Positions 1 through 52,428 are shown, counted from the stretch's first letter. The stretch is DNA of 52,428 nucleotides from Candidatus Gastranaerophilales bacterium (GCA_944325515.1 CALVAO010000015.1:1-52428), one strand, 5' to 3'. The notes: generated from the letters alone by a model not told the origin. Program-made: numbers and translations.

Positions 1-467
1 TTCCAAGATATTGAAGCGCCTTGCCCAAGTGCAATTATACCGGTTGCCCTATCATTAATTTCCTGCCCTGCGCCCATCGCAATTGACTGATTTGGAATCT
101 CTTGATTTGAGAAACCAACCCTTCCGTTAGCAGGATCGGCAGTCAAAAGAAATGGAATATTATTACCGCTTCCAAACGCTATATGGGCGGCATTGTTTCC
201 ACTATCAATATACAAACGCACTCTCTGATTCCATCCGTTAGGAAGACGGGATGTTCCGATGATAACAGATGAGTTATCATCCCCATTCATATTAAAAGCA
301 ATACTGTTATTCAATCCCGTAAACACCCACGGGCTGTCACCGGAACCTGCATTTCTCGACATCTTCTTGGTCACCATAGGTGCGGTTGCTGCAGCTATTA
401 TTGCTACAATTAGTAATACCACCATCATTTCCATTAAGGAAAATCCTTGTTTTAATTGCTCTCTCAC
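1..467 (-). CDS. Type IV pilin-like (pseudopilin) protein, partial
   Basis: The 3' end of the gene lies outside the window. Translation from a GTG at 467 gives a short basic leader, then a prepilin cleavage motif (GFSLMEMM) and a hydrophobic helix ending in APMVTKKM, the class III signal of type IV pilins and type II secretion pseudopilins. The Glu five residues after the cleavage site is present. AAAGGA lies about nine bases upstream, which supports the GTG start. After the helix the protein is Asn/Gly rich, and near the window edge it has repeats such as SIAMGAGQ and GIIALGQGAS, which resemble head repeats of YadA-like adhesins. It is probably processed by a prepilin peptidase and surface exposed. 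The function of the passenger region is unknown. Confidence 0.8.
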   Translation of the reverse strand, partial: MREQLKQGFSLMEMMVVLLIVAIIAAATAPMVTKKMSRNAGSGDSPWVFTGLNNSIAFNMNGDDNSSVIIGTSRLPNGWNQRVRLYIDSGNNAAHIAFGSGNNIPFLLTADPANGRVGFSNQEIPNQSIAMGAGQEINDRATGIIALGQGASISW

Positions 468-502
468 GTTCGCTATTCCTTTCTTTCTTCTTATTAAGGT
501 GT

Positions 503-938
503 CTAATGTAACACAATACATATTGTGTTACATTAGGGGGCTAATTTTATGGCTAAAATTAGCATCATATCTATGTTTTTTACATATTGTCCCTTTCTTT
601 CTCTTTTTTGGCATTAAAAGAGAAAGAAAGGGACGGAAAGAAAGAGAAAAGAAGCGGCTGTTTTCTATGCCCTTACGGGCATTGAGGCTAATTTGATTTA
701 ACCCTCTAAGGCTTGACCGGCAAGCCGGTTCTCTTTCGCTCACTATCGATGCTTACGCATCACGTTCGCGGCGTGCGCCTTGTTAGATATAGCATTTAAG
801 AATTTCGTTTCTTTGGAATATATGTGAATAGGGAGATTACAGGTTTTGAAAAACTGATTTTTTGATTTGATATTGCAAAAGCATTGAAAATAGTGTATTA
901 TAGAGTTATGTAACACAATATGTATTGTGTTACATTAG
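503..938. repeat. Hairpin-rich element bounded by a repeated palindrome
   Basis: This fills most of the non-coding stretch between the pilin gene and ldhA. The left end is a perfect palindrome at 503-536 with 16-base arms (CTAATGTAACACAATA) around two bases. The right end repeats it at 908-935 (13-base perfect arms), and 923-938 is the exact inverse of 503-518, so the whole element has 16-bp perfect terminal inverted repeats. Inside are a 9-bp hairpin (541-562), a perfect 19-bp hairpin (589-607 with 616-634), and smaller hairpins at 667-682, 716-729 and 748-761. I see no credible gene in it. It could be a MITE-like mobile element, a structured RNA, or two copies of an operator; the left palindrome sits about 36 bases upstream of the pilin start. 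Confidence 0.6.
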
Positions 939-998
939 AGGTAAAAATTTTCCTTATAATATTGAATAGGTAATTGAATCCCCTAATAAATACAATAT

Positions 999-2015
999 TT
1001 AATATTTAATTACATCATTCTGGCTCCCGCCGGAGATAAATACTTCTATATTACTCATTGTTGTTTTTAAAATTCTCTGAATAGCTTCTTCGGAATTAAA
1101 AGCTGTATGAGGAGTTATTATTACATTATCAAGCTGGAACAATCTTGAATTAATAATTGTTTGTTCAAGAGTAAGTTTATCAAGGCGGTTTATTCCAATC
1201 ATATAATCAAAATCCGTCATTGTTTCTTCATTCTCCAGAACATCCAGCCCTGCACCGGCTATCTTTTTATTCACAAGCGCATTAAATAGAGCCTGCGTAT
1301 CAATCAATTCACCTCTTCCTGTATTAATTATAATCGCGCTTTTTTTCATTTTTTCAAAACTTTTTTCGTCAAACATGTGATAATTGTCTTTTGTTAAAGG
1401 TGCATGAATTGATATAAAATCGGATTTCTCAAGCAGAGTATCAAAATCTGTATAAACAACTCCGTATTTTTGTTTCATCTCTTCGTTTTCAAATTTATCA
1501 AATGCAATAATATTCATTCCGAGTCCATGGACAATTCTTGCAAACTCCGAACCTATAGCACCAAGTCCTACTATACCTGTAGTTTTTCCAAAAAGTTCAG
1601 TTCCGATAAGATTATTAGGAGAAACTCTGGAATTTTTATACTCAAGATAAGAAACAGTTACTTTTCTGCACACATCAAGCAAAAGTGCGAGTGCAAATTC
1701 TGCAACCGTAATATTACCGTAGTTAGGAGAATTTACTACCCTAATTCCATGTTCTCTGCAATAATCAATATCAATATGATTAAACCCGACCGAGCGAAGC
1801 GCTATTAATTTAAGATTTTTAAACTGCTCCAATACCTTTCTGTTCACCCTTGATGTCGTAAAGACCGAAATAATATCAGCGTCTTTATATTCTTCCTTTA
1901 CCGGAGCTAAATCATTTAAGGCAGAATTTTCGAGATAATATGTATATTTTTTCTCATTTTGTTCTTTCAAAAACTGTTCTTCATAATCTGCTGCATCAAA
2001 ATATACAATTTTCAT
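999..2015 (-). CDS. ldhA: D-lactate dehydrogenase (D-isomer 2-hydroxyacid dehydrogenase)
   Basis: This probably reduces pyruvate to D-lactate with NADH in the cytoplasm, regenerating NAD+ during fermentation. At 338 residues it is the usual length. The NAD-binding GLGAIG motif lies near residues 150-155. The family's catalytic Arg is in TGRGELID (about 235), the Glu in LDVLENEE (about 262) and the His in ITPHTAF (about 304). A strong GGAGGA precedes the ATG. The substrate could be another 2-keto acid, but overall similarity is to the D-lactate group rather than to phosphoglycerate dehydrogenases, which carry extra C-terminal domains. The neighbouring glycosyltransferase ends only 24 bases upstream on the same strand, so the two may be co-transcribed. 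Confidence 0.85.
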   Translation of the reverse strand: MKIVYFDAADYEEQFLKEQNEKKYTYYLENSALNDLAPVKEEYKDADIISVFTTSRVNRKVLEQFKNLKLIALRSVGFNHIDIDYCREHGIRVVNSPNYGNITVAEFALALLLDVCRKVTVSYLEYKNSRVSPNNLIGTELFGKTTGIVGLGAIGSEFARIVHGLGMNIIAFDKFENEEMKQKYGVVYTDFDTLLEKSDFISIHAPLTKDNYHMFDEKSFEKMKKSAIIINTGRGELIDTQALFNALVNKKIAGAGLDVLENEETMTDFDYMIGINRLDKLTLEQTIINSRLFQLDNVIITPHTAFNSEEAIQRILKTTMSNIEVFISGGSQNDVIKY

Positions 2016-2039
2016 AATAATCCTCCTTATACAGAATTA

Positions 2040-3038
2040 TTATAAAATAGATTTATCAAGATTTGAATACGACACAGGAATACCTGTAACTTTTAAAACC
2101 TTCCTGTTATCATTTAGGATTTTTTCTCTTATAATCGGAATACTGAATACAGATAAAATCTTATTATTTTTACCCCAAACATATCTGAAAATAAAATCAT
2201 AAGGTTTTGTGAAATACCAGCTGAAAGCACCGGATTTTCTTATAATATCCGCAATTTCCCTGCCGCCTTCTCTGTGTTCAATATATTCAAGAGCATCATC
2301 CATAACGTATTTTACATGCAGCATTTTCTTCCGCCTGTTTTTTTCTTTATCCATATCTGAAGTTATGGAGGATGTTCTTATCCGATACATTACTCCGACA
2401 GGTTTTATTGTTGAAAATACCGGCAGACAGGATAAGACTTTCAAATGAAATCCGTTATCTTCAAATGTAACATTTTTGTCTATATACACCAGATTATTAT
2501 CTTTTAAAAATTGTGTTCTATACAATTTTCCCCACGAAACACAGGAAAGTTTGAGCAAAGTTTGTTCAAGATTATCTTCCGTGACCTTGTATTTATCATA
2601 ACCTTCATAAAATAATCCCGATTTTTCGGCTTTCTTAACAAGTTCAATATTGTCCGGATTATCTGCGAAAGCCTCGCTTGATGCACAAACAAAATCAGAG
2701 TTTGTTTTTTCTATTTTATTGTATAAATTTTCAAGTGTTTCCGGAAGAATATAATCATCTGAATCAAGAAAAAATATGTAATCTCCCGCAGCATTGCGCA
2801 TTCCTGTATTTCTGGCGGGAGCAAGCCCGCGGTTTATATCATGATGCACAATTTTAATTCTATCATCATTTTTTGCGTACTCTTCAATAGTTTTTATGGA
2901 ATTATCCGTACTGCAATCATCAACACAAATTATTTCAAAATCCTTAAATGTTTGGTTTAAAACAGATTTGATGCATTCCTCTATATATTTTTCCACGTTA
3001 TATACGGGAATAATTACCGAAATTTTTTTCATATACAT
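2040..3038 (-). CDS. Family 2 glycosyltransferase
   Basis: A 332-residue GT-A fold glycosyltransferase. The N-terminus has VIIPVYNVEKYIEEC, followed by VDDCSTDN and FLDSDDY, the nucleotide-sugar and metal-binding motifs of GT2 enzymes that build capsule, LPS or teichoic-type glycans. I see no membrane helix, so it is probably cytoplasmic or peripheral. The start is ambiguous between two ATGs six bases apart. TATAAT lies nine bases before the first ATG with only a weak TAGG between. It lies just upstream of ldhA on the same strand, without an obvious functional link. Donor and acceptor cannot be read from the sequence. Confidence 0.85.
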   Translation of the reverse strand: MYMKKISVIIPVYNVEKYIEECIKSVLNQTFKDFEIICVDDCSTDNSIKTIEEYAKNDDRIKIVHHDINRGLAPARNTGMRNAAGDYIFFLDSDDYILPETLENLYNKIEKTNSDFVCASSEAFADNPDNIELVKKAEKSGLFYEGYDKYKVTEDNLEQTLLKLSCVSWGKLYRTQFLKDNNLVYIDKNVTFEDNGFHLKVLSCLPVFSTIKPVGVMYRIRTSSITSDMDKEKNRRKKMLHVKYVMDDALEYIEHREGGREIADIIRKSGAFSWYFTKPYDFIFRYVWGKNNKILSVFSIPIIREKILNDNRKVLKVTGIPVSYSNLDKSIL

Positions 3039-3216
3039 GCCTAATTTATTATACTTGAGGAATTATAAAATGTCCATCAGATATATACCTTATATTTTAG
3101 TATAGTTTGGTGAAATACTAATCCTGTCTAAAATTCTCCTTCCGGCTAATCAAAAATTTTATATTTTATTCTAATATTTTTCTGCGGGATGAATAACCCG
3201 AAGAAAGGCGGAAAAA

Positions 3217-4536
3217 ATGAGTTTTAATGCATTAGAAGAAAAAGGACTTCCTATAGAAAAACAAGTAAGAAATTGGCACCAGATAATAGGAAAACCTTAC
3301 AATAAAACAGAGGTTGATTGTTACACAAGAACAAGACAAATACTGATGAATGGTATAGAAATCGAAGCCTGGGGATTTAAACATCAGTTAAACAGATTTG
3401 TAATGGATAACAATGATAAAGAATTAATAGCTCAAATCAGCAGAATAGAAGATTCTCAACAAACAAGTGCTAACTGGATGGGACCTGCAGACCAGTCTGT
3501 ATTAGAAACAACTTTAGGTTATGAACAAGTTGCCGTAGATTTAACAGCATGGATGGCACAAAATGAACCGGACGAATATGTTAAAGAAACATTTGATTTC
3601 GGTCTGCTTGAGGATTTTGATCATCTTTACAGATACAGTCAGTTTGCATATATGGTTGAAGGTGTAGAGCCTTCTGATATTGTGCAAGGACAGACAGACG
3701 TAATTATCGGACGTCCTACGCAGCATCACCATAATTGCAATGCTCTCAGAATAAGAAAGCATTATGATAAAAATACTGCACATCCGCAGACAAAAGTAAA
3801 TATTTTAACACTTCTCTCCGGAGAACAACAAACGCACAATTATTATGCGGAACATGGATTTATGTGCGGCGACCATGTTTTAAGAGAAACATATGCAGAG
3901 ATTAAGGATGTCGAAGAAGAGCATGTTACTATGTATGAATCTTTGATTGACCCGACAGAAACTATGTGGGAAAAGTTCTTAATCCATGAATTTACAGAGG
4001 TTTGCAATTACTACACCTGCATGGAAGATGAAGTTGATGATAGAATTAAAAAAGTTTGGGAATTATTCCTTGATATAGAACTCGGTCATTTAAAAATTGC
4101 AGCCGATTTGTTCAAGAAATATGAAAAGCGCGATCCGGAGGAAATTATCGGAACGGAAATAGTTATTCCGTGCCGTTTCTTAAGTCAGAAAGAATATGTC
4201 AGCAAGGTTCTTGAACGTGAAGTTAACAAGCGTTTGATAAAAGACGGTAAATATACTGTAATAAACAAACTGCCGGAAGACTGGGCAAGTTATAAGGTAC
4301 AAGAAAAACAAAATGAAATTAGTTCGCCGTCTGAAAATGCTATACGTCTTGCAGGAATTTATCACAACAGGGATATTGTAGATGCCGGCAAAGAATTGGA
4401 AGAGAAAGAAACTGAAATACTGGCAAAAGGTCTTCAATCAAAAGGATTGGCAGATAATACCGTAATGCCGGATGAGTTAGAAAAAATGATAAAGAAACAC
4501 GAAAAAATGGAAAAAAAGCAAGAAGAGCTCATATAA
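3217..4536 (+). CDS. Ferritin-like helical protein, probable di-iron protein
   Basis: A 439-residue acidic, mostly helical protein. The central part carries spaced Glu and His residues of the ferritin-like type: GEQQTHNYY, then EIKDVEEEHVTMYE, then HEFTEVCNYYTC and DIELGHLK. Such ExxH and E..E patterns are expected for a four-helix bundle binding two metal ions. The last 70 residues are Lys/Glu rich and probably coiled coil. No signal peptide or membrane segment is seen. The gene has its own ribosome site (GAAGAAAGGCGG) and is followed at once by a strong terminator, so it is probably a single-gene transcript. A role in oxygen or peroxide defence is plausible for an anaerobe but is inferred. 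Confidence 0.6.
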   Translation: MSFNALEEKGLPIEKQVRNWHQIIGKPYNKTEVDCYTRTRQILMNGIEIEAWGFKHQLNRFVMDNNDKELIAQISRIEDSQQTSANWMGPADQSVLETTLGYEQVAVDLTAWMAQNEPDEYVKETFDFGLLEDFDHLYRYSQFAYMVEGVEPSDIVQGQTDVIIGRPTQHHHNCNALRIRKHYDKNTAHPQTKVNILTLLSGEQQTHNYYAEHGFMCGDHVLRETYAEIKDVEEEHVTMYESLIDPTETMWEKFLIHEFTEVCNYYTCMEDEVDDRIKKVWELFLDIELGHLKIAADLFKKYEKRDPEEIIGTEIVIPCRFLSQKEYVSKVLEREVNKRLIKDGKYTVINKLPEDWASYKVQEKQNEISSPSENAIRLAGIYHNRDIVDAGKELEEKETEILAKGLQSKGLADNTVMPDELEKMIKKHEKMEKKQEELI

Positions 4537-4544
4537 TAAAATAT

Positions 4545-4590
4545 AATTGCATCGGTCAACGAATTTTCGTTGACCGATGCAATTTTTGTT
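4545..4590 (+). terminator. Rho-independent terminator of the ferritin-like gene
   Basis: A perfect 19-bp inverted repeat (4545-4563 with 4566-4584) with a two-base loop, followed by a run of T residues. It begins eight bases after the stop codon of the ferritin-like gene. Confidence 0.9.
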
Positions 4591-4647
4591 ATAAAATAAT
4601 ATTAAGAATTGTATAAAATTTAAATGTTCATTTTTATACATCAATAA

Positions 4648-4732
4648 GTCGATATGGCGAAATTGGTAGACGCGCATGATTCAGGTTCATGTGGAGAGAT
4701 CCTTGGGGGTTCAAATCCCCCTATCGACACCA
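4648..4732 (+). tRNA. tRNA-Leu (anticodon CAG)
   Basis: A complete 85-base class II tRNA with encoded CCA. The acceptor arm is GTCGATA paired with TATCGAC, the D-loop contains TTGGTAGA, and the anticodon stem CATGA/TCATG encloses a TTCAGGT loop with CAG at 4682-4684. A long variable arm follows, then a T arm GGGGG-TTCAAAT-CCCCC. The long variable arm and A73 before CCA fit leucine. A T-rich run follows immediately. Confidence 0.97.
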
Positions 4733-5146
4733 TTTTTTGTCAGGCAATGCTTGACTTACTACTCCAAAAGCCCCTGCAAGAACAGTAGAATAGGTAGACT
4801 TTAGTCTAACCTACCCGACTATCAGTATGGCGTCATTGCGAGGACGATTAGTCCGAAGCAATCCAGCCTTTTATTAACTTTGATATTTGGGTATTATTTA
4901 TGAATAACAGTCTGGAGATAATGTCAACAAAGTCAAGAGAAATTTTTTTGGGGGGAAAATGTATATTATAGACATACCTATTAAGGATGCCTTGCACATC
5001 CTTAAATTTCAGTGTGTAGGATGCAAATTTTTGTACCAATATTTTTCATAAACAAATACACAAGAATAATTTTTTAATCCAATAATGGTGCAATGTATTG
5101 CACCCTACCCGACTGAATGACGGGTAAAAATATGTTATAAAAATAG
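4733..5146. repeat. Hairpin-rich intergenic stretch with a REP-like element
   Basis: There is no convincing gene in these 414 bases. The sequence at 4830-4868 has the form CGTCATTGCGAGG...GAAGCAATCC, a common dispersed bacterial intergenic palindrome. Further hairpins are at 4791-4813 (one bulge), 4981-5005 (nine-base arms), 5087-5104 (eight-base arms around two bases) and 5106-5126 (TACCCG/CGGGTA). A 63-codon reading frame on the minus strand overlaps these repeats and is probably not a gene. Confidence 0.55.
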
Positions 5147-5485
5147 TTAATTATAAATAGAATTAATGAACCTATAAATAATTTTCAGCTGTTCAGCAGG
5201 CATGTTATCTGTACAATGTTTAATAAAATCTATTTGGGCATCCCTTGTAATATCTAAATGTTCAAATTCAAATAACTGTGAGACTGACACTCCTAAAGCC
5301 TCTGCAAGAGTTATTATATATCTGGACGGAAAATTTACTCCCTTTTCAATGCGGCTGTATGTTCTTATATCAACACCCATTTTATCTGCAACCTGTTGCT
5401 GAGTCAGCTTTTTCTGCCGTCTTAGTTCCAGCACTCTCTGTCCCAGCAATTTTTTCAATTGATTATTATCCATACTTATAAGCAT
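5147..5485 (-). CDS. XRE-family helix-turn-helix regulator
   Basis: A 112-residue protein with a Cro/CI-type helix-turn-helix at about residues 9-65: LGQRVLELRRQKKLTQQQVADKMG, then RTYSRIEKG and LAEALGVS. The C-terminal 40 residues are short and helical and may serve dimerisation. It is transcribed divergently from the small gene at 5610. A palindrome at 5518-5546 between them is a likely operator, so autoregulation is expected. The start is uncertain: an ATG four codons downstream (5473) is equally possible, and neither has a clear ribosome site. Confidence 0.85.
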   Translation of the reverse strand: MLISMDNNQLKKLLGQRVLELRRQKKLTQQQVADKMGVDIRTYSRIEKGVNFPSRYIITLAEALGVSVSQLFEFEHLDITRDAQIDFIKHCTDNMPAEQLKIIYRFINSIYN

Positions 5486-5517
5486 AATATTGTAATATTT
5501 TTTTCAACAGGGTGTAA

Positions 5518-5546
5518 AGTTGCTAAATTAGACTAATTTTGCAACT
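5518..5546. promoter_or_regulatory. Palindrome in divergent intergenic region, candidate XRE operator
   Basis: An inverted repeat with 13-base arms around GAC and one mismatch (left arm AGTTGCTAAATTA). It lies between the XRE regulator and the divergent small gene at 5610, where an autoregulatory operator would be expected. The function is inferred from position and symmetry. Confidence 0.5.
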
Positions 5547-5609
5547 TAATGCCCTACATATTAGTTTTATTTTCTGGTATTCTAAAAAAAGAATACAAAG
5601 AGGTCTACC

Positions 5610-5888
5610 GTGAGATCTATTCTTGAATCCAAAAAAGCTAATCCTGTTAAATCTGCAAATCAAGACGATATTGCAGAAAAATTAAGCAGGATTTTGAGAG
5701 TAGATGATGAAATCTACTCTCAAGTGTGCTTTTTAGAAACAACGGCTAATGCACTTCAGCACTATTTGTGCGATGAAGATTTTATTAAAGACGAAAGCTA
5801 CGAAGAAGATTTAGCCAACATGGCAATGGTTATTGCGCGGGAAGTCAGCGATATACGTCAAAAATTAAAAGCTGTTGTTGTTTTATAA
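5610..5888 (+). CDS. Small acidic helical protein of unknown function
   Basis: A 92-residue protein starting at a GTG with AAAGAGG six bases upstream. I do not recognise the family. It is acidic in the middle (DEDF, DESYEED), appears all-helical and lacks signal or membrane segments. It is divergent from the XRE-family regulator across 124 bases that include a palindrome, so the regulator probably controls it. Regulator/small-protein pairs of this shape include toxin-antitoxin and phage-type switches, but nothing here identifies it as either. Confidence 0.6.
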   Translation: MRSILESKKANPVKSANQDDIAEKLSRILRVDDEIYSQVCFLETTANALQHYLCDEDFIKDESYEEDLANMAMVIAREVSDIRQKLKAVVVL

Positions 5889-5977
5889 CCGCTAAAATCT
5901 CAAGATAAACAAAGTTTTCCGGCTTATTTAGGTTCGCTCATATAAATTTACCACCCCCTAAAAAATTTACCCCCCCC

Positions 5978-6005
5978 TTGACGTTTTTATTAAAAAGTGT
6001 ATAAT
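5978..6005 (+). promoter_or_regulatory. Sigma-70-type promoter of the SprA-like gene
   Basis: TTGACG (5978-5983) and TATAAT (6000-6005) are separated by 16 bases, about 50 bases upstream of the GTG start at 6057. Upstream lies an odd stretch with C-rich runs at about 5951-5977. Confidence 0.75.
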
Positions 6006-6056
6006 AAGAATTCTTAAGGGATAAATAATCAAAACAGTTGAATTGGAGGTATATCT

Positions 6057-6419
6057 GTGGGTATTACTAACATTACAGCTTTTAAGAACCAACAACAGAA
6101 TTTAATCAACAAAAGTTTATCTAAAATTTATACTCATGAGCGTGCGCACAAAGCTGCAGGCGGAGCTTTAACCGGTCCGATAGTTATTGACTGGAAAAAC
6201 GGGCTTCCAACCGGCGGGCATGTTTCTATAAAGATGCCGGTTATTAATCCTAAAAACCCGCAAAAAACGATTGATAATGCAGAAACTGTAATCAATTCGG
6301 CAATGGCGCCGGCTGATCCTTCGACACAGGATTATAAAGTCGCAGCACAGGCAAAGAGTGTAAAAAATCAAGCAATTAATTTGCAAAATAAACAGAAAAG
6401 GATAGATTATTATGCTTAA
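6057..6419 (+). CDS. SprA-related putative metalloprotease, short form
   Basis: A 120-residue protein starting at GTG with GGAGGT six bases upstream. Residues 26-40 contain THERAHKAAGG, an HExxH zinc-binding motif in the context typical of SprA-related (CJM1_0395-type) putative metalloproteases. Further on are GGHVSI and the conserved segment APADPSTQDYKVAAQA, which end-matches the same family. Most known members carry a longer N-terminal extension, so this is close to a minimal catalytic core. It has no signal peptide. The N-terminus contains ITAFKN, resembling the Phe-centred motif seen in other unknown proteins of this window. Proteolytic activity is inferred only. Confidence 0.7.
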   Translation: MGITNITAFKNQQQNLINKSLSKIYTHERAHKAAGGALTGPIVIDWKNGLPTGGHVSIKMPVINPKNPQKTIDNAETVINSAMAPADPSTQDYKVAAQAKSVKNQAINLQNKQKRIDYYA

Positions 6420-6498
6420 AAACTTTTTTATTTTAATATATAATTTCTTAAATCCAAAATACAGCTATGTTCCGATAAGAAAGGATTTTGATATTTAA
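6412..6498 (+). CDS. Possible 28-residue small ORF
   Basis: An ATG overlapping the last codons of the SprA-like gene opens a 28-codon frame: a hydrophobic N-terminal half (FFILIY) followed by a short basic/aromatic tail. Translational coupling is possible, but no ribosome site is evident. It may be spurious. Confidence 0.25.
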   Translation: MLKNFFILIYNFLNPKYSYVPIRKDFDI

Positions 6499-6614
6499 AA
6501 CAGCGATGCCTGTTTTTGTTTTAGCTAAAAAGGAGTTTTGAGGCGTTTTTCATCTGTAAAACGCCGGTGTATGTTAATTTTTTCTGTTATTAAATTTGCT
6601 GTATAATTTATAGC

Positions 6615-8279
6615 TTATTTTTTACCGGACAGCTGCGTAAGTGTACGGGCAAATTTAAGGGATTCGTCGGTTATCTCTCCTCCTGCGAGTTCGGCAATTG
6701 CTCTGAGCTTAGCCTCTCCCTCAAGAACAGATATATCGACTTTTGTCTTATCACCTTGAGTTTTTCTTACATAAAAATGCTTATCTGATTTAGAAGCAAT
6801 GATTGCCTGGTGTGTAATCATAATAATTTGCATATATTTTGCAAGCTCTTTGACTTCTTCTGCAACAGCTTGAGAAGTTTTGCCGGAAATCCCCGTATCT
6901 ATCTCATCAAAAATTACAGTATCAATATTATCGCTTTCGGCAAAAATAGTTTTTATTGCAAGCATAACCCTTGAAATTTCACCGCCGGATGCAACTTTAG
7001 CAAGCGGTTTTAATCCTTCCGAAATATTTGTAGAAATCAAAAATTCAACCCTGTCGCATCCGTTTGGATTAAGTTCGCATTTCTCAAAATGTATTTCAAA
7101 ACGAACTTTCGGAAGCTCAAGTTTTTCAAGTTTTTCCACAATAAGCGCAGAAAGGACTCCGGCATAGTTTTTACGTTCTTCTGAAAGCTCTTCTGCCATT
7201 TTTTCCAGATTAGAATACAATACCCTAATTTTTTCTTTCAACTCTTCAATATTTTGGGTAGAGAATTCTATACTATCAAGTTCTTTTCTGAAAATTTCCC
7301 GTTGTTCAATAACTTTTTCGAGAGTTCCGCCGTATTTGCGTTTCAATTTATCCAGCAGAAATAAGCGTTCCTGTATGGAATTAATTTTTTCTTCATCGCT
7401 GTCTAACGATGAAGAATACTCTCTAAGAGAAGATGATACATCTTTCAAAATTTCTATTGCTTCAACCAGACTTGCTTCTGTATCCTCAAGTTTATTATCC
7501 ATGCCGGAAGCCTTAGATATATTTGTCTTAATCTGCAGCAGGGCATCCATAATTGCGCCGTCGTCACCGGAAATAGACCAGTACGACGAGCCGGTTAAAT
7601 CTTTTAATTTTTCTACATTTTCAAGAACAGAAAGCTCATTATTAAGCTCTTCATCCTCGTTTGGAGATAAAAGCTGAGCTTCATCGATTTCATTAAGCTG
7701 AAATTTTAAAAACTCAATCTGGTCTTCTGTCTTATTCGCAGAATTCTTAAGAATTTCAAGCTCCGCAAGCATCTCTTTGTACCGGTTATATTCCGTTTTA
7801 TATTTATCAAGCAGTGCACCGCAGGTGTTTTTGGTATAAGAATCCAAAAGTGTTATATGATATTTAGGCTGTAAAAATGCATATGTCTGATGCTGTGAAT
7901 GAACATCAATAAACAGCTCTCTAAAGTTCTTCATAAACTCTTGATTTACAAGGCATCCGTTTATCCTTGAGCGCGAAGCTGTCTGGGTGATTTCTCTGGA
8001 TAATATGATTTCTTCACCGGTATTATCAATCCCGTATTCATCAAATAAAGCCGTTAAATCCTGCTTTTTGTTAATAATTGAAAGTTCTATAACCGCTTTG
8101 TCCGCACCGGTTTTAATAACTTCTCTGCCTGCTTTTGCACCAAATGCTATATCAATGGCATTAATCAAAATACTTTTACCGGCGCCTGTTTCACCGGTTA
8201 TAATATTCAGCCCCTGCGCAAAATCCAGTTCTAATTCATCTATTAAAATATAGTTCTTTATAAAAATTTTCGATAACAT
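6615..8279 (-). CDS. recN: DNA repair protein RecN
   Basis: A 554-residue SMC-like ATPase involved in double-strand break repair. The N-terminus has a Walker A (GETGAGKS, about residues 31-38). A central coiled-coil region at about 155-360 follows. The C-terminal half has the ABC signature SGGEISRVMLAIK and Walker B VIFDEIDTGISG. The length matches the family. It lies three bases downstream of the TPR gene on the same strand, so the two form an operon read from the TPR promoter. Confidence 0.95.
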   Translation of the reverse strand: MLSKIFIKNYILIDELELDFAQGLNIITGETGAGKSILINAIDIAFGAKAGREVIKTGADKAVIELSIINKKQDLTALFDEYGIDNTGEEIILSREITQTASRSRINGCLVNQEFMKNFRELFIDVHSQHQTYAFLQPKYHITLLDSYTKNTCGALLDKYKTEYNRYKEMLAELEILKNSANKTEDQIEFLKFQLNEIDEAQLLSPNEDEELNNELSVLENVEKLKDLTGSSYWSISGDDGAIMDALLQIKTNISKASGMDNKLEDTEASLVEAIEILKDVSSSLREYSSSLDSDEEKINSIQERLFLLDKLKRKYGGTLEKVIEQREIFRKELDSIEFSTQNIEELKEKIRVLYSNLEKMAEELSEERKNYAGVLSALIVEKLEKLELPKVRFEIHFEKCELNPNGCDRVEFLISTNISEGLKPLAKVASGGEISRVMLAIKTIFAESDNIDTVIFDEIDTGISGKTSQAVAEEVKELAKYMQIIMITHQAIIASKSDKHFYVRKTQGDKTKVDISVLEGEAKLRAIAELAGGEITDESLKFARTLTQLSGKK

Positions 8280-8282
8280 AAC

Positions 8283-9476
8283 CTAATTGTCTTCATCCCC
8301 TAATTCATCTTCATTATCAGTTTCTTCAATTTCATCTTCTTCCGATTCTTCTTCCATATCTTCGTATTCATCATCAAATCCGGTATCATCACCGCCCCAT
8401 TCATCATCGTCAGAAGCTTCCGTATCTTCTTCATATTCTTGAGGCTCTTCGTACTCATCTATCCCCTCTTCTGCCTCACTTTCCTCTTCAAAATCTTCAT
8501 CAGACTCTTCTTCAAATTCAGAAATTTCAGCTTCCGGCTCAATTTCTTGATGTCTGCCGATTTTAGCTTCAGCATCAGAGTATTCCTCCGCAACGATATC
8601 TTTGGGGAAAGTCAAAGTATATGGATTTTTAAGAGCGGCATTCAAGTTTTCATCATATTCTTCAAGCCTGCCCGCAAATTTATAAACTCTTGCAAGACAG
8701 TAGAATAAGTCGCCGTTCTCTTCTTTTTCAAGACGCGTATGCAGAATTTCAAGTATTTCTTCAATTTCATTCTGCTTCAAACAAATCTTGGTTAACAGCT
8801 TGTATGCCTCAATGTCGTTTGGATTACACCCTATTGTCTTTAAAAGATACTCTTTAGCTTCTTCAATATTTCCGGCTCTATATGCAATTGAGCCGAGATT
8901 GAAATACGCCCAGCTGTAATCCGGTGAAATAGAAAGAACTTTCTTGTAGCTTTCTATTGCAAAATTTGTTAAACCGTTATTCTGGTATATATACCCGAGA
9001 TAAAAGTATGCAAAAACATCTTGAGGATTAATGTCTACCGCTTTTTGAAAATTATCCAGGGCAAGATTTTTTTCATCCTTATTAAAATAACAGACTCCGA
9101 GGTTAAAATAGCTGTTTCCATCTCCGCTATCAGTTTCCAGTACCTTTCTAAATGTAGCAATAGCGTTGTCCCAGTCTTTTAGCTCAACTAAAACTTCTCC
9201 GAGATTGTAGAAAAAATCTTCTTGAGGTGAAATATCTGCAGCTTTCTGGTAGCAATCCCTGGCTTTGACAAAATTTTTCAACTTTTCATATATAATACCC
9301 AGATTGTAATACAGTTCTGCATCTTCCGGAAAATATTTGATAAGGTACCTTAAATTTCCTTCTGCCTCTTCATTAAATCCATTATCAGCCAGAAGTATTG
9401 AAAGCTCTCTTCTGACTTGAAAATTTGAAGGATCATCTTTTAAAATATTTTGAAGTGATTCAATATCCTTATCCAT
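8283..9476 (-). CDS. TPR-repeat protein with long acidic tail
   Basis: A 397-residue protein. Residues 1-270 are about seven tetratricopeptide repeats, with clear units containing AYFYLGYIYQNNG and AYFNLGSIAYRAG. From about residue 300 the protein becomes almost entirely Glu/Asp with scattered Tyr, Gly and Ser, and is likely disordered. No signal peptide is seen. TPRs bind partner proteins, and acidic tails often mimic DNA or bind basic proteins, but the partner is unknown. It precedes recN by three bases, which hints at a link to DNA repair or simple operon packing. The upstream region has an extended -10 box six bases from ATG. Confidence 0.85.
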   Translation of the reverse strand: MDKDIESLQNILKDDPSNFQVRRELSILLADNGFNEEAEGNLRYLIKYFPEDAELYYNLGIIYEKLKNFVKARDCYQKAADISPQEDFFYNLGEVLVELKDWDNAIATFRKVLETDSGDGNSYFNLGVCYFNKDEKNLALDNFQKAVDINPQDVFAYFYLGYIYQNNGLTNFAIESYKKVLSISPDYSWAYFNLGSIAYRAGNIEEAKEYLLKTIGCNPNDIEAYKLLTKICLKQNEIEEILEILHTRLEKEENGDLFYCLARVYKFAGRLEEYDENLNAALKNPYTLTFPKDIVAEEYSDAEAKIGRHQEIEPEAEISEFEEESDEDFEEESEAEEGIDEYEEPQEYEEDTEASDDDEWGGDDTGFDDEYEDMEEESEEDEIEETDNEDELGDEDN

Positions 9477-9482
9477 AAGATA

Positions 9483-9491
9483 ATTATATCA
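9483..9491 (-). promoter_or_regulatory. Extended -10 box, putative leaderless start of TPR-recN operon
   Basis: On the minus strand TGATATAAT ends six bases before the ATG at 9476, and no Shine-Dalgarno lies between. Transcription would begin at or next to the start codon. Confidence 0.65.
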
Positions 9492-9654
9492 AACTCATAT
9501 AACTTCAACAAGTTTAAGAGCAAATAAACATACGTAAATTAAAGACCGGTGAAATTACGCCTAATTAAAGAGTAAGCCGTTCGGCTAATACAAAATCGAG
9601 TATTTTGCCTTTTGCGGTGATTTATCATTCTGCTTTCAATGTAACTATATAATT

Positions 9655-9807
9655 ATGAGAATTAAAAGCTTTTTTAAATTATTGAATAAAAAAATACACA
9701 AGTATGACAAAGCCGTATCAAATCCTTTCAAGTCAACGCCTTTGCCCATTACGCTTATATGGGTTGAGGAGTATGATTTCAAAAAAAATGACAAAAACTT
9801 ACGTTAA
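9655..9807 (+). CDS. Possible 50-residue small basic protein
   Basis: An ATG-to-stop frame of 50 codons in a 322-base gap that otherwise holds only the TPR promoter. The product is Lys-rich (FFKLLNKKIHKYDK) with a hydrophobic PLPITLIWVEEY segment. There is no clear ribosome site. Its last nine bases overlap the convergent gene ending at 9799. I do not recognise it, and it may not be expressed. Confidence 0.3.
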   Translation: MRIKSFFKLLNKKIHKYDKAVSNPFKSTPLPITLIWVEEYDFKKNDKNLR

Positions 9808-10263
9808 ATAATTCATATTTCCGGTAAGGCTCGCATTTTCTTCACTATTTATATCAATTCCCTTCTTTGTGCAAGCTTCCGCAACCAGCTTCTGTTCTTC
9901 TGGAAGAACTTTTTCAAATATTGAAGAAAGCGCAAAAGTTGAACCTATAGCAGCTGCTCCGCCGAGAGCTGCAGCTAAAACCCCTCCGCTCGCGACTGTT
10001 CCTGCAATAAAAGCCTGTACTGCAAGATAGCTTACACATTTAATGGCAGATTTTCCGAGTTCCTTAAGACCGGATTTCCAATTGGTACCTTCGACTTTTT
10101 CACCTTTTGTATTATAGTCAAGTTTAAATGCTCCCGGTACTGATATAAAATCCAGCAAACAGTAAGCACCCGTTAAAGCTCCGCCGGCTCCTAATGCTTT
10201 TTTTGCTTTTGCGATTTTCCCGCTGTTTACTACTGTATGCGTTACTGATGCAACTGCTGTCAT
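9799..10263 (-). CDS. Small Gly/Ala-rich membrane protein, unknown
   Basis: A 154-residue protein with TAAGGG seven bases before the ATG. It has two or three hydrophobic, glycine/alanine-rich stretches: GAGGALTGAYCLL near residue 30, and SYLAVQAFIAG plus GVLAAALGGAAAIGS at about 85-115. These suggest membrane hairpins. The C-terminus is soluble and acidic. I do not recognise the family. The Gly-rich segment is reminiscent of that in the 327-residue protein at 47797, though homology is not established. Confidence 0.65.
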   Translation of the reverse strand: MTAVASVTHTVVNSGKIAKAKKALGAGGALTGAYCLLDFISVPGAFKLDYNTKGEKVEGTNWKSGLKELGKSAIKCVSYLAVQAFIAGTVASGGVLAAALGGAAAIGSTFALSSIFEKVLPEEQKLVAEACTKKGIDINSEENASLTGNMNYLT

Positions 10264-10352
10264 AAAATTACCCTTATATAATTAACTTATTAATTCCCTG
10301 TATTTATATAAAGTCTTTTATGAGAGAAAAATTGCTTTTTTATTAAAAAATG

Positions 10353-11591
10353 TTAACTTAATCGCGCATTTTTAGGTACGACAGTAACACCGCCTTCCGA
10401 TACATAAAAACCTCTGGCAATATCTTCTTCTCTGTTTATACCGATTTTAGTATATGGCGGTATGTCTACGTTTTTATCAATGATGGCTTTTCTTATTTCT
10501 GAATATCTGCCGACATTAACATTTTCCATCAGAATACTGTCTGTCACCTGTGAATAACTGTTAATTTTAACTTTGGGCGACAGTATACATCTTGAGAGCA
10601 TACCTCCCGACACAATACAGCCTTCTGATACCATTGAATTTGTTGCCATTCCAACCCTGTCACCCTGCTGCCAGATAAACTTTGCAGGCGGGTAGTTATA
10701 ATTGAAAGTTCTTATAGGCCATTCTTTAGAATATAAGTTCAGCTCCGGTTCATAATCCAATAAATCCATATTTGCCTGCCAGTAAGCATCAATACAGCCT
10801 ACATCGCGCCAGTATCCTTTTTCTTTATCAGTCATTCCCGGGAAAGAATTGTCGTTAAAATTATAAATAAATACCCGCTTCCCTTGATTTAATAACATAG
10901 GAATTACATTTTTTCCGAAATCGTGATTGGATTCTTGAATCTTTGAATCTTCTTCGAGCGCTTTTAAAAGAATATCTTTATTAAAAATATAATTTCCCAT
11001 AGAAGCCAGACACATATTTGGATTGTTCGGCATAGGTCTTGGAGGAGTCTGGGGCTTTTCAACAAAGCCGGTTAATCTCCAGTTATCATCGACTTCTATA
11101 ATGCCAAATTCGTGTGCATCTTCTATTGGAATAGGTATTGCAGAAATTGTTAAGTCTGCATAATTGGATTTATGGAAACATAACATCTGCCTTACATCCA
11201 TTTTATAAATATGATCCCCTCCAAAAACACAGACAAAATCTGGCTCTTCATCATATATATGAAAAACATTTTGATATACAGCATCTGCAGTGCCTTGATA
11301 CCACGCACCTCCTGTACGCATCTGGGCAGGAACTAAATCAACATATTGATTTAAAAAAGGTGACAACGCCCATCCTTTGGTAATATGTTTGTTTAAAGAA
11401 TCCGATTTATATTGAGTTAAAACCTTTATTTTATAAAAACCGGAGTTTATAAAGTTGTTAAGTACAAAATCAATTATTCTGTACCTTCCGCCAAACGGAA
11501 CTGCCGGTTTTGCTCTGTCTTGAGTTAATGGATGCAGTCTTTTCCCCTCACCGCCGGCTAATATCATGACCAAAGCGTCGTCTATTGACAT
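10353..11591 (-). CDS. glgC: Glucose-1-phosphate adenylyltransferase
   Basis: Makes ADP-glucose from ATP and glucose-1-phosphate, the committed step of glycogen synthesis. The 412-residue length is standard. The nucleotidyltransferase motif LAGGEGKRLHPLT is at residues 11-23 and the RAKPAVPFGG motif follows. FGGDHIYKMD and GFVEKPQ mark the catalytic domain. The C-terminal hundred residues form the left-handed beta-helix (SEGCIVSGGML, SRCILSPKV, DSILMENVNVG). AGGAGG lies upstream of the ATG. No other glycogen genes are adjacent. Allosteric control by sugar phosphates is typical of the family. Confidence 0.95.
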   Translation of the reverse strand: MSIDDALVMILAGGEGKRLHPLTQDRAKPAVPFGGRYRIIDFVLNNFINSGFYKIKVLTQYKSDSLNKHITKGWALSPFLNQYVDLVPAQMRTGGAWYQGTADAVYQNVFHIYDEEPDFVCVFGGDHIYKMDVRQMLCFHKSNYADLTISAIPIPIEDAHEFGIIEVDDNWRLTGFVEKPQTPPRPMPNNPNMCLASMGNYIFNKDILLKALEEDSKIQESNHDFGKNVIPMLLNQGKRVFIYNFNDNSFPGMTDKEKGYWRDVGCIDAYWQANMDLLDYEPELNLYSKEWPIRTFNYNYPPAKFIWQQGDRVGMATNSMVSEGCIVSGGMLSRCILSPKVKINSYSQVTDSILMENVNVGRYSEIRKAIIDKNVDIPPYTKIGINREEDIARGFYVSEGGVTVVPKNARLS

Positions 11592-11679
11592 ATTACCTCC
11601 TAGATTTATACCTTTAAATCTATTCTACCAAATTTTTTATATGAATGCACTACTACTTTAGTATGGTTGATTCTGTGTA

Positions 11680-11688
11680 TGTTATAAT
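11680..11688 (+). promoter_or_regulatory. Extended -10 box, putative leaderless start
   Basis: TGTTATAAT ends six bases before the ATG at 11695, and no ribosome binding site lies between. Confidence 0.65.
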
Positions 11689-11694
11689 TTTTGT

Positions 11695-12699
11695 ATGACA
11701 AAGATTAGAAAGCTTTATTATTTTGATAAAAAAAACACTAAAGAAATGATTTCTTTTCTTAACAACAGGGATACATATATTAATCACATAATGTTTAATC
11801 CCCTTATTCTGCTGCATCATTTGCTGCCGCTCCGATTTAAGTTTCTTCCGGAATCTTATGTTTTGAAGGATAAAAAAGAAATAAAAGGGATGATAACAGT
11901 TGCTCCTTCAAGATGTCCCAAAAAGAAAATGGAAATTCAAAAATTATTTTTTGAAGAAAACCGTTATGACTACGCAGAAGAACTCATACAATTTGCCGTA
12001 TCAAAATACAAAGCAATGGGAACCGCGTCCTTTGTTGTAAAGATTGATGATTATCTGCCGGAACTATTGAAACTTTTTGTTGCTAAATGTGGATTCAGTC
12101 AGATTTCATACGAAAAATTATGGAAAATAAATAACTTTGAAACAGCTGATTATAATCCGAAAATGTTTAGACCTTTTAGAGATTCTGACGCACAGACGGC
12201 GGCTTCTCTTTACAACGAATCATTACTGCCGCATTTTCGCCCGCTTTTGGGTAAAGAAGCTAAAGAATTCAAAGATTTTCCGTTTAAGGGTTTGTCATAT
12301 TTCAGTGAGTATAAATATATTCTGGAAGATAGAAAAACAAAAAATATAACTGCATATATTTCTATCCGCACATCAGATAATGAAAATTATATTGTCGATA
12401 TAACACAGTCCTCCTGGGTTGAATTAGATATTAATTCTGTTATAAATTATGCGTTTAAGCAGATACAGAAACGTAAGAAACATTTTAATCTGTATATAAC
12501 AACCAAAAAATATACACAGCTTGGAGAAAAATACGAAAAACAGTTTATGGCAGACAGGTTTGAATGTATCCAGAATCAGATAGTTCTTACAAATTCATCC
12601 GCCAGAATTATCAAAGATACTGCACGTACAGGCAGATTTACAGTTCTAAGCCAATTTTACGGCGGAATAAATGTAACCAGCCGCATAAAAAATATATAA
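11695..12699 (+). CDS. Probable tandem GNAT-like acetyltransferase
   Basis: A 334-residue protein that seems to consist of two GNAT-like halves. The first, about 1-145, has a beta-rich core with KEIKGMITVAP and a helix-loop ending in LFVAKCGFSQISYEKLWKI. The second begins at about 158 (FRPFRDSDAQTAASLYNESL) and includes ITAYISIRTS. The acetyl-CoA P-loop of classical GNATs is poorly conserved, so enzymatic activity is uncertain. It has no signal peptide. It is divergent from glgC and probably a single-gene transcript. The substrate is unknown. Confidence 0.5.
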   Translation: MTKIRKLYYFDKKNTKEMISFLNNRDTYINHIMFNPLILLHHLLPLRFKFLPESYVLKDKKEIKGMITVAPSRCPKKKMEIQKLFFEENRYDYAEELIQFAVSKYKAMGTASFVVKIDDYLPELLKLFVAKCGFSQISYEKLWKINNFETADYNPKMFRPFRDSDAQTAASLYNESLLPHFRPLLGKEAKEFKDFPFKGLSYFSEYKYILEDRKTKNITAYISIRTSDNENYIVDITQSSWVELDINSVINYAFKQIQKRKKHFNLYITTKKYTQLGEKYEKQFMADRFECIQNQIVLTNSSARIIKDTARTGRFTVLSQFYGGINVTSRIKNI

Positions 12700-12794
12700 C
12701 GAGATTAAGAGAACTGTTTGATATACGTTTTCTCATCTAAGGCTTTGCGGGCAGAAGTTGATTTTAATTTTTTTGTACAAATACAGGTTTTACA

Positions 12795-12808
12795 ATTGTC
12801 TAGACAAT
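12795..12808. other. 14-bp palindrome spanning the helicase stop codon
   Basis: ATTGTCTAGACAAT is a perfect palindrome. It contains the stop codon of the minus-strand helicase-nuclease gene. There is no T-run typical of a terminator. Possibly coincidental. Confidence 0.3.
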
Positions 12809-15800
12809 TTCCATTTCGCAAAAATCTCTATATGCGCAATATTTGCAAGCATCGTCATTATGTGACGGTTCAAACTCGTAATTGCGGATTGAAGATATTG
12901 CAGCTTTAAACTTTTCAACAACCTGTTCGCAATCATCTTGTGTGAGTGTTAAATCCAGATTTTTTGTATAATCTTCGGGATAAATGAATGTTGTTTTAGA
13001 AACTTTTGCTCCTTCAGATTGCTCAAAGAAATGCTTATATAAAGCCATCTGGTTATAATAATCCTCGTGTTCTCCGTTCGGCTCCACTCCGTTTTTAGCG
13101 TTTCCGGTCTTGTAATCGTAAATAGTAAAACTCCCATCCTCATTTTTGTCGACTCTGTCAATAATTCCATAGAATTTTATTCCGTCGAGTTCAAAATAAA
13201 TTTTCTTTTCAGCTTCATAAAGCATGTTTATCGGAGTCGAGGTTATTTGATGATAATATTCTCTTAAAGCGTTTTCACCTCTGCCTTCCAGATTTGTTCT
13301 CTGATTAAAATTTGACAGAGGAAGTTCATTTAATTTATTTCTGAAAACATCAACAAACGCATCTTTTGAAGGATATTCCCCCTTTTCTTTTGCATATTTT
13401 ATCAAATATTCACAAGCCTCATGGATTGCCGAGCCGTAGCTGAAAGCATCCGGATTGCCGTCTTTTGCTTGAAGCTCAAGAATTTTCTCATATAAGTATT
13501 GCCTCGGGCATTTCAAATACTGGTTTATTGCAGTAGGAGAAAAAGCCCTGTCTGCAAGTTTTGTATCAACAAGCGCACAAAAATCTTTCCTGTAGTCGTA
13601 ATCTCTTTTTGTTAAAGCCTGTTTTGCAACATAATAAAAAACTGGTTCAGTATAAATAAAAGGTTCCGGCTCTTTTTCAAGAATATCTTGAATATTTGCA
13701 ATAAACCGGCTCGGCTTTTTAGCTTTTCCGTTTATTGCTTGAACGTAAGAGAGCCTTAAAGTATGTTTAGCTCTTGTCATACCGACATACATAACCTTTA
13801 TTCTGTCCGAAATCTTTAATTCATCAAGCTCGTCTTTCGATTTAAATTCTGATTTATCAATTGGAATTTCCGGTTTCAAAGTTTTCTTATCACTTTCCCA
13901 CCTGTCTGAATTAAGCGTCGGCATATAGACGTATTCAAATTCTCTGCCTTTTGCCGAATAATAAGTGCACAGTTGAACCGCATTCATAGCTACAGGAGCT
14001 TTTTCCGTTAAAACAGGAATTCCGTCTTCTGATAAAATTTTTAAATATTCTACAAATTCTTCCAGAAAACCTGCTTTATAAATATCAGAATAAGCTGAAG
14101 CTTCATCAACAAGCCGCTTAAGTCCCATGATATTTTCAGCTTGATTTAATTCAGTATTCAAATAGTAGTTAAAAATACCCGTTTTAGAGCCGATTTCAAG
14201 GACGGTATTTTTAATATTTTCTTTTGTTTTATAAACTGATAAATAATCATAAATTTCTATAAATTTTTTGATTTTATCCGGTTCAATAAATTCATCCGCT
14301 GGAATTGCCCTTATTGCTTCAATAAAAGTTTTGTATTTGGAAATATTTTCGTAAAGTTTTGAATAATCTTTAGGATTTATGCTGAAAGGTTTTGCAAGAA
14401 GAAGCTGGAATATTCTGAATGCGTGAAGCTCCGGATTTATAAGCATTTGCATGTAATAAAAAAGAACATTCACTGCGGAAATCGTAAAAATACTTTTGCC
14501 GTCTTTAAGTTCAAACGGAATGTTTCTGGCTTTAAGCATCTCTGCAAATTCGCTTAATTCTCCGTTTGTTCTTGTAAGAACCGCAATTTCAGAGAGTTTT
14601 TTATTCCCTTCTGCGTCTTTCGGGCATTCATCAGAGTTAACAAGTTCCTCTATCTCATTAACGATTTCGGTATATTCCTGCATTATATCCGCGTATTTAA
14701 AACATCTTACAGGTTTATTTTTATCGAACAATTTTTCATTTTTTGCCTTAAGATTTTTACTGATTTGATACCGTTCAAATTTAGGATTATCTTCAAGCCT
14801 TCTCATGTCCTGTCTGGCAATTTCTCTTGCCGTATCAAGAACAGCTTGAGTCGAGCGCATGTTATCTTCAAGACAAATAACTTTTGTATCGGGGAATTCT
14901 TCCAAGAATTTTTCTATAGTATCGAGTTTTGCACCTTGAAAAGAGTATATAATCTGATCATCATCTCCGACTACAAAAACATTTTCACTTTTGAGTGCAT
15001 GAGTCAAGTTAAAAACAATTTCGTTCTGGGATTGGTTTGTGTCTTGATATTCATCTACCAGAATATATTCATACTTATTTGCAGCTTTATCAAGAAACGC
15101 AGGAGATGTTTCAAACTTTTCTAAAACGCAATTAATCATATCGTTATAGTCAATGTAATGATTTGCTTCCATTTTTGACTGATACCGCTCATAAAACTCC
15201 CATAATTCGCGCGCCTGCTCAATTTTCTTTCCCTGCGATTCGATGCTTCCGACAAGTGTTTTTGTCCTTGTATCGCCTTTTTTAAGCTTGGCTTCCAACT
15301 CATCCTTGAGCCGGAATAGTTCTGGCTCCCAATCCGGATTGGTTTTTATATTATTAAAATACTGTTCTTTATCAAGTCTGTATTTTTTAATTTCTTCAAT
15401 TCGTCTTTTGATTGTATCAATATAATAATACGGGTCATTTTTTGTTGTTCTGAATTCTTTGGGATTAATCTCATCAATACATTCTTTTATAAAAGCTCTT
15501 GAAACAGCATCGGTCATAATTCTGTAATTATGCGGAAGTTCAAATTCATCCGGATATAAATCAATCAAATTGCAGCAAAAACTGTGGTAAGTGAAAATAT
15601 CTACATCAACCGAAAGTTTATCTAATTCTTTTTCAAGTCTGACTTTCATCTCATTAGCAGCAGCATCAGTAAAAGTTAGACAAAGAATTTTATTCGGCTC
15701 AATTCCGCGTTCTATCATTGATTTTATCCGCTGGATTATTGTAAAAGTTTTACCCGTTCCCGGACCTGCCAGAACCAGATATTTGCCGTTAATATTATCA

Positions 15801-15850
15801 ATACACTCCTGCTGTTTAGGGTTTGGTTTAATTTCTTCAGTAGCTTGCAT
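12800..15850 (-). CDS. UvrD/Rep-type helicase fused to Fe-S PD-(D/E)XK nuclease
   Basis: A 1016-residue superfamily 1 helicase-nuclease. Residues 1-700 hold the helicase: Q-motif and Walker A (GPGTGKT, about 33-39), LCLTFTDAAANEM (motif Ia), LVDEYQDTN (motif II), GDDDQIIYSFQGA (motif III) and VMYVGMTRAKHTL (motif VI). From about 770 on is a RecB/Cas4-type nuclease: CPRQYLYEKI, then IYDYKTGNA with the Asp/Lys pair, then CKYCAYRDFC. The single Cys near 780 plus three at the C-terminus would ligate a 4Fe-4S cluster, as in AddB and Cas4. This suggests resection of DNA ends in a single chain. No AddA or AddB partner gene is adjacent. Confidence 0.9.
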   Translation of the reverse strand: MQATEEIKPNPKQQECIDNINGKYLVLAGPGTGKTFTIIQRIKSMIERGIEPNKILCLTFTDAAANEMKVRLEKELDKLSVDVDIFTYHSFCCNLIDLYPDEFELPHNYRIMTDAVSRAFIKECIDEINPKEFRTTKNDPYYYIDTIKRRIEEIKKYRLDKEQYFNNIKTNPDWEPELFRLKDELEAKLKKGDTRTKTLVGSIESQGKKIEQARELWEFYERYQSKMEANHYIDYNDMINCVLEKFETSPAFLDKAANKYEYILVDEYQDTNQSQNEIVFNLTHALKSENVFVVGDDDQIIYSFQGAKLDTIEKFLEEFPDTKVICLEDNMRSTQAVLDTAREIARQDMRRLEDNPKFERYQISKNLKAKNEKLFDKNKPVRCFKYADIMQEYTEIVNEIEELVNSDECPKDAEGNKKLSEIAVLTRTNGELSEFAEMLKARNIPFELKDGKSIFTISAVNVLFYYMQMLINPELHAFRIFQLLLAKPFSINPKDYSKLYENISKYKTFIEAIRAIPADEFIEPDKIKKFIEIYDYLSVYKTKENIKNTVLEIGSKTGIFNYYLNTELNQAENIMGLKRLVDEASAYSDIYKAGFLEEFVEYLKILSEDGIPVLTEKAPVAMNAVQLCTYYSAKGREFEYVYMPTLNSDRWESDKKTLKPEIPIDKSEFKSKDELDELKISDRIKVMYVGMTRAKHTLRLSYVQAINGKAKKPSRFIANIQDILEKEPEPFIYTEPVFYYVAKQALTKRDYDYRKDFCALVDTKLADRAFSPTAINQYLKCPRQYLYEKILELQAKDGNPDAFSYGSAIHEACEYLIKYAKEKGEYPSKDAFVDVFRNKLNELPLSNFNQRTNLEGRGENALREYYHQITSTPINMLYEAEKKIYFELDGIKFYGIIDRVDKNEDGSFTIYDYKTGNAKNGVEPNGEHEDYYNQMALYKHFFEQSEGAKVSKTTFIYPEDYTKNLDLTLTQDDCEQVVEKFKAAISSIRNYEFEPSHNDDACKYCAYRDFCEMEIV

Positions 15851-16269
15851 CTATACACCCGTCCTTATTCTATTAATATTTTATAATAAAAATTAATATT
15901 AAATTTGTAAACAAGCTTCCAACTTTACTAATAATACTATTTTTATAAATAATCAAACATTCCAGACAATACTTGCGGAATATAAGCAACACTAGAAAAT
16001 TGAATATCACGAAACTTTGCGCATGCACTCCCTATCCGGAGAGGGAGTATTTTGAAGTAAAACCAGGACAGGGCTGAAATCTTTGAGTTCGGGTAGGGAT
16101 TAATGTTTCAATAAACAAATTTTTACCGGACAATTGTACATGCCTTAATAAAATCTTAATAATTGTTGTAGAAACAACTGTACTATATTTTATTTACGCG
16201 TTATAATAATGTTAACGAAGTAGTAGTAAAGGAGTCCTTCGGGACAAAAAAGACAAGGAGATTAATAAA
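15851..16269. promoter_or_regulatory. pflB leader and intergenic region
   Basis: A 419-base gap. A 7-bp hairpin (ACTCCCT/AGGGAGT) lies at 16027-16048. GTTGT-AGAA-ACAAC at about 16165-16179 is a short inverted repeat upstream of a likely -10 box TATAAT at 16202-16207. Between this and the gene is GTCC-TTCG-GGAC, a UUCG-type tetraloop hairpin, then the ribosome site AAGGAG about nine bases before ATG. I see no FNR-type dyad. No gene is seen here. Confidence 0.5.
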
Positions 16270-18354
16270 ATGTCAGAATTAACATTAGAAAAACAATCTT
16301 CTACAACTGATTTCGTTGGCGGTAAATGGCAATCTGAAATCAACGTAAGAGATTTTATTCAAAAAAACTACACTCCATATGATGGGGATTCAAGCTTCCT
16401 TGCAGGACCTACGGAAGCTACAACAAAATTATGGCAGGAATGCTGTGATTTGTTCAAAAAAGAACGTGAAAACGGCGGTGTTTTGGATATGGATACAAAG
16501 ATTGTATCTACAATTACTTCACACGGCGCAGGTTATATTGATAAAGACTTAGAAAAAATCGTTGGTCTTCAGACTGATAAGCCTCTAAAACGTTCTCTTC
16601 AACCATTCGGTGGTATTAGAATGGCTGAAACTTCTTGCAAATCATACGGTTATGAAGTTGATCCGGAAATTACTGAAATCTTTACAAAATACAGAAAAAC
16701 TCATAACCAGGGTGTATTTGATGTTTACACTCCGGAAATGAGAGCTGCAAGACACGCTGCAATTCTTACAGGCTTGCCGGATGCTTACGGAAGAGGTCGT
16801 ATTATCGGTGACTACAGAAGAATTGCTCTTTATGGTATCGACAGATTAATCGAAGATAAAAAAGAACAACATGCTTCTGTTGACGGTGAAATGACTCCGG
16901 ATAAAATCCAATTAAAGGAAGAATTAGCTGAACAGATTAGAGCTCTTGAAGAAATGAAAGAACTTGGTAAAACATACGGTTACGACATTTCTCAACCGGC
17001 TAAGAATGCTAAAGAAGCTATTCAATGGTTATACTTCGGCTACTTATCAGCAGTAAAAGAACAAAACGGTGCTGCAATGAGCTTGGGAAGAACTTCTACT
17101 TTCCTGGATATCTTTATTGAAAGAGATTTAAGAAACGGTGTTATTACTGAATCAGAAGCTCAAGAAATGATTGACCACTTCATTATGAAGTTAAGATTAG
17201 TTAAGTTTGCAAGAACTCCGGAATACAATTCATTGTTCTCCGGCGACCCGACCTGGGTAACTGAATCAATCGGCGGTGTTGGTATTGATGGACGTCATAT
17301 GGTTACTAAAAACTCTTTCAGATACCTTCACACTCTTGAAAACTTGGGTACAGCGCCTGAACCGAATATGACAGTATTGTGGTCTAAGAGATTACCTCAT
17401 AACTTCAAACAGTATGCAGCTCACATCTCTATCACGACTTCATCTATTCAATACGAAAACGATGATTTGATGAGAGTTACTCACGGTGATGATTATGCAA
17501 TCGCTTGCTGCGTATCTTCTATGGTTGTAGGTAAAGAAATGCAGTTCTTCGGCGCTCGTGCTAACTTGGCTAAGTGCTTATTATATGCAATCAACGGCGG
17601 TGTTGATGAAAGATTGAAAACACAAGTCGGGCCTAAATTCAGACCTATCACATCTGAATACCTTGACTTCGATGAAGTTATGGAAAGATATGAAGATATG
17701 ATGGAATGGTTAGCAGGTCTTTATGTTAATACATTGAACTGCATTCACTACATGCACGACAAATACTGCTACGAAAGATCTCAAATGGCTCTTCACGACA
17801 GAGACGTTAAGAGATATTTCGCAACAGGTATTGCAGGCTTGTCAGTTGTTGCTGACTCACTTTCTGCAATCAAGTATGCAAAAGTTAAAACTATCCGTGA
17901 TGAGGATGGCATCGTAGTTGACTATGAAGTTGAAGGCGATTATCCGAAATACGGTAACAACGACGACAGAGTTGACCAATTTGCAGTTGCTATTGTTAAG
18001 AAATTCATGAATATGATTAGAAAACACTATACTTATAGAAATTCTATTCCTACAATGTCAATCTTAACAATTACTTCAAATGTTGTTTACGGTAAGAAAA
18101 CAGGTAACACACCTGACGGCCGTAAAGCTGGTATTCCTTTAGCTCCTGGTGCTAACCCGATGCACGGACGTGATTCTCACGGTGCTGTTGCTTCATTAGC
18201 TTCAGTTGCTAAGCTTCCGTTCAATGATGCTCAAGACGGTATCTCAAATACTTTCTCTATCATTCCTAACGCTTTAGGTAAGGACGAAGTATTCATGGGC
18301 GATTTGGACATTCATTTAGATTGCGGATGCTGCGAAGGAACATGCGGTTGCTAA
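16270..18354 (+). CDS. pflB: Pyruvate formate-lyase, large fragment lacking the glycyl radical domain
   Basis: Formate acetyltransferase converts pyruvate and CoA to acetyl-CoA and formate in anaerobes. This 694-residue product matches PFL from the N-terminus to [16 protein letters not shown], including the catalytic Cys pair in [10 protein letters not shown] (C413, C414). It then stops. The usual C-terminal glycyl radical segment (about 80 residues with RVSGYAV) is absent and is encoded by the next gene at 18541. The chain ends instead in a cysteine-rich tail ([12 protein letters not shown]). There is a good ribosome site (AAGGAG). Codon use (GAA, AAA, CTT/TTA, GGT) looks like that of a highly expressed gene. 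No pflA activase gene lies nearby. Confidence 0.93.
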
Positions 18355-18365
18355 AAGCAACCGCA
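18343..18365 (+). other. Hairpin with the pflB stop codon in its loop
   Basis: Perfect nine-base arms (TGCGGTTGC/GCAACCGCA) enclose TAAAA, so the UAA stop sits in the loop. No T-run follows, so it is not a classical terminator. It could stabilise the upstream message or limit read-through into the next cistron. Confidence 0.5.
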
Positions 18366-18380
18366 GTTTAGAGGTTTAGC

Positions 18381-18496
18381 AGTTTAGAAGTTGAGAAGAA
18401 GTTAAAAAATAATTTCTTCTCGACTGATAGACTAAAGGGACTAAGATAAAAATCTAAAATTTCTTATAAACCTCTCAACACCTAAACTTCTAAACT
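18381..18496 (+). other. Intercistronic fold between the two PFL genes
   Basis: A 10-bp outer stem (18381-18390, AGTTTAGAAG, with 18487-18496) encloses an 8-bp hairpin (18393-18400 with 18414-18421). The sequence also contains short direct repeats of GTTTAG. No gene is seen. Its position suggests control of the ratio of the two PFL chains. Confidence 0.4.
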
Positions 18497-18540
18497 TAAA
18501 CAATAGATTAGTAATAACAATGAAAATGAGGAATATAAAA

Positions 18541-18795
18541 ATGACTACTCAACAAGAAGAAAATTTAATAAATCTTTTAGATGGTTATGTTGAAAAAGGC
18601 GGTCACCATCTTAATGTAAACGTATTTAATAGAGAAACATTGCTTGATGCTCAAGCACATCCGGAAAAATATCCTCAATTAACAGTAAGAGTTTCCGGTT
18701 ATGCTGTAAACTTTATTAAACTTACAAAAGAACAACAGGATGATGTTATTTCAAGAACATTCCACGCTTCTTTAGGTAATACAAGCGCTTGCTAG
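18541..18795 (+). CDS. Separate glycyl radical subunit of pyruvate formate-lyase
   Basis: An 84-residue protein that corresponds exactly to the missing C-terminus of [17 protein letters not shown], then [17 protein letters not shown] and PEKYPQL, then RVSGYAV with the radical Gly at residue 53, and [17 protein letters not shown] eight bases before the ATG at 18541 makes this start better than one seven codons upstream. Stand-alone glycyl radical proteins are known as GrcA/YfiD, which repair oxygen-damaged PFL. Here the adjacent PFL has no such domain of its own, so this chain must be an obligate subunit. It ends in Cys. The activating enzyme must act on this small chain after assembly. Confidence 0.9.
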
Positions 18796-18817
18796 TAAGA
18801 TAGTTTGAAATCTATTT

Positions 18818-18857
18818 AAACCGGAGTTAAATGATTTTCATTTAACTCCGGTTTTTT
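18818..18857 (+). terminator. Rho-independent terminator of the split PFL operon
   Basis: A perfect 17-bp inverted repeat (18818-18834 with 18838-18854), TTT loop, then six T residues, 23 bases after the small-subunit stop. Confidence 0.92.
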
Positions 18858-18999
18858 AAAGTTAATGTAGAATTGACTTAAAAATTAATTTATATGCAGA
18901 TTTAAATGCTTGCAAATAGTTCTTATTTTTTACATTCTTGAATATCATCTGAAGGAATAAAATTTTATGGTAAAATAAAAAGAATGTAAGGAGTAGTAA

Positions 19000-19530
19000 A
19001 TGAGACTGGACAATAATTATTATACAAATAATCAATTAAATTTTTGTGGACTAAAATCTATAAGTGCAAATAGAGTATTTAAACATGAAAGGTATATAGA
19101 AGCAACTTCAAATCTAGTAAAGGCTTTTAAAGAATCTGAAAGTTTGACTCAATTTTGCAAAAAATATGATGTTTATGCAGATTTTTATGCAATGGATTGT
19201 TTATCCGGAGTCTTTTCAAAAAAATTGAACCTATCATCTGCCGCACTTGGTTTAACAACAAAAGTAAAAGACAACAATAATAACATATATCCTAGAATAC
19301 GTCTTTATGAACAAACAAACTCAGTTTCTGCTTATGCTGCTCTGTCAGAATTAACGCGAAAAATAAAAAATATAACAATTGAAGAATTAGAAACTCAACT
19401 TGCGTTATCAATCAAAATATTGAAAGACTCTATTACAGAAAAACAAACTAAAGAAAATTATATAAGAGAGTATAATGATATTATAAACAATCTTTTAACA
19501 GGTAATACTCCTAAAAAAATACAAAAATAA
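19000..19530 (+). CDS. Unknown protein with Phe-centred N-terminal motif
   Basis: A 176-residue, Asn/Lys-rich, mostly helical protein with TAAGGAG upstream of the ATG. I do not recognise the family. The N-terminus contains NNQLNFCGLKS, similar to NTNFKGL in the protein at 48777 and HQTFQGW at 47797. No signal peptide or membrane segment is seen. It stands alone between the PFL terminator and a tandem repeat array. Confidence 0.6.
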   Translation: MRLDNNYYTNNQLNFCGLKSISANRVFKHERYIEATSNLVKAFKESESLTQFCKKYDVYADFYAMDCLSGVFSKKLNLSSAALGLTTKVKDNNNNIYPRIRLYEQTNSVSAYAALSELTRKIKNITIEELETQLALSIKILKDSITEKQTKENYIREYNDIINNLLTGNTPKKIQK

Positions 19531-19604
19531 GTATTAATAATCTTTTTGCAAAAATTAAAAAACAATTTAAAGGATTTTTTAAAGCAGAATGAAAAAATCA
19601 ATAG

Positions 19605-19882
19605 TTTCGGAATATATGATACCAGCTTGTAGTTTATCATTAGAGTGTTCCCATTATCTATGTACGTAGTATTTTTACTACATCCTGTTTGTAGTATTGC
19701 CTTGAAGCGGTTTTGGAATATATAATGCCAGCTTGTAGTTTATCATTAGAGCGTTCCAATTATCTACGTACGTAGTATTTGTGCTACATTAGGCTAGGAG
19801 TATTGCCTTGAAGCGGTTTTGGAATATATAATACCAGCTTGTAGTTTGTCATAATAGCGTTCCAATTGTCTACGTACGTAGT
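19605..19882. repeat. Three tandem copies of a 106-bp repeat
   Basis: Copies begin at 19609, 19715 and 19821, exactly 106 bases apart. Each contains GGAATATATAATACCAGC (variants), a CTTGTAGTTTATCATTAGAG stretch, GTTCCAATTATC and a TACGTACGTA palindrome (TGTACGTA in the first). The last copy is cut at about 19882, next to the stop codon of the minus-strand gene. There is no reading frame across copies. It fills most of the gene-free stretch 19531-19884. Confidence 0.85.
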
Positions 19883-19884
19883 AC

Positions 19885-20304
19885 CTAGTTGTCCCATTTG
19901 GTTTTATCTAAAAATGTTTTGACTGCGTCGATAAGATTATCCGGCGTTACAAGAGAAGTTTCGCCATTAGGTGGTGTTTCTGTACGCGGATTTGTAAATC
20001 CATCTCTAATCTTATTATATAAACTGAGTATCAAATATAGAAGTATTGAAGATACTGCAACACCTAGCATTGCAAGCAGGAATTTTTTTGCAATTTTCCT
20101 TTTACTGACCGGCTGTTTATAATTGATTTTTTCCTGCTCGGCTTGTTCTTGAACAACATTGCTGTTAGCTTTGATTTGCTCAAAGGTTTCTTCTTGCATT
20201 TCTTGTGTAGCAGCAGGAATACTGCTGTTTACAGGCTCTTCTGCTATTACCGGTACGCAGAGAGCCAATGACAGCATAATTATTAGAATTTTATTCTTCA
20301 GCAT
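19885..20304 (-). CDS. Small exported single-helix membrane protein, unknown
   Basis: A 139-residue protein. The N-terminus is a signal peptide (MLKNKILIIMLSLALC, likely cleaved after PVIA). Residues 25-70 are Glu/Gln rich and extracytoplasmic if cleaved. A second hydrophobic helix (FLLAMLGVAVSSILLYLIL) at about 80-98 anchors it, followed by a Pro/Thr-rich segment. The frame is open further upstream, but that part overlaps the RNase E/G gene and starts in its Lys-rich tail, so I choose the ATG at 20304, which overlaps the RNase stop by 14 bases. The function is unknown. Confidence 0.65.
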   Translation of the reverse strand: MLKNKILIIMLSLALCVPVIAEEPVNSSIPAATQEMQEETFEQIKANSNVVQEQAEQEKINYKQPVSKRKIAKKFLLAMLGVAVSSILLYLILSLYNKIRDGFTNPRTETPPNGETSLVTPDNLIDAVKTFLDKTKWDN

Positions 20305-22006
20305 CTTTTTTAGCAGTCTTTCTTGTTCTTTTTTGAGAATTTCTATTTGGTCTTCTTGATTTTTTAGCAGGTTTTGTTTCATCAGTTTTAGCCTCTGCCG
20401 GAGAAGTTTCTTCGGGCTGTGGAACAGTTTCTGCCTTTTCTTCAGAGATAACAGGGACAATTTCGGCATCCTCAGATATTACAGTTACAGCAATATTTTC
20501 AGCTGCGACATCTGCTTCTTTGAGTTTTTTATTCCGTCCTCTTGCTCTTCCTCTTGTCTTTTTAACTTCTTTTTCTTCTTGAATTTCCTTTACTTCTTCT
20601 TGAGCCGTAACAGAAGGATTTTCTGTTACAATATCAAGGGTTTCTTCTTGAACAGCAGGTTGAAGTTCTTTGGTTTCTTCCTTTTCCGGCTTGTTATTAA
20701 ATCTGTTATTAAATTTCTTTTTTCCACCCATCGGAAGCTTGATTTTAGCAGCTTTAGCTCTATATTCACCTTCTGAAGTAGCGGAAGCAAATTTAATATC
20801 TTCCATAATATAGCCGTTGCCTTGACAGTGCGGACAGCGTTTTGCAAAAATTTCGCTTATTGCCTGTCCTTGACGGTGTCTTGTCATTTCAACCAGACCT
20901 AAGTCAGATAGCTGTCCTACTTGAGGCTTAGCTTTATCGGCTTCCATTGCCATTTCAAGTTCTTCCATCATTGTAAGTTTGTCAACACGCGAAGTCATAT
21001 CAATAAAGTCAATAATAATCATACCGCCGATATTTCTAAGTCTTAGCTGGCGTGCGATTTCGTGGACAGCTTCAATATTTGTTTTGAGTATTGTTTCATC
21101 CTGTGTCGCAGAGTTTGTGAATTTCCCGCTGTTAACGTCGATTACCGTTAAAGCTTCTGTTGTTTGTATAAATAAATAACCTCCGGATGGAAGATTAACT
21201 TTCATTTGTAGAGCGGCTTTAATTTCCTTATGAATATCCATTGCTACAAGGAGCGGTTCAGAACCTTTATAAAGTGTCACATTTATATTTTTGTTCATGT
21301 GCCAGTTCTGGAGAATATTCTGAACTCTATTTAAGGCAAATGCTGTATCTACAATAATTTCTTGTGTTTCTTCGTTACAGGCTTCTCTTATAACTCTATA
21401 GAGCAAATCTTGATCTCTGTATAAAAGACTTGGGGGAGTCATGCTTTCTGCTGAAGTTATTATATTATTCCATTTTTCAAGAAGAATTTCTAAATCTTCC
21501 TGTATATCGCTTTCTGTTTGACCTTCAGCCTCAGTTCTTACAATAATACCGACTCCTACAGGTTTCAGAAGATTTACTATAGATTTAAGTCTTGCTCTTT
21601 CTTTTGCGGAAGTAATTTTCTTACTTACATTAATTCCGGTTTCATTTGGCATTAATACCAGAAATCTTCCCGGAAGAGAAATCTCTGTTGTAACACGCGG
21701 TCCTTTATGTCCGGTAGGTTCTTTAACAACCTGTACAACAATTTTTTGTTTTGGTTTAAGTTTGTCCTGCAGTGCACCTTTACCGGAAACATCCTGTGCG
21801 TGAAGGAAGCCCATTTTATCTGAACCAACGTTTACGAATGCAGCTTCTATAGAAGGCAGAATGTTTTCCACCTGTGCAAGATAAACATCTCCTAAAATGA
21901 TTTCTCCTCTGTGTACATAAAATTCTGCAACTTTTCCGTTCTCCATAACTGCAGCTATATTATCACGCTCAGCAATAACTATTTTGTTAGCAACTAAATC
22001 TTTCAT
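20291..22006 (-). CDS. rng: Ribonuclease E/G
   Basis: An endoribonuclease for rRNA maturation and mRNA decay. The 571-residue protein has an S1 RNA-binding domain at about 38-120 (GDVYLAQVENILPSIEAAFVNVG), the RNase H-like and DNase I-like core (TVIDVNSGKF, IIIDFIDM with metal-binding Asp residues) and a zinc-link CPHCQGNG near 394. The remaining tail (about 430-571) is low-complexity Glu/Lys/Ala and Arg-rich, as in RNase E scaffolds but short. AAAGGA lies upstream of the ATG. It is in tandem with the radical SAM gene, an arrangement common in clostridia and relatives. The choice between the symbols rng and rne is not settled. Confidence 0.92.
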   Translation of the reverse strand: MKDLVANKIVIAERDNIAAVMENGKVAEFYVHRGEIILGDVYLAQVENILPSIEAAFVNVGSDKMGFLHAQDVSGKGALQDKLKPKQKIVVQVVKEPTGHKGPRVTTEISLPGRFLVLMPNETGINVSKKITSAKERARLKSIVNLLKPVGVGIIVRTEAEGQTESDIQEDLEILLEKWNNIITSAESMTPPSLLYRDQDLLYRVIREACNEETQEIIVDTAFALNRVQNILQNWHMNKNINVTLYKGSEPLLVAMDIHKEIKAALQMKVNLPSGGYLFIQTTEALTVIDVNSGKFTNSATQDETILKTNIEAVHEIARQLRLRNIGGMIIIDFIDMTSRVDKLTMMEELEMAMEADKAKPQVGQLSDLGLVEMTRHRQGQAISEIFAKRCPHCQGNGYIMEDIKFASATSEGEYRAKAAKIKLPMGGKKKFNNRFNNKPEKEETKELQPAVQEETLDIVTENPSVTAQEEVKEIQEEKEVKKTRGRARGRNKKLKEADVAAENIAVTVISEDAEIVPVISEEKAETVPQPEETSPAEAKTDETKPAKKSRRPNRNSQKRTRKTAKKDAEE

Positions 22007-22066
22007 TTTCTAATCCTTTTCTCCTATGGGGTGACAATTGCTGTTTATCTGCGGTCAATGAATATT

Positions 22067-24667
22067 TTATAATTCGTTAAGACATTCATCTAAAAATTTG
22101 ATTCTTGAAATATCAAAAATTTGTTCTGAATTAACCAGCTTCATCAAATCATCAGCTCTCAGAGCCGGAATATCTGAGCCTTGACCGACTTTCAAACATA
22201 TGAACAGACAATTATCTTCAAACCTGTGTGTACCGATAGATTTCTTAAAATCTGTTGTTTTTTCAAAACCTTTCTTGTTTTTCTTTGTGATTAATATTTC
22301 ATCACAAGACAAAACCTTATTTACATCATACCGAAATTTTTCAAAATTGTAAAGAGAATTGTTATTTGATTTAAAATACGGTTTTATTTTATATTCTGCC
22401 CATTGTGCGGTGATTTCAATTGCGGAAGTTTGTTTTTCAATTTGTCGGACACTTAGAACTTCTGCGCCATTAGGGAGATTTTTATTAAGCGTATTTTTAA
22501 TCTCTTTTTCATCTAAATTATCATAAAGCTCTATATCAACAAGTTCCCCTTCAGATTCGGCAAAAAGAGGGAGAGCAATCCCCATAGAAACTTTCATTGT
22601 TGGATTAAATCCCTGTGAAAAAGCTATATTTAATCCGGAGCGGGCAAGAACCTTGTGGAAAGTGTTTTGCCAGTCGAGATGTGAAAAATATCTTAAAAGC
22701 CCTTTTTTAGTTATTTTCAGCCTGTATTTATAAGTCATTATATCATTGTGATGTGCAAAAGCCGGATTTTCCGGTTTGATTTCTACAATTTTTTGCGCCT
22801 CTTCTGATGCCTTAAATGGCTTTGCCATAACTTTATGAGTTTTTAAAGCCGGACAAACACCGCAATTTACACATTTATTTTCGCAGGCAGGCTGAAGGTT
22901 AAATTCGTTTGTTTGTTCAAAAGCCTCTTTATATTGATTTTGCAGCCATTCTTTGGATAGTCCGGTGTTTATAAAATCCCACGGCAGCTCTTCTTCAAGC
23001 CCGTATTCTTTTTTAGCAAGTTCTTCCAGCGTAAATCCGCATTCTTTTGCGGTATCAGCCCAGATACTTTTATCAAAATATTCGCCCCATGCATCCAGAT
23101 AACATCCTTTTTTGTACAGAGTTTCTATATATTTACACAAATTAGCGTCACCGCGGGTTAATACGGCTTCTATTTGTGATACAAATTTTTCGTGGTAATT
23201 AATTTTTAAGCCTTTTATATGTTTTGTTTTTTCTTTTAAATAATGTATGTGCTCAGTAACTTCATCTAAATCCATCTGCGGACACCATTGGAAAGGCGTA
23301 AAAGGCTTGGGAACAAAAATAGAAAGAGTACAGGTAATTTCAAATCCGTGGCTTAGCCCTTTTTCTCTCTTAATTTGTTTTGCCCTATATTTGATTTTGC
23401 CAAGTAATTCTGCCATCTCATCCATATCTTCAAGGGTTTCAGTCGGAAGCCCCGCAATAAAATAGAATTTAATCCTTGACCAGCCGTTTTCATATAGCGT
23501 CAGAGCAGCATTAATAATTTGTTCTTCCGAAATATTTTTTCTTATGACATTTCGAAGCCTCTGGCTGCCGGCTTCCGGCGCAAGTGTCATACCGGATTTT
23601 CTGACAGATTGAACCAGATTGGCAAGTTCAAGATTAAATCCGTCAATCCGCTGGCTTGGAAGAGATACGGAAATTTTGCGTTTATTAAAATCAACTGCCA
23701 GTTCTTTTATAACTTCTTTTATATTTGAATAATCATTTGAAGATAGTGAAAGCAGCGAGTATTCATCATATCCTGTATTGTTAACAAGTTTTTTTGTAAT
23801 CTTTATAATGTCTTCTGCCGGACGTTCTCTGACCGGTAGTGTAACGTGTCCAGGCTGGCAAAAACGGCACATTCTTCCGCAGCCGCGGCGAATTTCAACA
23901 ATGGCTCTATCATGAACAGAACTTGAAAATGGAATCGGATAAGAAGTTGCAGCGGTTTCTAATACTAATGGCGCAAGGCGTTTTTCAACACGACAGTATT
24001 TTGCTCCCTCTTCTGCAGGGCGAGGGTGAATGCTTGCAGACCAGCAGCCTTTTATTTTGCATAAATCTTCTATTTTTTCTTTTCTCGAAAGTCCTTTGGT
24101 ACGCTCCAGCGATTCACACACTTCTACCATCATTTCTTCGCCGTCGCCGATACAAAAAACATCAATAAAGTCTGATATAGGAAGCGGATTAAATGTGCAT
24201 GGACCACCTGCAAGTACAATGGGTTCGTCTTCCCGTCTTTCATCATTTCTTACTGTTATTCCGCCCATTTCCAGCATTTTTAAGACAGTTGGGTATGAAA
24301 GCTCATACTGAAGTGAAAAACCAACCCCGTCAAAATCTTTTAATGCTCTTTTTGATTCAACCCCGTACAAAAATTCCGGCTTGAAATCCGGCTCCGGTGC
24401 ATATGCACGGTCTGCCATAAATGGAGATATATATTCATCTGTCTTATCTGCACTAATTGGACGCTTATATGCGTTAACTCTGTCATAAATAATTCTTACG
24501 CCCAGATTACTTATGCCAATTTCGTATTTATCCGGAAAGACAAATGCAAAACGGACTTTAGCAGAGTCAAAATCTTTGTTGTACGATAAAAACTCTCCGC
24601 CGACATATTGATATGGCTTAGTTGCGTTAAATAAAGCTTCCTGCTGATCTCTAAAAAAACAATTCAT
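22067..24667 (-). CDS. B12-type radical SAM protein with C-terminal DUF2344 domain
   Basis: A large radical SAM enzyme of the TIGR03960 type fused to a TIGR03936/DUF2344 region. The N-terminal 220 residues form a B12-binding-like domain. The SAM/4Fe-4S motif is GCGRMCRFCQPG. A second Cys group (CENKCVNCGVCPA) near residue 640 may hold another cluster. The C-terminal 200 residues (YRLKITKKGLLRYFSHLDWQ) match DUF2344. The start is taken at 24667, because TATTAT lies six bases before it and an upstream ATG at 24703 would put this box inside the gene. The reaction is unknown. It is probably transcribed with the RNase E/G gene, to which it is classically linked. Confidence 0.88.
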   Translation of the reverse strand: MNCFFRDQQEALFNATKPYQYVGGEFLSYNKDFDSAKVRFAFVFPDKYEIGISNLGVRIIYDRVNAYKRPISADKTDEYISPFMADRAYAPEPDFKPEFLYGVESKRALKDFDGVGFSLQYELSYPTVLKMLEMGGITVRNDERREDEPIVLAGGPCTFNPLPISDFIDVFCIGDGEEMMVEVCESLERTKGLSRKEKIEDLCKIKGCWSASIHPRPAEEGAKYCRVEKRLAPLVLETAATSYPIPFSSSVHDRAIVEIRRGCGRMCRFCQPGHVTLPVRERPAEDIIKITKKLVNNTGYDEYSLLSLSSNDYSNIKEVIKELAVDFNKRKISVSLPSQRIDGFNLELANLVQSVRKSGMTLAPEAGSQRLRNVIRKNISEEQIINAALTLYENGWSRIKFYFIAGLPTETLEDMDEMAELLGKIKYRAKQIKREKGLSHGFEITCTLSIFVPKPFTPFQWCPQMDLDEVTEHIHYLKEKTKHIKGLKINYHEKFVSQIEAVLTRGDANLCKYIETLYKKGCYLDAWGEYFDKSIWADTAKECGFTLEELAKKEYGLEEELPWDFINTGLSKEWLQNQYKEAFEQTNEFNLQPACENKCVNCGVCPALKTHKVMAKPFKASEEAQKIVEIKPENPAFAHHNDIMTYKYRLKITKKGLLRYFSHLDWQNTFHKVLARSGLNIAFSQGFNPTMKVSMGIALPLFAESEGELVDIELYDNLDEKEIKNTLNKNLPNGAEVLSVRQIEKQTSAIEITAQWAEYKIKPYFKSNNNSLYNFEKFRYDVNKVLSCDEILITKKNKKGFEKTTDFKKSIGTHRFEDNCLFICLKVGQGSDIPALRADDLMKLVNSEQIFDISRIKFLDECLNEL

Positions 24668-24673
24668 AAGTCT

Positions 24674-24679
24674 ATAATA
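24674..24679 (-). promoter_or_regulatory. -10 box, putative leaderless start of radical SAM gene
   Basis: On the minus strand TATTAT ends six bases before the ATG at 24667, with no Shine-Dalgarno between. Confidence 0.55.
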
Positions 24680-24801
24680 TAACAAACCAAAACCAATTAT
24701 CAAATGATTTTATAGTATGTAATTTGCTTTTAGTAACGGCAAAACACTTGACTCTATTCTGCCTCTTGGAGGTATAACTGTCCGGTATATGGTAAAGAGA
24801 A

Positions 24802-26496
24802 TTAAGAAAAACTCTTGCAGGCAGTATCGTCTTTGTCTGTAAGACCATCATAATCATTATCTATACCGTCTGTACAGGAACCGATAGAATCAATTCCTTC
24901 AGCACGGGGATTAGATTTTAGCCATTTATCCGGAATTTTCTGCCACTGATAGAGAAAGAATTTTTTATAAAATTCCGCTGCTGCTTGGTTTTTGAAAATA
25001 ATCAAATTTTCGTCGTTTTTGTTTTCACCGCTTTTAGAAAAATTCATAGAGCCGATAACTACATATTTGTCATCAATAATTATTGATTTGGAATGCATTT
25101 TACCCGCATAGTTTTCAACTTTTACACGCACTCCGTTCTTTCTCAGCTCTTCGTGTCTGGAATATTTGCTTGATGCGTTTAGAGCATCTACAATGACTTT
25201 TACGTCAACTCCGCGCTGTTTGGCTATAATCAGTTCTTCAACAAAATTTTTATCCGTTATTAAAAAGACGGGTGCGTAAACATATTTTTCAGCCTCTTGT
25301 ATCAGCGGCAAAACCCCGTCAGCTAACGCTCTGTCTTTCGGAGAAAAATAAATATCTATACCATTCGTCAAACCTTTTTTGAAAGATATTTTTTCTGAAT
25401 GAAATCTTCCGATATACATTTGTTCAAACTCCTGTTTGTATCTAAAAGCCGCTGGTGGTGAATTGATTACAACAATACTGTTAGAGTTGTAGCCGGACAT
25501 ATCCGTATGAGAAAGATTTGCAGAACCAGTTATAACTATAGTGTCATCAAAGATATAAAATTTATTGTGCATTATTGCGCCGGCTTCTCTGGATGCTGCA
25601 TCACTTACACAATCCGGTATAAGACTTGCAAAACTAAAAGTATCCGGATAAATATTTTCTCCTTTTGTATCTGAATCATATACAAGTCTGATTTTTACAC
25701 CCCTCTTAATTGCATTTTTGATTGCGGTTTCTATTGCCGGAGTTGATGTGTAGCCGTAAATTGCAATATCTATTGAATTCTGTGCTTTATTTATATTATC
25801 AAGTATTTCTCTGCAGATATCTGTTGAACAATTTCTATCCGGCTTAAGCTTTTCTGTAAAATCTGAGAGAATGATTTTGATATTATTCAGAACAATTTTA
25901 TTTGGCGGCATCTGCAGAACCGGTAATGTTTTCGCCGGTTCGGATTTTGTTTTTATACTGCTTTTTCTTATTACAATGAAATTTTTGACATGTACATTTT
26001 TTGATACAGGATAGATGGTTTCGTTATCTGTATCAAAAATCACGTATTTGACGGTATGTTTATTCCTGCCGCCTTTAATTGATTTTATGAGTTTTTCAAA
26101 TGCTTGTTTGTTTGCGATTTCTCCATTCTTAATGCAGAAGGCAGAATTGCAGAATTTGCTGTAATAACTTATTTTGTTATAAACTAAGTCATTATCTTTC
26201 AATTTAACCTCTCTTCCGAGCATCAAATTATTAGTCCAGTATTTTGCAAGATTACCCAGAATAAAAGCATCTTCTTCCGTTATATTTAATTTTGTTGCAA
26301 AACGCTTATTCTTTTCGCTGAAAGAAGCGTCAAATGTTTCCACGTCATCTAACAGGATTTTCTCACCATTATTGAGGATAATTTCCACAGGTGAAACAAT
26401 TTCTGCCACATAGAAATACTTGTTTTTAGGACAGAAAATCAGAATAAAAACAACAAATAAAATGATTAAAATCAATACACTAATCTTTTTGAGCAT
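24802..26496 (-). CDS. Phospholipase D-like protein, membrane anchored
   Basis: A 564-residue protein. An N-terminal hydrophobic helix (ISVLILIILFVVFILIF) gives a signal anchor or uncleaved signal. Residues 30-200 are of unknown fold. Two HKD motifs follow: MHNKFYIFDD...GSANLS near 320 and MHSKSIIIDD...GSMNFS near 475. These are the paired catalytic sites of the PLD superfamily, which acts on phospholipids or nucleic acids. The C-terminal 30 residues contain CTDGIDNDYDGLTDKDD, a Ca-binding-like repeat found at the ends of some secreted proteins. It overlaps the deacetylase gene by 17 bases. The substrate is not evident. Confidence 0.8.
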   Translation of the reverse strand: MLKKISVLILIILFVVFILIFCPKNKYFYVAEIVSPVEIILNNGEKILLDDVETFDASFSEKNKRFATKLNITEEDAFILGNLAKYWTNNLMLGREVKLKDNDLVYNKISYYSKFCNSAFCIKNGEIANKQAFEKLIKSIKGGRNKHTVKYVIFDTDNETIYPVSKNVHVKNFIVIRKSSIKTKSEPAKTLPVLQMPPNKIVLNNIKIILSDFTEKLKPDRNCSTDICREILDNINKAQNSIDIAIYGYTSTPAIETAIKNAIKRGVKIRLVYDSDTKGENIYPDTFSFASLIPDCVSDAASREAGAIMHNKFYIFDDTIVITGSANLSHTDMSGYNSNSIVVINSPPAAFRYKQEFEQMYIGRFHSEKISFKKGLTNGIDIYFSPKDRALADGVLPLIQEAEKYVYAPVFLITDKNFVEELIIAKQRGVDVKVIVDALNASSKYSRHEELRKNGVRVKVENYAGKMHSKSIIIDDKYVVIGSMNFSKSGENKNDENLIIFKNQAAAEFYKKFFLYQWQKIPDKWLKSNPRAEGIDSIGSCTDGIDNDYDGLTDKDDTACKSFS

Positions 26497-27337
26497 AGTT
26501 AGTTATTTCATATCCGAGTTTTTCAATTTTTTCTTTCAATTTTTTGTTTTTAGTAATCTGAAATTCTGCAAAATGATTATCTATTGTGCCGTCTTCATAT
26601 CTGCAGGGATGAATAAGAGCTTCTACAGTTACTCTGTCATACTTAATTGCCATAAGACCGTATGAAACCGTAAGGCTGTTCATCATAGAAGTATATGCCA
26701 CACCGATTAAATAATCATTTGTATTTAATTGATATTTATGCACTTTGCTTTCGTTTAGGAGTGTAAAAAAATTGAGAAGCATTACTTTAATTAAGTTGAC
26801 AGGATATTTTAGATTCAGATGCTTAAATACGTCCGGAATTATGTAAGGTTTTTCGTACTGAGATCTTATCTGCTTAATTCCGTATTCTGATGCGAGTTTG
26901 CATACAAGTTCAAAAATAGCAGGTATAGAATGCACATGGACATGCGAATCAATGTGAGTTACTTTTGTATGCTTCATAACTTCTTCTATCTGCGCGCGGA
27001 ATTCTTTTTCAAGCTGTTCCATAAACGCAGTATCTTTTTTATTCAAAGATTTTAAAAGAAGCTGTACATATGAATTATTGAAATTTCCCTCTTCATCGGT
27101 TAATCTATCCAAGCCCAGACACAGAGATTTACCTTCTATAACATTCAAATGAATTCCGACCCCTAAATCCGGACAGGCAGGAATAACATTTTTCCATGCT
27201 TCTTCAAAAGCCTCTCCATTTGCAACAAGGCTTGCGCTTTTTAAAATTCCGGATGAGTACCCTTCAAGTATTGCCCTGTTATAAGCCTCGCTCATCCCAA
27301 AATCATCCGCGTTGAGTATAAATTTTTTATCCGCCAA
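26480..27337 (-). CDS. YdjC/ChbG-type carbohydrate deacetylase
   Basis: A 285-residue member of the YdjC superfamily, which removes acetyl groups from N-acetylated sugars. Metal-binding features are NADDFGMS at residues 9-16, GIHLN in the middle and HIDSHVHVHS near 125. It starts at TTG (27335-27337) with AAGGAG six bases upstream, a good match. It is followed by the PLD-like gene with a 17-base overlap. Divergently, a polyprenyl-type glycosyltransferase starts 57 bases away, suggesting a joint role in envelope glycans (inferred). A hopanoid-related role (HpnK) is another possibility. Confidence 0.85.
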   Translation of the reverse strand: MADKKFILNADDFGMSEAYNRAILEGYSSGILKSASLVANGEAFEEAWKNVIPACPDLGVGIHLNVIEGKSLCLGLDRLTDEEGNFNNSYVQLLLKSLNKKDTAFMEQLEKEFRAQIEEVMKHTKVTHIDSHVHVHSIPAIFELVCKLASEYGIKQIRSQYEKPYIIPDVFKHLNLKYPVNLIKVMLLNFFTLLNESKVHKYQLNTNDYLIGVAYTSMMNSLTVSYGLMAIKYDRVTVEALIHPCRYEDGTIDNHFAEFQITKNKKLKEKIEKLGYEITNYAQKD

Positions 27338-27393
27338 ATTAAACTCCTTTATTTTCTTATAATTTATTGTATTATAATATAGAGAGGATTACA

Positions 27394-28356
27394 ATGAGCG
27401 AAAAGAAAACAAAACTTGCAGTCATTATTCCCTGTTATAACGAAGAGCTGGTAGTAAAAACAACCGTAGAAACTCTTTTGAAGGTCTTAGACGGAATAAT
27501 TAATAAAGGCAAAATTTCTCCGGACAGCTATATTTATCTCATAGACGACGGCTCTAAAGATAAAACCTGGGAAATTATAGAAGAGCTTCACAAAACATAC
27601 GGTTCAAGAGTTAAGGGTACGAAATTTATCCGCAACTACGGCAACCAGAAAGCTCTTATTGCCGGACTTCTCGGAGTAAAAGCAATAGGATGCGACTGTG
27701 TTGTTTCAATTGATGCAGACTTACAGCAAGATGAAAATGTTATTGAAACATTTATTGACGAATATCATAAAGGGGCTGAAATCGTTTCCGGTATAAGAAA
27801 CGACAGAAAAACAGACTCATTCTTCAAAAAATATACTGCTTTGTGTTTTTATAAATTGATGAATATACTTGGCGTAAAAATTCCGCCTAATCATTCCGAT
27901 TTCCGTCTTGTAAGTTCTAAGGGGCTTGAAATTCTGGAAAAATATTCGGAAGCCGGACTGTTCTTAAGGGGATTTTTCCACGAAATAGGATTAAAAACTT
28001 CTTATGTGCATTTTGATGTTAAGCCAAGAGCACTCGGGTCGTCAAAATACAATTTCTTCTCACTGACAAGCCTGGCACTTAACGGTATTACGGCATTCAG
28101 CATAGTTCCTTTGAGGATTATAGCAGCAATCGGTGTTTTAACCGTTCTTGGAAGTTTTCTTCTTGCAGGCGAAGTTGTAATAGAAAAATATTTCCTTCAC
28201 ACAACTCCGAGCGGATGGGCAACGCTTGTTGTACTTTTGGCATTCTTCGGCGGGCTTCAGCTGTTCTGCCTGGGTATCATAGGCGAATATCTCGGACAGA
28301 TTTTTAATGAAGTTAAAGCACGGCCCAGATATATTAAAGAAAAAGAATTAATTTAA
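27394..28356 (+). CDS. DPM1/GtrB-type family 2 glycosyltransferase, membrane
   Basis: About 320 residues. VIIPCYNEELV, IDDGSKD, SIDADLQ and the HSDFRL region are the GT2 motifs of enzymes moving sugars onto polyprenyl phosphate. Two C-terminal membrane helices (AAIGVLTVLGSFLLAGE and WATLVVLLAFFGGLQL) and IIGEYLGQIF end the protein, as in GtrB and ArnC. The ATG at 27394 has GAGAGG six bases upstream. A longer version from TTG at 27367 would run through a TATAAT box and is unlikely. It probably flips or transfers sugar for glycan decoration. Confidence 0.88.
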   Translation: MSEKKTKLAVIIPCYNEELVVKTTVETLLKVLDGIINKGKISPDSYIYLIDDGSKDKTWEIIEELHKTYGSRVKGTKFIRNYGNQKALIAGLLGVKAIGCDCVVSIDADLQQDENVIETFIDEYHKGAEIVSGIRNDRKTDSFFKKYTALCFYKLMNILGVKIPPNHSDFRLVSSKGLEILEKYSEAGLFLRGFFHEIGLKTSYVHFDVKPRALGSSKYNFFSLTSLALNGITAFSIVPLRIIAAIGVLTVLGSFLLAGEVVIEKYFLHTTPSGWATLVVLLAFFGGLQLFCLGIIGEYLGQIFNEVKARPRYIKEKELI

Positions 28357-29912
28357 AACTGCGAAATAAAATCTTCTGCAGAGAATTCTCTGCCCGTAAA
28401 CTGCTTAATCAGCTCATACTCTTCGATTGATGCGCCTTGAGAAAACAGATTTTTATCCAGAAAATCTGCTGTTTTAGAGTTTTCTGTAATGTTGCCAAGC
28501 ACTGTTTTTAAATAATTATAAATCTGCGCTTTCATTAAAGATGCTCTGAAATAATTCTGATAATACGCAGGGTGAGAAAGATAATGCGGAATTGTCGCCC
28601 ATTCATTATCCGCAGTTTCAAACCTGTTTAAGTATTTACCCTTCAAATCCTTCCACAATTTCGCCGGATTTTGATTTGGATTTTTATAAAATTCGCGCTC
28701 AAAATCTATTATTAAAAGACTCTTTGCAACAAAAGACGCTTCATCTTCGATAAATGTTGCTTTAAATCTCTCAAGAAGTTCCTGGGGAATAATATCCTTT
28801 AACACATCCTCGCGTTTTATAATATCGCCCATCATCATAGCAACAGCCTCTGTAACTGCAGGCGAACAGGCGGTGCGGTCTAAAAACGGAAGCTCTGTTG
28901 AAATTCCCAAATCATATACGCAATGCCCCATTTCATGATTGAGTGTATCAAGGCTTACGGCATTGTCAGCCAGATTTGCAAGAATTCTGGAATCCCTGCC
29001 GGCTTCGACACCGAAGCAGAAACCGTGGGTGTTTTTACCTTTGCGCGGATACAAATCCAGAGTCAATCTGCCTTCCTCAAGCATCTTATCTACATCGTAA
29101 CCCATATTTTTGTACATGGTTTTTGAAATCTCTTCAATAATCCGAGGATGCTCACCGCCGAGCTTCTCAAGAGCTTCATTTACACCTTTTTCCGGATTTG
29201 TATCCGGCAGGAAACCGTAATGATAAGCTTCTAAATCTTCAAGCTTAAAAAATTCTTTCAGTTCCTTCTGCTTCCTCTCCTGTATTTGTTTAATTTTCCC
29301 GTACGCTCTTGTATAAACACTCTCAATCAATTTGTCCAGAAACTCCGGCTCAACTTCATAATCCTCTTTGAGCTTGTATTCAAAAAAAGTTTCGTATCCT
29401 TTTGTCTTAGCATAATCATTGCGCATTTTCACAAATTCAGCCAAATCATCCGCAATCAAATCTCCGCCTTTAATCTTGGCTTCATAAGCCTTCCTTCTGA
29501 TATCCGCATCCGGCTCTGTCTGGAGGATTTTAAAAATCTCTGTTTTTGTAACCTCTCTGCCGTCAATTTCCGGAACATATGAATTAAACTTTCGGGCGAT
29601 TTCGTTTTCTTTTTTTCTGAGCGCTTTTAATGCCTCTCCGGTATTCAGTTCTTCATCAAACTCCTTTAGCAGTCTTTTTAACTGCCTTTGTTCATGGACG
29701 GATAATTCTTCCCTGTTAATTTTTAAAAGCTGTTCGTAAATTTCTTTGTTTTGGAACAAATTAGAATACTCATCCTGTATTTGTTCGTATTTTTGCATAT
29801 TTTCCGGCGTTGAATTGATATAGAAATCCCAGCAAGATTTTTCCAGATTGACAGAAACCCGTTCTAAATCTTTGCTAAAATTTTCTCTCAGTTCTACAAA
29901 TTTGTTTTTCAT
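28353..29912 (-). CDS. Zinc metallopeptidase of the M2/M3 type
   Basis: A gluzincin peptidase of about 519 residues with HEMGH (zinc ligands and catalytic Glu) near residue 320 and the downstream Glu ligand in AVTEAVAMMMG. The helical N-terminal half and the overall layout resemble M2 (ACE-like) and M3 (oligoendopeptidase) families. I cannot separate the two with certainty. There is no signal peptide, so it is probably a cytoplasmic oligopeptidase. The start at 29912 has an AGG at a suitable distance. The gene overlaps the convergent glycosyltransferase by four bases. Confidence 0.8.
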   Translation of the reverse strand: MKNKFVELRENFSKDLERVSVNLEKSCWDFYINSTPENMQKYEQIQDEYSNLFQNKEIYEQLLKINREELSVHEQRQLKRLLKEFDEELNTGEALKALRKKENEIARKFNSYVPEIDGREVTKTEIFKILQTEPDADIRRKAYEAKIKGGDLIADDLAEFVKMRNDYAKTKGYETFFEYKLKEDYEVEPEFLDKLIESVYTRAYGKIKQIQERKQKELKEFFKLEDLEAYHYGFLPDTNPEKGVNEALEKLGGEHPRIIEEISKTMYKNMGYDVDKMLEEGRLTLDLYPRKGKNTHGFCFGVEAGRDSRILANLADNAVSLDTLNHEMGHCVYDLGISTELPFLDRTACSPAVTEAVAMMMGDIIKREDVLKDIIPQELLERFKATFIEDEASFVAKSLLIIDFEREFYKNPNQNPAKLWKDLKGKYLNRFETADNEWATIPHYLSHPAYYQNYFRASLMKAQIYNYLKTVLGNITENSKTADFLDKNLFSQGASIEEYELIKQFTGREFSAEDFISQF

Positions 29913-29987
29913 TGTTAAAACCTGCAAAATAAAAGATAAAAATACGCCTTATCGTATTTTTATCCCAATTTTTATTATTAAACATAT

Positions 29988-30590
29988 CTAGTTCATTTTA
30001 AAATCTTGAGCAAATTCTTGTCTTTGATTAACATAATTGTGGCTCATTTGCTCATCTGCTTCTGCCCTGCGTTTTTCGAGCTGTAATTGACCGTTTTTAA
30101 CGATTTCCTGTAGTTGAGCAAGGTTTTGTTCCAGATTGACAAGCACCTGTTCTGCATAAACAGTAGCACCGTCTTTAGTTCTTACAGCTTCATCAGAAGC
30201 TTGAATTCTTACATTTTCAGCTTCATCTAAAGCTTTTCGCTTAATATCTTCGCAATCTGTAATGACCTGTTCTTTGATTTTCTCAGCTTCTCTCTGGACA
30301 GCACGAAGCAAATCTGATTCACTCAACAGTCTGTTAGCTTCTGCCTGCGCATCAGCTATAATTTTTTCTGCTTTTTGCTGTGCTTCGTATTGAAGTTCAT
30401 CTTTGCGTCTTAATAAAGCGCGGGCTTCTTTGATTTCATCCGGAAGTGCAGCATATAATTTATCCAGAATGTTAGTAACAGTATCTTTTTTTACTACCGT
30501 AAAACAATAGCCTAAGAGCGGAAACCCTTTGTCCAGTGCTTCTTCAAGTTCATTCATTAAACCGTATATAACATCTTGCTGTGAATTCAT
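29988..30590 (-). CDS. Coiled-coil protein, ATP synthase b/DivIVA-like
   Basis: A 200-residue protein with a short N-terminal domain (residues 1-65: GYCFTVVKKDTVTNILDKLYAALP) followed by a long, charged coiled coil rich in Ala, Glu and Gln (KAEKIIADAQAEANRLL). Such proteins are often auto-labelled ATP synthase subunit B, but there is no membrane helix. It may be a scaffold or DivIVA-like protein. A ribosome site GGAG precedes the ATG. The next gene upstream appears distantly related. Confidence 0.65.
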   Translation of the reverse strand: MNSQQDVIYGLMNELEEALDKGFPLLGYCFTVVKKDTVTNILDKLYAALPDEIKEARALLRRKDELQYEAQQKAEKIIADAQAEANRLLSESDLLRAVQREAEKIKEQVITDCEDIKRKALDEAENVRIQASDEAVRTKDGATVYAEQVLVNLEQNLAQLQEIVKNGQLQLEKRRAEADEQMSHNYVNQRQEFAQDFKMN

Positions 30591-30660
30591 GTCTGACTCC
30601 GTTTTTTTATATGATAGTTACCAGAATTGTACAACAAATAAAGAATAAAAGTCAACGCGC

Positions 30661-31023
30661 TTATGCATTTTTTTCTGCATACTTAATATCGCGTTCGATT
30701 GACGAAACTATAGTACTGATTAATCTATTTGCTTTATTGATATCTACCATATACACATTTGAATTAAAGATAAATTTTCTTTTTATAGCCTTAAAAAGTG
30801 TATTGTAACAAATAATAGAATTTAATTTTTGTCCTTCTTTTGAGCGCATCATTTTTTTGTATGCATCCGGCAGAACTGCCAGAATGCAGCATAAAATATC
30901 ATCAATTTTACTTTTTTTAATAAGATAAACATCTATAAATTTAAAATCAACATCAGTATTAATAACTCTCTGAAGTTTTTTAAAATAATTTTTCAATTCA
31001 TCCGTATTATTTGTTTCATTCAT
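30661..31023 (-). CDS. Small protein related to the coiled-coil neighbour
   Basis: About 120 residues. The middle (VYLIKKSKIDDILCCILAVLPDAYKK) aligns with the N-terminal domain of the neighbouring 200-residue protein, and the end (ANRLISTIVSSIERDIKYAEK) aligns with its ANRLLS...AEK segment. It looks like a diverged, shortened paralog. The start is taken at 31023, because TATAAT ends seven bases upstream and an upstream ATG at 31059 lies before that box. The function is unknown. Confidence 0.6.
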   Translation of the reverse strand: MNETNNTDELKNYFKKLQRVINTDVDFKFIDVYLIKKSKIDDILCCILAVLPDAYKKMMRSKEGQKLNSIICYNTLFKAIKRKFIFNSNVYMVDINKANRLISTIVSSIERDIKYAEKNA

Positions 31024-31030
31024 AAAAACT

Positions 31031-31036
31031 ATTATA
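31031..31036 (-). promoter_or_regulatory. -10 box, putative leaderless start
   Basis: On the minus strand TATAAT ends seven bases before the ATG at 31023, with no ribosome site between. Confidence 0.6.
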
Positions 31037-31065
31037 TTAAAAATCCTAAAAATTGACAAGGTATG

Positions 31066-31074
31066 TGGTAAAAT
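31066..31074 (+). promoter_or_regulatory. Extended -10 box, putative leaderless start of rpe
   Basis: TGGTAAAAT ends seven bases before the ATG at 31082. There is no Shine-Dalgarno. It is divergent from the -10 box of the 31023 gene. Confidence 0.55.
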
Positions 31075-31081
31075 AAATATT

Positions 31082-31723
31082 ATGAATAGAATAATAATTT
31101 CACCATCTATATTGTCAGCAGATTTTGCGAATCTTGAACGAGAGATTAAACTGGCGGAGGAAGCAGGAGCCGCCTGGATTCATATTGACGTTATGGACGG
31201 GCATTTTGTTCCTAATATCACAATCGGCGTACCTGTTGTTAAATCTTTGCGCAAAGTTACGGATTTAGTGCTGGATACTCATCTTATGATAGAAAATCCG
31301 GAGAAATATATAGAGCCTTTTGCTCTGGCGGGTTCTGATATTATTACTTTTCATTATGAAGCAGCGCCGGACAGAGTGTTAGAAACTGCCGGTTTAATCA
31401 AATCTTTCGGCAAAAAAGCCGGACTTTCTATAAAACCCAAAACAGAACCGGAAGAAATTCTGCCGTATCTGGATAAAATTGATCTGCTTCTTGTCATGAC
31501 AGTAGAACCGGGTTTTGGCGGGCAAGAGTTCATGCACGATTGTGCCATGAAAATTCCTGTTATACGGGCAAATGCTCCGGAAAGCTTGATTATACAGGTC
31601 GACGGTGGAATTAATAACTTAACTGCAAAAATATGCACATCATTGGGGGCAGACTCACTTGTTGCAGGAAGCTACATCTACAAAAGTTCTGACTACAAAA
31701 AAGCGATTGAATCTCTACTCTAA
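31082..31723 (+). CDS. rpe: Ribulose-phosphate 3-epimerase
   Basis: Interconverts ribulose-5-phosphate and xylulose-5-phosphate in the pentose phosphate pathway. At 213 residues it is typical. A TIM barrel with ISPSILSADFANL at the N-terminus, WIHIDVMDGHFVPN (metal and catalytic Asp), LDTHLMIENP, MTVEPGFGGQEF and QVDGGIN (second catalytic Asp). The short convergent HEPN/MNT module overlaps its end by nine bases. Confidence 0.96.
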   Translation: MNRIIISPSILSADFANLEREIKLAEEAGAAWIHIDVMDGHFVPNITIGVPVVKSLRKVTDLVLDTHLMIENPEKYIEPFALAGSDIITFHYEAAPDRVLETAGLIKSFGKKAGLSIKPKTEPEEILPYLDKIDLLLVMTVEPGFGGQEFMHDCAMKIPVIRANAPESLIIQVDGGINNLTAKICTSLGADSLVAGSYIYKSSDYKKAIESLL

Positions 31724-32005
31724 TTCTACCAAATCGTTAATTATTATTTCTCGAAAACTTTCGCTGATGTTATTTAAATCAATAATATCGACTTCGTAAG
31801 GTAATAAAGAAGATTCAAAAATAAAGTCCAATTTTGACTTAATTTCCGGAGTTAATTCTTTTGATTCAATAGCAAGATCTATATCAGAATACTTCTTAGC
31901 CTTTCCTTTCACTCTTGACCCGAAAATGTAAATCTTATAGACATTTAAATTATCAGAGATTGCTTTTTTTATAAAATCTATATATTTTTTTTCTAAATCA
32001 ATCAT
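31715..32005 (-). CDS. MNT-type nucleotidyltransferase (antitoxin-like)
   Basis: A 96-residue minimal nucleotidyltransferase with IFGSRVKGKAKKYSDIDLAIE, the GSx(n)DxD catalytic motif of MNT proteins, and a third Asp later (YEVDIID). It overlaps the preceding HEPN gene by four bases. In known HEPN/MNT modules the MNT protein modifies and neutralises the HEPN toxin by nucleotidylylation. Here the order is HEPN first, MNT second. Function is by analogy. Confidence 0.85.
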   Translation of the reverse strand: MIDLEKKYIDFIKKAISDNLNVYKIYIFGSRVKGKAKKYSDIDLAIESKELTPEIKSKLDFIFESSLLPYEVDIIDLNNISESFREIIINDLVELE

Positions 32006-32400
32006 AATCTATTTTTCAGTTGTTGAAGCAAAAATACAGCATCATCCTTAAAATCTGGAATGACAGCAAGAACTTCACGAGCAATTTCTTCATCATACGT
32101 GTGAGATGTAGCATTTCTTTTCTGTCGGTATTCTGTCCATTTAACAAGGTCATTTTTCAACAGTCCCAGTTTATTTGCACTTCTTATAATTTCATTAAAC
32201 GTCATATCCTGCAAAACCTCTGCAGACTGCAATCCAATAAATCTTTTTATCATTTTTATAGCCAAAGAATATGTGTATTCAAAACGCTGGATAACTGCAT
32301 CACGAATATCTACGTCAAAATTGTCCCTTTTATAACGTTCTATAATTGAATCTAAACTATTTAAAGCTTTTTCAAAAGATGAAATTTCTAAACATTCCAT
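32002..32400 (-). CDS. HEPN (HI0074-type) protein, putative toxin
   Basis: A 132-residue all-helical protein of the HI0074 nucleotidyltransferase-binding type. It contains RNATSH, an Rx4H motif like the RNase motif of HEPN toxins. It is followed with a four-base overlap by the MNT partner. TGATATCTT lies six bases before the ATG, so the mRNA may be leaderless. A toxin-antitoxin role is plausible; another option is a non-toxic accessory pair. Confidence 0.85.
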   Translation of the reverse strand: MECLEISSFEKALNSLDSIIERYKRDNFDVDIRDAVIQRFEYTYSLAIKMIKRFIGLQSAEVLQDMTFNEIIRSANKLGLLKNDLVKWTEYRQKRNATSHTYDEEIAREVLAVIPDFKDDAVFLLQQLKNRL

Positions 32401-32406
32401 AGTCTA

Positions 32407-32415
32407 AAGATATCA
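32407..32415 (-). promoter_or_regulatory. Extended -10 box, putative leaderless start of HEPN/MNT
   Basis: On the minus strand TGATATCTT ends six bases before the ATG at 32400, with no ribosome site between. Confidence 0.5.
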
Positions 32416-32474
32416 TTTTTAGGCTGAAAAAGCAATCATCTTGTTTACTTATTCCATTTTTTCGGGATAAGATT

Positions 32475-32480
32475 TACAAT
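32475..32480 (+). promoter_or_regulatory. -10 box, putative leaderless start of OppD-like gene
   Basis: TACAAT ends six bases before the ATG at 32487, with no Shine-Dalgarno. Confidence 0.5.
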
Positions 32481-32486
32481 AGTTTT

Positions 32487-33434
32487 ATGGAAAATATTTT
32501 AGAGATACGTAATCTGAATTTGTATTTTGGCGAATATCAAGCTCTTTTCGGTGTTAATCTTGCACTTAAAAAGGGGATAATGCACGCGCTTGTTGGAGAG
32601 TCCGGATGCGGAAAAACAATGACTGCAATGTCTGTTATCAGGCTTTTGCCTAAAAGCGCCAGTATAAAAAGCGGCGAAATTTATTTTAACAAGGAAAATC
32701 TGCTCGACTTAAAAGAGCGGCAAATGCGGGATTTGAGAGGAAATAAAATAGCCCTCATTCCGCAGGATCCCATGACTTCACTAAACCCTTTATATACAGT
32801 AGGGAACCAGCTTGTAGAAGCAATTAGGGCGCATAACAAGGTCAGTGAAAGACAGGCCTTAAGAAAGGCGCGTGAAGTTTTGGATTTAGTGCGCATACAT
32901 GATATCGATAATAAACTAAATTTTTATCCCCACGAGTTTTCCGGCGGAATGAAACAGCGTATTATTATTGCAATGGCTCTTGCCTGCAATGCGGAGTTAA
33001 TTATTGCAGATGAACCGACGACAGCACTGGATGTGACTATTCAGAAACAAATTATGGACTTGATAGACGAAATAAAACGTGATTTTAAGACGACAGTTCT
33101 TCTTATATCGCATGATTTAGCGCTTGTGAGTAATTATGCGGATTATGTATCTGTAATGTATGCGGGGCATATAGTTGAAGAAGCTCCCGCACAGATTTTT
33201 TTCAGAAAACCTATGCATCCGTATTCAACTGCTCTTCTAAATTCCCTGCCAGGCAGAAATCCAAATCTTAAACTTAAAACAATAGAAGGCGCCCCTCCTA
33301 GTATTAGGGAAAATATTTTTGGCTGTAAATTCCATCCCCGCTGTTCCTGTTTTATGCAGGGAGTTTGCGACACAAAAGAACCTGTTTTGCAGGAAAAAGA
33401 AATATATCACTACTCCGCCTGCTTTGCAAACTAG
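32487..33434 (+). CDS. OppD/DppD-type ABC transporter ATPase
   Basis: A 315-residue ATPase. Walker A GESGCGKT (about 38-45), Q-loop IPQDPMTSLNP, signature FSGGMKQRI, Walker B LIIADEPTTALDVT and the H-loop LISHDLALVS are intact. The C-terminal extension GCKFHPRC with Cys residues is the oligopeptide/dipeptide-type binding for an Fe-S or zinc site and marks it as OppD/DppD-like. It probably energises peptide or nickel uptake. No permease, binding protein or OppF gene lies next to it, so it works with subunits encoded elsewhere. Confidence 0.85.
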   Translation: MENILEIRNLNLYFGEYQALFGVNLALKKGIMHALVGESGCGKTMTAMSVIRLLPKSASIKSGEIYFNKENLLDLKERQMRDLRGNKIALIPQDPMTSLNPLYTVGNQLVEAIRAHNKVSERQALRKAREVLDLVRIHDIDNKLNFYPHEFSGGMKQRIIIAMALACNAELIIADEPTTALDVTIQKQIMDLIDEIKRDFKTTVLLISHDLALVSNYADYVSVMYAGHIVEEAPAQIFFRKPMHPYSTALLNSLPGRNPNLKLKTIEGAPPSIRENIFGCKFHPRCSCFMQGVCDTKEPVLQEKEIYHYSACFAN

Positions 33435-34186
33435 CTTTTGTTAAGTTCATACAGGAATCTTAAACCTTCAAGCGTCAAATACGGATTAACATAATCAAAC
33501 TGGCGGTGCATATATGTTGCAATTAATCCGGAATATCCGCCTGTTGCAATAATACTTGCTTTTGAACCAAGCTCTTTTTCACACTGTTCAATTAAGCCTT
33601 CTATCGCGCAGGCAGAACCGCGAATTACACCGGAAAGCATTGCATCAGCTGTATTGTTTCCTATAGCATGGTCAACTGTATCAGCTTCTATTCTCGGCAG
33701 TTTTGAAGTACTCTTGTTAAGTGCCCTAAACTGCAGGTTAAGCCCTGGCATGATTACACCGCCGATAAAATCACCCTCTGTGTTTAGTATATCAAATGTT
33801 GTTGCAGTTCCTAAATCTACAATAATAACCGGTTTCGGGTACAAAATATACGCGCCGCAAGCATTTGCAATTCTGTCAGCTCCGGCTTCTTTAGGATTTT
33901 TTAGTTTAAGCTTAATGCCTGTATTCAATTTACTGGTTAATAATAACGAATTAACATGAAAAACATTATCCGAGGCATGTTTAATTGTACGGCTGAGTTC
34001 ATCAACGACTGACGCAATTATGCAGCCTGTGATATTGTATTTCTTTAACAGTGAATGAAACAAAATTTCGTATTCTTCTTGAGGCAGTTCCTTATCTGAA
34101 GCCAGACGGAATGTTTCAAGTATGCTTTCGTTTTCAAAAACGCCCAGAGTAATATTTGTATTCCCTATATCAATAGTAAGAAGCAT
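33431..34186 (-). CDS. coaX: Type III pantothenate kinase
   Basis: Phosphorylates pantothenate, the first step of CoA synthesis. A 251-residue ASKHA-fold kinase: LLTIDIGNTNITLGV at the N-terminus, GADRIANACGAY, VDLGTATTFD and GGVIMPGL are the characteristic motifs. It overlaps the WYL gene by one base, so it is translated with the upstream regulators. It also overlaps the convergent OppD-like gene by four bases. Confidence 0.95.
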   Translation of the reverse strand: MLLTIDIGNTNITLGVFENESILETFRLASDKELPQEEYEILFHSLLKKYNITGCIIASVVDELSRTIKHASDNVFHVNSLLLTSKLNTGIKLKLKNPKEAGADRIANACGAYILYPKPVIIVDLGTATTFDILNTEGDFIGGVIMPGLNLQFRALNKSTSKLPRIEADTVDHAIGNNTADAMLSGVIRGSACAIEGLIEQCEKELGSKASIIATGGYSGLIATYMHRQFDYVNPYLTLEGLRFLYELNKS

Positions 34187-35052
34187 TACTCCTCTCCATA
34201 ATTGCTTAATGCATTATCAAGTATTTTGCGCATTTCTTCACGATATATTTTGGGAGTTTGAATTTCGCACTTATCGTCATATCTCAAAAGTCGTGCAAAC
34301 AAGATTTCTTTATTCTCACCTCTGTTAGAAACAGCAATGCAGTCTGCTTCGGCACAAGGCAGGATTTGTTCGTTTTCACGCAGCGAATATCTGCGTGCAA
34401 GTTCACCCTTTAGTATAAAAACAACCGATGGCTCGTTAAAACTGTAAACAAACTTATCACGTAAAACTTCCAGTCCGGAAACACGGGAAGAGTCAACCAT
34501 GCGTTCTTTGTTTTTATAAAACACATTGAAAAAGGTTTTACCCTTATTTTCTGTTATTTGTATCGGAATACAATCCATAATCGCACGGTTTTTGAACATA
34601 AGTCTTATTTTTCTTTTTTCATTTACCGCATGTTCAAAAATTTCTGCTGTAATTTGATATGTGTTTTTTTCTACGCGTGTTATTTTTTTATTAGAATATC
34701 TGTTAAGCTTTTCGATAAACTTATCAAAAATTTTATGATACTTAGCTGCCATATCAGTCTTTATGATATTTTGCAGATTTTCAAGGAGATTAATCTCTCC
34801 TGCTGTCAAATCCAAGCCGAACGGCATACTTGCAACAAAATATTTGTTATGGATTTTGGGTATATCAATTCCAAAATAACGGCACGTATTAATATATTTA
34901 CTTACAACACTGTTGTTAAAGATTGCTTCCGGCTCATTATGATTCAGTTTTTCCACAAGCTCCTGCATTGTGTAATTATCTTGAAGCAAAAGCTGTAAAG
35001 TCTTAAACACCTGCATTGAGGATCTGTTCTTTTTTAATGAAATTTTAGTCAT
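34186..35052 (-). CDS. WYL-domain regulator 2
   Basis: A 288-residue protein with an N-terminal winged helix-like part (residues 1-70) and a WYL domain from about 135 to 215 (IRLMFKNRAIMDCIPIQI). It overlaps both the preceding WYL gene (eight bases) and the following coaX (one base). Together with the adjacent WYL protein this resembles the PafBC pair that senses DNA damage in actinobacteria, though similarity is only architectural. Ligand and regulon are unknown. Confidence 0.75.
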   Translation of the reverse strand: MTKISLKKNRSSMQVFKTLQLLLQDNYTMQELVEKLNHNEPEAIFNNSVVSKYINTCRYFGIDIPKIHNKYFVASMPFGLDLTAGEINLLENLQNIIKTDMAAKYHKIFDKFIEKLNRYSNKKITRVEKNTYQITAEIFEHAVNEKRKIRLMFKNRAIMDCIPIQITENKGKTFFNVFYKNKERMVDSSRVSGLEVLRDKFVYSFNEPSVVFILKGELARRYSLRENEQILPCAEADCIAVSNRGENKEILFARLLRYDDKCEIQTPKIYREEMRKILDNALSNYGEE

Positions 35053-35971
35053 TATAGTTTTGCCTCATACTTTTTAATTTCTGTATAATTTTATCGCGAA
35101 AATCCGACGGTTCAAGAACCGTGCAGTCTGCACCGAATGATAAAATTCTCTGAACGGCAACAAATTCATTGTGATATCTGCCTTCAATTATACAGCCGTC
35201 AGAGAGTGTTTCAATAATACTTTCGTTTTCTTCGAGAATATTAACTCCAAAGCTTTTTAAGAAGTATTTGATACATACTGATTCCAATTCAATTCCGCTG
35301 CCACGGGTACGTGAAAGAATTGAACATATTCTCTGCAGGTTTAGAATTACAGCTTCTTTTTTGTTTATGTCATAACCGTAAAGATAAACTTTGTCATTTT
35401 GAAAAACAACCTTTTGTGCCAGAATTTCTTTCAGAGACTCTGCTTCTGCTGACGGATTTTTGTATTTTAATGTCAGAACAATATTATTCCTGCAGTCATC
35501 AAGCATTTCCTTTATTAGTTCTGTATTATAGCTTTTGAGTGCAGAAAGCCCGTAAAGTTCTTCCTTTATGTCATTATTGTCAGTGTATCCTGCGAGTTTT
35601 TTGAAAAGTGCATCATATCTGAGAAGTAAAGATATATTTGCGCTGTCTTTTATCTTCTTAAACCCTTTTCTGATTGTTGCAACTTCATCTTTAGAAATAT
35701 TAAGAGAAAACGGATGCTTTTTCAGTACATATTTATAATCTGTTTTTGCATTGGCATGCGTAATATCACATCCCATTGCTCTGAGAGTATTTAAATCGAT
35801 TCTTAAAATATCATTGGAATGGTCGTTTTCGAGAAGGTTCAGTTCAACAAGTTTTGCACGTATAGACTCCAGCGTCTGCGGTGCTTCCATAAGCATTCCG
35901 ACGATAACCAACCCTCTCATGCCGGTCAGTGATATTTGATTTAATTCTGCTTTATTTGCCGGTTTAAACAC
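35045..35971 (-). CDS. WYL-domain regulator 1
   Basis: A 308-residue protein, first of the WYL pair. An N-terminal wHTH-like region (EAPQTLESIRAKLVELNL) is followed by a WYL domain at about 175-240 (LTLKYKNPSAEAESL). It starts at GTG (35971) with AGAGGG upstream. It heads a translationally coupled run of WYL, WYL and coaX. Confidence 0.75.
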   Translation of the reverse strand: MFKPANKAELNQISLTGMRGLVIVGMLMEAPQTLESIRAKLVELNLLENDHSNDILRIDLNTLRAMGCDITHANAKTDYKYVLKKHPFSLNISKDEVATIRKGFKKIKDSANISLLLRYDALFKKLAGYTDNNDIKEELYGLSALKSYNTELIKEMLDDCRNNIVLTLKYKNPSAEAESLKEILAQKVVFQNDKVYLYGYDINKKEAVILNLQRICSILSRTRGSGIELESVCIKYFLKSFGVNILEENESIIETLSDGCIIEGRYHNEFVAVQRILSFGADCTVLEPSDFRDKIIQKLKSMRQNYND

Positions 35972-35990
35972 TTTTACCCTCTTTTATTAA

Positions 35991-36563
35991 TTATTTACAC
36001 AAATCGGTCAAATATTCAATCATATTTTCACAATATCTTCTATCAACAGCACTAAAAGGCAGGACATCACCGCCAAAATTTTTCTTTACATTATTAATAA
36101 TTCCCTGTTTTTTATTTTGAGATATATAATCGATTTTAGTTAGTACTGTAAAAATCGGCAGATTGTAAGTTTCAACCCACTCCCGCATCTGATAATCGTT
36201 CTTTTGTATATCATGACGCGCATCAATAAATTGAATGAGTGATTTTATCTGCTTTCTGTTTAAAAGATATTCTTCCAGATATTTTTGCCAGCGTGCCTGT
36301 GCTTCTTTTGATACTTTTGCATAGCCATATCCCGGCAGGTCTGCAATTGTAAATTTATCTGCAAAATTAAAGAAATTAATCAACCTTGTTTTTCCGGGAG
36401 TATTTGAAGTTTTTGCGAGTTTTTTGTGGTTCGCAAGCGCATTAATAAAAGATGATTTACCGACATTTGAACGCCCGAGAAGCGGAAATTCCGGAAGTTC
36501 ATATGCAGGACATTGAGAAAGCTTTTCCGCGCTTATTAAGAATTTTGCATTAAGCTGTTTCAT
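35991..36563 (-). CDS. engB: Ribosome biogenesis GTPase EngB (YsxC)
   Basis: A roughly 190-residue GTPase for large ribosomal subunit assembly. The P-loop is LLGRSNVGKSSFINAL (about 31-46). G3 is DLPGYGYAKV, G4 is TKID. The start at 36563 is chosen because GAGGA lies eight bases upstream; a frame five codons longer exists. It overlaps the upstream small gene by 14 bases. The five-codon frame extension has no better support. Confidence 0.93.
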   Translation of the reverse strand: MKQLNAKFLISAEKLSQCPAYELPEFPLLGRSNVGKSSFINALANHKKLAKTSNTPGKTRLINFFNFADKFTIADLPGYGYAKVSKEAQARWQKYLEEYLLNRKQIKSLIQFIDARHDIQKNDYQMREWVETYNLPIFTVLTKIDYISQNKKQGIINNVKKNFGGDVLPFSAVDRRYCENMIEYLTDLCK

Positions 36564-36810
36564 CTTTTTGTTCCTCATTTTTCAATTCGTCTTTTGTTTT
36601 TGCGCGATGAGTTACAATAGACAAAAGGTTATACAATTTTTCATTATTAACAACTGTGAGTTGTGCTTTGTGTTTCAAAAGAGTTACATCAACAGACGGC
36701 TTATTTTCAAAAATATTACCGGTTTGAATGCTGACTATCTGGATAAAATTATCCCTTAAAATACTAAGGGGTTCTTTCAGAAATATTTCAAATGTTTTAA
36801 ATATATTCAT
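36550..36810 (-). CDS. Small protein of unknown function upstream of engB
   Basis: A protein of about 86 residues. The N-terminal region has basic and hydrophobic residues (FKTFEIFLKEPLSIL), and the C-terminus is Lys/Glu rich and likely disordered. I do not recognise it. The ATG at 36810 follows a -10 like region and is preferred over TTG at 36825. Its stop overlaps engB, suggesting translational coupling. Confidence 0.55.
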   Translation of the reverse strand: MNIFKTFEIFLKEPLSILRDNFIQIVSIQTGNIFENKPSVDVTLLKHKAQLTVVNNEKLYNLLSIVTHRAKTKDELKNEEQKDETA

Positions 36811-36909
36811 CTTTTCGTACTTCAAAGTTTAGTACAGATATTGTATAATAGATTCAGCAAAAAGTAAATGTACGGCATTCTTTAAGCTCTGCCGGCGTAT
36901 GAGTAGTTT

Positions 36910-37821
36910 ATGAATAATCAAGAAAAGGAATACATAGAAGGTTTTAAGACATATTTGAGTGTGGAAAAAAACTTTTCCGAACATACGGTATCGGCATATT
37001 GTTCTGATATTGTAAGTTTTATTTTGTGGCTTAACGGTTTGAATTTGATTGAAGCAGATTTTAACAAACTCAGAGAATATTTACATTTTATACAGAGATT
37101 TGATTATAAAAAAACTACAATTGCCAGAAAAGTTGCTTCTATAAGAACATTTTACAAATATTTATACAGGGAAAGATATATTGACAGCAATCCTGCAATT
37201 TCTTTATCAGCTCCGAAACGTCCGAAATCCCTTCCGAAATTTCTTACGCCGGATGAGGTTGAGCAAATTTTGAATAATATCAGAATTGACACGCCCGCAG
37301 GATTTAGGAACCGTGTTATACTGGAGCTTTTGTGGGCAACGGGCATGCGTGTTTCGGAATTAAGCAATCTCAATTTCGGGGATTTGAATATAGAAGAAAA
37401 CGAAATAAGAGTTTTCGGCAAAGGTGCTAAAGAACGTATTGTTCTTATGTCTGACAGAGCTAAGGGGTTTCTCGTGCAGTATATTAATTCAGCAAGAAAA
37501 TTAATTGCACCCGGATATGATACCGGAGAAATTAATGATGATACACCTGTGTTTATTAATAATACAGGTTACAGACTCCAGAATAAAACCATAAGAAAAG
37601 CTATTAATGAGGTGGTTGAAAAGATTGAACTGCCTAAAAAAGTTACACCGCACGTTTTCCGGCATAGTTTTGCGACAAAGCTGATAGAAAATGGAGCGGA
37701 TTTGAGAGTCGTACAAGAGCTTTTGGGGCATGCAGGAATTTCTAATACTCAAATATATACTCATATTTCCATGAAACATATGAAAGACGTATATGCAGCA
37801 GCACATCCGCATGGCGGGTAG
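36910..37821 (+). CDS. xerC: Tyrosine recombinase XerC/XerD
   Basis: A 303-residue site-specific recombinase that resolves chromosome dimers. The N-terminal SAM-like DNA-binding domain covers about 1-100. Catalytic residues are visible in order: Arg in ATGMRVSELSNL, His and Arg in HVFRHSFAT, His in LLGHAGISN, and the Tyr nucleophile in TQIYTHI. Both XerC and XerD subfamilies fit. There is no att site or cargo nearby, so it is a housekeeping recombinase. Confidence 0.9.
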   Translation: MNNQEKEYIEGFKTYLSVEKNFSEHTVSAYCSDIVSFILWLNGLNLIEADFNKLREYLHFIQRFDYKKTTIARKVASIRTFYKYLYRERYIDSNPAISLSAPKRPKSLPKFLTPDEVEQILNNIRIDTPAGFRNRVILELLWATGMRVSELSNLNFGDLNIEENEIRVFGKGAKERIVLMSDRAKGFLVQYINSARKLIAPGYDTGEINDDTPVFINNTGYRLQNKTIRKAINEVVEKIELPKKVTPHVFRHSFATKLIENGADLRVVQELLGHAGISNTQIYTHISMKHMKDVYAAAHPHGG

Positions 37822-37838
37822 TTTACACGAGGTATAAA

Positions 37839-38519
37839 ATGAATGAAAGAGTTGTAGAGGTATATGCAGGAGCCTATGCCAGCGGAAAATCAGAAACAGC
37901 ACTAAACAGGGCGAGGCAGTACGCGGTATTGAATAAACGAATTACTCTGGTTGATCTTGATACAGTAGAGCCGGCTTACACCCTTCGTCCTATTGCAGGA
38001 GAACTGCACAATGCAGGTATAAATGTTATAACCCAGCCGGATAACTTTGGTCTGGGCGAGGCTGCGAGCTATGTAACCCCTGCACAGATAAACTGTCTTT
38101 CGGAGGAAGGGGATATAATTATAGATGTAGGGTACGGCGCAGGCGGGCTGGATATTCTTGACATATTAAATAATATTGATGAAGAAAAACATCTTGAAAT
38201 TTATCTGGTAGTTAATACAGCAAAATTCGAAACGTCATCTGTGGAGAATATCATTGAATACGTCAGTTTTTCGGAAGGCATAGAAAAACGTCCGTGGAAA
38301 AAATTTACTGGATTTATTTCAAATACGCATTTCGGTGATGAAACAACCGCAGAAGATATTATAAACGGGTACAATAAACTTAAAGAAGCATCTCAAAAAC
38401 TCAATATTCCAATTCGTGCAATCGGTGTTGCCGAAAATCTGGCATCCGAATTTGATTTGAAATATGACGGAATTGATGTCTGGGTGTACCGGCGTATGAT
38501 GCCAAAAGCGTTCTGGTAG
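37839..38519 (+). CDS. P-loop nucleotide-binding protein
   Basis: A 226-residue P-loop NTPase of the CobQ/MinD/ParA class. GAYASGKSE is the Walker A near residues 11-19, followed by TLVDLDTVEPAYTLR with a MinD-like switch and DVGYGAGG. It has its own ribosome site (CGAGG) 17 bases after xerC. The partner and cargo are unknown. Confidence 0.75.
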   Translation: MNERVVEVYAGAYASGKSETALNRARQYAVLNKRITLVDLDTVEPAYTLRPIAGELHNAGINVITQPDNFGLGEAASYVTPAQINCLSEEGDIIIDVGYGAGGLDILDILNNIDEEKHLEIYLVVNTAKFETSSVENIIEYVSFSEGIEKRPWKKFTGFISNTHFGDETTAEDIINGYNKLKEASQKLNIPIRAIGVAENLASEFDLKYDGIDVWVYRRMMPKAFW

Positions 38520-38594
38520 AACTCTTTTACGCTGGTTTTCCTTTTTATTTTCTTTATTGTATAATCACCATATACTTGTAAGGAGAAAGATAAA

Positions 38595-39533
38595 ATGAAA
38601 GTAAGCGTAAAAGTACCTGCTACATCGGCTAATTTGGGTCCGGGCTTTGATTGTCTGGGTCTGGCGCTTCCTATTTATAATACAATTACTATAGAAGAAA
38701 CAGTGCTTCCCGGCACCGGTATTGAAATCAATATGATGTCCGAAGATGAAGTAATTGACGAAATGAGTTTTGATGATATTCCGCGGGATGAGAATAATAT
38801 TGTTTATAAAGCTGTAGAAATGCTTTATAACTCTATCGGGCAGGAACCATCCGAGTTAAAAATCAATATACAATCCCAAATTCCAATAACAAGAGGATTA
38901 GGCAGTTCTGCTGCTGTAGTTGTCGGCGGTCTCCTTGCTGCAAACAAACTTTTAGGTTCTCCTGCAGACGAAACAGCCCTTCTTTCAATTGCAACAGAAG
39001 TGGAAGGGCATCCGGATAATGTTGCACCCGCAATTCTCGGCGGCTTTGTGCTTGCTTCTCAAGAAGACGACGGTTCTATTATATGCAGAAAGCTTAATTG
39101 GCCCGATGAATGGGATATTACGGTATGCATTCCGGACTTTGAGCTTTCTACCAATATTGCACGCTCGGTTCTGCCGCAAAGTGTACCTATGCAGGATGCT
39201 GTTTTTAATTCCAAACACCTTGCGATGCTTATTCATGCAGTAGATACAAAAGATGAAAAATTAATGAAAGCGGCTTTGCAGGATAAACTCCATCAGCCAT
39301 ACAGAGAAAAACTCGTTCCGGGTATGAAAGAAATTATGGAAGCCTTTAAGCATGAAGACGGGGTGCTTGGCTGTGTGCTCTCCGGCGCAGGTCCGGCAAT
39401 GCTTGTTATTTCTCACAAATATGATCTGGATAAAATCAAGTCTACCGTGAAAGAAATATGGGAAGGTCAAAGCATTAAAGTCGAGATTAAAACTTTAAAA
39501 ATTGAACCTAAAGGCGCAGAAATTATAGAATAG
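38595..39533 (+). CDS. thrB: Homoserine kinase
   Basis: A GHMP kinase making O-phospho-homoserine in threonine synthesis. The 312-residue protein has SANLGPGFDCLGLALP at the N-terminus and the ATP-binding RGLGSSAAVVVGGL motif; GCVLSGAGPAML is near the C-terminus. It has TATAAT upstream and AAGGAG before the ATG. No other threonine gene is adjacent. Confidence 0.95.
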   Translation: MKVSVKVPATSANLGPGFDCLGLALPIYNTITIEETVLPGTGIEINMMSEDEVIDEMSFDDIPRDENNIVYKAVEMLYNSIGQEPSELKINIQSQIPITRGLGSSAAVVVGGLLAANKLLGSPADETALLSIATEVEGHPDNVAPAILGGFVLASQEDDGSIICRKLNWPDEWDITVCIPDFELSTNIARSVLPQSVPMQDAVFNSKHLAMLIHAVDTKDEKLMKAALQDKLHQPYREKLVPGMKEIMEAFKHEDGVLGCVLSGAGPAMLVISHKYDLDKIKSTVKEIWEGQSIKVEIKTLKIEPKGAEIIE

Positions 39534-39610
39534 ATGATTTTATAATCCGTTTCGCTATCCGGCTTCTTTTATGTTAAGATATTGGAAATTAATTGTTTAA
39601 AAGGAGCATT

Positions 39611-40195
39611 ATGACAAGAACATTAAACGGTGTGGAATTTGATCCGGGTTTTGAACCATATATACTGGCATTTAGAGGAACTGTAGAATATCTTTACATG
39701 GATATTAACAGGTTTAAAAATTTGTCCCAGAGAAAAATGAAATTCAGACAGTATTACAAAAAATTTATTGAACTTTTTTATAATAATCTGGGATTTTATA
39801 TTGGATGCCTTATGTGGGCAGCGTATATTAAAACACTGCCGGAACAGCCGATTTTGAATAACAGCTGCCTCGGACAGGAATATGATGAAGAATCAAATAC
39901 TTATGATACGGAATTTATGATTAGATTTCTTACACTTTTCCCAAAAGACATGAAATATTTTTTGGGAGAAAATTATGAAATTGATAAATCGGATTTGAAA
40001 ATTCTTGAAATGTATAAAGAGTTTTTGATTATCAACCGTGGTTTTGTTGAATCGGCAAATAATACTGATATTCAGCTTCCTGCAGGTATGAAAACAGATA
40101 ATGCGGAAACTTTCAAAGATAAAATAGATGATGTTATCAAAGACGGTGATTTATCAAGATTTGCAGAATACAGGGATTTAATATGTCAAATATAA
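39611..40195 (+). CDS. Unknown 194-residue protein
   Basis: A soluble protein with no recognised domain: Tyr/Phe rich in the first half (DPGFEPYILAFRGTVEYLYMD), and Asp/Lys rich at the C-terminus. The ATG at 39611 has AGGAG five bases upstream; a frame from TTG six codons earlier is not needed. It overlaps the adenine deaminase start by 13 bases and is probably co-translated with it, so the two may share a pathway. Confidence 0.6.
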   Translation: MTRTLNGVEFDPGFEPYILAFRGTVEYLYMDINRFKNLSQRKMKFRQYYKKFIELFYNNLGFYIGCLMWAAYIKTLPEQPILNNSCLGQEYDEESNTYDTEFMIRFLTLFPKDMKYFLGENYEIDKSDLKILEMYKEFLIINRGFVESANNTDIQLPAGMKTDNAETFKDKIDDVIKDGDLSRFAEYRDLICQI

Positions 40196-41922
40196 TTAAT
40201 GTTGCACGCGGGCTGGAAAAAGCCGATTTAGTCATAAAAAATGCTTCTATAGTAAATGTTTTATCGGAAGAAATTCATAAAGGCGATATTGCAATTTCTG
40301 ACGGTGTTATTGCAGGGGTCGGAGCAAACTATTCCGGCAAAAAGGAAATTGATGTCAACGGTGCTTACGTAACACCCTCGTTTATAGATGGTCATGTTCA
40401 TCTGGAAAGCTCCATGATGCTTCCGCAGGAATTTGCAAAAACAGTTCTTCCAACAGGTACAACAACTGTAATTATTGACCCGCATGAGATCTCAAATGTT
40501 CTCGGACTTCACGGAATAAGTTTTATGCATGAGGCTGTAAAAAATCTCCCGCTTGATGTTTATACAATGCTTCCGTCTTGTGTTCCGGCAACACCATTTG
40601 AAACTTCCGGATTTGATTTAAACAGCTATGATTTATCGCTTCTGATAGATAAACCCTGGGTACTCGGTATTGCAGAAATGATGAATTTCCCGGGAGTTTT
40701 AAATCTTGATAAAAACGTGATTTCAAAACTAGAGCTGGCAAAAGAAAGCGGAAAATGTATAGACGGGCATGCGCCGTATCTGCAAGGCAAAGATTTGTGC
40801 GCCTATATTGCAAGCGGTGTAAAGTCTGATCATGAATGCACAACCCCTCAAGAAGCCATAGAAAAACTCCGTCTCGGAATGTATGTTATGGTGAGGGAAG
40901 GTACTGCTGCAAAGGATTTGGATGCACTAATTCCGCTTCTTAAAACCTGTAATACAAGAAAATGTATTTTTGTAACCGATGACAGACATCCGGAAGACTT
41001 AAAAGAACATATAAACGGCATGGTAAGAAGAGCGGTTGAGGCAGGAGTGGATGTTATAAAAGCCGTACAAATAGGAAGTTTGAATACTGCCGAATATTTC
41101 GGATTGAAAAATCTCGGTGCTGTTGCACCGGGTTATAAAGCGGATATGCTGATTCTGCCGGATTTAAAAACTTTTAAGCCCGATGTAGTAATAAAAAACG
41201 GAGAAGTTATTGCACAAAACGGAAAATTAACGATAACAATTCCAAATATAGAAGATTTATCAATGCGCGGTTCTGTGAATGTAAGGTGGATTACGCCGGA
41301 AGATTTTAGGATTGAGGCAAAAGATACAAAATCTGAAACCGCTGAAGTTCAAGCATTAGAGATAATTCCGCGTCAATTAATAACCAAATCCGTTATTTCG
41401 GAAGTTAAAATCCAAAATGGAAACGCTGTAAGCAATATTGAAAATGATACACTGAAGATATGCGTAATTGAAAGACATCGTGCTACAGGAAATATAGGAA
41501 GAGGCTTTGTAAAAGGATTTAACTTGAAGTGCGGAGCCATAGCATCAACCGTAGCACATGACTCACATAACATGATAGTTATCGGAACAAATGATTATGA
41601 TATGTATGCAGCAGCGGTTGCATTGATTAAGTGTCAAGGCGGAAAAGTGGTTGTCAAAGACGGCGAAATTATATCACAGCTGCCGCTTCCTATTGCGGGG
41701 TTGATGTCTGACAGAGATTTTGATTTTGTTGTATCAAAGAGTGAAGAACTAAATAACGCTGCCCGTTCAATAGGATGTACACTTGAAGATCCCTTCATGA
41801 CAATGGGATTTCTTTCGCTGCCTGTAATTCCGGAACTCAAAGTTACCGATAAAGGTGTATTTGATACAAAACAGTTCGGTTTTATTGATATATTTGAAAA
41901 TGCGCAAGTAAATGCGGTTTAA
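40183..41922 (+). CDS. ade: Adenine deaminase
   Basis: Hydrolyses adenine to hypoxanthine and ammonia. A 579-residue amidohydrolase: GHVHLESSMMLP at about residues 69-80, IDPHEISNVLG, GHAPYLQG and SDHECTTPQEA carry the metal ligands. The C-terminal half (STVAHDSHNMIVIGTNDYDM) is the second domain of bacterial adenine deaminases. The start overlaps the preceding gene. Confidence 0.95.
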   Translation: MSNIINVARGLEKADLVIKNASIVNVLSEEIHKGDIAISDGVIAGVGANYSGKKEIDVNGAYVTPSFIDGHVHLESSMMLPQEFAKTVLPTGTTTVIIDPHEISNVLGLHGISFMHEAVKNLPLDVYTMLPSCVPATPFETSGFDLNSYDLSLLIDKPWVLGIAEMMNFPGVLNLDKNVISKLELAKESGKCIDGHAPYLQGKDLCAYIASGVKSDHECTTPQEAIEKLRLGMYVMVREGTAAKDLDALIPLLKTCNTRKCIFVTDDRHPEDLKEHINGMVRRAVEAGVDVIKAVQIGSLNTAEYFGLKNLGAVAPGYKADMLILPDLKTFKPDVVIKNGEVIAQNGKLTITIPNIEDLSMRGSVNVRWITPEDFRIEAKDTKSETAEVQALEIIPRQLITKSVISEVKIQNGNAVSNIENDTLKICVIERHRATGNIGRGFVKGFNLKCGAIASTVAHDSHNMIVIGTNDYDMYAAAVALIKCQGGKVVVKDGEIISQLPLPIAGLMSDRDFDFVVSKSEELNNAARSIGCTLEDPFMTMGFLSLPVIPELKVTDKGVFDTKQFGFIDIFENAQVNAV

Positions 41923-42662
41923 AAATGCCTTACCTTCGGGTCAAGAAGCATGCCTGCAAGTTTGTCCGCTCCGTTAAATTCCCTTTTGGCAAGTTTAGCT
42001 GATGCGCGTTCTTTATCGTATTCGACAAAATGGTGTTCAAACAGGCATTTTTTATCTTCTACGATAATTGTTAAATAACATGATTTCGGTTCGGGAGTAA
42101 ATGGGCGTCCTATGCTGCCTGCGTTAACAACAGTTTTCTTTTTTGAGGTTTGAAAACCGCAGGGAAGATGAGTATGACCGCATAGTATTACGTCAGCGTC
42201 AACATTTTCAATCATTTTTTCAACTTCTTCCATTGGAGTGTCCGGCAGAATATCTTCATTATTTCTTCTGGGGGAACCGTGAACAAGCAGAAACTTTATA
42301 CCGCCTTCAACAACTTCTTTCTGGATGGGCAGTTCTTTTAAAAAATCTTTTTCTACCGGATTAAGAATTCCCGCATCGCATTTTAGAGCTTCTGCCATAA
42401 CCGGCGCTTTTTCTTTTAAATTATTGTAAAGTTCTTCCGTATAATCCGCAATCATTAAATCTGTATTACCTTGAATCATGCAAAATTTAGGGTCATGCTT
42501 TCTTTGCATAAAGAATTCTACAGTGTCAGCCGGTTCAGGTCCTGCCATTGCGTAATCTCCGAGTACAAAAATTTTATCACATTCTTGTTTTTTGATATCT
42601 TCCATAACAGCTTCAACGGCTTCCATGTTTCCGTGGATATCTGAAATAACTGCGATTTTCAT
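41919..42662 (-). CDS. Calcineurin-like metallophosphoesterase
   Basis: A 247-residue YfcE-type phosphoesterase: VISDIHGN at the N-terminus, GDYAMAGP, GNTD, CGHTHLP and NAGSIGRP give the two-metal site. It is probably a cytoplasmic phosphodiesterase. AAAGGA precedes the ATG. It is convergent to ade, overlapping by four bases. Confidence 0.88.
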   Translation of the reverse strand: MKIAVISDIHGNMEAVEAVMEDIKKQECDKIFVLGDYAMAGPEPADTVEFFMQRKHDPKFCMIQGNTDLMIADYTEELYNNLKEKAPVMAEALKCDAGILNPVEKDFLKELPIQKEVVEGGIKFLLVHGSPRRNNEDILPDTPMEEVEKMIENVDADVILCGHTHLPCGFQTSKKKTVVNAGSIGRPFTPEPKSCYLTIIVEDKKCLFEHHFVEYDKERASAKLAKREFNGADKLAGMLLDPKVRHF

Positions 42663-42783
42663 TTTATTTTCCTTTCTTTCGAGTGAGGGGTAAAGGGTTT
42701 ATGATTAATTTTTTTTCACTTTTAATATCATTTTGTGAAAATTTGTAATGTCCGCTTTACTCCTCACTCTTCACTAATATTTA

Positions 42784-42792
42784 TGCTACAAT
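42784..42792 (+). promoter_or_regulatory. Extended -10 box, putative leaderless start of ispG
   Basis: TGCTACAAT ends six bases before the ATG at 42799. No Shine-Dalgarno lies between. Confidence 0.6.
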
Positions 42793-42798
42793 AATTTT

Positions 42799-43863
42799 AT
42801 GCTAAACAGAAGAAAATCAAAACAAATTTCTATAGGTAACGTAAAAGTCGGCGGTGATGCGCCTGTTTCTGTTCAATCTATGTGTAATACTGATACGCGG
42901 GATGTCGGAGCAACATTAAACCAGATTGGCGAACTTGCTGCTGCGGGGTGTGAAATAGTACGTCTTGCGGTTTTAAACAAAGATGCTGCAGCTGCTATTA
43001 AGGATATAGTGAAAAAATCTCCGGTTCCGCTTGTAGCGGATATTCATTTTGACTATCGGCTTGCTATTACGTGTATAGAAAATGGTATTCATGCACTGAG
43101 AATTAATCCAGGGAATATTGGTAAAAAAGAACATACCATTAAGGTAGTAGAAGCTGCAAAAAGCCATAATATTCCAATAAGAATCGGTATAAATGGCGGT
43201 TCATTAGAAAAAGAATTTGAGGCAATGGATATCCCGCTTGCTGAAAAAATGGTATTAAGTGCAATGCGGCATGTAGAAATCTTAGAAGATCTAAATTTTT
43301 ATGATACAAAAATTTCTTTAAAATCTTCTGATGTTCCAACTACAATTGAAGCATACAGATTGATTGCAAAAAAGGTTGATTACCCGCTCCATCTCGGTGT
43401 CACAGAGGCAGGTACTCTCAAAACTGGTTTGATAAAATCTTCTATAGGACTGGGGACTTTGCTTAGCGAGGGAATAGGAGATACTATAAGGGTTTCACTT
43501 ACGGAAAACCCAGTTGAAGAAGTTCATGCAGGTTTTGGCATATTAAAAGCTTTAAATCTTCGTAAAAAAGGTATAAACTTCGTTTCTTGTCCTACATGCG
43601 GAAGAACTCAAATTGACTTAATAGGTCTTGCCAAGCAGGTTGAAGAAAGGTTTAAAAATCTTGATTTGCCAATAACTATAGCCGTTATGGGCTGTCCTGT
43701 AAATGGTCCGGGAGAGGCAAAACATGCAGATTTTGGGATTGCCGGAGCAATAAAAGAAGGGTATATTTTTAAGAAAGGTGAGATTATTGCAAGAGTTCCG
43801 GAATCCGACTTGATTAATTCTTTAGAAAATATTATAATGGAATCATATAGTTCAGTTAAATAA
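42799..43863 (+). CDS. ispG: 4-hydroxy-3-methylbut-2-enyl diphosphate synthase
   Basis: The Fe-S enzyme of the MEP isoprenoid pathway that reduces MEcPP to HMBPP. At 354 residues it is the two-domain bacterial form. The N-terminus has VSVQSMCNTDTRD and LVADIHFDY; the C-terminal cluster site is seen in SCPTCGRTQ with a later Cys in MGCPVNGPGEA. It is followed by a small exported protein two bases later. A -10 box lies six bases before the ATG. Confidence 0.96.
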   Translation: MLNRRKSKQISIGNVKVGGDAPVSVQSMCNTDTRDVGATLNQIGELAAAGCEIVRLAVLNKDAAAAIKDIVKKSPVPLVADIHFDYRLAITCIENGIHALRINPGNIGKKEHTIKVVEAAKSHNIPIRIGINGGSLEKEFEAMDIPLAEKMVLSAMRHVEILEDLNFYDTKISLKSSDVPTTIEAYRLIAKKVDYPLHLGVTEAGTLKTGLIKSSIGLGTLLSEGIGDTIRVSLTENPVEEVHAGFGILKALNLRKKGINFVSCPTCGRTQIDLIGLAKQVEERFKNLDLPITIAVMGCPVNGPGEAKHADFGIAGAIKEGYIFKKGEIIARVPESDLINSLENIIMESYSSVK

Positions 43864-43865
43864 GA

Positions 43866-44189
43866 ATGGGTGTTATGAGAAGAAATTTATTATTAGTATT
43901 GGCTTTATTTACAGCCTTATGTTTTCAAGTAAATGCAACAATGACTGTAGAACAGACTACAGATCCTGAATATCTTATCAATAACGGGTATTCAGAAGTA
44001 CAGGCAGAAGAGGTATTGATTATGAAAAATCGTGCCGCCGGAAAACCTTGCGAGCCTTTGTATGAAAAAAATAATAACAAATTCGTAAGATTTTTGAAAA
44101 ACTGTTACTCATATTTGGATCCGGCAGCAGACAGCGAGGAAAGATACCACCACGATGTAAAAATGTCGCCTCACTATACAGATTTGTAA
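43866..44189 (+). CDS. Small exported protein of unknown function
   Basis: A 107-residue protein with a signal peptide (MRRNLLLVLALFTALCFQVNA, cleavage near ATMT). The mature part is acidic then Tyr/His rich and contains two Cys (GKPCEP and KNCYSY) that could form a disulfide. The start at 43866 or an in-frame ATG at 43875 are both possible; neither has a strong ribosome site. It follows ispG by two bases, in the same transcript. The function is unknown. Confidence 0.65.
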   Translation: MGVMRRNLLLVLALFTALCFQVNATMTVEQTTDPEYLINNGYSEVQAEEVLIMKNRAAGKPCEPLYEKNNNKFVRFLKNCYSYLDPAADSEERYHHDVKMSPHYTDL

Positions 44190-44195
44190 ACAAAG

Positions 44196-44217
44196 AAAGC
44201 GCCGATGGCGCTTTTTT
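44196..44217 (+). terminator. Rho-independent terminator after ispG operon
   Basis: Perfect 8-bp arms (AAAGCGCC/GGCGCTTT) with a GAT loop and six T residues, seven bases after the stop codon of the small exported protein. Confidence 0.9.
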
Positions 44218-44221
44218 GTTA

Positions 44222-44227
44222 TATAAT
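44222..44227 (+). promoter_or_regulatory. -10 box, putative leaderless start of aroC
   Basis: TATAAT ends six bases before the ATG at 44234, just after the preceding terminator, with no ribosome site between. Confidence 0.65.
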
Positions 44228-44233
44228 ATTGGC

Positions 44234-45397
44234 ATGAATAGATTTAGATTTTTAACATCCGGCGAAAGCCACGGCAAATGCCTTAATGCAATAATAGAAG
44301 GCATCCCTGCAGGTATAAGAATAAAAGCTTCCGTTATTAATGAAGACCTTGCAAGACGGCAGGTCGGCTACGGCAGAGGCGGAAGGATGAAGATTGAAAA
44401 AGACACCGTAGAAATTAAATCCGGCGTAAGGTTCGGTAAATCTACAGGCGCGCCCATTTGTCTTGAAATAAAAAATAAAGATTTTGAAAACTGGCAGGAA
44501 GTCATGAACACGGAGTATCAAGAATATCCGGCGCAGGAAACATTAAAAAAAATAGAAGAAAAAGCCTTTACAACTGTACGCCCAGGGCATGCTGACTATG
44601 CAGGTTCAATAAAATATAATTTTACTGATTTAAGAAATGTACTGGAGCGCTCCAGTGCAAGAAAAACCGCAATTGAAGTAGCAGTCGGCTCAGTTGCAAA
44701 ACAAATTTTAAAAGAATTCGGTATAATGGGATTTTCTCACGTTATTCAAATCGGGAATGTGAAATTGGACTTTTATCCGAAAACTTACACATTAATAAAG
44801 GAAAAAGCTGAAAAATCTGATGTCCGCTGCGCTGATGATTTAACTGCAGATAGAATGCGCAACGCTATTGATGAAGCAGCTCAAGCAGGCGACACTCTGG
44901 GGGGAAAATTTGAAGTAATCTTCGGAAATCTTCCTGTTGGGCTTGGCTCTTATGTCCACTGGGACAGATGTCTGGATGGGCGTTTAGCACAGGCTGTTAT
45001 GAGTATTCCGGCTGTAAAGGCTGTTGAGATAGGAGCGGGAGTTGATGCAGCTTCATTAAAAGGCTCACAGATGCATGATGAGATTTTTGTCAAGAATAAA
45101 GCTGTTTACCGTCAGACAAATAATGCAGGTGGTTTAGAAGGCGGTATGACAAATGGTGAAGCACTTGTAATAAAAGGAACAATGAAGGCAATTCCGACAA
45201 TGAGGAAAGCTCTGGCAACTGTTGATATAAAAAATATGCAGCCTGCCAGTGCTCATTTTGAACGTTCGGATACCTGCGCGGTGCCTGCTTGCGCCGTTGT
45301 TGCAGAAGCTCGTGTGGCAATCATTCTGGCTGATGAACTTTTGACCAAAATCGGCGGCGATAACTTTGTGGAGATGAAAGAACACTATGGAGTGTAA
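44234..45397 (+). CDS. aroC: Chorismate synthase
   Basis: Converts EPSP to chorismate, the last step of the shikimate pathway, with reduced FMN. About 387 residues. TSGESHGK at the N-terminus, RRQVGYGRGGRMKIE, GHADYAGSIKY and RSSARKTAIEV are characteristic. The start is placed at the ATG at 44234, since the open frame upstream runs through the TATAAT box. First gene of an aroC-aroK-aroB run with overlapping ends. Confidence 0.96.
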   Translation: MNRFRFLTSGESHGKCLNAIIEGIPAGIRIKASVINEDLARRQVGYGRGGRMKIEKDTVEIKSGVRFGKSTGAPICLEIKNKDFENWQEVMNTEYQEYPAQETLKKIEEKAFTTVRPGHADYAGSIKYNFTDLRNVLERSSARKTAIEVAVGSVAKQILKEFGIMGFSHVIQIGNVKLDFYPKTYTLIKEKAEKSDVRCADDLTADRMRNAIDEAAQAGDTLGGKFEVIFGNLPVGLGSYVHWDRCLDGRLAQAVMSIPAVKAVEIGAGVDAASLKGSQMHDEIFVKNKAVYRQTNNAGGLEGGMTNGEALVIKGTMKAIPTMRKALATVDIKNMQPASAHFERSDTCAVPACAVVAEARVAIILADELLTKIGGDNFVEMKEHYGV

Positions 45398-45896
45398 TAT
45401 AATTCTCACAGGCATGCCGGCATGCGGAAAAACAACTCTCGGGGCAATGCTGGCTGAAACACTTGAAAACTATATTCATATCGATATTGACAGCTTAATT
45501 GAAAAAACTGAAGGAATGAAAATAAGTGAAATATTTGAAAAGTATTCTGAGGACTATTTTCGTAAGTTGGAACACGACACTATTAAAATGGTCTGTCAGG
45601 GTAAAAACAAAATCATTTCTACAGGAGGCGGTGCATTTGAAAATCCGGCAAACAGAGCTGTTTTGCTAAATTTTGGCAAAGTCTTTTACTTAAAGACAGA
45701 CCTTGATATACTATATAATAGAATTATAAAAGAAACTCACAGACCGCTTTTGCAAAAAGAAAATCCGCGCCAAATACTGGAACAGCTGTTAAACAAAAGA
45801 GAAGAAAACTATAAAAAAGCTCATTATACAGTTGATACAAACAAGCTTAGCGAAGATGAAATTATAAGGTTTATTATAAATGAGGCAAACGCTTAA
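45387..45896 (+). CDS. aroK: Shikimate kinase
   Basis: Phosphorylates shikimate. The 169-residue length is typical. Walker A is GMPACGKTTLG (about 9-19), the shikimate-binding DIDSLIE motif follows, and STGGGAFE and HRPLLQ are present. The start overlaps the end of aroC by 11 bases, indicating translational coupling. Confidence 0.95.
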   Translation: MECNIILTGMPACGKTTLGAMLAETLENYIHIDIDSLIEKTEGMKISEIFEKYSEDYFRKLEHDTIKMVCQGKNKIISTGGGAFENPANRAVLLNFGKVFYLKTDLDILYNRIIKETHRPLLQKENPRQILEQLLNKREENYKKAHYTVDTNKLSEDEIIRFIINEANA

Positions 45897-46956
45897 AGTT
45901 CAAATCAATAACGGCAAAGAATACACCATTGATATTTCTGACAATAGTTTTGCAAAACTAAATCAAGAAATATATGAGCTTACTTGTAACCAAAAACGTC
46001 TGGTCGTTATATCAAAAAAAGTCTATGACCTCTATTTTCAAGAATTAAACTTTAATGAAGATGAAATATTTATACTTAAAGACGGGGAAAAAGAAAAAAA
46101 CTATAAGAACTATTTAAAAATAATGAAAAGGGCTATAGAGCTAGGGCTTACTCGCAGAGATGTAATGATAGCTGTAGGAGGCGGTGTAGTTGGAGATTTA
46201 ACCGGATTTGCGGCATCAACATATATGCGCGGTATTGATTTTATTCAAATTCCTACGACTCTGCTTTCTGCGGTGGATTCTTCTGTTGGAGGTAAAACCG
46301 CAATTGATTTGAATGAAGCTAAAAATATTATAGGCTCTTTTTATCAACCCAAAAAAGTTTTTATCAATATTAATTTTTTAAATACTCTTGATAAAAGGCA
46401 GTACCTTTCCGGACTTGGAGAAGTGTTGAAATATGCCTTTATTGAAACAAGCTGCAAGTATAAAACACCTCTTTATTTGTTTGAGTTTTTGACGCTTGGA
46501 TGTGAAAAAATTCTGCAGAGAGAACCACTCACCCTTATAAGAATGATAGAGTACTGTTTAAATCTGAAAATTGCGGTTGTCAGTCAAGACGAAAAAGAGA
46601 GCGGGCTTAGAAAGATACTGAATTTCGGGCATACTCTTGCTCATGCTCTGGAAACAATTACAAAATACAAAAAATATACTCACGGCGAAGCTGTTGTTTA
46701 TGGAATGTTTTTTATAATTCAATATGCTTATGATAACGAATACATTACATATTCATACTATAGACTTTCCATGGAGCTTTTGGAAAAGTATGGCTTTAGT
46801 CCTCTCAAAAATAAATACCCCGTAGAAAAACTCATAGAAATTATGAAAAAAGACAAAAAAGCAAGCAGCAGCACGCTGACTTTTATAATTCCGGATGGCA
46901 AAAAACAGGTAACTGAAATTCAGCTTACACAGGAAGAAACTGCTGCTATGTTTTAG
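45880..46956 (+). CDS. aroB: 3-dehydroquinate synthase
   Basis: Makes 3-dehydroquinate from DAHP using NAD+ and a divalent metal. The 358-residue protein has AVGGGVVGDLTGFAAS and TTLLSAVDSSVGGKTAID, typical of the NAD and substrate sites; the metal ligands are the Glu in GEVLKYA, the His in NFGHTLAHALE and the His in HGEAV. It overlaps aroK by 17 bases and closes the aro operon. Confidence 0.96.
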   Translation: MRQTLKVQINNGKEYTIDISDNSFAKLNQEIYELTCNQKRLVVISKKVYDLYFQELNFNEDEIFILKDGEKEKNYKNYLKIMKRAIELGLTRRDVMIAVGGGVVGDLTGFAASTYMRGIDFIQIPTTLLSAVDSSVGGKTAIDLNEAKNIIGSFYQPKKVFININFLNTLDKRQYLSGLGEVLKYAFIETSCKYKTPLYLFEFLTLGCEKILQREPLTLIRMIEYCLNLKIAVVSQDEKESGLRKILNFGHTLAHALETITKYKKYTHGEAVVYGMFFIIQYAYDNEYITYSYYRLSMELLEKYGFSPLKNKYPVEKLIEIMKKDKKASSSTLTFIIPDGKKQVTEIQLTQEETAAMF

Positions 46957-46971
46957 ATATTGAAAAATTAT

Positions 46972-47067
46972 TTTGATAATATTTTATGGAGTAAGCTTCA
47001 CACTCATGCAGGTTTACCTTTGAGCTGTGCAGCCTCAAAGGCTCCATCCATCAGCTTTATTATCAAA
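46972..47067. other. Nested inverted repeat downstream of aroB
   Basis: Three nested stems between the convergent aroB and the unknown gene at 47094: an outer 9-bp stem (46972-46980 with 47059-47067), a middle 6-bp stem (46986-46991 with 47042-47047) and an inner 8-bp stem (47017-47024 with 47034-47041). There is no long T-run. It may be a two-way terminator or a small structured RNA. Confidence 0.5.
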
Positions 47068-47093
47068 TGTATTATTATTTGTTGCGTACTGTT

Positions 47094-47756
47094 TTAGAAA
47101 GTTAAATTTTTTACTTGAACAGGAGGTATGAAACCTAATTTCAATTTTTTGGAATTTAATCTGTCAACCAGAATTTTTAATTTTTGTTCTATACCAAAAT
47201 CCACACTGTCAGAAGATTCTACTTTCTGAACCATTTCTAATATACCTGCTTTATCCTCCGGTTCAAATTTATCTAAATCAGCGTTTCTTACAATTGTTGA
47301 AATTGTTTTTTTAATGCCTTCTACAAAGTTTGTGTGCTGTTCTTCAGTCAATATACCGGGTTTAGGAGCAAATTTTTTCATTCTGTTTGCACAAATAAGT
47401 GTCATAACAGGGTCTTTTAGTTCATCCAGATTTTGTAATTCTTCTCTAAGCTTTTTACTGTCTGCCCTACATTCAGCAGAAAGATGTTTTCTTAAATCTT
47501 TTGCTGTTTTATTATCGCCAAAAAATTCCATAATATTATGTTCGGAAGCGTTTTGAATAGCACAGGTAAACTGGGAGAGAAAACCTGCGACCTTCGTGCT
47601 GACAGGATTGTCCAGCTCCGGATATGTCATGATATCTATGAGTTTTTCTTCCAGATACTGCCGCCTTAACTCTTTTAAACGTGCCAGCGCGCGCATCTCT
47701 GCTTCACGATGTTCATTAGATTTAAAACTTATTAAATTTGTTCTATTTATTATCAT
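47094..47756 (-). CDS. Unknown helical protein, last of the AAA+ gene unit
   Basis: A 220-residue, charged, all-helical protein with no recognised domain. It starts with NRTNLISFKSNEHREAE, sharing a Phe-Lys motif near residue 11 with other proteins of this unit. No signal peptide or membrane helix is seen. AAGG lies nine bases before the ATG. It lies 40 bases after the 327-residue gene on the same strand. The function is unknown. Confidence 0.6.
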   Translation of the reverse strand: MIINRTNLISFKSNEHREAEMRALARLKELRRQYLEEKLIDIMTYPELDNPVSTKVAGFLSQFTCAIQNASEHNIMEFFGDNKTAKDLRKHLSAECRADSKKLREELQNLDELKDPVMTLICANRMKKFAPKPGILTEEQHTNFVEGIKKTISTIVRNADLDKFEPEDKAGILEMVQKVESSDSVDFGIEQKLKILVDRLNSKKLKLGFIPPVQVKNLTF

Positions 47757-47796
47757 TTTTGACGCCTTCTTTGTAGAGAATAATCTATCAATATGA

Positions 47797-48780
47797 TCAT
47801 CTGTATTTGTGCATTAATTCATAAATATCAGCTTCCAACAAGCCTTCTTTTAAAAATCTCGGACAGAATTCTCTTATTATAAAATTTCTGCTGCAATTTT
47901 TTGCTGCATAATCCAGCATTTCTTTGGCAAGTTCTATTTGTTGTTTACAAAATGGAGAGTGCATTTCTTCAATTGCAGCATCAAGAGCTGCAGGAGATTC
48001 CTTTTTAAGAGCTTCGATTTGATGTGTAAATTTTATATTTAACATTCTGGCATAACGTTTTACTTGTTCATCTATAATAAATTCGTATGCAGAATCTAAT
48101 TCTTGACGATAAGGGAATTCAAAATCTTTTACAAGTTTTAAACCTTGTAGATTCTCGGCGTTCAATATTTTTTCAAGAATTGAAATCCCGTGTTCATCTC
48201 TCTGATTATAGTTAATATTTTTCACATTACTCAATATTTCAATTATTTTATTATATTCACTTTGATTATCTTTATTCGGGATGATATCAAAAAATTTGGT
48301 TAACAGCGAATTACCTTTTTCATCTATTTTGTAGTCAAAACATGAGCCGTCATATAAATCATTCCTAATTGCTTTATCTTGAAGAATTGCCAAAAACTCT
48401 GAAGTGTTAGTTTTTTTCTTCTTAAGCAAAGTTGTTAACGCAAAAATTCCAATTCCGCCGAATAAACCGCCTGCAGTTAATGCAGCTCCGAGAGCCGTTG
48501 TAAGAGCTCCGGTTATTGCTGCATAGTAAGCTCCCATAGCGCCTGTGAACATCCCGCAAGCACCGCTTAAACAGCCTTTTAAAAGTGTAATGATAGAAGT
48601 TTTATCATCCATTATATTTACATCTGGTCTTTGTAATTTATCTATTTTTTTGAGGAGAGAATTATTATTCATAAAAATCTCGTGGATATTACGACAGCTT
48701 TTAGGTAATTTCGGATGTGTATGCCAACCTTGAAACGTTTGATGATTATTTGATACTGTTTGTACAGGTGAAATTTTCAT
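47797..48780 (-). CDS. Unknown protein with Gly/Ala-rich membrane segment and ankyrin-like repeat
   Basis: A 327-residue protein. The N-terminus has NNHQTFQGWHTHP. Residues 65-120 are a Gly/Ala-rich hydrophobic segment (GAYYAAITGALTTALGAALTAGG and GLFGGIGIFALTTLL), probably two membrane helices. At about 190-225, NYNQRDEHGISILEKIL looks like an ankyrin unit. The last 50 residues (IELAKEMLDYAAKN...LKEGLLEAD) match the C-terminus of the 74-residue neighbour. The start has AGGAGA upstream and overlaps that neighbour by four bases (ATGA). Confidence 0.6.
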   Translation of the reverse strand: MKISPVQTVSNNHQTFQGWHTHPKLPKSCRNIHEIFMNNNSLLKKIDKLQRPDVNIMDDKTSIITLLKGCLSGACGMFTGAMGAYYAAITGALTTALGAALTAGGLFGGIGIFALTTLLKKKKTNTSEFLAILQDKAIRNDLYDGSCFDYKIDEKGNSLLTKFFDIIPNKDNQSEYNKIIEILSNVKNINYNQRDEHGISILEKILNAENLQGLKLVKDFEFPYRQELDSAYEFIIDEQVKRYARMLNIKFTHQIEALKKESPAALDAAIEEMHSPFCKQQIELAKEMLDYAAKNCSRNFIIREFCPRFLKEGLLEADIYELMHKYR

Positions 48781-49001
48781 TCGTATCTCCTTTCTTCAGA
48801 AATTAATCCTGCCTTCTGTAATTTAGGGTACAAAACACTGTACTTGAAGTTGTTTGCTGCAGCTTCAAGCATTTCTTTTATTACAAGTTCTTTTTTCCAG
48901 AAAAGAAGATCCTGCGTAAAAGGCATTTCTTGACGAGGTTTTTTCTTTATGTGTAAACCCTTAAAATTTGTATTATTCGGCTGTATTTGTTGAACTTTCA
49001 T
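48777..49001 (-). CDS. Small unknown protein with Phe-centred N-terminal motif
   Basis: A 74-residue protein: an N-terminal motif NNTNFKGLHIKKK, then one helical domain (ELVIKEMLEAAANN...LQKAGLISEE). This domain resembles the C-terminus of the 327-residue protein downstream, so it looks like a mini-paralog. AAAGG precedes the ATG, and the stop overlaps the next start by four bases. It lies 46 bases after the AAA+ gene. Confidence 0.65.
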   Translation of the reverse strand: MKVQQIQPNNTNFKGLHIKKKPRQEMPFTQDLLFWKKELVIKEMLEAAANNFKYSVLYPKLQKAGLISEERRYE

Positions 49002-49047
49002 TTTTACCTTTCAAGTTGAATTGGTTATAGAAAATTATGGTTTGTAT

Positions 49048-52000
49048 CTAAACAATTACTTTATTTTTTTGTATAAAATTTTGTAAAATTGTATCAAAAT
49101 TCAAATTTTTGCGTTGTTTTACCGCCTGTGTAATTGTTTTATCTATGATATCTGCAATATTTCCGATTGACAAGCCTTCTGTTTGTTTTGCCAGCTGTGC
49201 ATAATGCGTTTCATCAAGATAGTCATCTATAATCGGCAGGTTACTCAGCAATTTTTCAATAAGGTTTGTTCTTGATTGATAATCCGGATTACCGCAATGA
49301 ATAATTGTTCCCATTCTTCTGGGGTTGCCTATGATTTCCGCATTAACCAGATCAATATGGTTTGTTGCGGCAATCAGTATTAAACCGCCTGCTGCTGCAG
49401 TGTTCATAAGTTCTTTGTATGTATTTACTTCTTCGACTTGATGTCTGTCAGCATAGCGCGGGAAAAACTTTTCAGCTTCATCAAAGAATAACATTACAGG
49501 TTTCTTAATTATTTTAGATTCCAGCTTGAGTCTTTCAAATATATCTGTTACATTTCTTGCAACTCCGTGAATATATTCATTTCCTGTTTGATTATAATTC
49601 ATTTTATACAAAGGAATGTTCATCTGTCTTGCAAGAGTTTCTACAATGGTGGTCTTGCCTGTTCCAGGGGGACCTTCGAGAATAACTCCGCCGGGCAGGC
49701 TTCTTCTGTTTGTGATTAATGCCTGCCTTACTTCCGGACGCCAGATATCAATAATATTCTCTTCCAGTGCTTTTTTTACATCTTCCATACCGCCGAGTTC
49801 ATCAAGGGATTTGAAATCCCAGTCATTGTATTCGTGTTGTTTAAGCCCTGCTTTATTACAAAATTCTCCCATCTGGCGGTTTGTAAAGTCTTCAAAACAC
49901 TCTTTTATACATTCGCTAAAGTCTTTACCGGATAATATTGCCGCTCTTTTAGCGTCAGTAAGTACTGAAACTATTGTTGACATCGAAGTTCCGTCAAATT
50001 TTTTTGCGATTTTTTCTAAAATTTCTTGATTATTAACCAGATTTTCCGTAAACGGAGTTTTTGCAAGTTCTTTTTTAATAACATCTATTCGGGCTTCATG
50101 GTCCGGATTTGAGAATGCAATCCAGTTTCCGAGCCTTCCCCGTCTTCTGAGAGCAGGGTCAATTCCTTCTAAATCATTTGTTGCGGCAATCAGAATATAA
50201 CCTTTTGAAGACGGATTATTAAATTCCTGCAATAAAGTATCGGTTACTTCCTGTTTATGACTTGCCGTATTTTCTCCACGGGCTTCTCCCATTGAATCAA
50301 ATTCATCAAAGAACCAGACAGACATTTCTCCTGTTGCGGCGAATTTATCATTAAGCTGTTTTGCCATTTCTCTTATTCTGCGGCTTACTTCGTGAATATA
50401 AGGACTTGCCACATCCGAAAGTTTTGTTTCGTAGAAAGGAAGCTTAAGCTCTCTTGCCAGAACTTTAGCCGTTAGAGTTTTACCGTTTCCTGCAGGACCG
50501 TAAAAAATAGCACCGTCCGGAATTGCGCTGCTTCCGAGATTTTCTTTTAATTTATCAAGATTAGCGAACGGCTCGATATAAAGTTTTTTTAATTTTTCTT
50601 TGATTTCCGGCATACCGCCTAAATCATCAAGTTTCATTATCTCATCCTGTGTGACGGGAACACGCTTAAATTGCGGAGTGTCATACATTGTAGTTTTGTT
50701 AAAATCGTCAACCGGATTTATGCCTGCAGCTTTCGTAAAATCTGCAAGTTTTTTTCTTAAATCATCCGGATCGATTATATATTTTTGGTTGGAAACAGAT
50801 GTTCTTGCACATTCTTCCAGTACATTTTCAATGTCAGCATAGCTGAAACCTTCGGTCTTTTCTGCTATTTCTTCTAACATCTCCGGCGTATTCAGATTCT
50901 TGAATAAGTATTTATCTTTGTAGTATTCAGTCAGATATTGTTTTCTTTCATCCATATCCGGCATTTTTAGTTCAAGAACTTTGTCAAAAACGCCCTGTTT
51001 TAAAAATTTGTTATCAACACTGCATTTTTCATCTGCAGTACCGATTAGAAAAGCTCCTTTTGCACTGCAGTTTTCTATTTCCAGAAGGAAATTCTTTTTG
51101 TCTAAATCACAGTGCGGACCTGTTGTAAAGAATTTATCAAAACCGCGCATTAAAATTATTGTCTTTTTCCCGCTTTTTTTGTATTCCGTTTCTACATCAT
51201 TAAGCATTGCTTTCAATTCTTGCGGATTGTACAGCTGTAAAACAGGCATTTTTGTTTCGTTAGCAAAAGCTTTAACAAGGTTAAGAACATCCTGTCCCGT
51301 TTCAATTAAAACACCGTTGGGAATATCAATGTCATTAGCTTTTAAAGTTGCTTTTGCGGCTTCTTCATTGAGAGGAATGATAATGTTTCCTCTTAAATTC
51401 TCTTTAATTTTTTCCATTCCGATAATATTGTCGAGTGATTGAGGTGCGCCGGAAACAGTGTCTAAAACCGCATAATTTTTGTATGATGCGGGAAGCTTGT
51501 ATTCCTCTTTTTCGGCAGATTTATTTATGGTTTGCGCTTCATCAGCAATTTCTTCTTTAATTTCTTCATAATCTGCAACGGGTATTTCTTCTTCTTTTAG
51601 TATAATCTGATTGTTGTTATTCTCTTCCGGCTTTGTGACTTCTTTTGCAACATCTTCTGTATCATCTATTTCATCAAAAGCATCAAAGTAATTAGGTTTA
51701 GGAGTTTCTATCTCTTGCTTTGGCTGCATTTCTGAAGGTGTAACTCTAATCGGCTCTGACATATAGACTTTTGATGCTATAACTTTTGCGTCTTCTGCTT
51801 CGCGGGGTTTTGGAACTTCCGGCTGCTGAAAAATTCCTAATTCTGCTGCATATTTTCCGCCTCTTTGACGTAAGAGATTTTTCATCTCTTCACTTACAGC
51901 ATAATCGAGCGGTGTTTTTCCGTTCGGGGCAAAGTTTATAATTTCGCTTCGCATCCCCGGCTTTGCGGTTAAATAATTTACCAGAGTTTTATAATCATTT

Positions 52001-52176
52001 TGAACAATCAATTGAAAAAGACTATCTTTATTTTTATTAACTGAATTTGGTGTTAACTGTCCTTTTCTGGCACTATCCAGAAGCTCTTTTTCTTGCGGGA
52101 AATCCATATCTTGAGCTTTGAAAGATAATGTATTATAAAACAATTTAGGTGAATTAGGGGTGATATATTTATGCAT
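49048..52176 (-). CDS. Triple AAA+ domain protein with ankyrin-like N-terminus
   Basis: A 1042-residue protein. The N-terminus contains LFYNTLSFKAQ, then ankyrin-like repeats at about 40-110 (PNGKTPLDYAVSEEMKNLL) and an acidic linker to about 230. A first AAA+ module (about 245-500) begins LDNIIGMEKIKENL but has GVLIETGQDVL in place of Walker A, so it probably does not bind ATP. The second module (about 525-780) has Walker A YGPAGNGKT near 560 and FFDEFDSMGEARG; the third (about 800-1035) has EGPPGTGKTT near 838 and LFFDEAEKFF. Both active modules resemble CDC48/FtsH-type unfoldases. No protease or membrane domain is seen. GGAG precedes the ATG. It heads the four-gene unit. Confidence 0.88.
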   Translation of the reverse strand: MHKYITPNSPKLFYNTLSFKAQDMDFPQEKELLDSARKGQLTPNSVNKNKDSLFQLIVQNDYKTLVNYLTAKPGMRSEIINFAPNGKTPLDYAVSEEMKNLLRQRGGKYAAELGIFQQPEVPKPREAEDAKVIASKVYMSEPIRVTPSEMQPKQEIETPKPNYFDAFDEIDDTEDVAKEVTKPEENNNNQIILKEEEIPVADYEEIKEEIADEAQTINKSAEKEEYKLPASYKNYAVLDTVSGAPQSLDNIIGMEKIKENLRGNIIIPLNEEAAKATLKANDIDIPNGVLIETGQDVLNLVKAFANETKMPVLQLYNPQELKAMLNDVETEYKKSGKKTIILMRGFDKFFTTGPHCDLDKKNFLLEIENCSAKGAFLIGTADEKCSVDNKFLKQGVFDKVLELKMPDMDERKQYLTEYYKDKYLFKNLNTPEMLEEIAEKTEGFSYADIENVLEECARTSVSNQKYIIDPDDLRKKLADFTKAAGINPVDDFNKTTMYDTPQFKRVPVTQDEIMKLDDLGGMPEIKEKLKKLYIEPFANLDKLKENLGSSAIPDGAIFYGPAGNGKTLTAKVLARELKLPFYETKLSDVASPYIHEVSRRIREMAKQLNDKFAATGEMSVWFFDEFDSMGEARGENTASHKQEVTDTLLQEFNNPSSKGYILIAATNDLEGIDPALRRRGRLGNWIAFSNPDHEARIDVIKKELAKTPFTENLVNNQEILEKIAKKFDGTSMSTIVSVLTDAKRAAILSGKDFSECIKECFEDFTNRQMGEFCNKAGLKQHEYNDWDFKSLDELGGMEDVKKALEENIIDIWRPEVRQALITNRRSLPGGVILEGPPGTGKTTIVETLARQMNIPLYKMNYNQTGNEYIHGVARNVTDIFERLKLESKIIKKPVMLFFDEAEKFFPRYADRHQVEEVNTYKELMNTAAAGGLILIAATNHIDLVNAEIIGNPRRMGTIIHCGNPDYQSRTNLIEKLLSNLPIIDDYLDETHYAQLAKQTEGLSIGNIADIIDKTITQAVKQRKNLNFDTILQNFIQKNKVIV

Positions 52177-52295
52177 GTTTCTCCGTGGGAATTTTAACTG
52201 GTAATTTTACTGCATGAAAAACCGTAAATAAATATTTTGCCGATTTAAGCAAAATATAGCGGTATAGTTTTACAAAAATTTACAATCTAATAATG

Positions 52296-52334
52296 GGCGC
52301 ATTCAAGAAGCAAGTTAATAATGTTGAATGTGCC
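52296..52334. other. Inverted repeat upstream of the AAA+ gene
   Basis: GGCGCATTCAA (52296-52306) and TTGAATGTGCC (52324-52334) are inverted copies with one G-T mismatch and a 17-base loop, in the gap between the AAA+ gene and the right window edge. The function is unknown. Confidence 0.35.
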
Positions 52335-52387
52335 GAGAAATTTTTGTAACAAAATGTAACTAAAAATAAAAAAAGCGATATTCCTTG

Positions 52388-52416
52388 TTAAACATGTGGC
52401 ATATATAAAGTATAAT
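52388..52416 (+). promoter_or_regulatory. Promoter for a gene beyond the right edge
   Basis: TTAAAC and TATAAT separated by 17 bases, followed by AAAGG at 52421-52425, point rightwards out of the window. A rightward gene probably starts just past the edge. Confidence 0.5.
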
Positions 52417-52428
52417 GAACAAAGGATA

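What the first reader, a model, noticed from the sequence alone, without database searches (positions are those of the whole stretch)
47094..52176. Four-gene unit led by a three-module AAA+ protein
Seen: one 1042-residue protein has an ankyrin-like part, one AAA+ module lacking Walker A and two intact modules, followed by three co-directional unknown genes. Two of these share a C-terminal domain, one has ankyrin-like and membrane segments, and all four carry a similar N-terminal motif. Three AAA+ modules in one bacterial chain are unusual. Inference: an unfoldase or remodelling machine with dedicated partners, perhaps acting at a membrane or on a host or prey cell.
Basis: partly seen in the sequence, partly recalled or inferred. 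Interest (0 to 1): 0.78.

Follow-up and report, generated by a model that had tools for sequence, protein, structure and literature searches.

The report
Triple-AAA and ankyrin gene unit, tagged
A gut bacterium related to cyanobacteria carries a conserved, variable-length gene unit that makes an ATP-driven protein machine with three motor modules plus ankyrin-like partner proteins, all with the same short front-end address tag, which also marks dozens of other proteins in the genome and may send them out of the cell.

Summary
The 1042-aa protein has three classic-AAA modules; module 1 lacks Walker A and Walker B in every aligned relative, modules 2 and 3 are intact. The window lies in a Gastranaerophilales genome. 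Neighbours are conserved: AAA gene first, then a variable array of p327-type proteins (hydrophobic segment plus ankyrin-like domain), then p220, in relatives down to about 30% identity in another genus. In a 241-genome scan the four genomes with this AAA protein are the ones with a whole p220, 6-8 kb apart or less; a fifth has remnants of both. p74 is an internally deleted p327-type remnant, so the unit is not strictly four genes. The shared N-terminal motif (M-x-Ile, polar stretch, F[KQGN][GAS]) is not random, but not unit-specific: it marks about 3-5% of proteins elsewhere in the genome (44/844 starts against 0.8% at internal Met). It resembles described type III secretion signals (Ile-3 bias). 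The order keeps a second FlhA/FliF apparatus, even where the flagellum is gone. Best reading: an accessory, fast-evolving remodelling-ATPase cassette whose parts share one targeting tag, probably for export. Export is inferred, not shown. Phage defence is unlikely.

The parts
49048..52176 (-). Three-module AAA protein (1042 aa), first gene of the unit
   Evidence: ORF; PF00004 x3; orthologues 47-71% identical in 8 loci and 29-32% (module 1) in G153, G074, G163
52114..52176 (-). N-terminal tag of the AAA protein (MHKYITPNSPKLFYNTLSFKA)
   Evidence: F-K/R/T block kept in orthologues while the stretch before it varies in length and sequence
51802..52119 (-). Ankyrin-like N-terminal region (residues 20-125)
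   Evidence: Ank_2 E 6e-4, below cut-off; same in L051 1.5e-4, L098 3e-4
50737..51441 (-). AAA module 1 (residues 246-480), no Walker A or Walker B
   Evidence: own clade in module tree, 100/99
49867..50649 (-). AAA module 2 (residues 510-770), GPAGNGKT, FFDEFDS, RRRGR
49087..49824 (-). AAA module 3 (residues 785-1030), GPPGTGKT, FFDEAEK, NPRRMG
48777..49001 (-). p74: internally deleted p327-type remnant (tag plus C-terminal end only)
   Evidence: N and C parts each match p327-type proteins, 200 shuffles
47797..48780 (-). p327: tag, hydrophobic segment (residues 63-119), ankyrin-like C-terminal domain; member of the variable array
48424..48594 (-). Hydrophobic Gly/Ala-rich segment of p327
   Evidence: sequence and hydropathy; most genus relatives have one or two such segments at the same place
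47094..47756 (-). p220: tagged, all-helical protein, last gene of the unit
   Evidence: 59-82% identical in 6 genus relatives, 35-37% in G153, G074, G163; helical model, low confidence

Best explanation
The unit is an accessory, fast-diversifying cassette built around a Cdc48-like remodelling ATPase. SHOWN: the AAA protein keeps one dead and two intact AAA modules across the genus-level family; it is inherited together with p220 and a variable array of p327-type proteins; all carry the same N-terminal tag; the tag is used by many other proteins of the genome. INFERRED: the AAA chains form a hexamer of three stacked rings, with modules 2 and 3 driving ATP-powered threading and module 1 a structural or docking ring; p220 is a helical adaptor for the ATPase; the p327-type proteins are the variable, target-binding part that anchors in a membrane by its hydrophobic segment and presents an ankyrin-like surface. 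INFERRED, weaker: the tag is a targeting peptide that takes all of them to one place, most likely out of the cytoplasm through the second flagellar-type (type III) export apparatus that the order retains, so that the machine works in or on another cell.
For: Conserved unit: AAA - array - p220 order in the complete genus loci and in G153, G074, G163; in 241 genomes the AAA protein and a whole p220 occur in the same four, with remnants of both in G202. Array length 0-4 between AAA and p220, and four more upstream of AAA in L053. Tag: 44/844 start sites vs 29/3624 internal Met, p 4e-15, shuffles mean 12; with the F-block alone, Ile at position 3 in 15/25 vs 70/594, p 4e-8. Described type III signals favour Ile at position 3 (PMC2668754). 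Two FlhA and two FliF in nearly all of 37 genomes, only the second set in G034, which also lacks flagellin, and FlhA2 without FlhA1 in 14 further genomes of the family; no VirB4 over cut-off. Tagged proteins include a DSP-type phosphatase, CheR methyltransferase, glycosyltransferase, acyltransferase-like protein and 5'-nucleotidases. 5'-nucleotidases shown from other families mostly have Sec signals, those of this family mostly do not and several bear the tag.
Against: No secretion, interaction or activity data. The tag is not seen at the same density in every FlhA2-bearing genome: G040 showed no F[KRGQ] tag in 200 kb, only a few FNG variants, and G034 few. The second apparatus looks flagellar-basal-body-like (rod, FliF, FliH, FlhA), with no needle or translocator genes identified. 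An exported 1042-aa ATPase would be unusual. One tagged protein is an ordinary-looking glycosyltransferase.
Confidence: 0.4

Rival explanations
1. Internal envelope-remodelling complex: the tag is a docking peptide for a site inside the cell (inner membrane, pole, or another scaffold); the p327 hydrophobic segment sits in the bacterium's own membrane and the AAA ring extracts or remodels proteins there.
For: Hydrophobic segments in most genus p327-type proteins; Cdc48/AFG2-like modules; a family of single-module AAA proteins of about 500 aa with similar N-termini sits in most genomes of the order; tagged glycosyltransferase.
Against: Tag resembles type III signals in Ile-3 bias; the corresponding array proteins of G153, G074 and G163 show no hydrophobic segment; sporadic distribution and fast array turnover are unusual for a housekeeping envelope machine.
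Confidence: 0.35
2. The N-terminal tag is a recognition element for the AAA protein itself, a degron or adaptor peptide that delivers many cell proteins for unfolding.
For: Tag on many unrelated proteins and on the AAA family's own members.
Against: This triple AAA is absent from most genomes (strong match in 4 of 241) while tagged proteins occur in relatives without it; no protease gene in the unit.
Confidence: 0.1
3. Phage or plasmid defence system of the AAA type (IetAS-like), with a diversifying array as sensor.
For: PADLOC IetA models match the AAA modules (E 8e-62); accessory, variable locus.
Against: The matches are generic AAA similarity; no IetS protease, nuclease or other known effector nearby; neighbouring genes look like housekeeping genes (aroB, recA, glnA); all members bear the genome-wide tag.
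Confidence: 0.06

Closest known systems
Cdc48/VCP and AFG2 (classic AAA, two-module unfoldases)
   Same: Classic AAA modules with AAA_lid_3; best PDB sequence matches of the family profile (E 5e-53)
   Different: Three modules with a dead first one; ankyrin-like N-terminal region instead of the Cdc48 N-domain; N-terminal tag; scores far below the CDC48 family cut-off (192.8 vs 802.65 bits)
Gankyrin/Nas6 with a proteasomal AAA subunit
   Same: Ankyrin protein paired with an AAA ATPase; appears among the fold matches of p327
   Different: No sequence relation; fold match weak (E 0.05-0.5); no proteasome here; analogy only
Type III secreted effectors
   Same: Polar, acid-poor N-terminus with Ile at position 3; ankyrin and modifying-enzyme contents; clustered and variable
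   Different: A clear downstream F[KQGN][GAS] block that type III signals are not described to have; secretion untested; apparatus is flagellar-type
IetAS anti-phage system
   Same: Classic AAA ATPase
   Different: No IetS protease; three modules; tag; context not defensive
Second locus type in other genera (L100-L106, L109, L113)
   Same: Mostly tagged AAA protein with two or three Walker A motifs, N-terminal ankyrin-like part in some, then a protein of about 1000 aa (ankyrin repeats shown in L100)
   Different: Different third and fourth genes (about 355 and 650 aa, the latter AAA-like); modules only partly group with those of this unit

Membership tests
Classic AAA ATPases (PF00004) | Walker A, Walker B, arginine-finger region, AAA lid | tested here: met
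   PF00004 E 1.3e-53 with 3 stretches, AAA_lid_3 E 4.5e-9; motifs conserved in modules 2 and 3; module 1 degenerate
CDC48 family (TIGR01243) | Score above curated cut-off, two modules | tested here: not met
   192.8 bits vs cut-off 802.65; three modules and ankyrin-like N-terminus
FtsH / proteasome-activating ATPases | Score above cut-off; protease domain or proteasome partner | tested here: not met
   Generic AAA scores far below cut-offs; no protease domain among Pfam matches
IetAS defence | IetA ATPase with adjacent IetS subtilase | tested here: not met
   IetA models hit only through AAA modules; no IetS among the neighbours scanned
Ankyrin-repeat proteins (p327 type) | Ankyrin helix-turn-helix repeats | tested here: inconclusive
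   p327 has no Pfam ankyrin hit; its model matches ankyrin proteins at E 0.03-0.5, prob up to 0.99; array proteins L098 and L097 pass the Ank_2 cut-off
Type III secreted effectors | N-terminal compositional signal (Ile-3, polar, acid-poor) | tested here: met
Type III secreted effectors | Secretion depends on the export apparatus | not testable with these tools
   needs an experiment
Type III / flagellar export | FlhA/SctV gate and FliF/SctJ ring in the genome | tested here: met
   Two sets; FliPQR- and FlhB-like genes recognised by eye beside FlhA1
Injectisome-type type III system | Needle, translocator and secretin genes | not tested
   Only the second FliF-FlhA cluster was read and it looks flagellar-type

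The most novel reading that the evidence does not exclude
Gastranaerophilales use a previously undescribed two-block N-terminal signal (M-x-I ... F[KQGN][GAS]) to send tens of proteins per genome out of the cell through a second, non-motility flagellar-type export apparatus, and this unit delivers a complete three-ring AAA remodelling machine with ankyrin-like adaptors into another cell.
Probability: 0.22. Interest if true: 0.88.

Novelty: new variant of a known kind. Interest (0 to 1): 0.62.

Why it matters
If the tag is an export signal, it opens the unknown secretome of a common but uncultured gut lineage and gives a non-motility role to a retained flagellar-type apparatus. Even if it is not, it is an undescribed genome-wide protein address in an order close to Cyanobacteria, and the unit is a natural set of three- and four-module AAA proteins with dead and live modules in which ring division of labour can be studied.

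Tried and rejected
Phage defence: PADLOC gave only generic AAA hits. Type IV secretion: no VirB4 above cut-off in 37 genomes. p220 fold: model pLDDT 66, no PDB match at E below 1, so its function stays open. p327 Pfam hit to thiol-activated cytolysin C-terminus (E 0.06) rejected: far below cut-off and the model is ankyrin-like. RNA elements: none. Promoter/terminator scan: close to shuffles, not used. A first, looser tag search was too permissive (2-3% background) and was replaced. The idea that the tag is a flagellar filament signal was weakened: family members without FlhA1 still show tagged proteins. Radical-SAM-like neighbour (alignment A4): considered part of the unit, but in the own genome it lies on another contig beside a glutamine synthetase-like gene, so it is listed as associated only. 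Literature: nothing found on this unit, this tag, or ankyrin proteins of these bacteria; papers report flagella, pili and a missing type I system.

Full report
WHAT IS THERE. The window is the whole contig C15 of a 2.1-Mb genome; close relatives are named Candidatus Gastranaerophilales. The four minus-strand ORFs are as reported. The 1042-aa protein contains three classic AAA modules (PF00004, three stretches). Module 1 (246-480) has neither Walker A nor Walker B in any of the nine aligned family members; modules 2 and 3 keep the Walker A, Walker B and an RR-G arginine-finger region. In the distant G153/G074 proteins the strict Walker A pattern is met only in module 3. In a tree of 73 modules, modules 1, 2 and 3 of this family each form one group (support 100/99, 86/80, 100/98), including the distant copies in genus g24 and (modules 2 and 3) in G163, so the three-module layout is old and inherited, not a recent fusion. 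The profile's best PDB matches are Cdc48/VCP and AFG2, but the protein scores far below the CDC48 family cut-off.

NEIGHBOURS. Eleven relatives of the AAA protein were found in named genome contigs. In the loci complete enough to judge, the order is AAA, then zero to four p327-type genes, then p220. p220 is the steadiest partner (59-82% identity). In 241 genomes of the order, module 1 found this AAA protein strongly in G000, G153, G074 and G163 only (E below 1e-30); a p220 profile found a whole p220 in the same four, plus a fragment in G202 and a weak, probably chance hit in G112. In G153 and G074, at about 30% identity and in another genus, the order is still AAA - two large proteins - p220; in G163 the AAA gene is interrupted by a stop but the order is kept. 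G202 has an AAA gene that has lost its middle third together with a truncated p220, and L059 shows broken copies of both: the two decay together. These genomes are related, so the counts are not independent events. p327-type proteins diverge fast (16-33% identity to p327), turn over in number and also stand upstream of AAA in L053. p74 consists of the tag and the last 38 residues of such a protein: an internally deleted remnant.

PROTEIN ANATOMY. p327: tag, hydrophobic Gly/Ala-rich segment, then a confidently modelled helical domain (pLDDT above 90 for 150 residues) whose listed PDB matches are almost all ankyrin proteins though E-values are weak (0.03-0.5); array proteins in G163 and G074 pass the Pfam ankyrin cut-off. 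The AAA N-terminus is ankyrin-like below cut-off. p220 is predicted all-helical with low confidence and no fold match.

THE N-TERMINAL TAG. All four proteins start with a polar, acid-poor stretch ending in F[KQ][AGS]. In orthologues the F-block is kept while the stretch before it changes in sequence and length: in ten p220 proteins the F and the S two residues on are invariant and the spacer grows by up to 14 residues. The tag is not unit-specific. In 0.9 Mb of the own genome outside the unit, 44 of 844 ORF starts match against 29 of 3624 internal Met positions (p 4e-15) and 12 in shuffles. Asking only for the F-block, Ile at position 3 appears in 15 of 25 tagged against 70 of 594 other proteins (p 4e-8), with Ser-4, Pro-5 and Asn-7/8 also enriched: two separate blocks co-occur. 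I estimate 40-70 tagged proteins per genome (inference from the sample). Tagged proteins include AAA and ankyrin proteins, a DSP-type phosphatase, a CheR-type methyltransferase, a family 2 glycosyltransferase, an acyltransferase-like protein and 5'-nucleotidases. In other orders sampled (G257, G284, G270, G298) no convincing tag was seen; in G040 of the same family a few FNG variants appear.

WHERE MIGHT THE TAG LEAD. Described type III secretion signals favour Ile at position 3, Asn at 5 and Ser/Gly at 8 (PMC2668754). Nearly all 37 genomes hold two full FlhA/SctV gates and two FliF/SctJ rings, plus a stand-alone FlhA C-terminal-domain protein of about 495 aa. G034 has no flagellin match and only the second set, and the 14 other family members drawn have FlhA2 but not FlhA1, so the second apparatus outlives the flagellum. 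Earlier papers noted incomplete flagellar gene sets in many gut members (PMC3787301, PMC4040986). VirB4 is absent. 5'-nucleotidases, usually exported enzymes, have a Sec-like signal in 13 of the 15 other-family proteins read, while those of this family mostly lack one and several bear the tag; they may be different subfamilies, so this is suggestive only. Against: tag density does not follow the second apparatus in every genome, and nothing shows export.

VERDICT. Solid: a conserved, accessory AAA-ankyrin cassette with p220, in which p74 is a remnant, and a real, genome-wide N-terminal tag. Inferred: a remodelling machine with p220 as adaptor and p327-type proteins as variable target binders. 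Open: the destination of the tag, with type III-type export the leading but unproven reading.

Noticed in passing
L100-L106, L109, L113 (for example L101:5173-14533): A second conserved operon in other genera: AAA protein with two or three Walker A motifs, mostly tagged, then a 980-1070-aa protein (ankyrin repeats shown in L100), an about 355-aa and an about 650-aa AAA-like protein.
   Followed up: partly
L099:7159-11205: A tagged protein of 1348 aa with four Walker A motifs in one chain.
   Followed up: partly
L120:157-1638 (G000:C10): Stand-alone FlhA C-terminal domain in a protein of about 495 aa, one copy in most genomes of the order and mostly missing outside it.
   Followed up: partly
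L125:7182-17380 (G034), L123, L142 and L038: Second flagellar-type cluster (rod proteins, FliF, FliH, FlhA) kept in a genome without a flagellin match.
   Followed up: partly
L118:6544-8529: A tag-like 661-aa ORF of unknown family sits on the opposite strand between flhA-like and flhB-like genes.
   Followed up: no
L039:1386-2576; L049, L051, L054-L057, L096-L098: Protein of about 390 aa with an invariant RGCxxxCxxC (radical-SAM-like) motif, next to p220 in many loci but beside a glutamine synthetase-like gene on another contig in the own genome. No Pfam family above cut-off.
   Followed up: partly
   Followed up: no
L037:3635-6860: Two tandem 5'-nucleotidase paralogues without Sec signal, with tag-like N-termini.
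   Followed up: partly
window 52177-52428: The contig ends 252 bp upstream of the AAA gene, so upstream members of the array, as in L053, may be missing.
   Followed up: no
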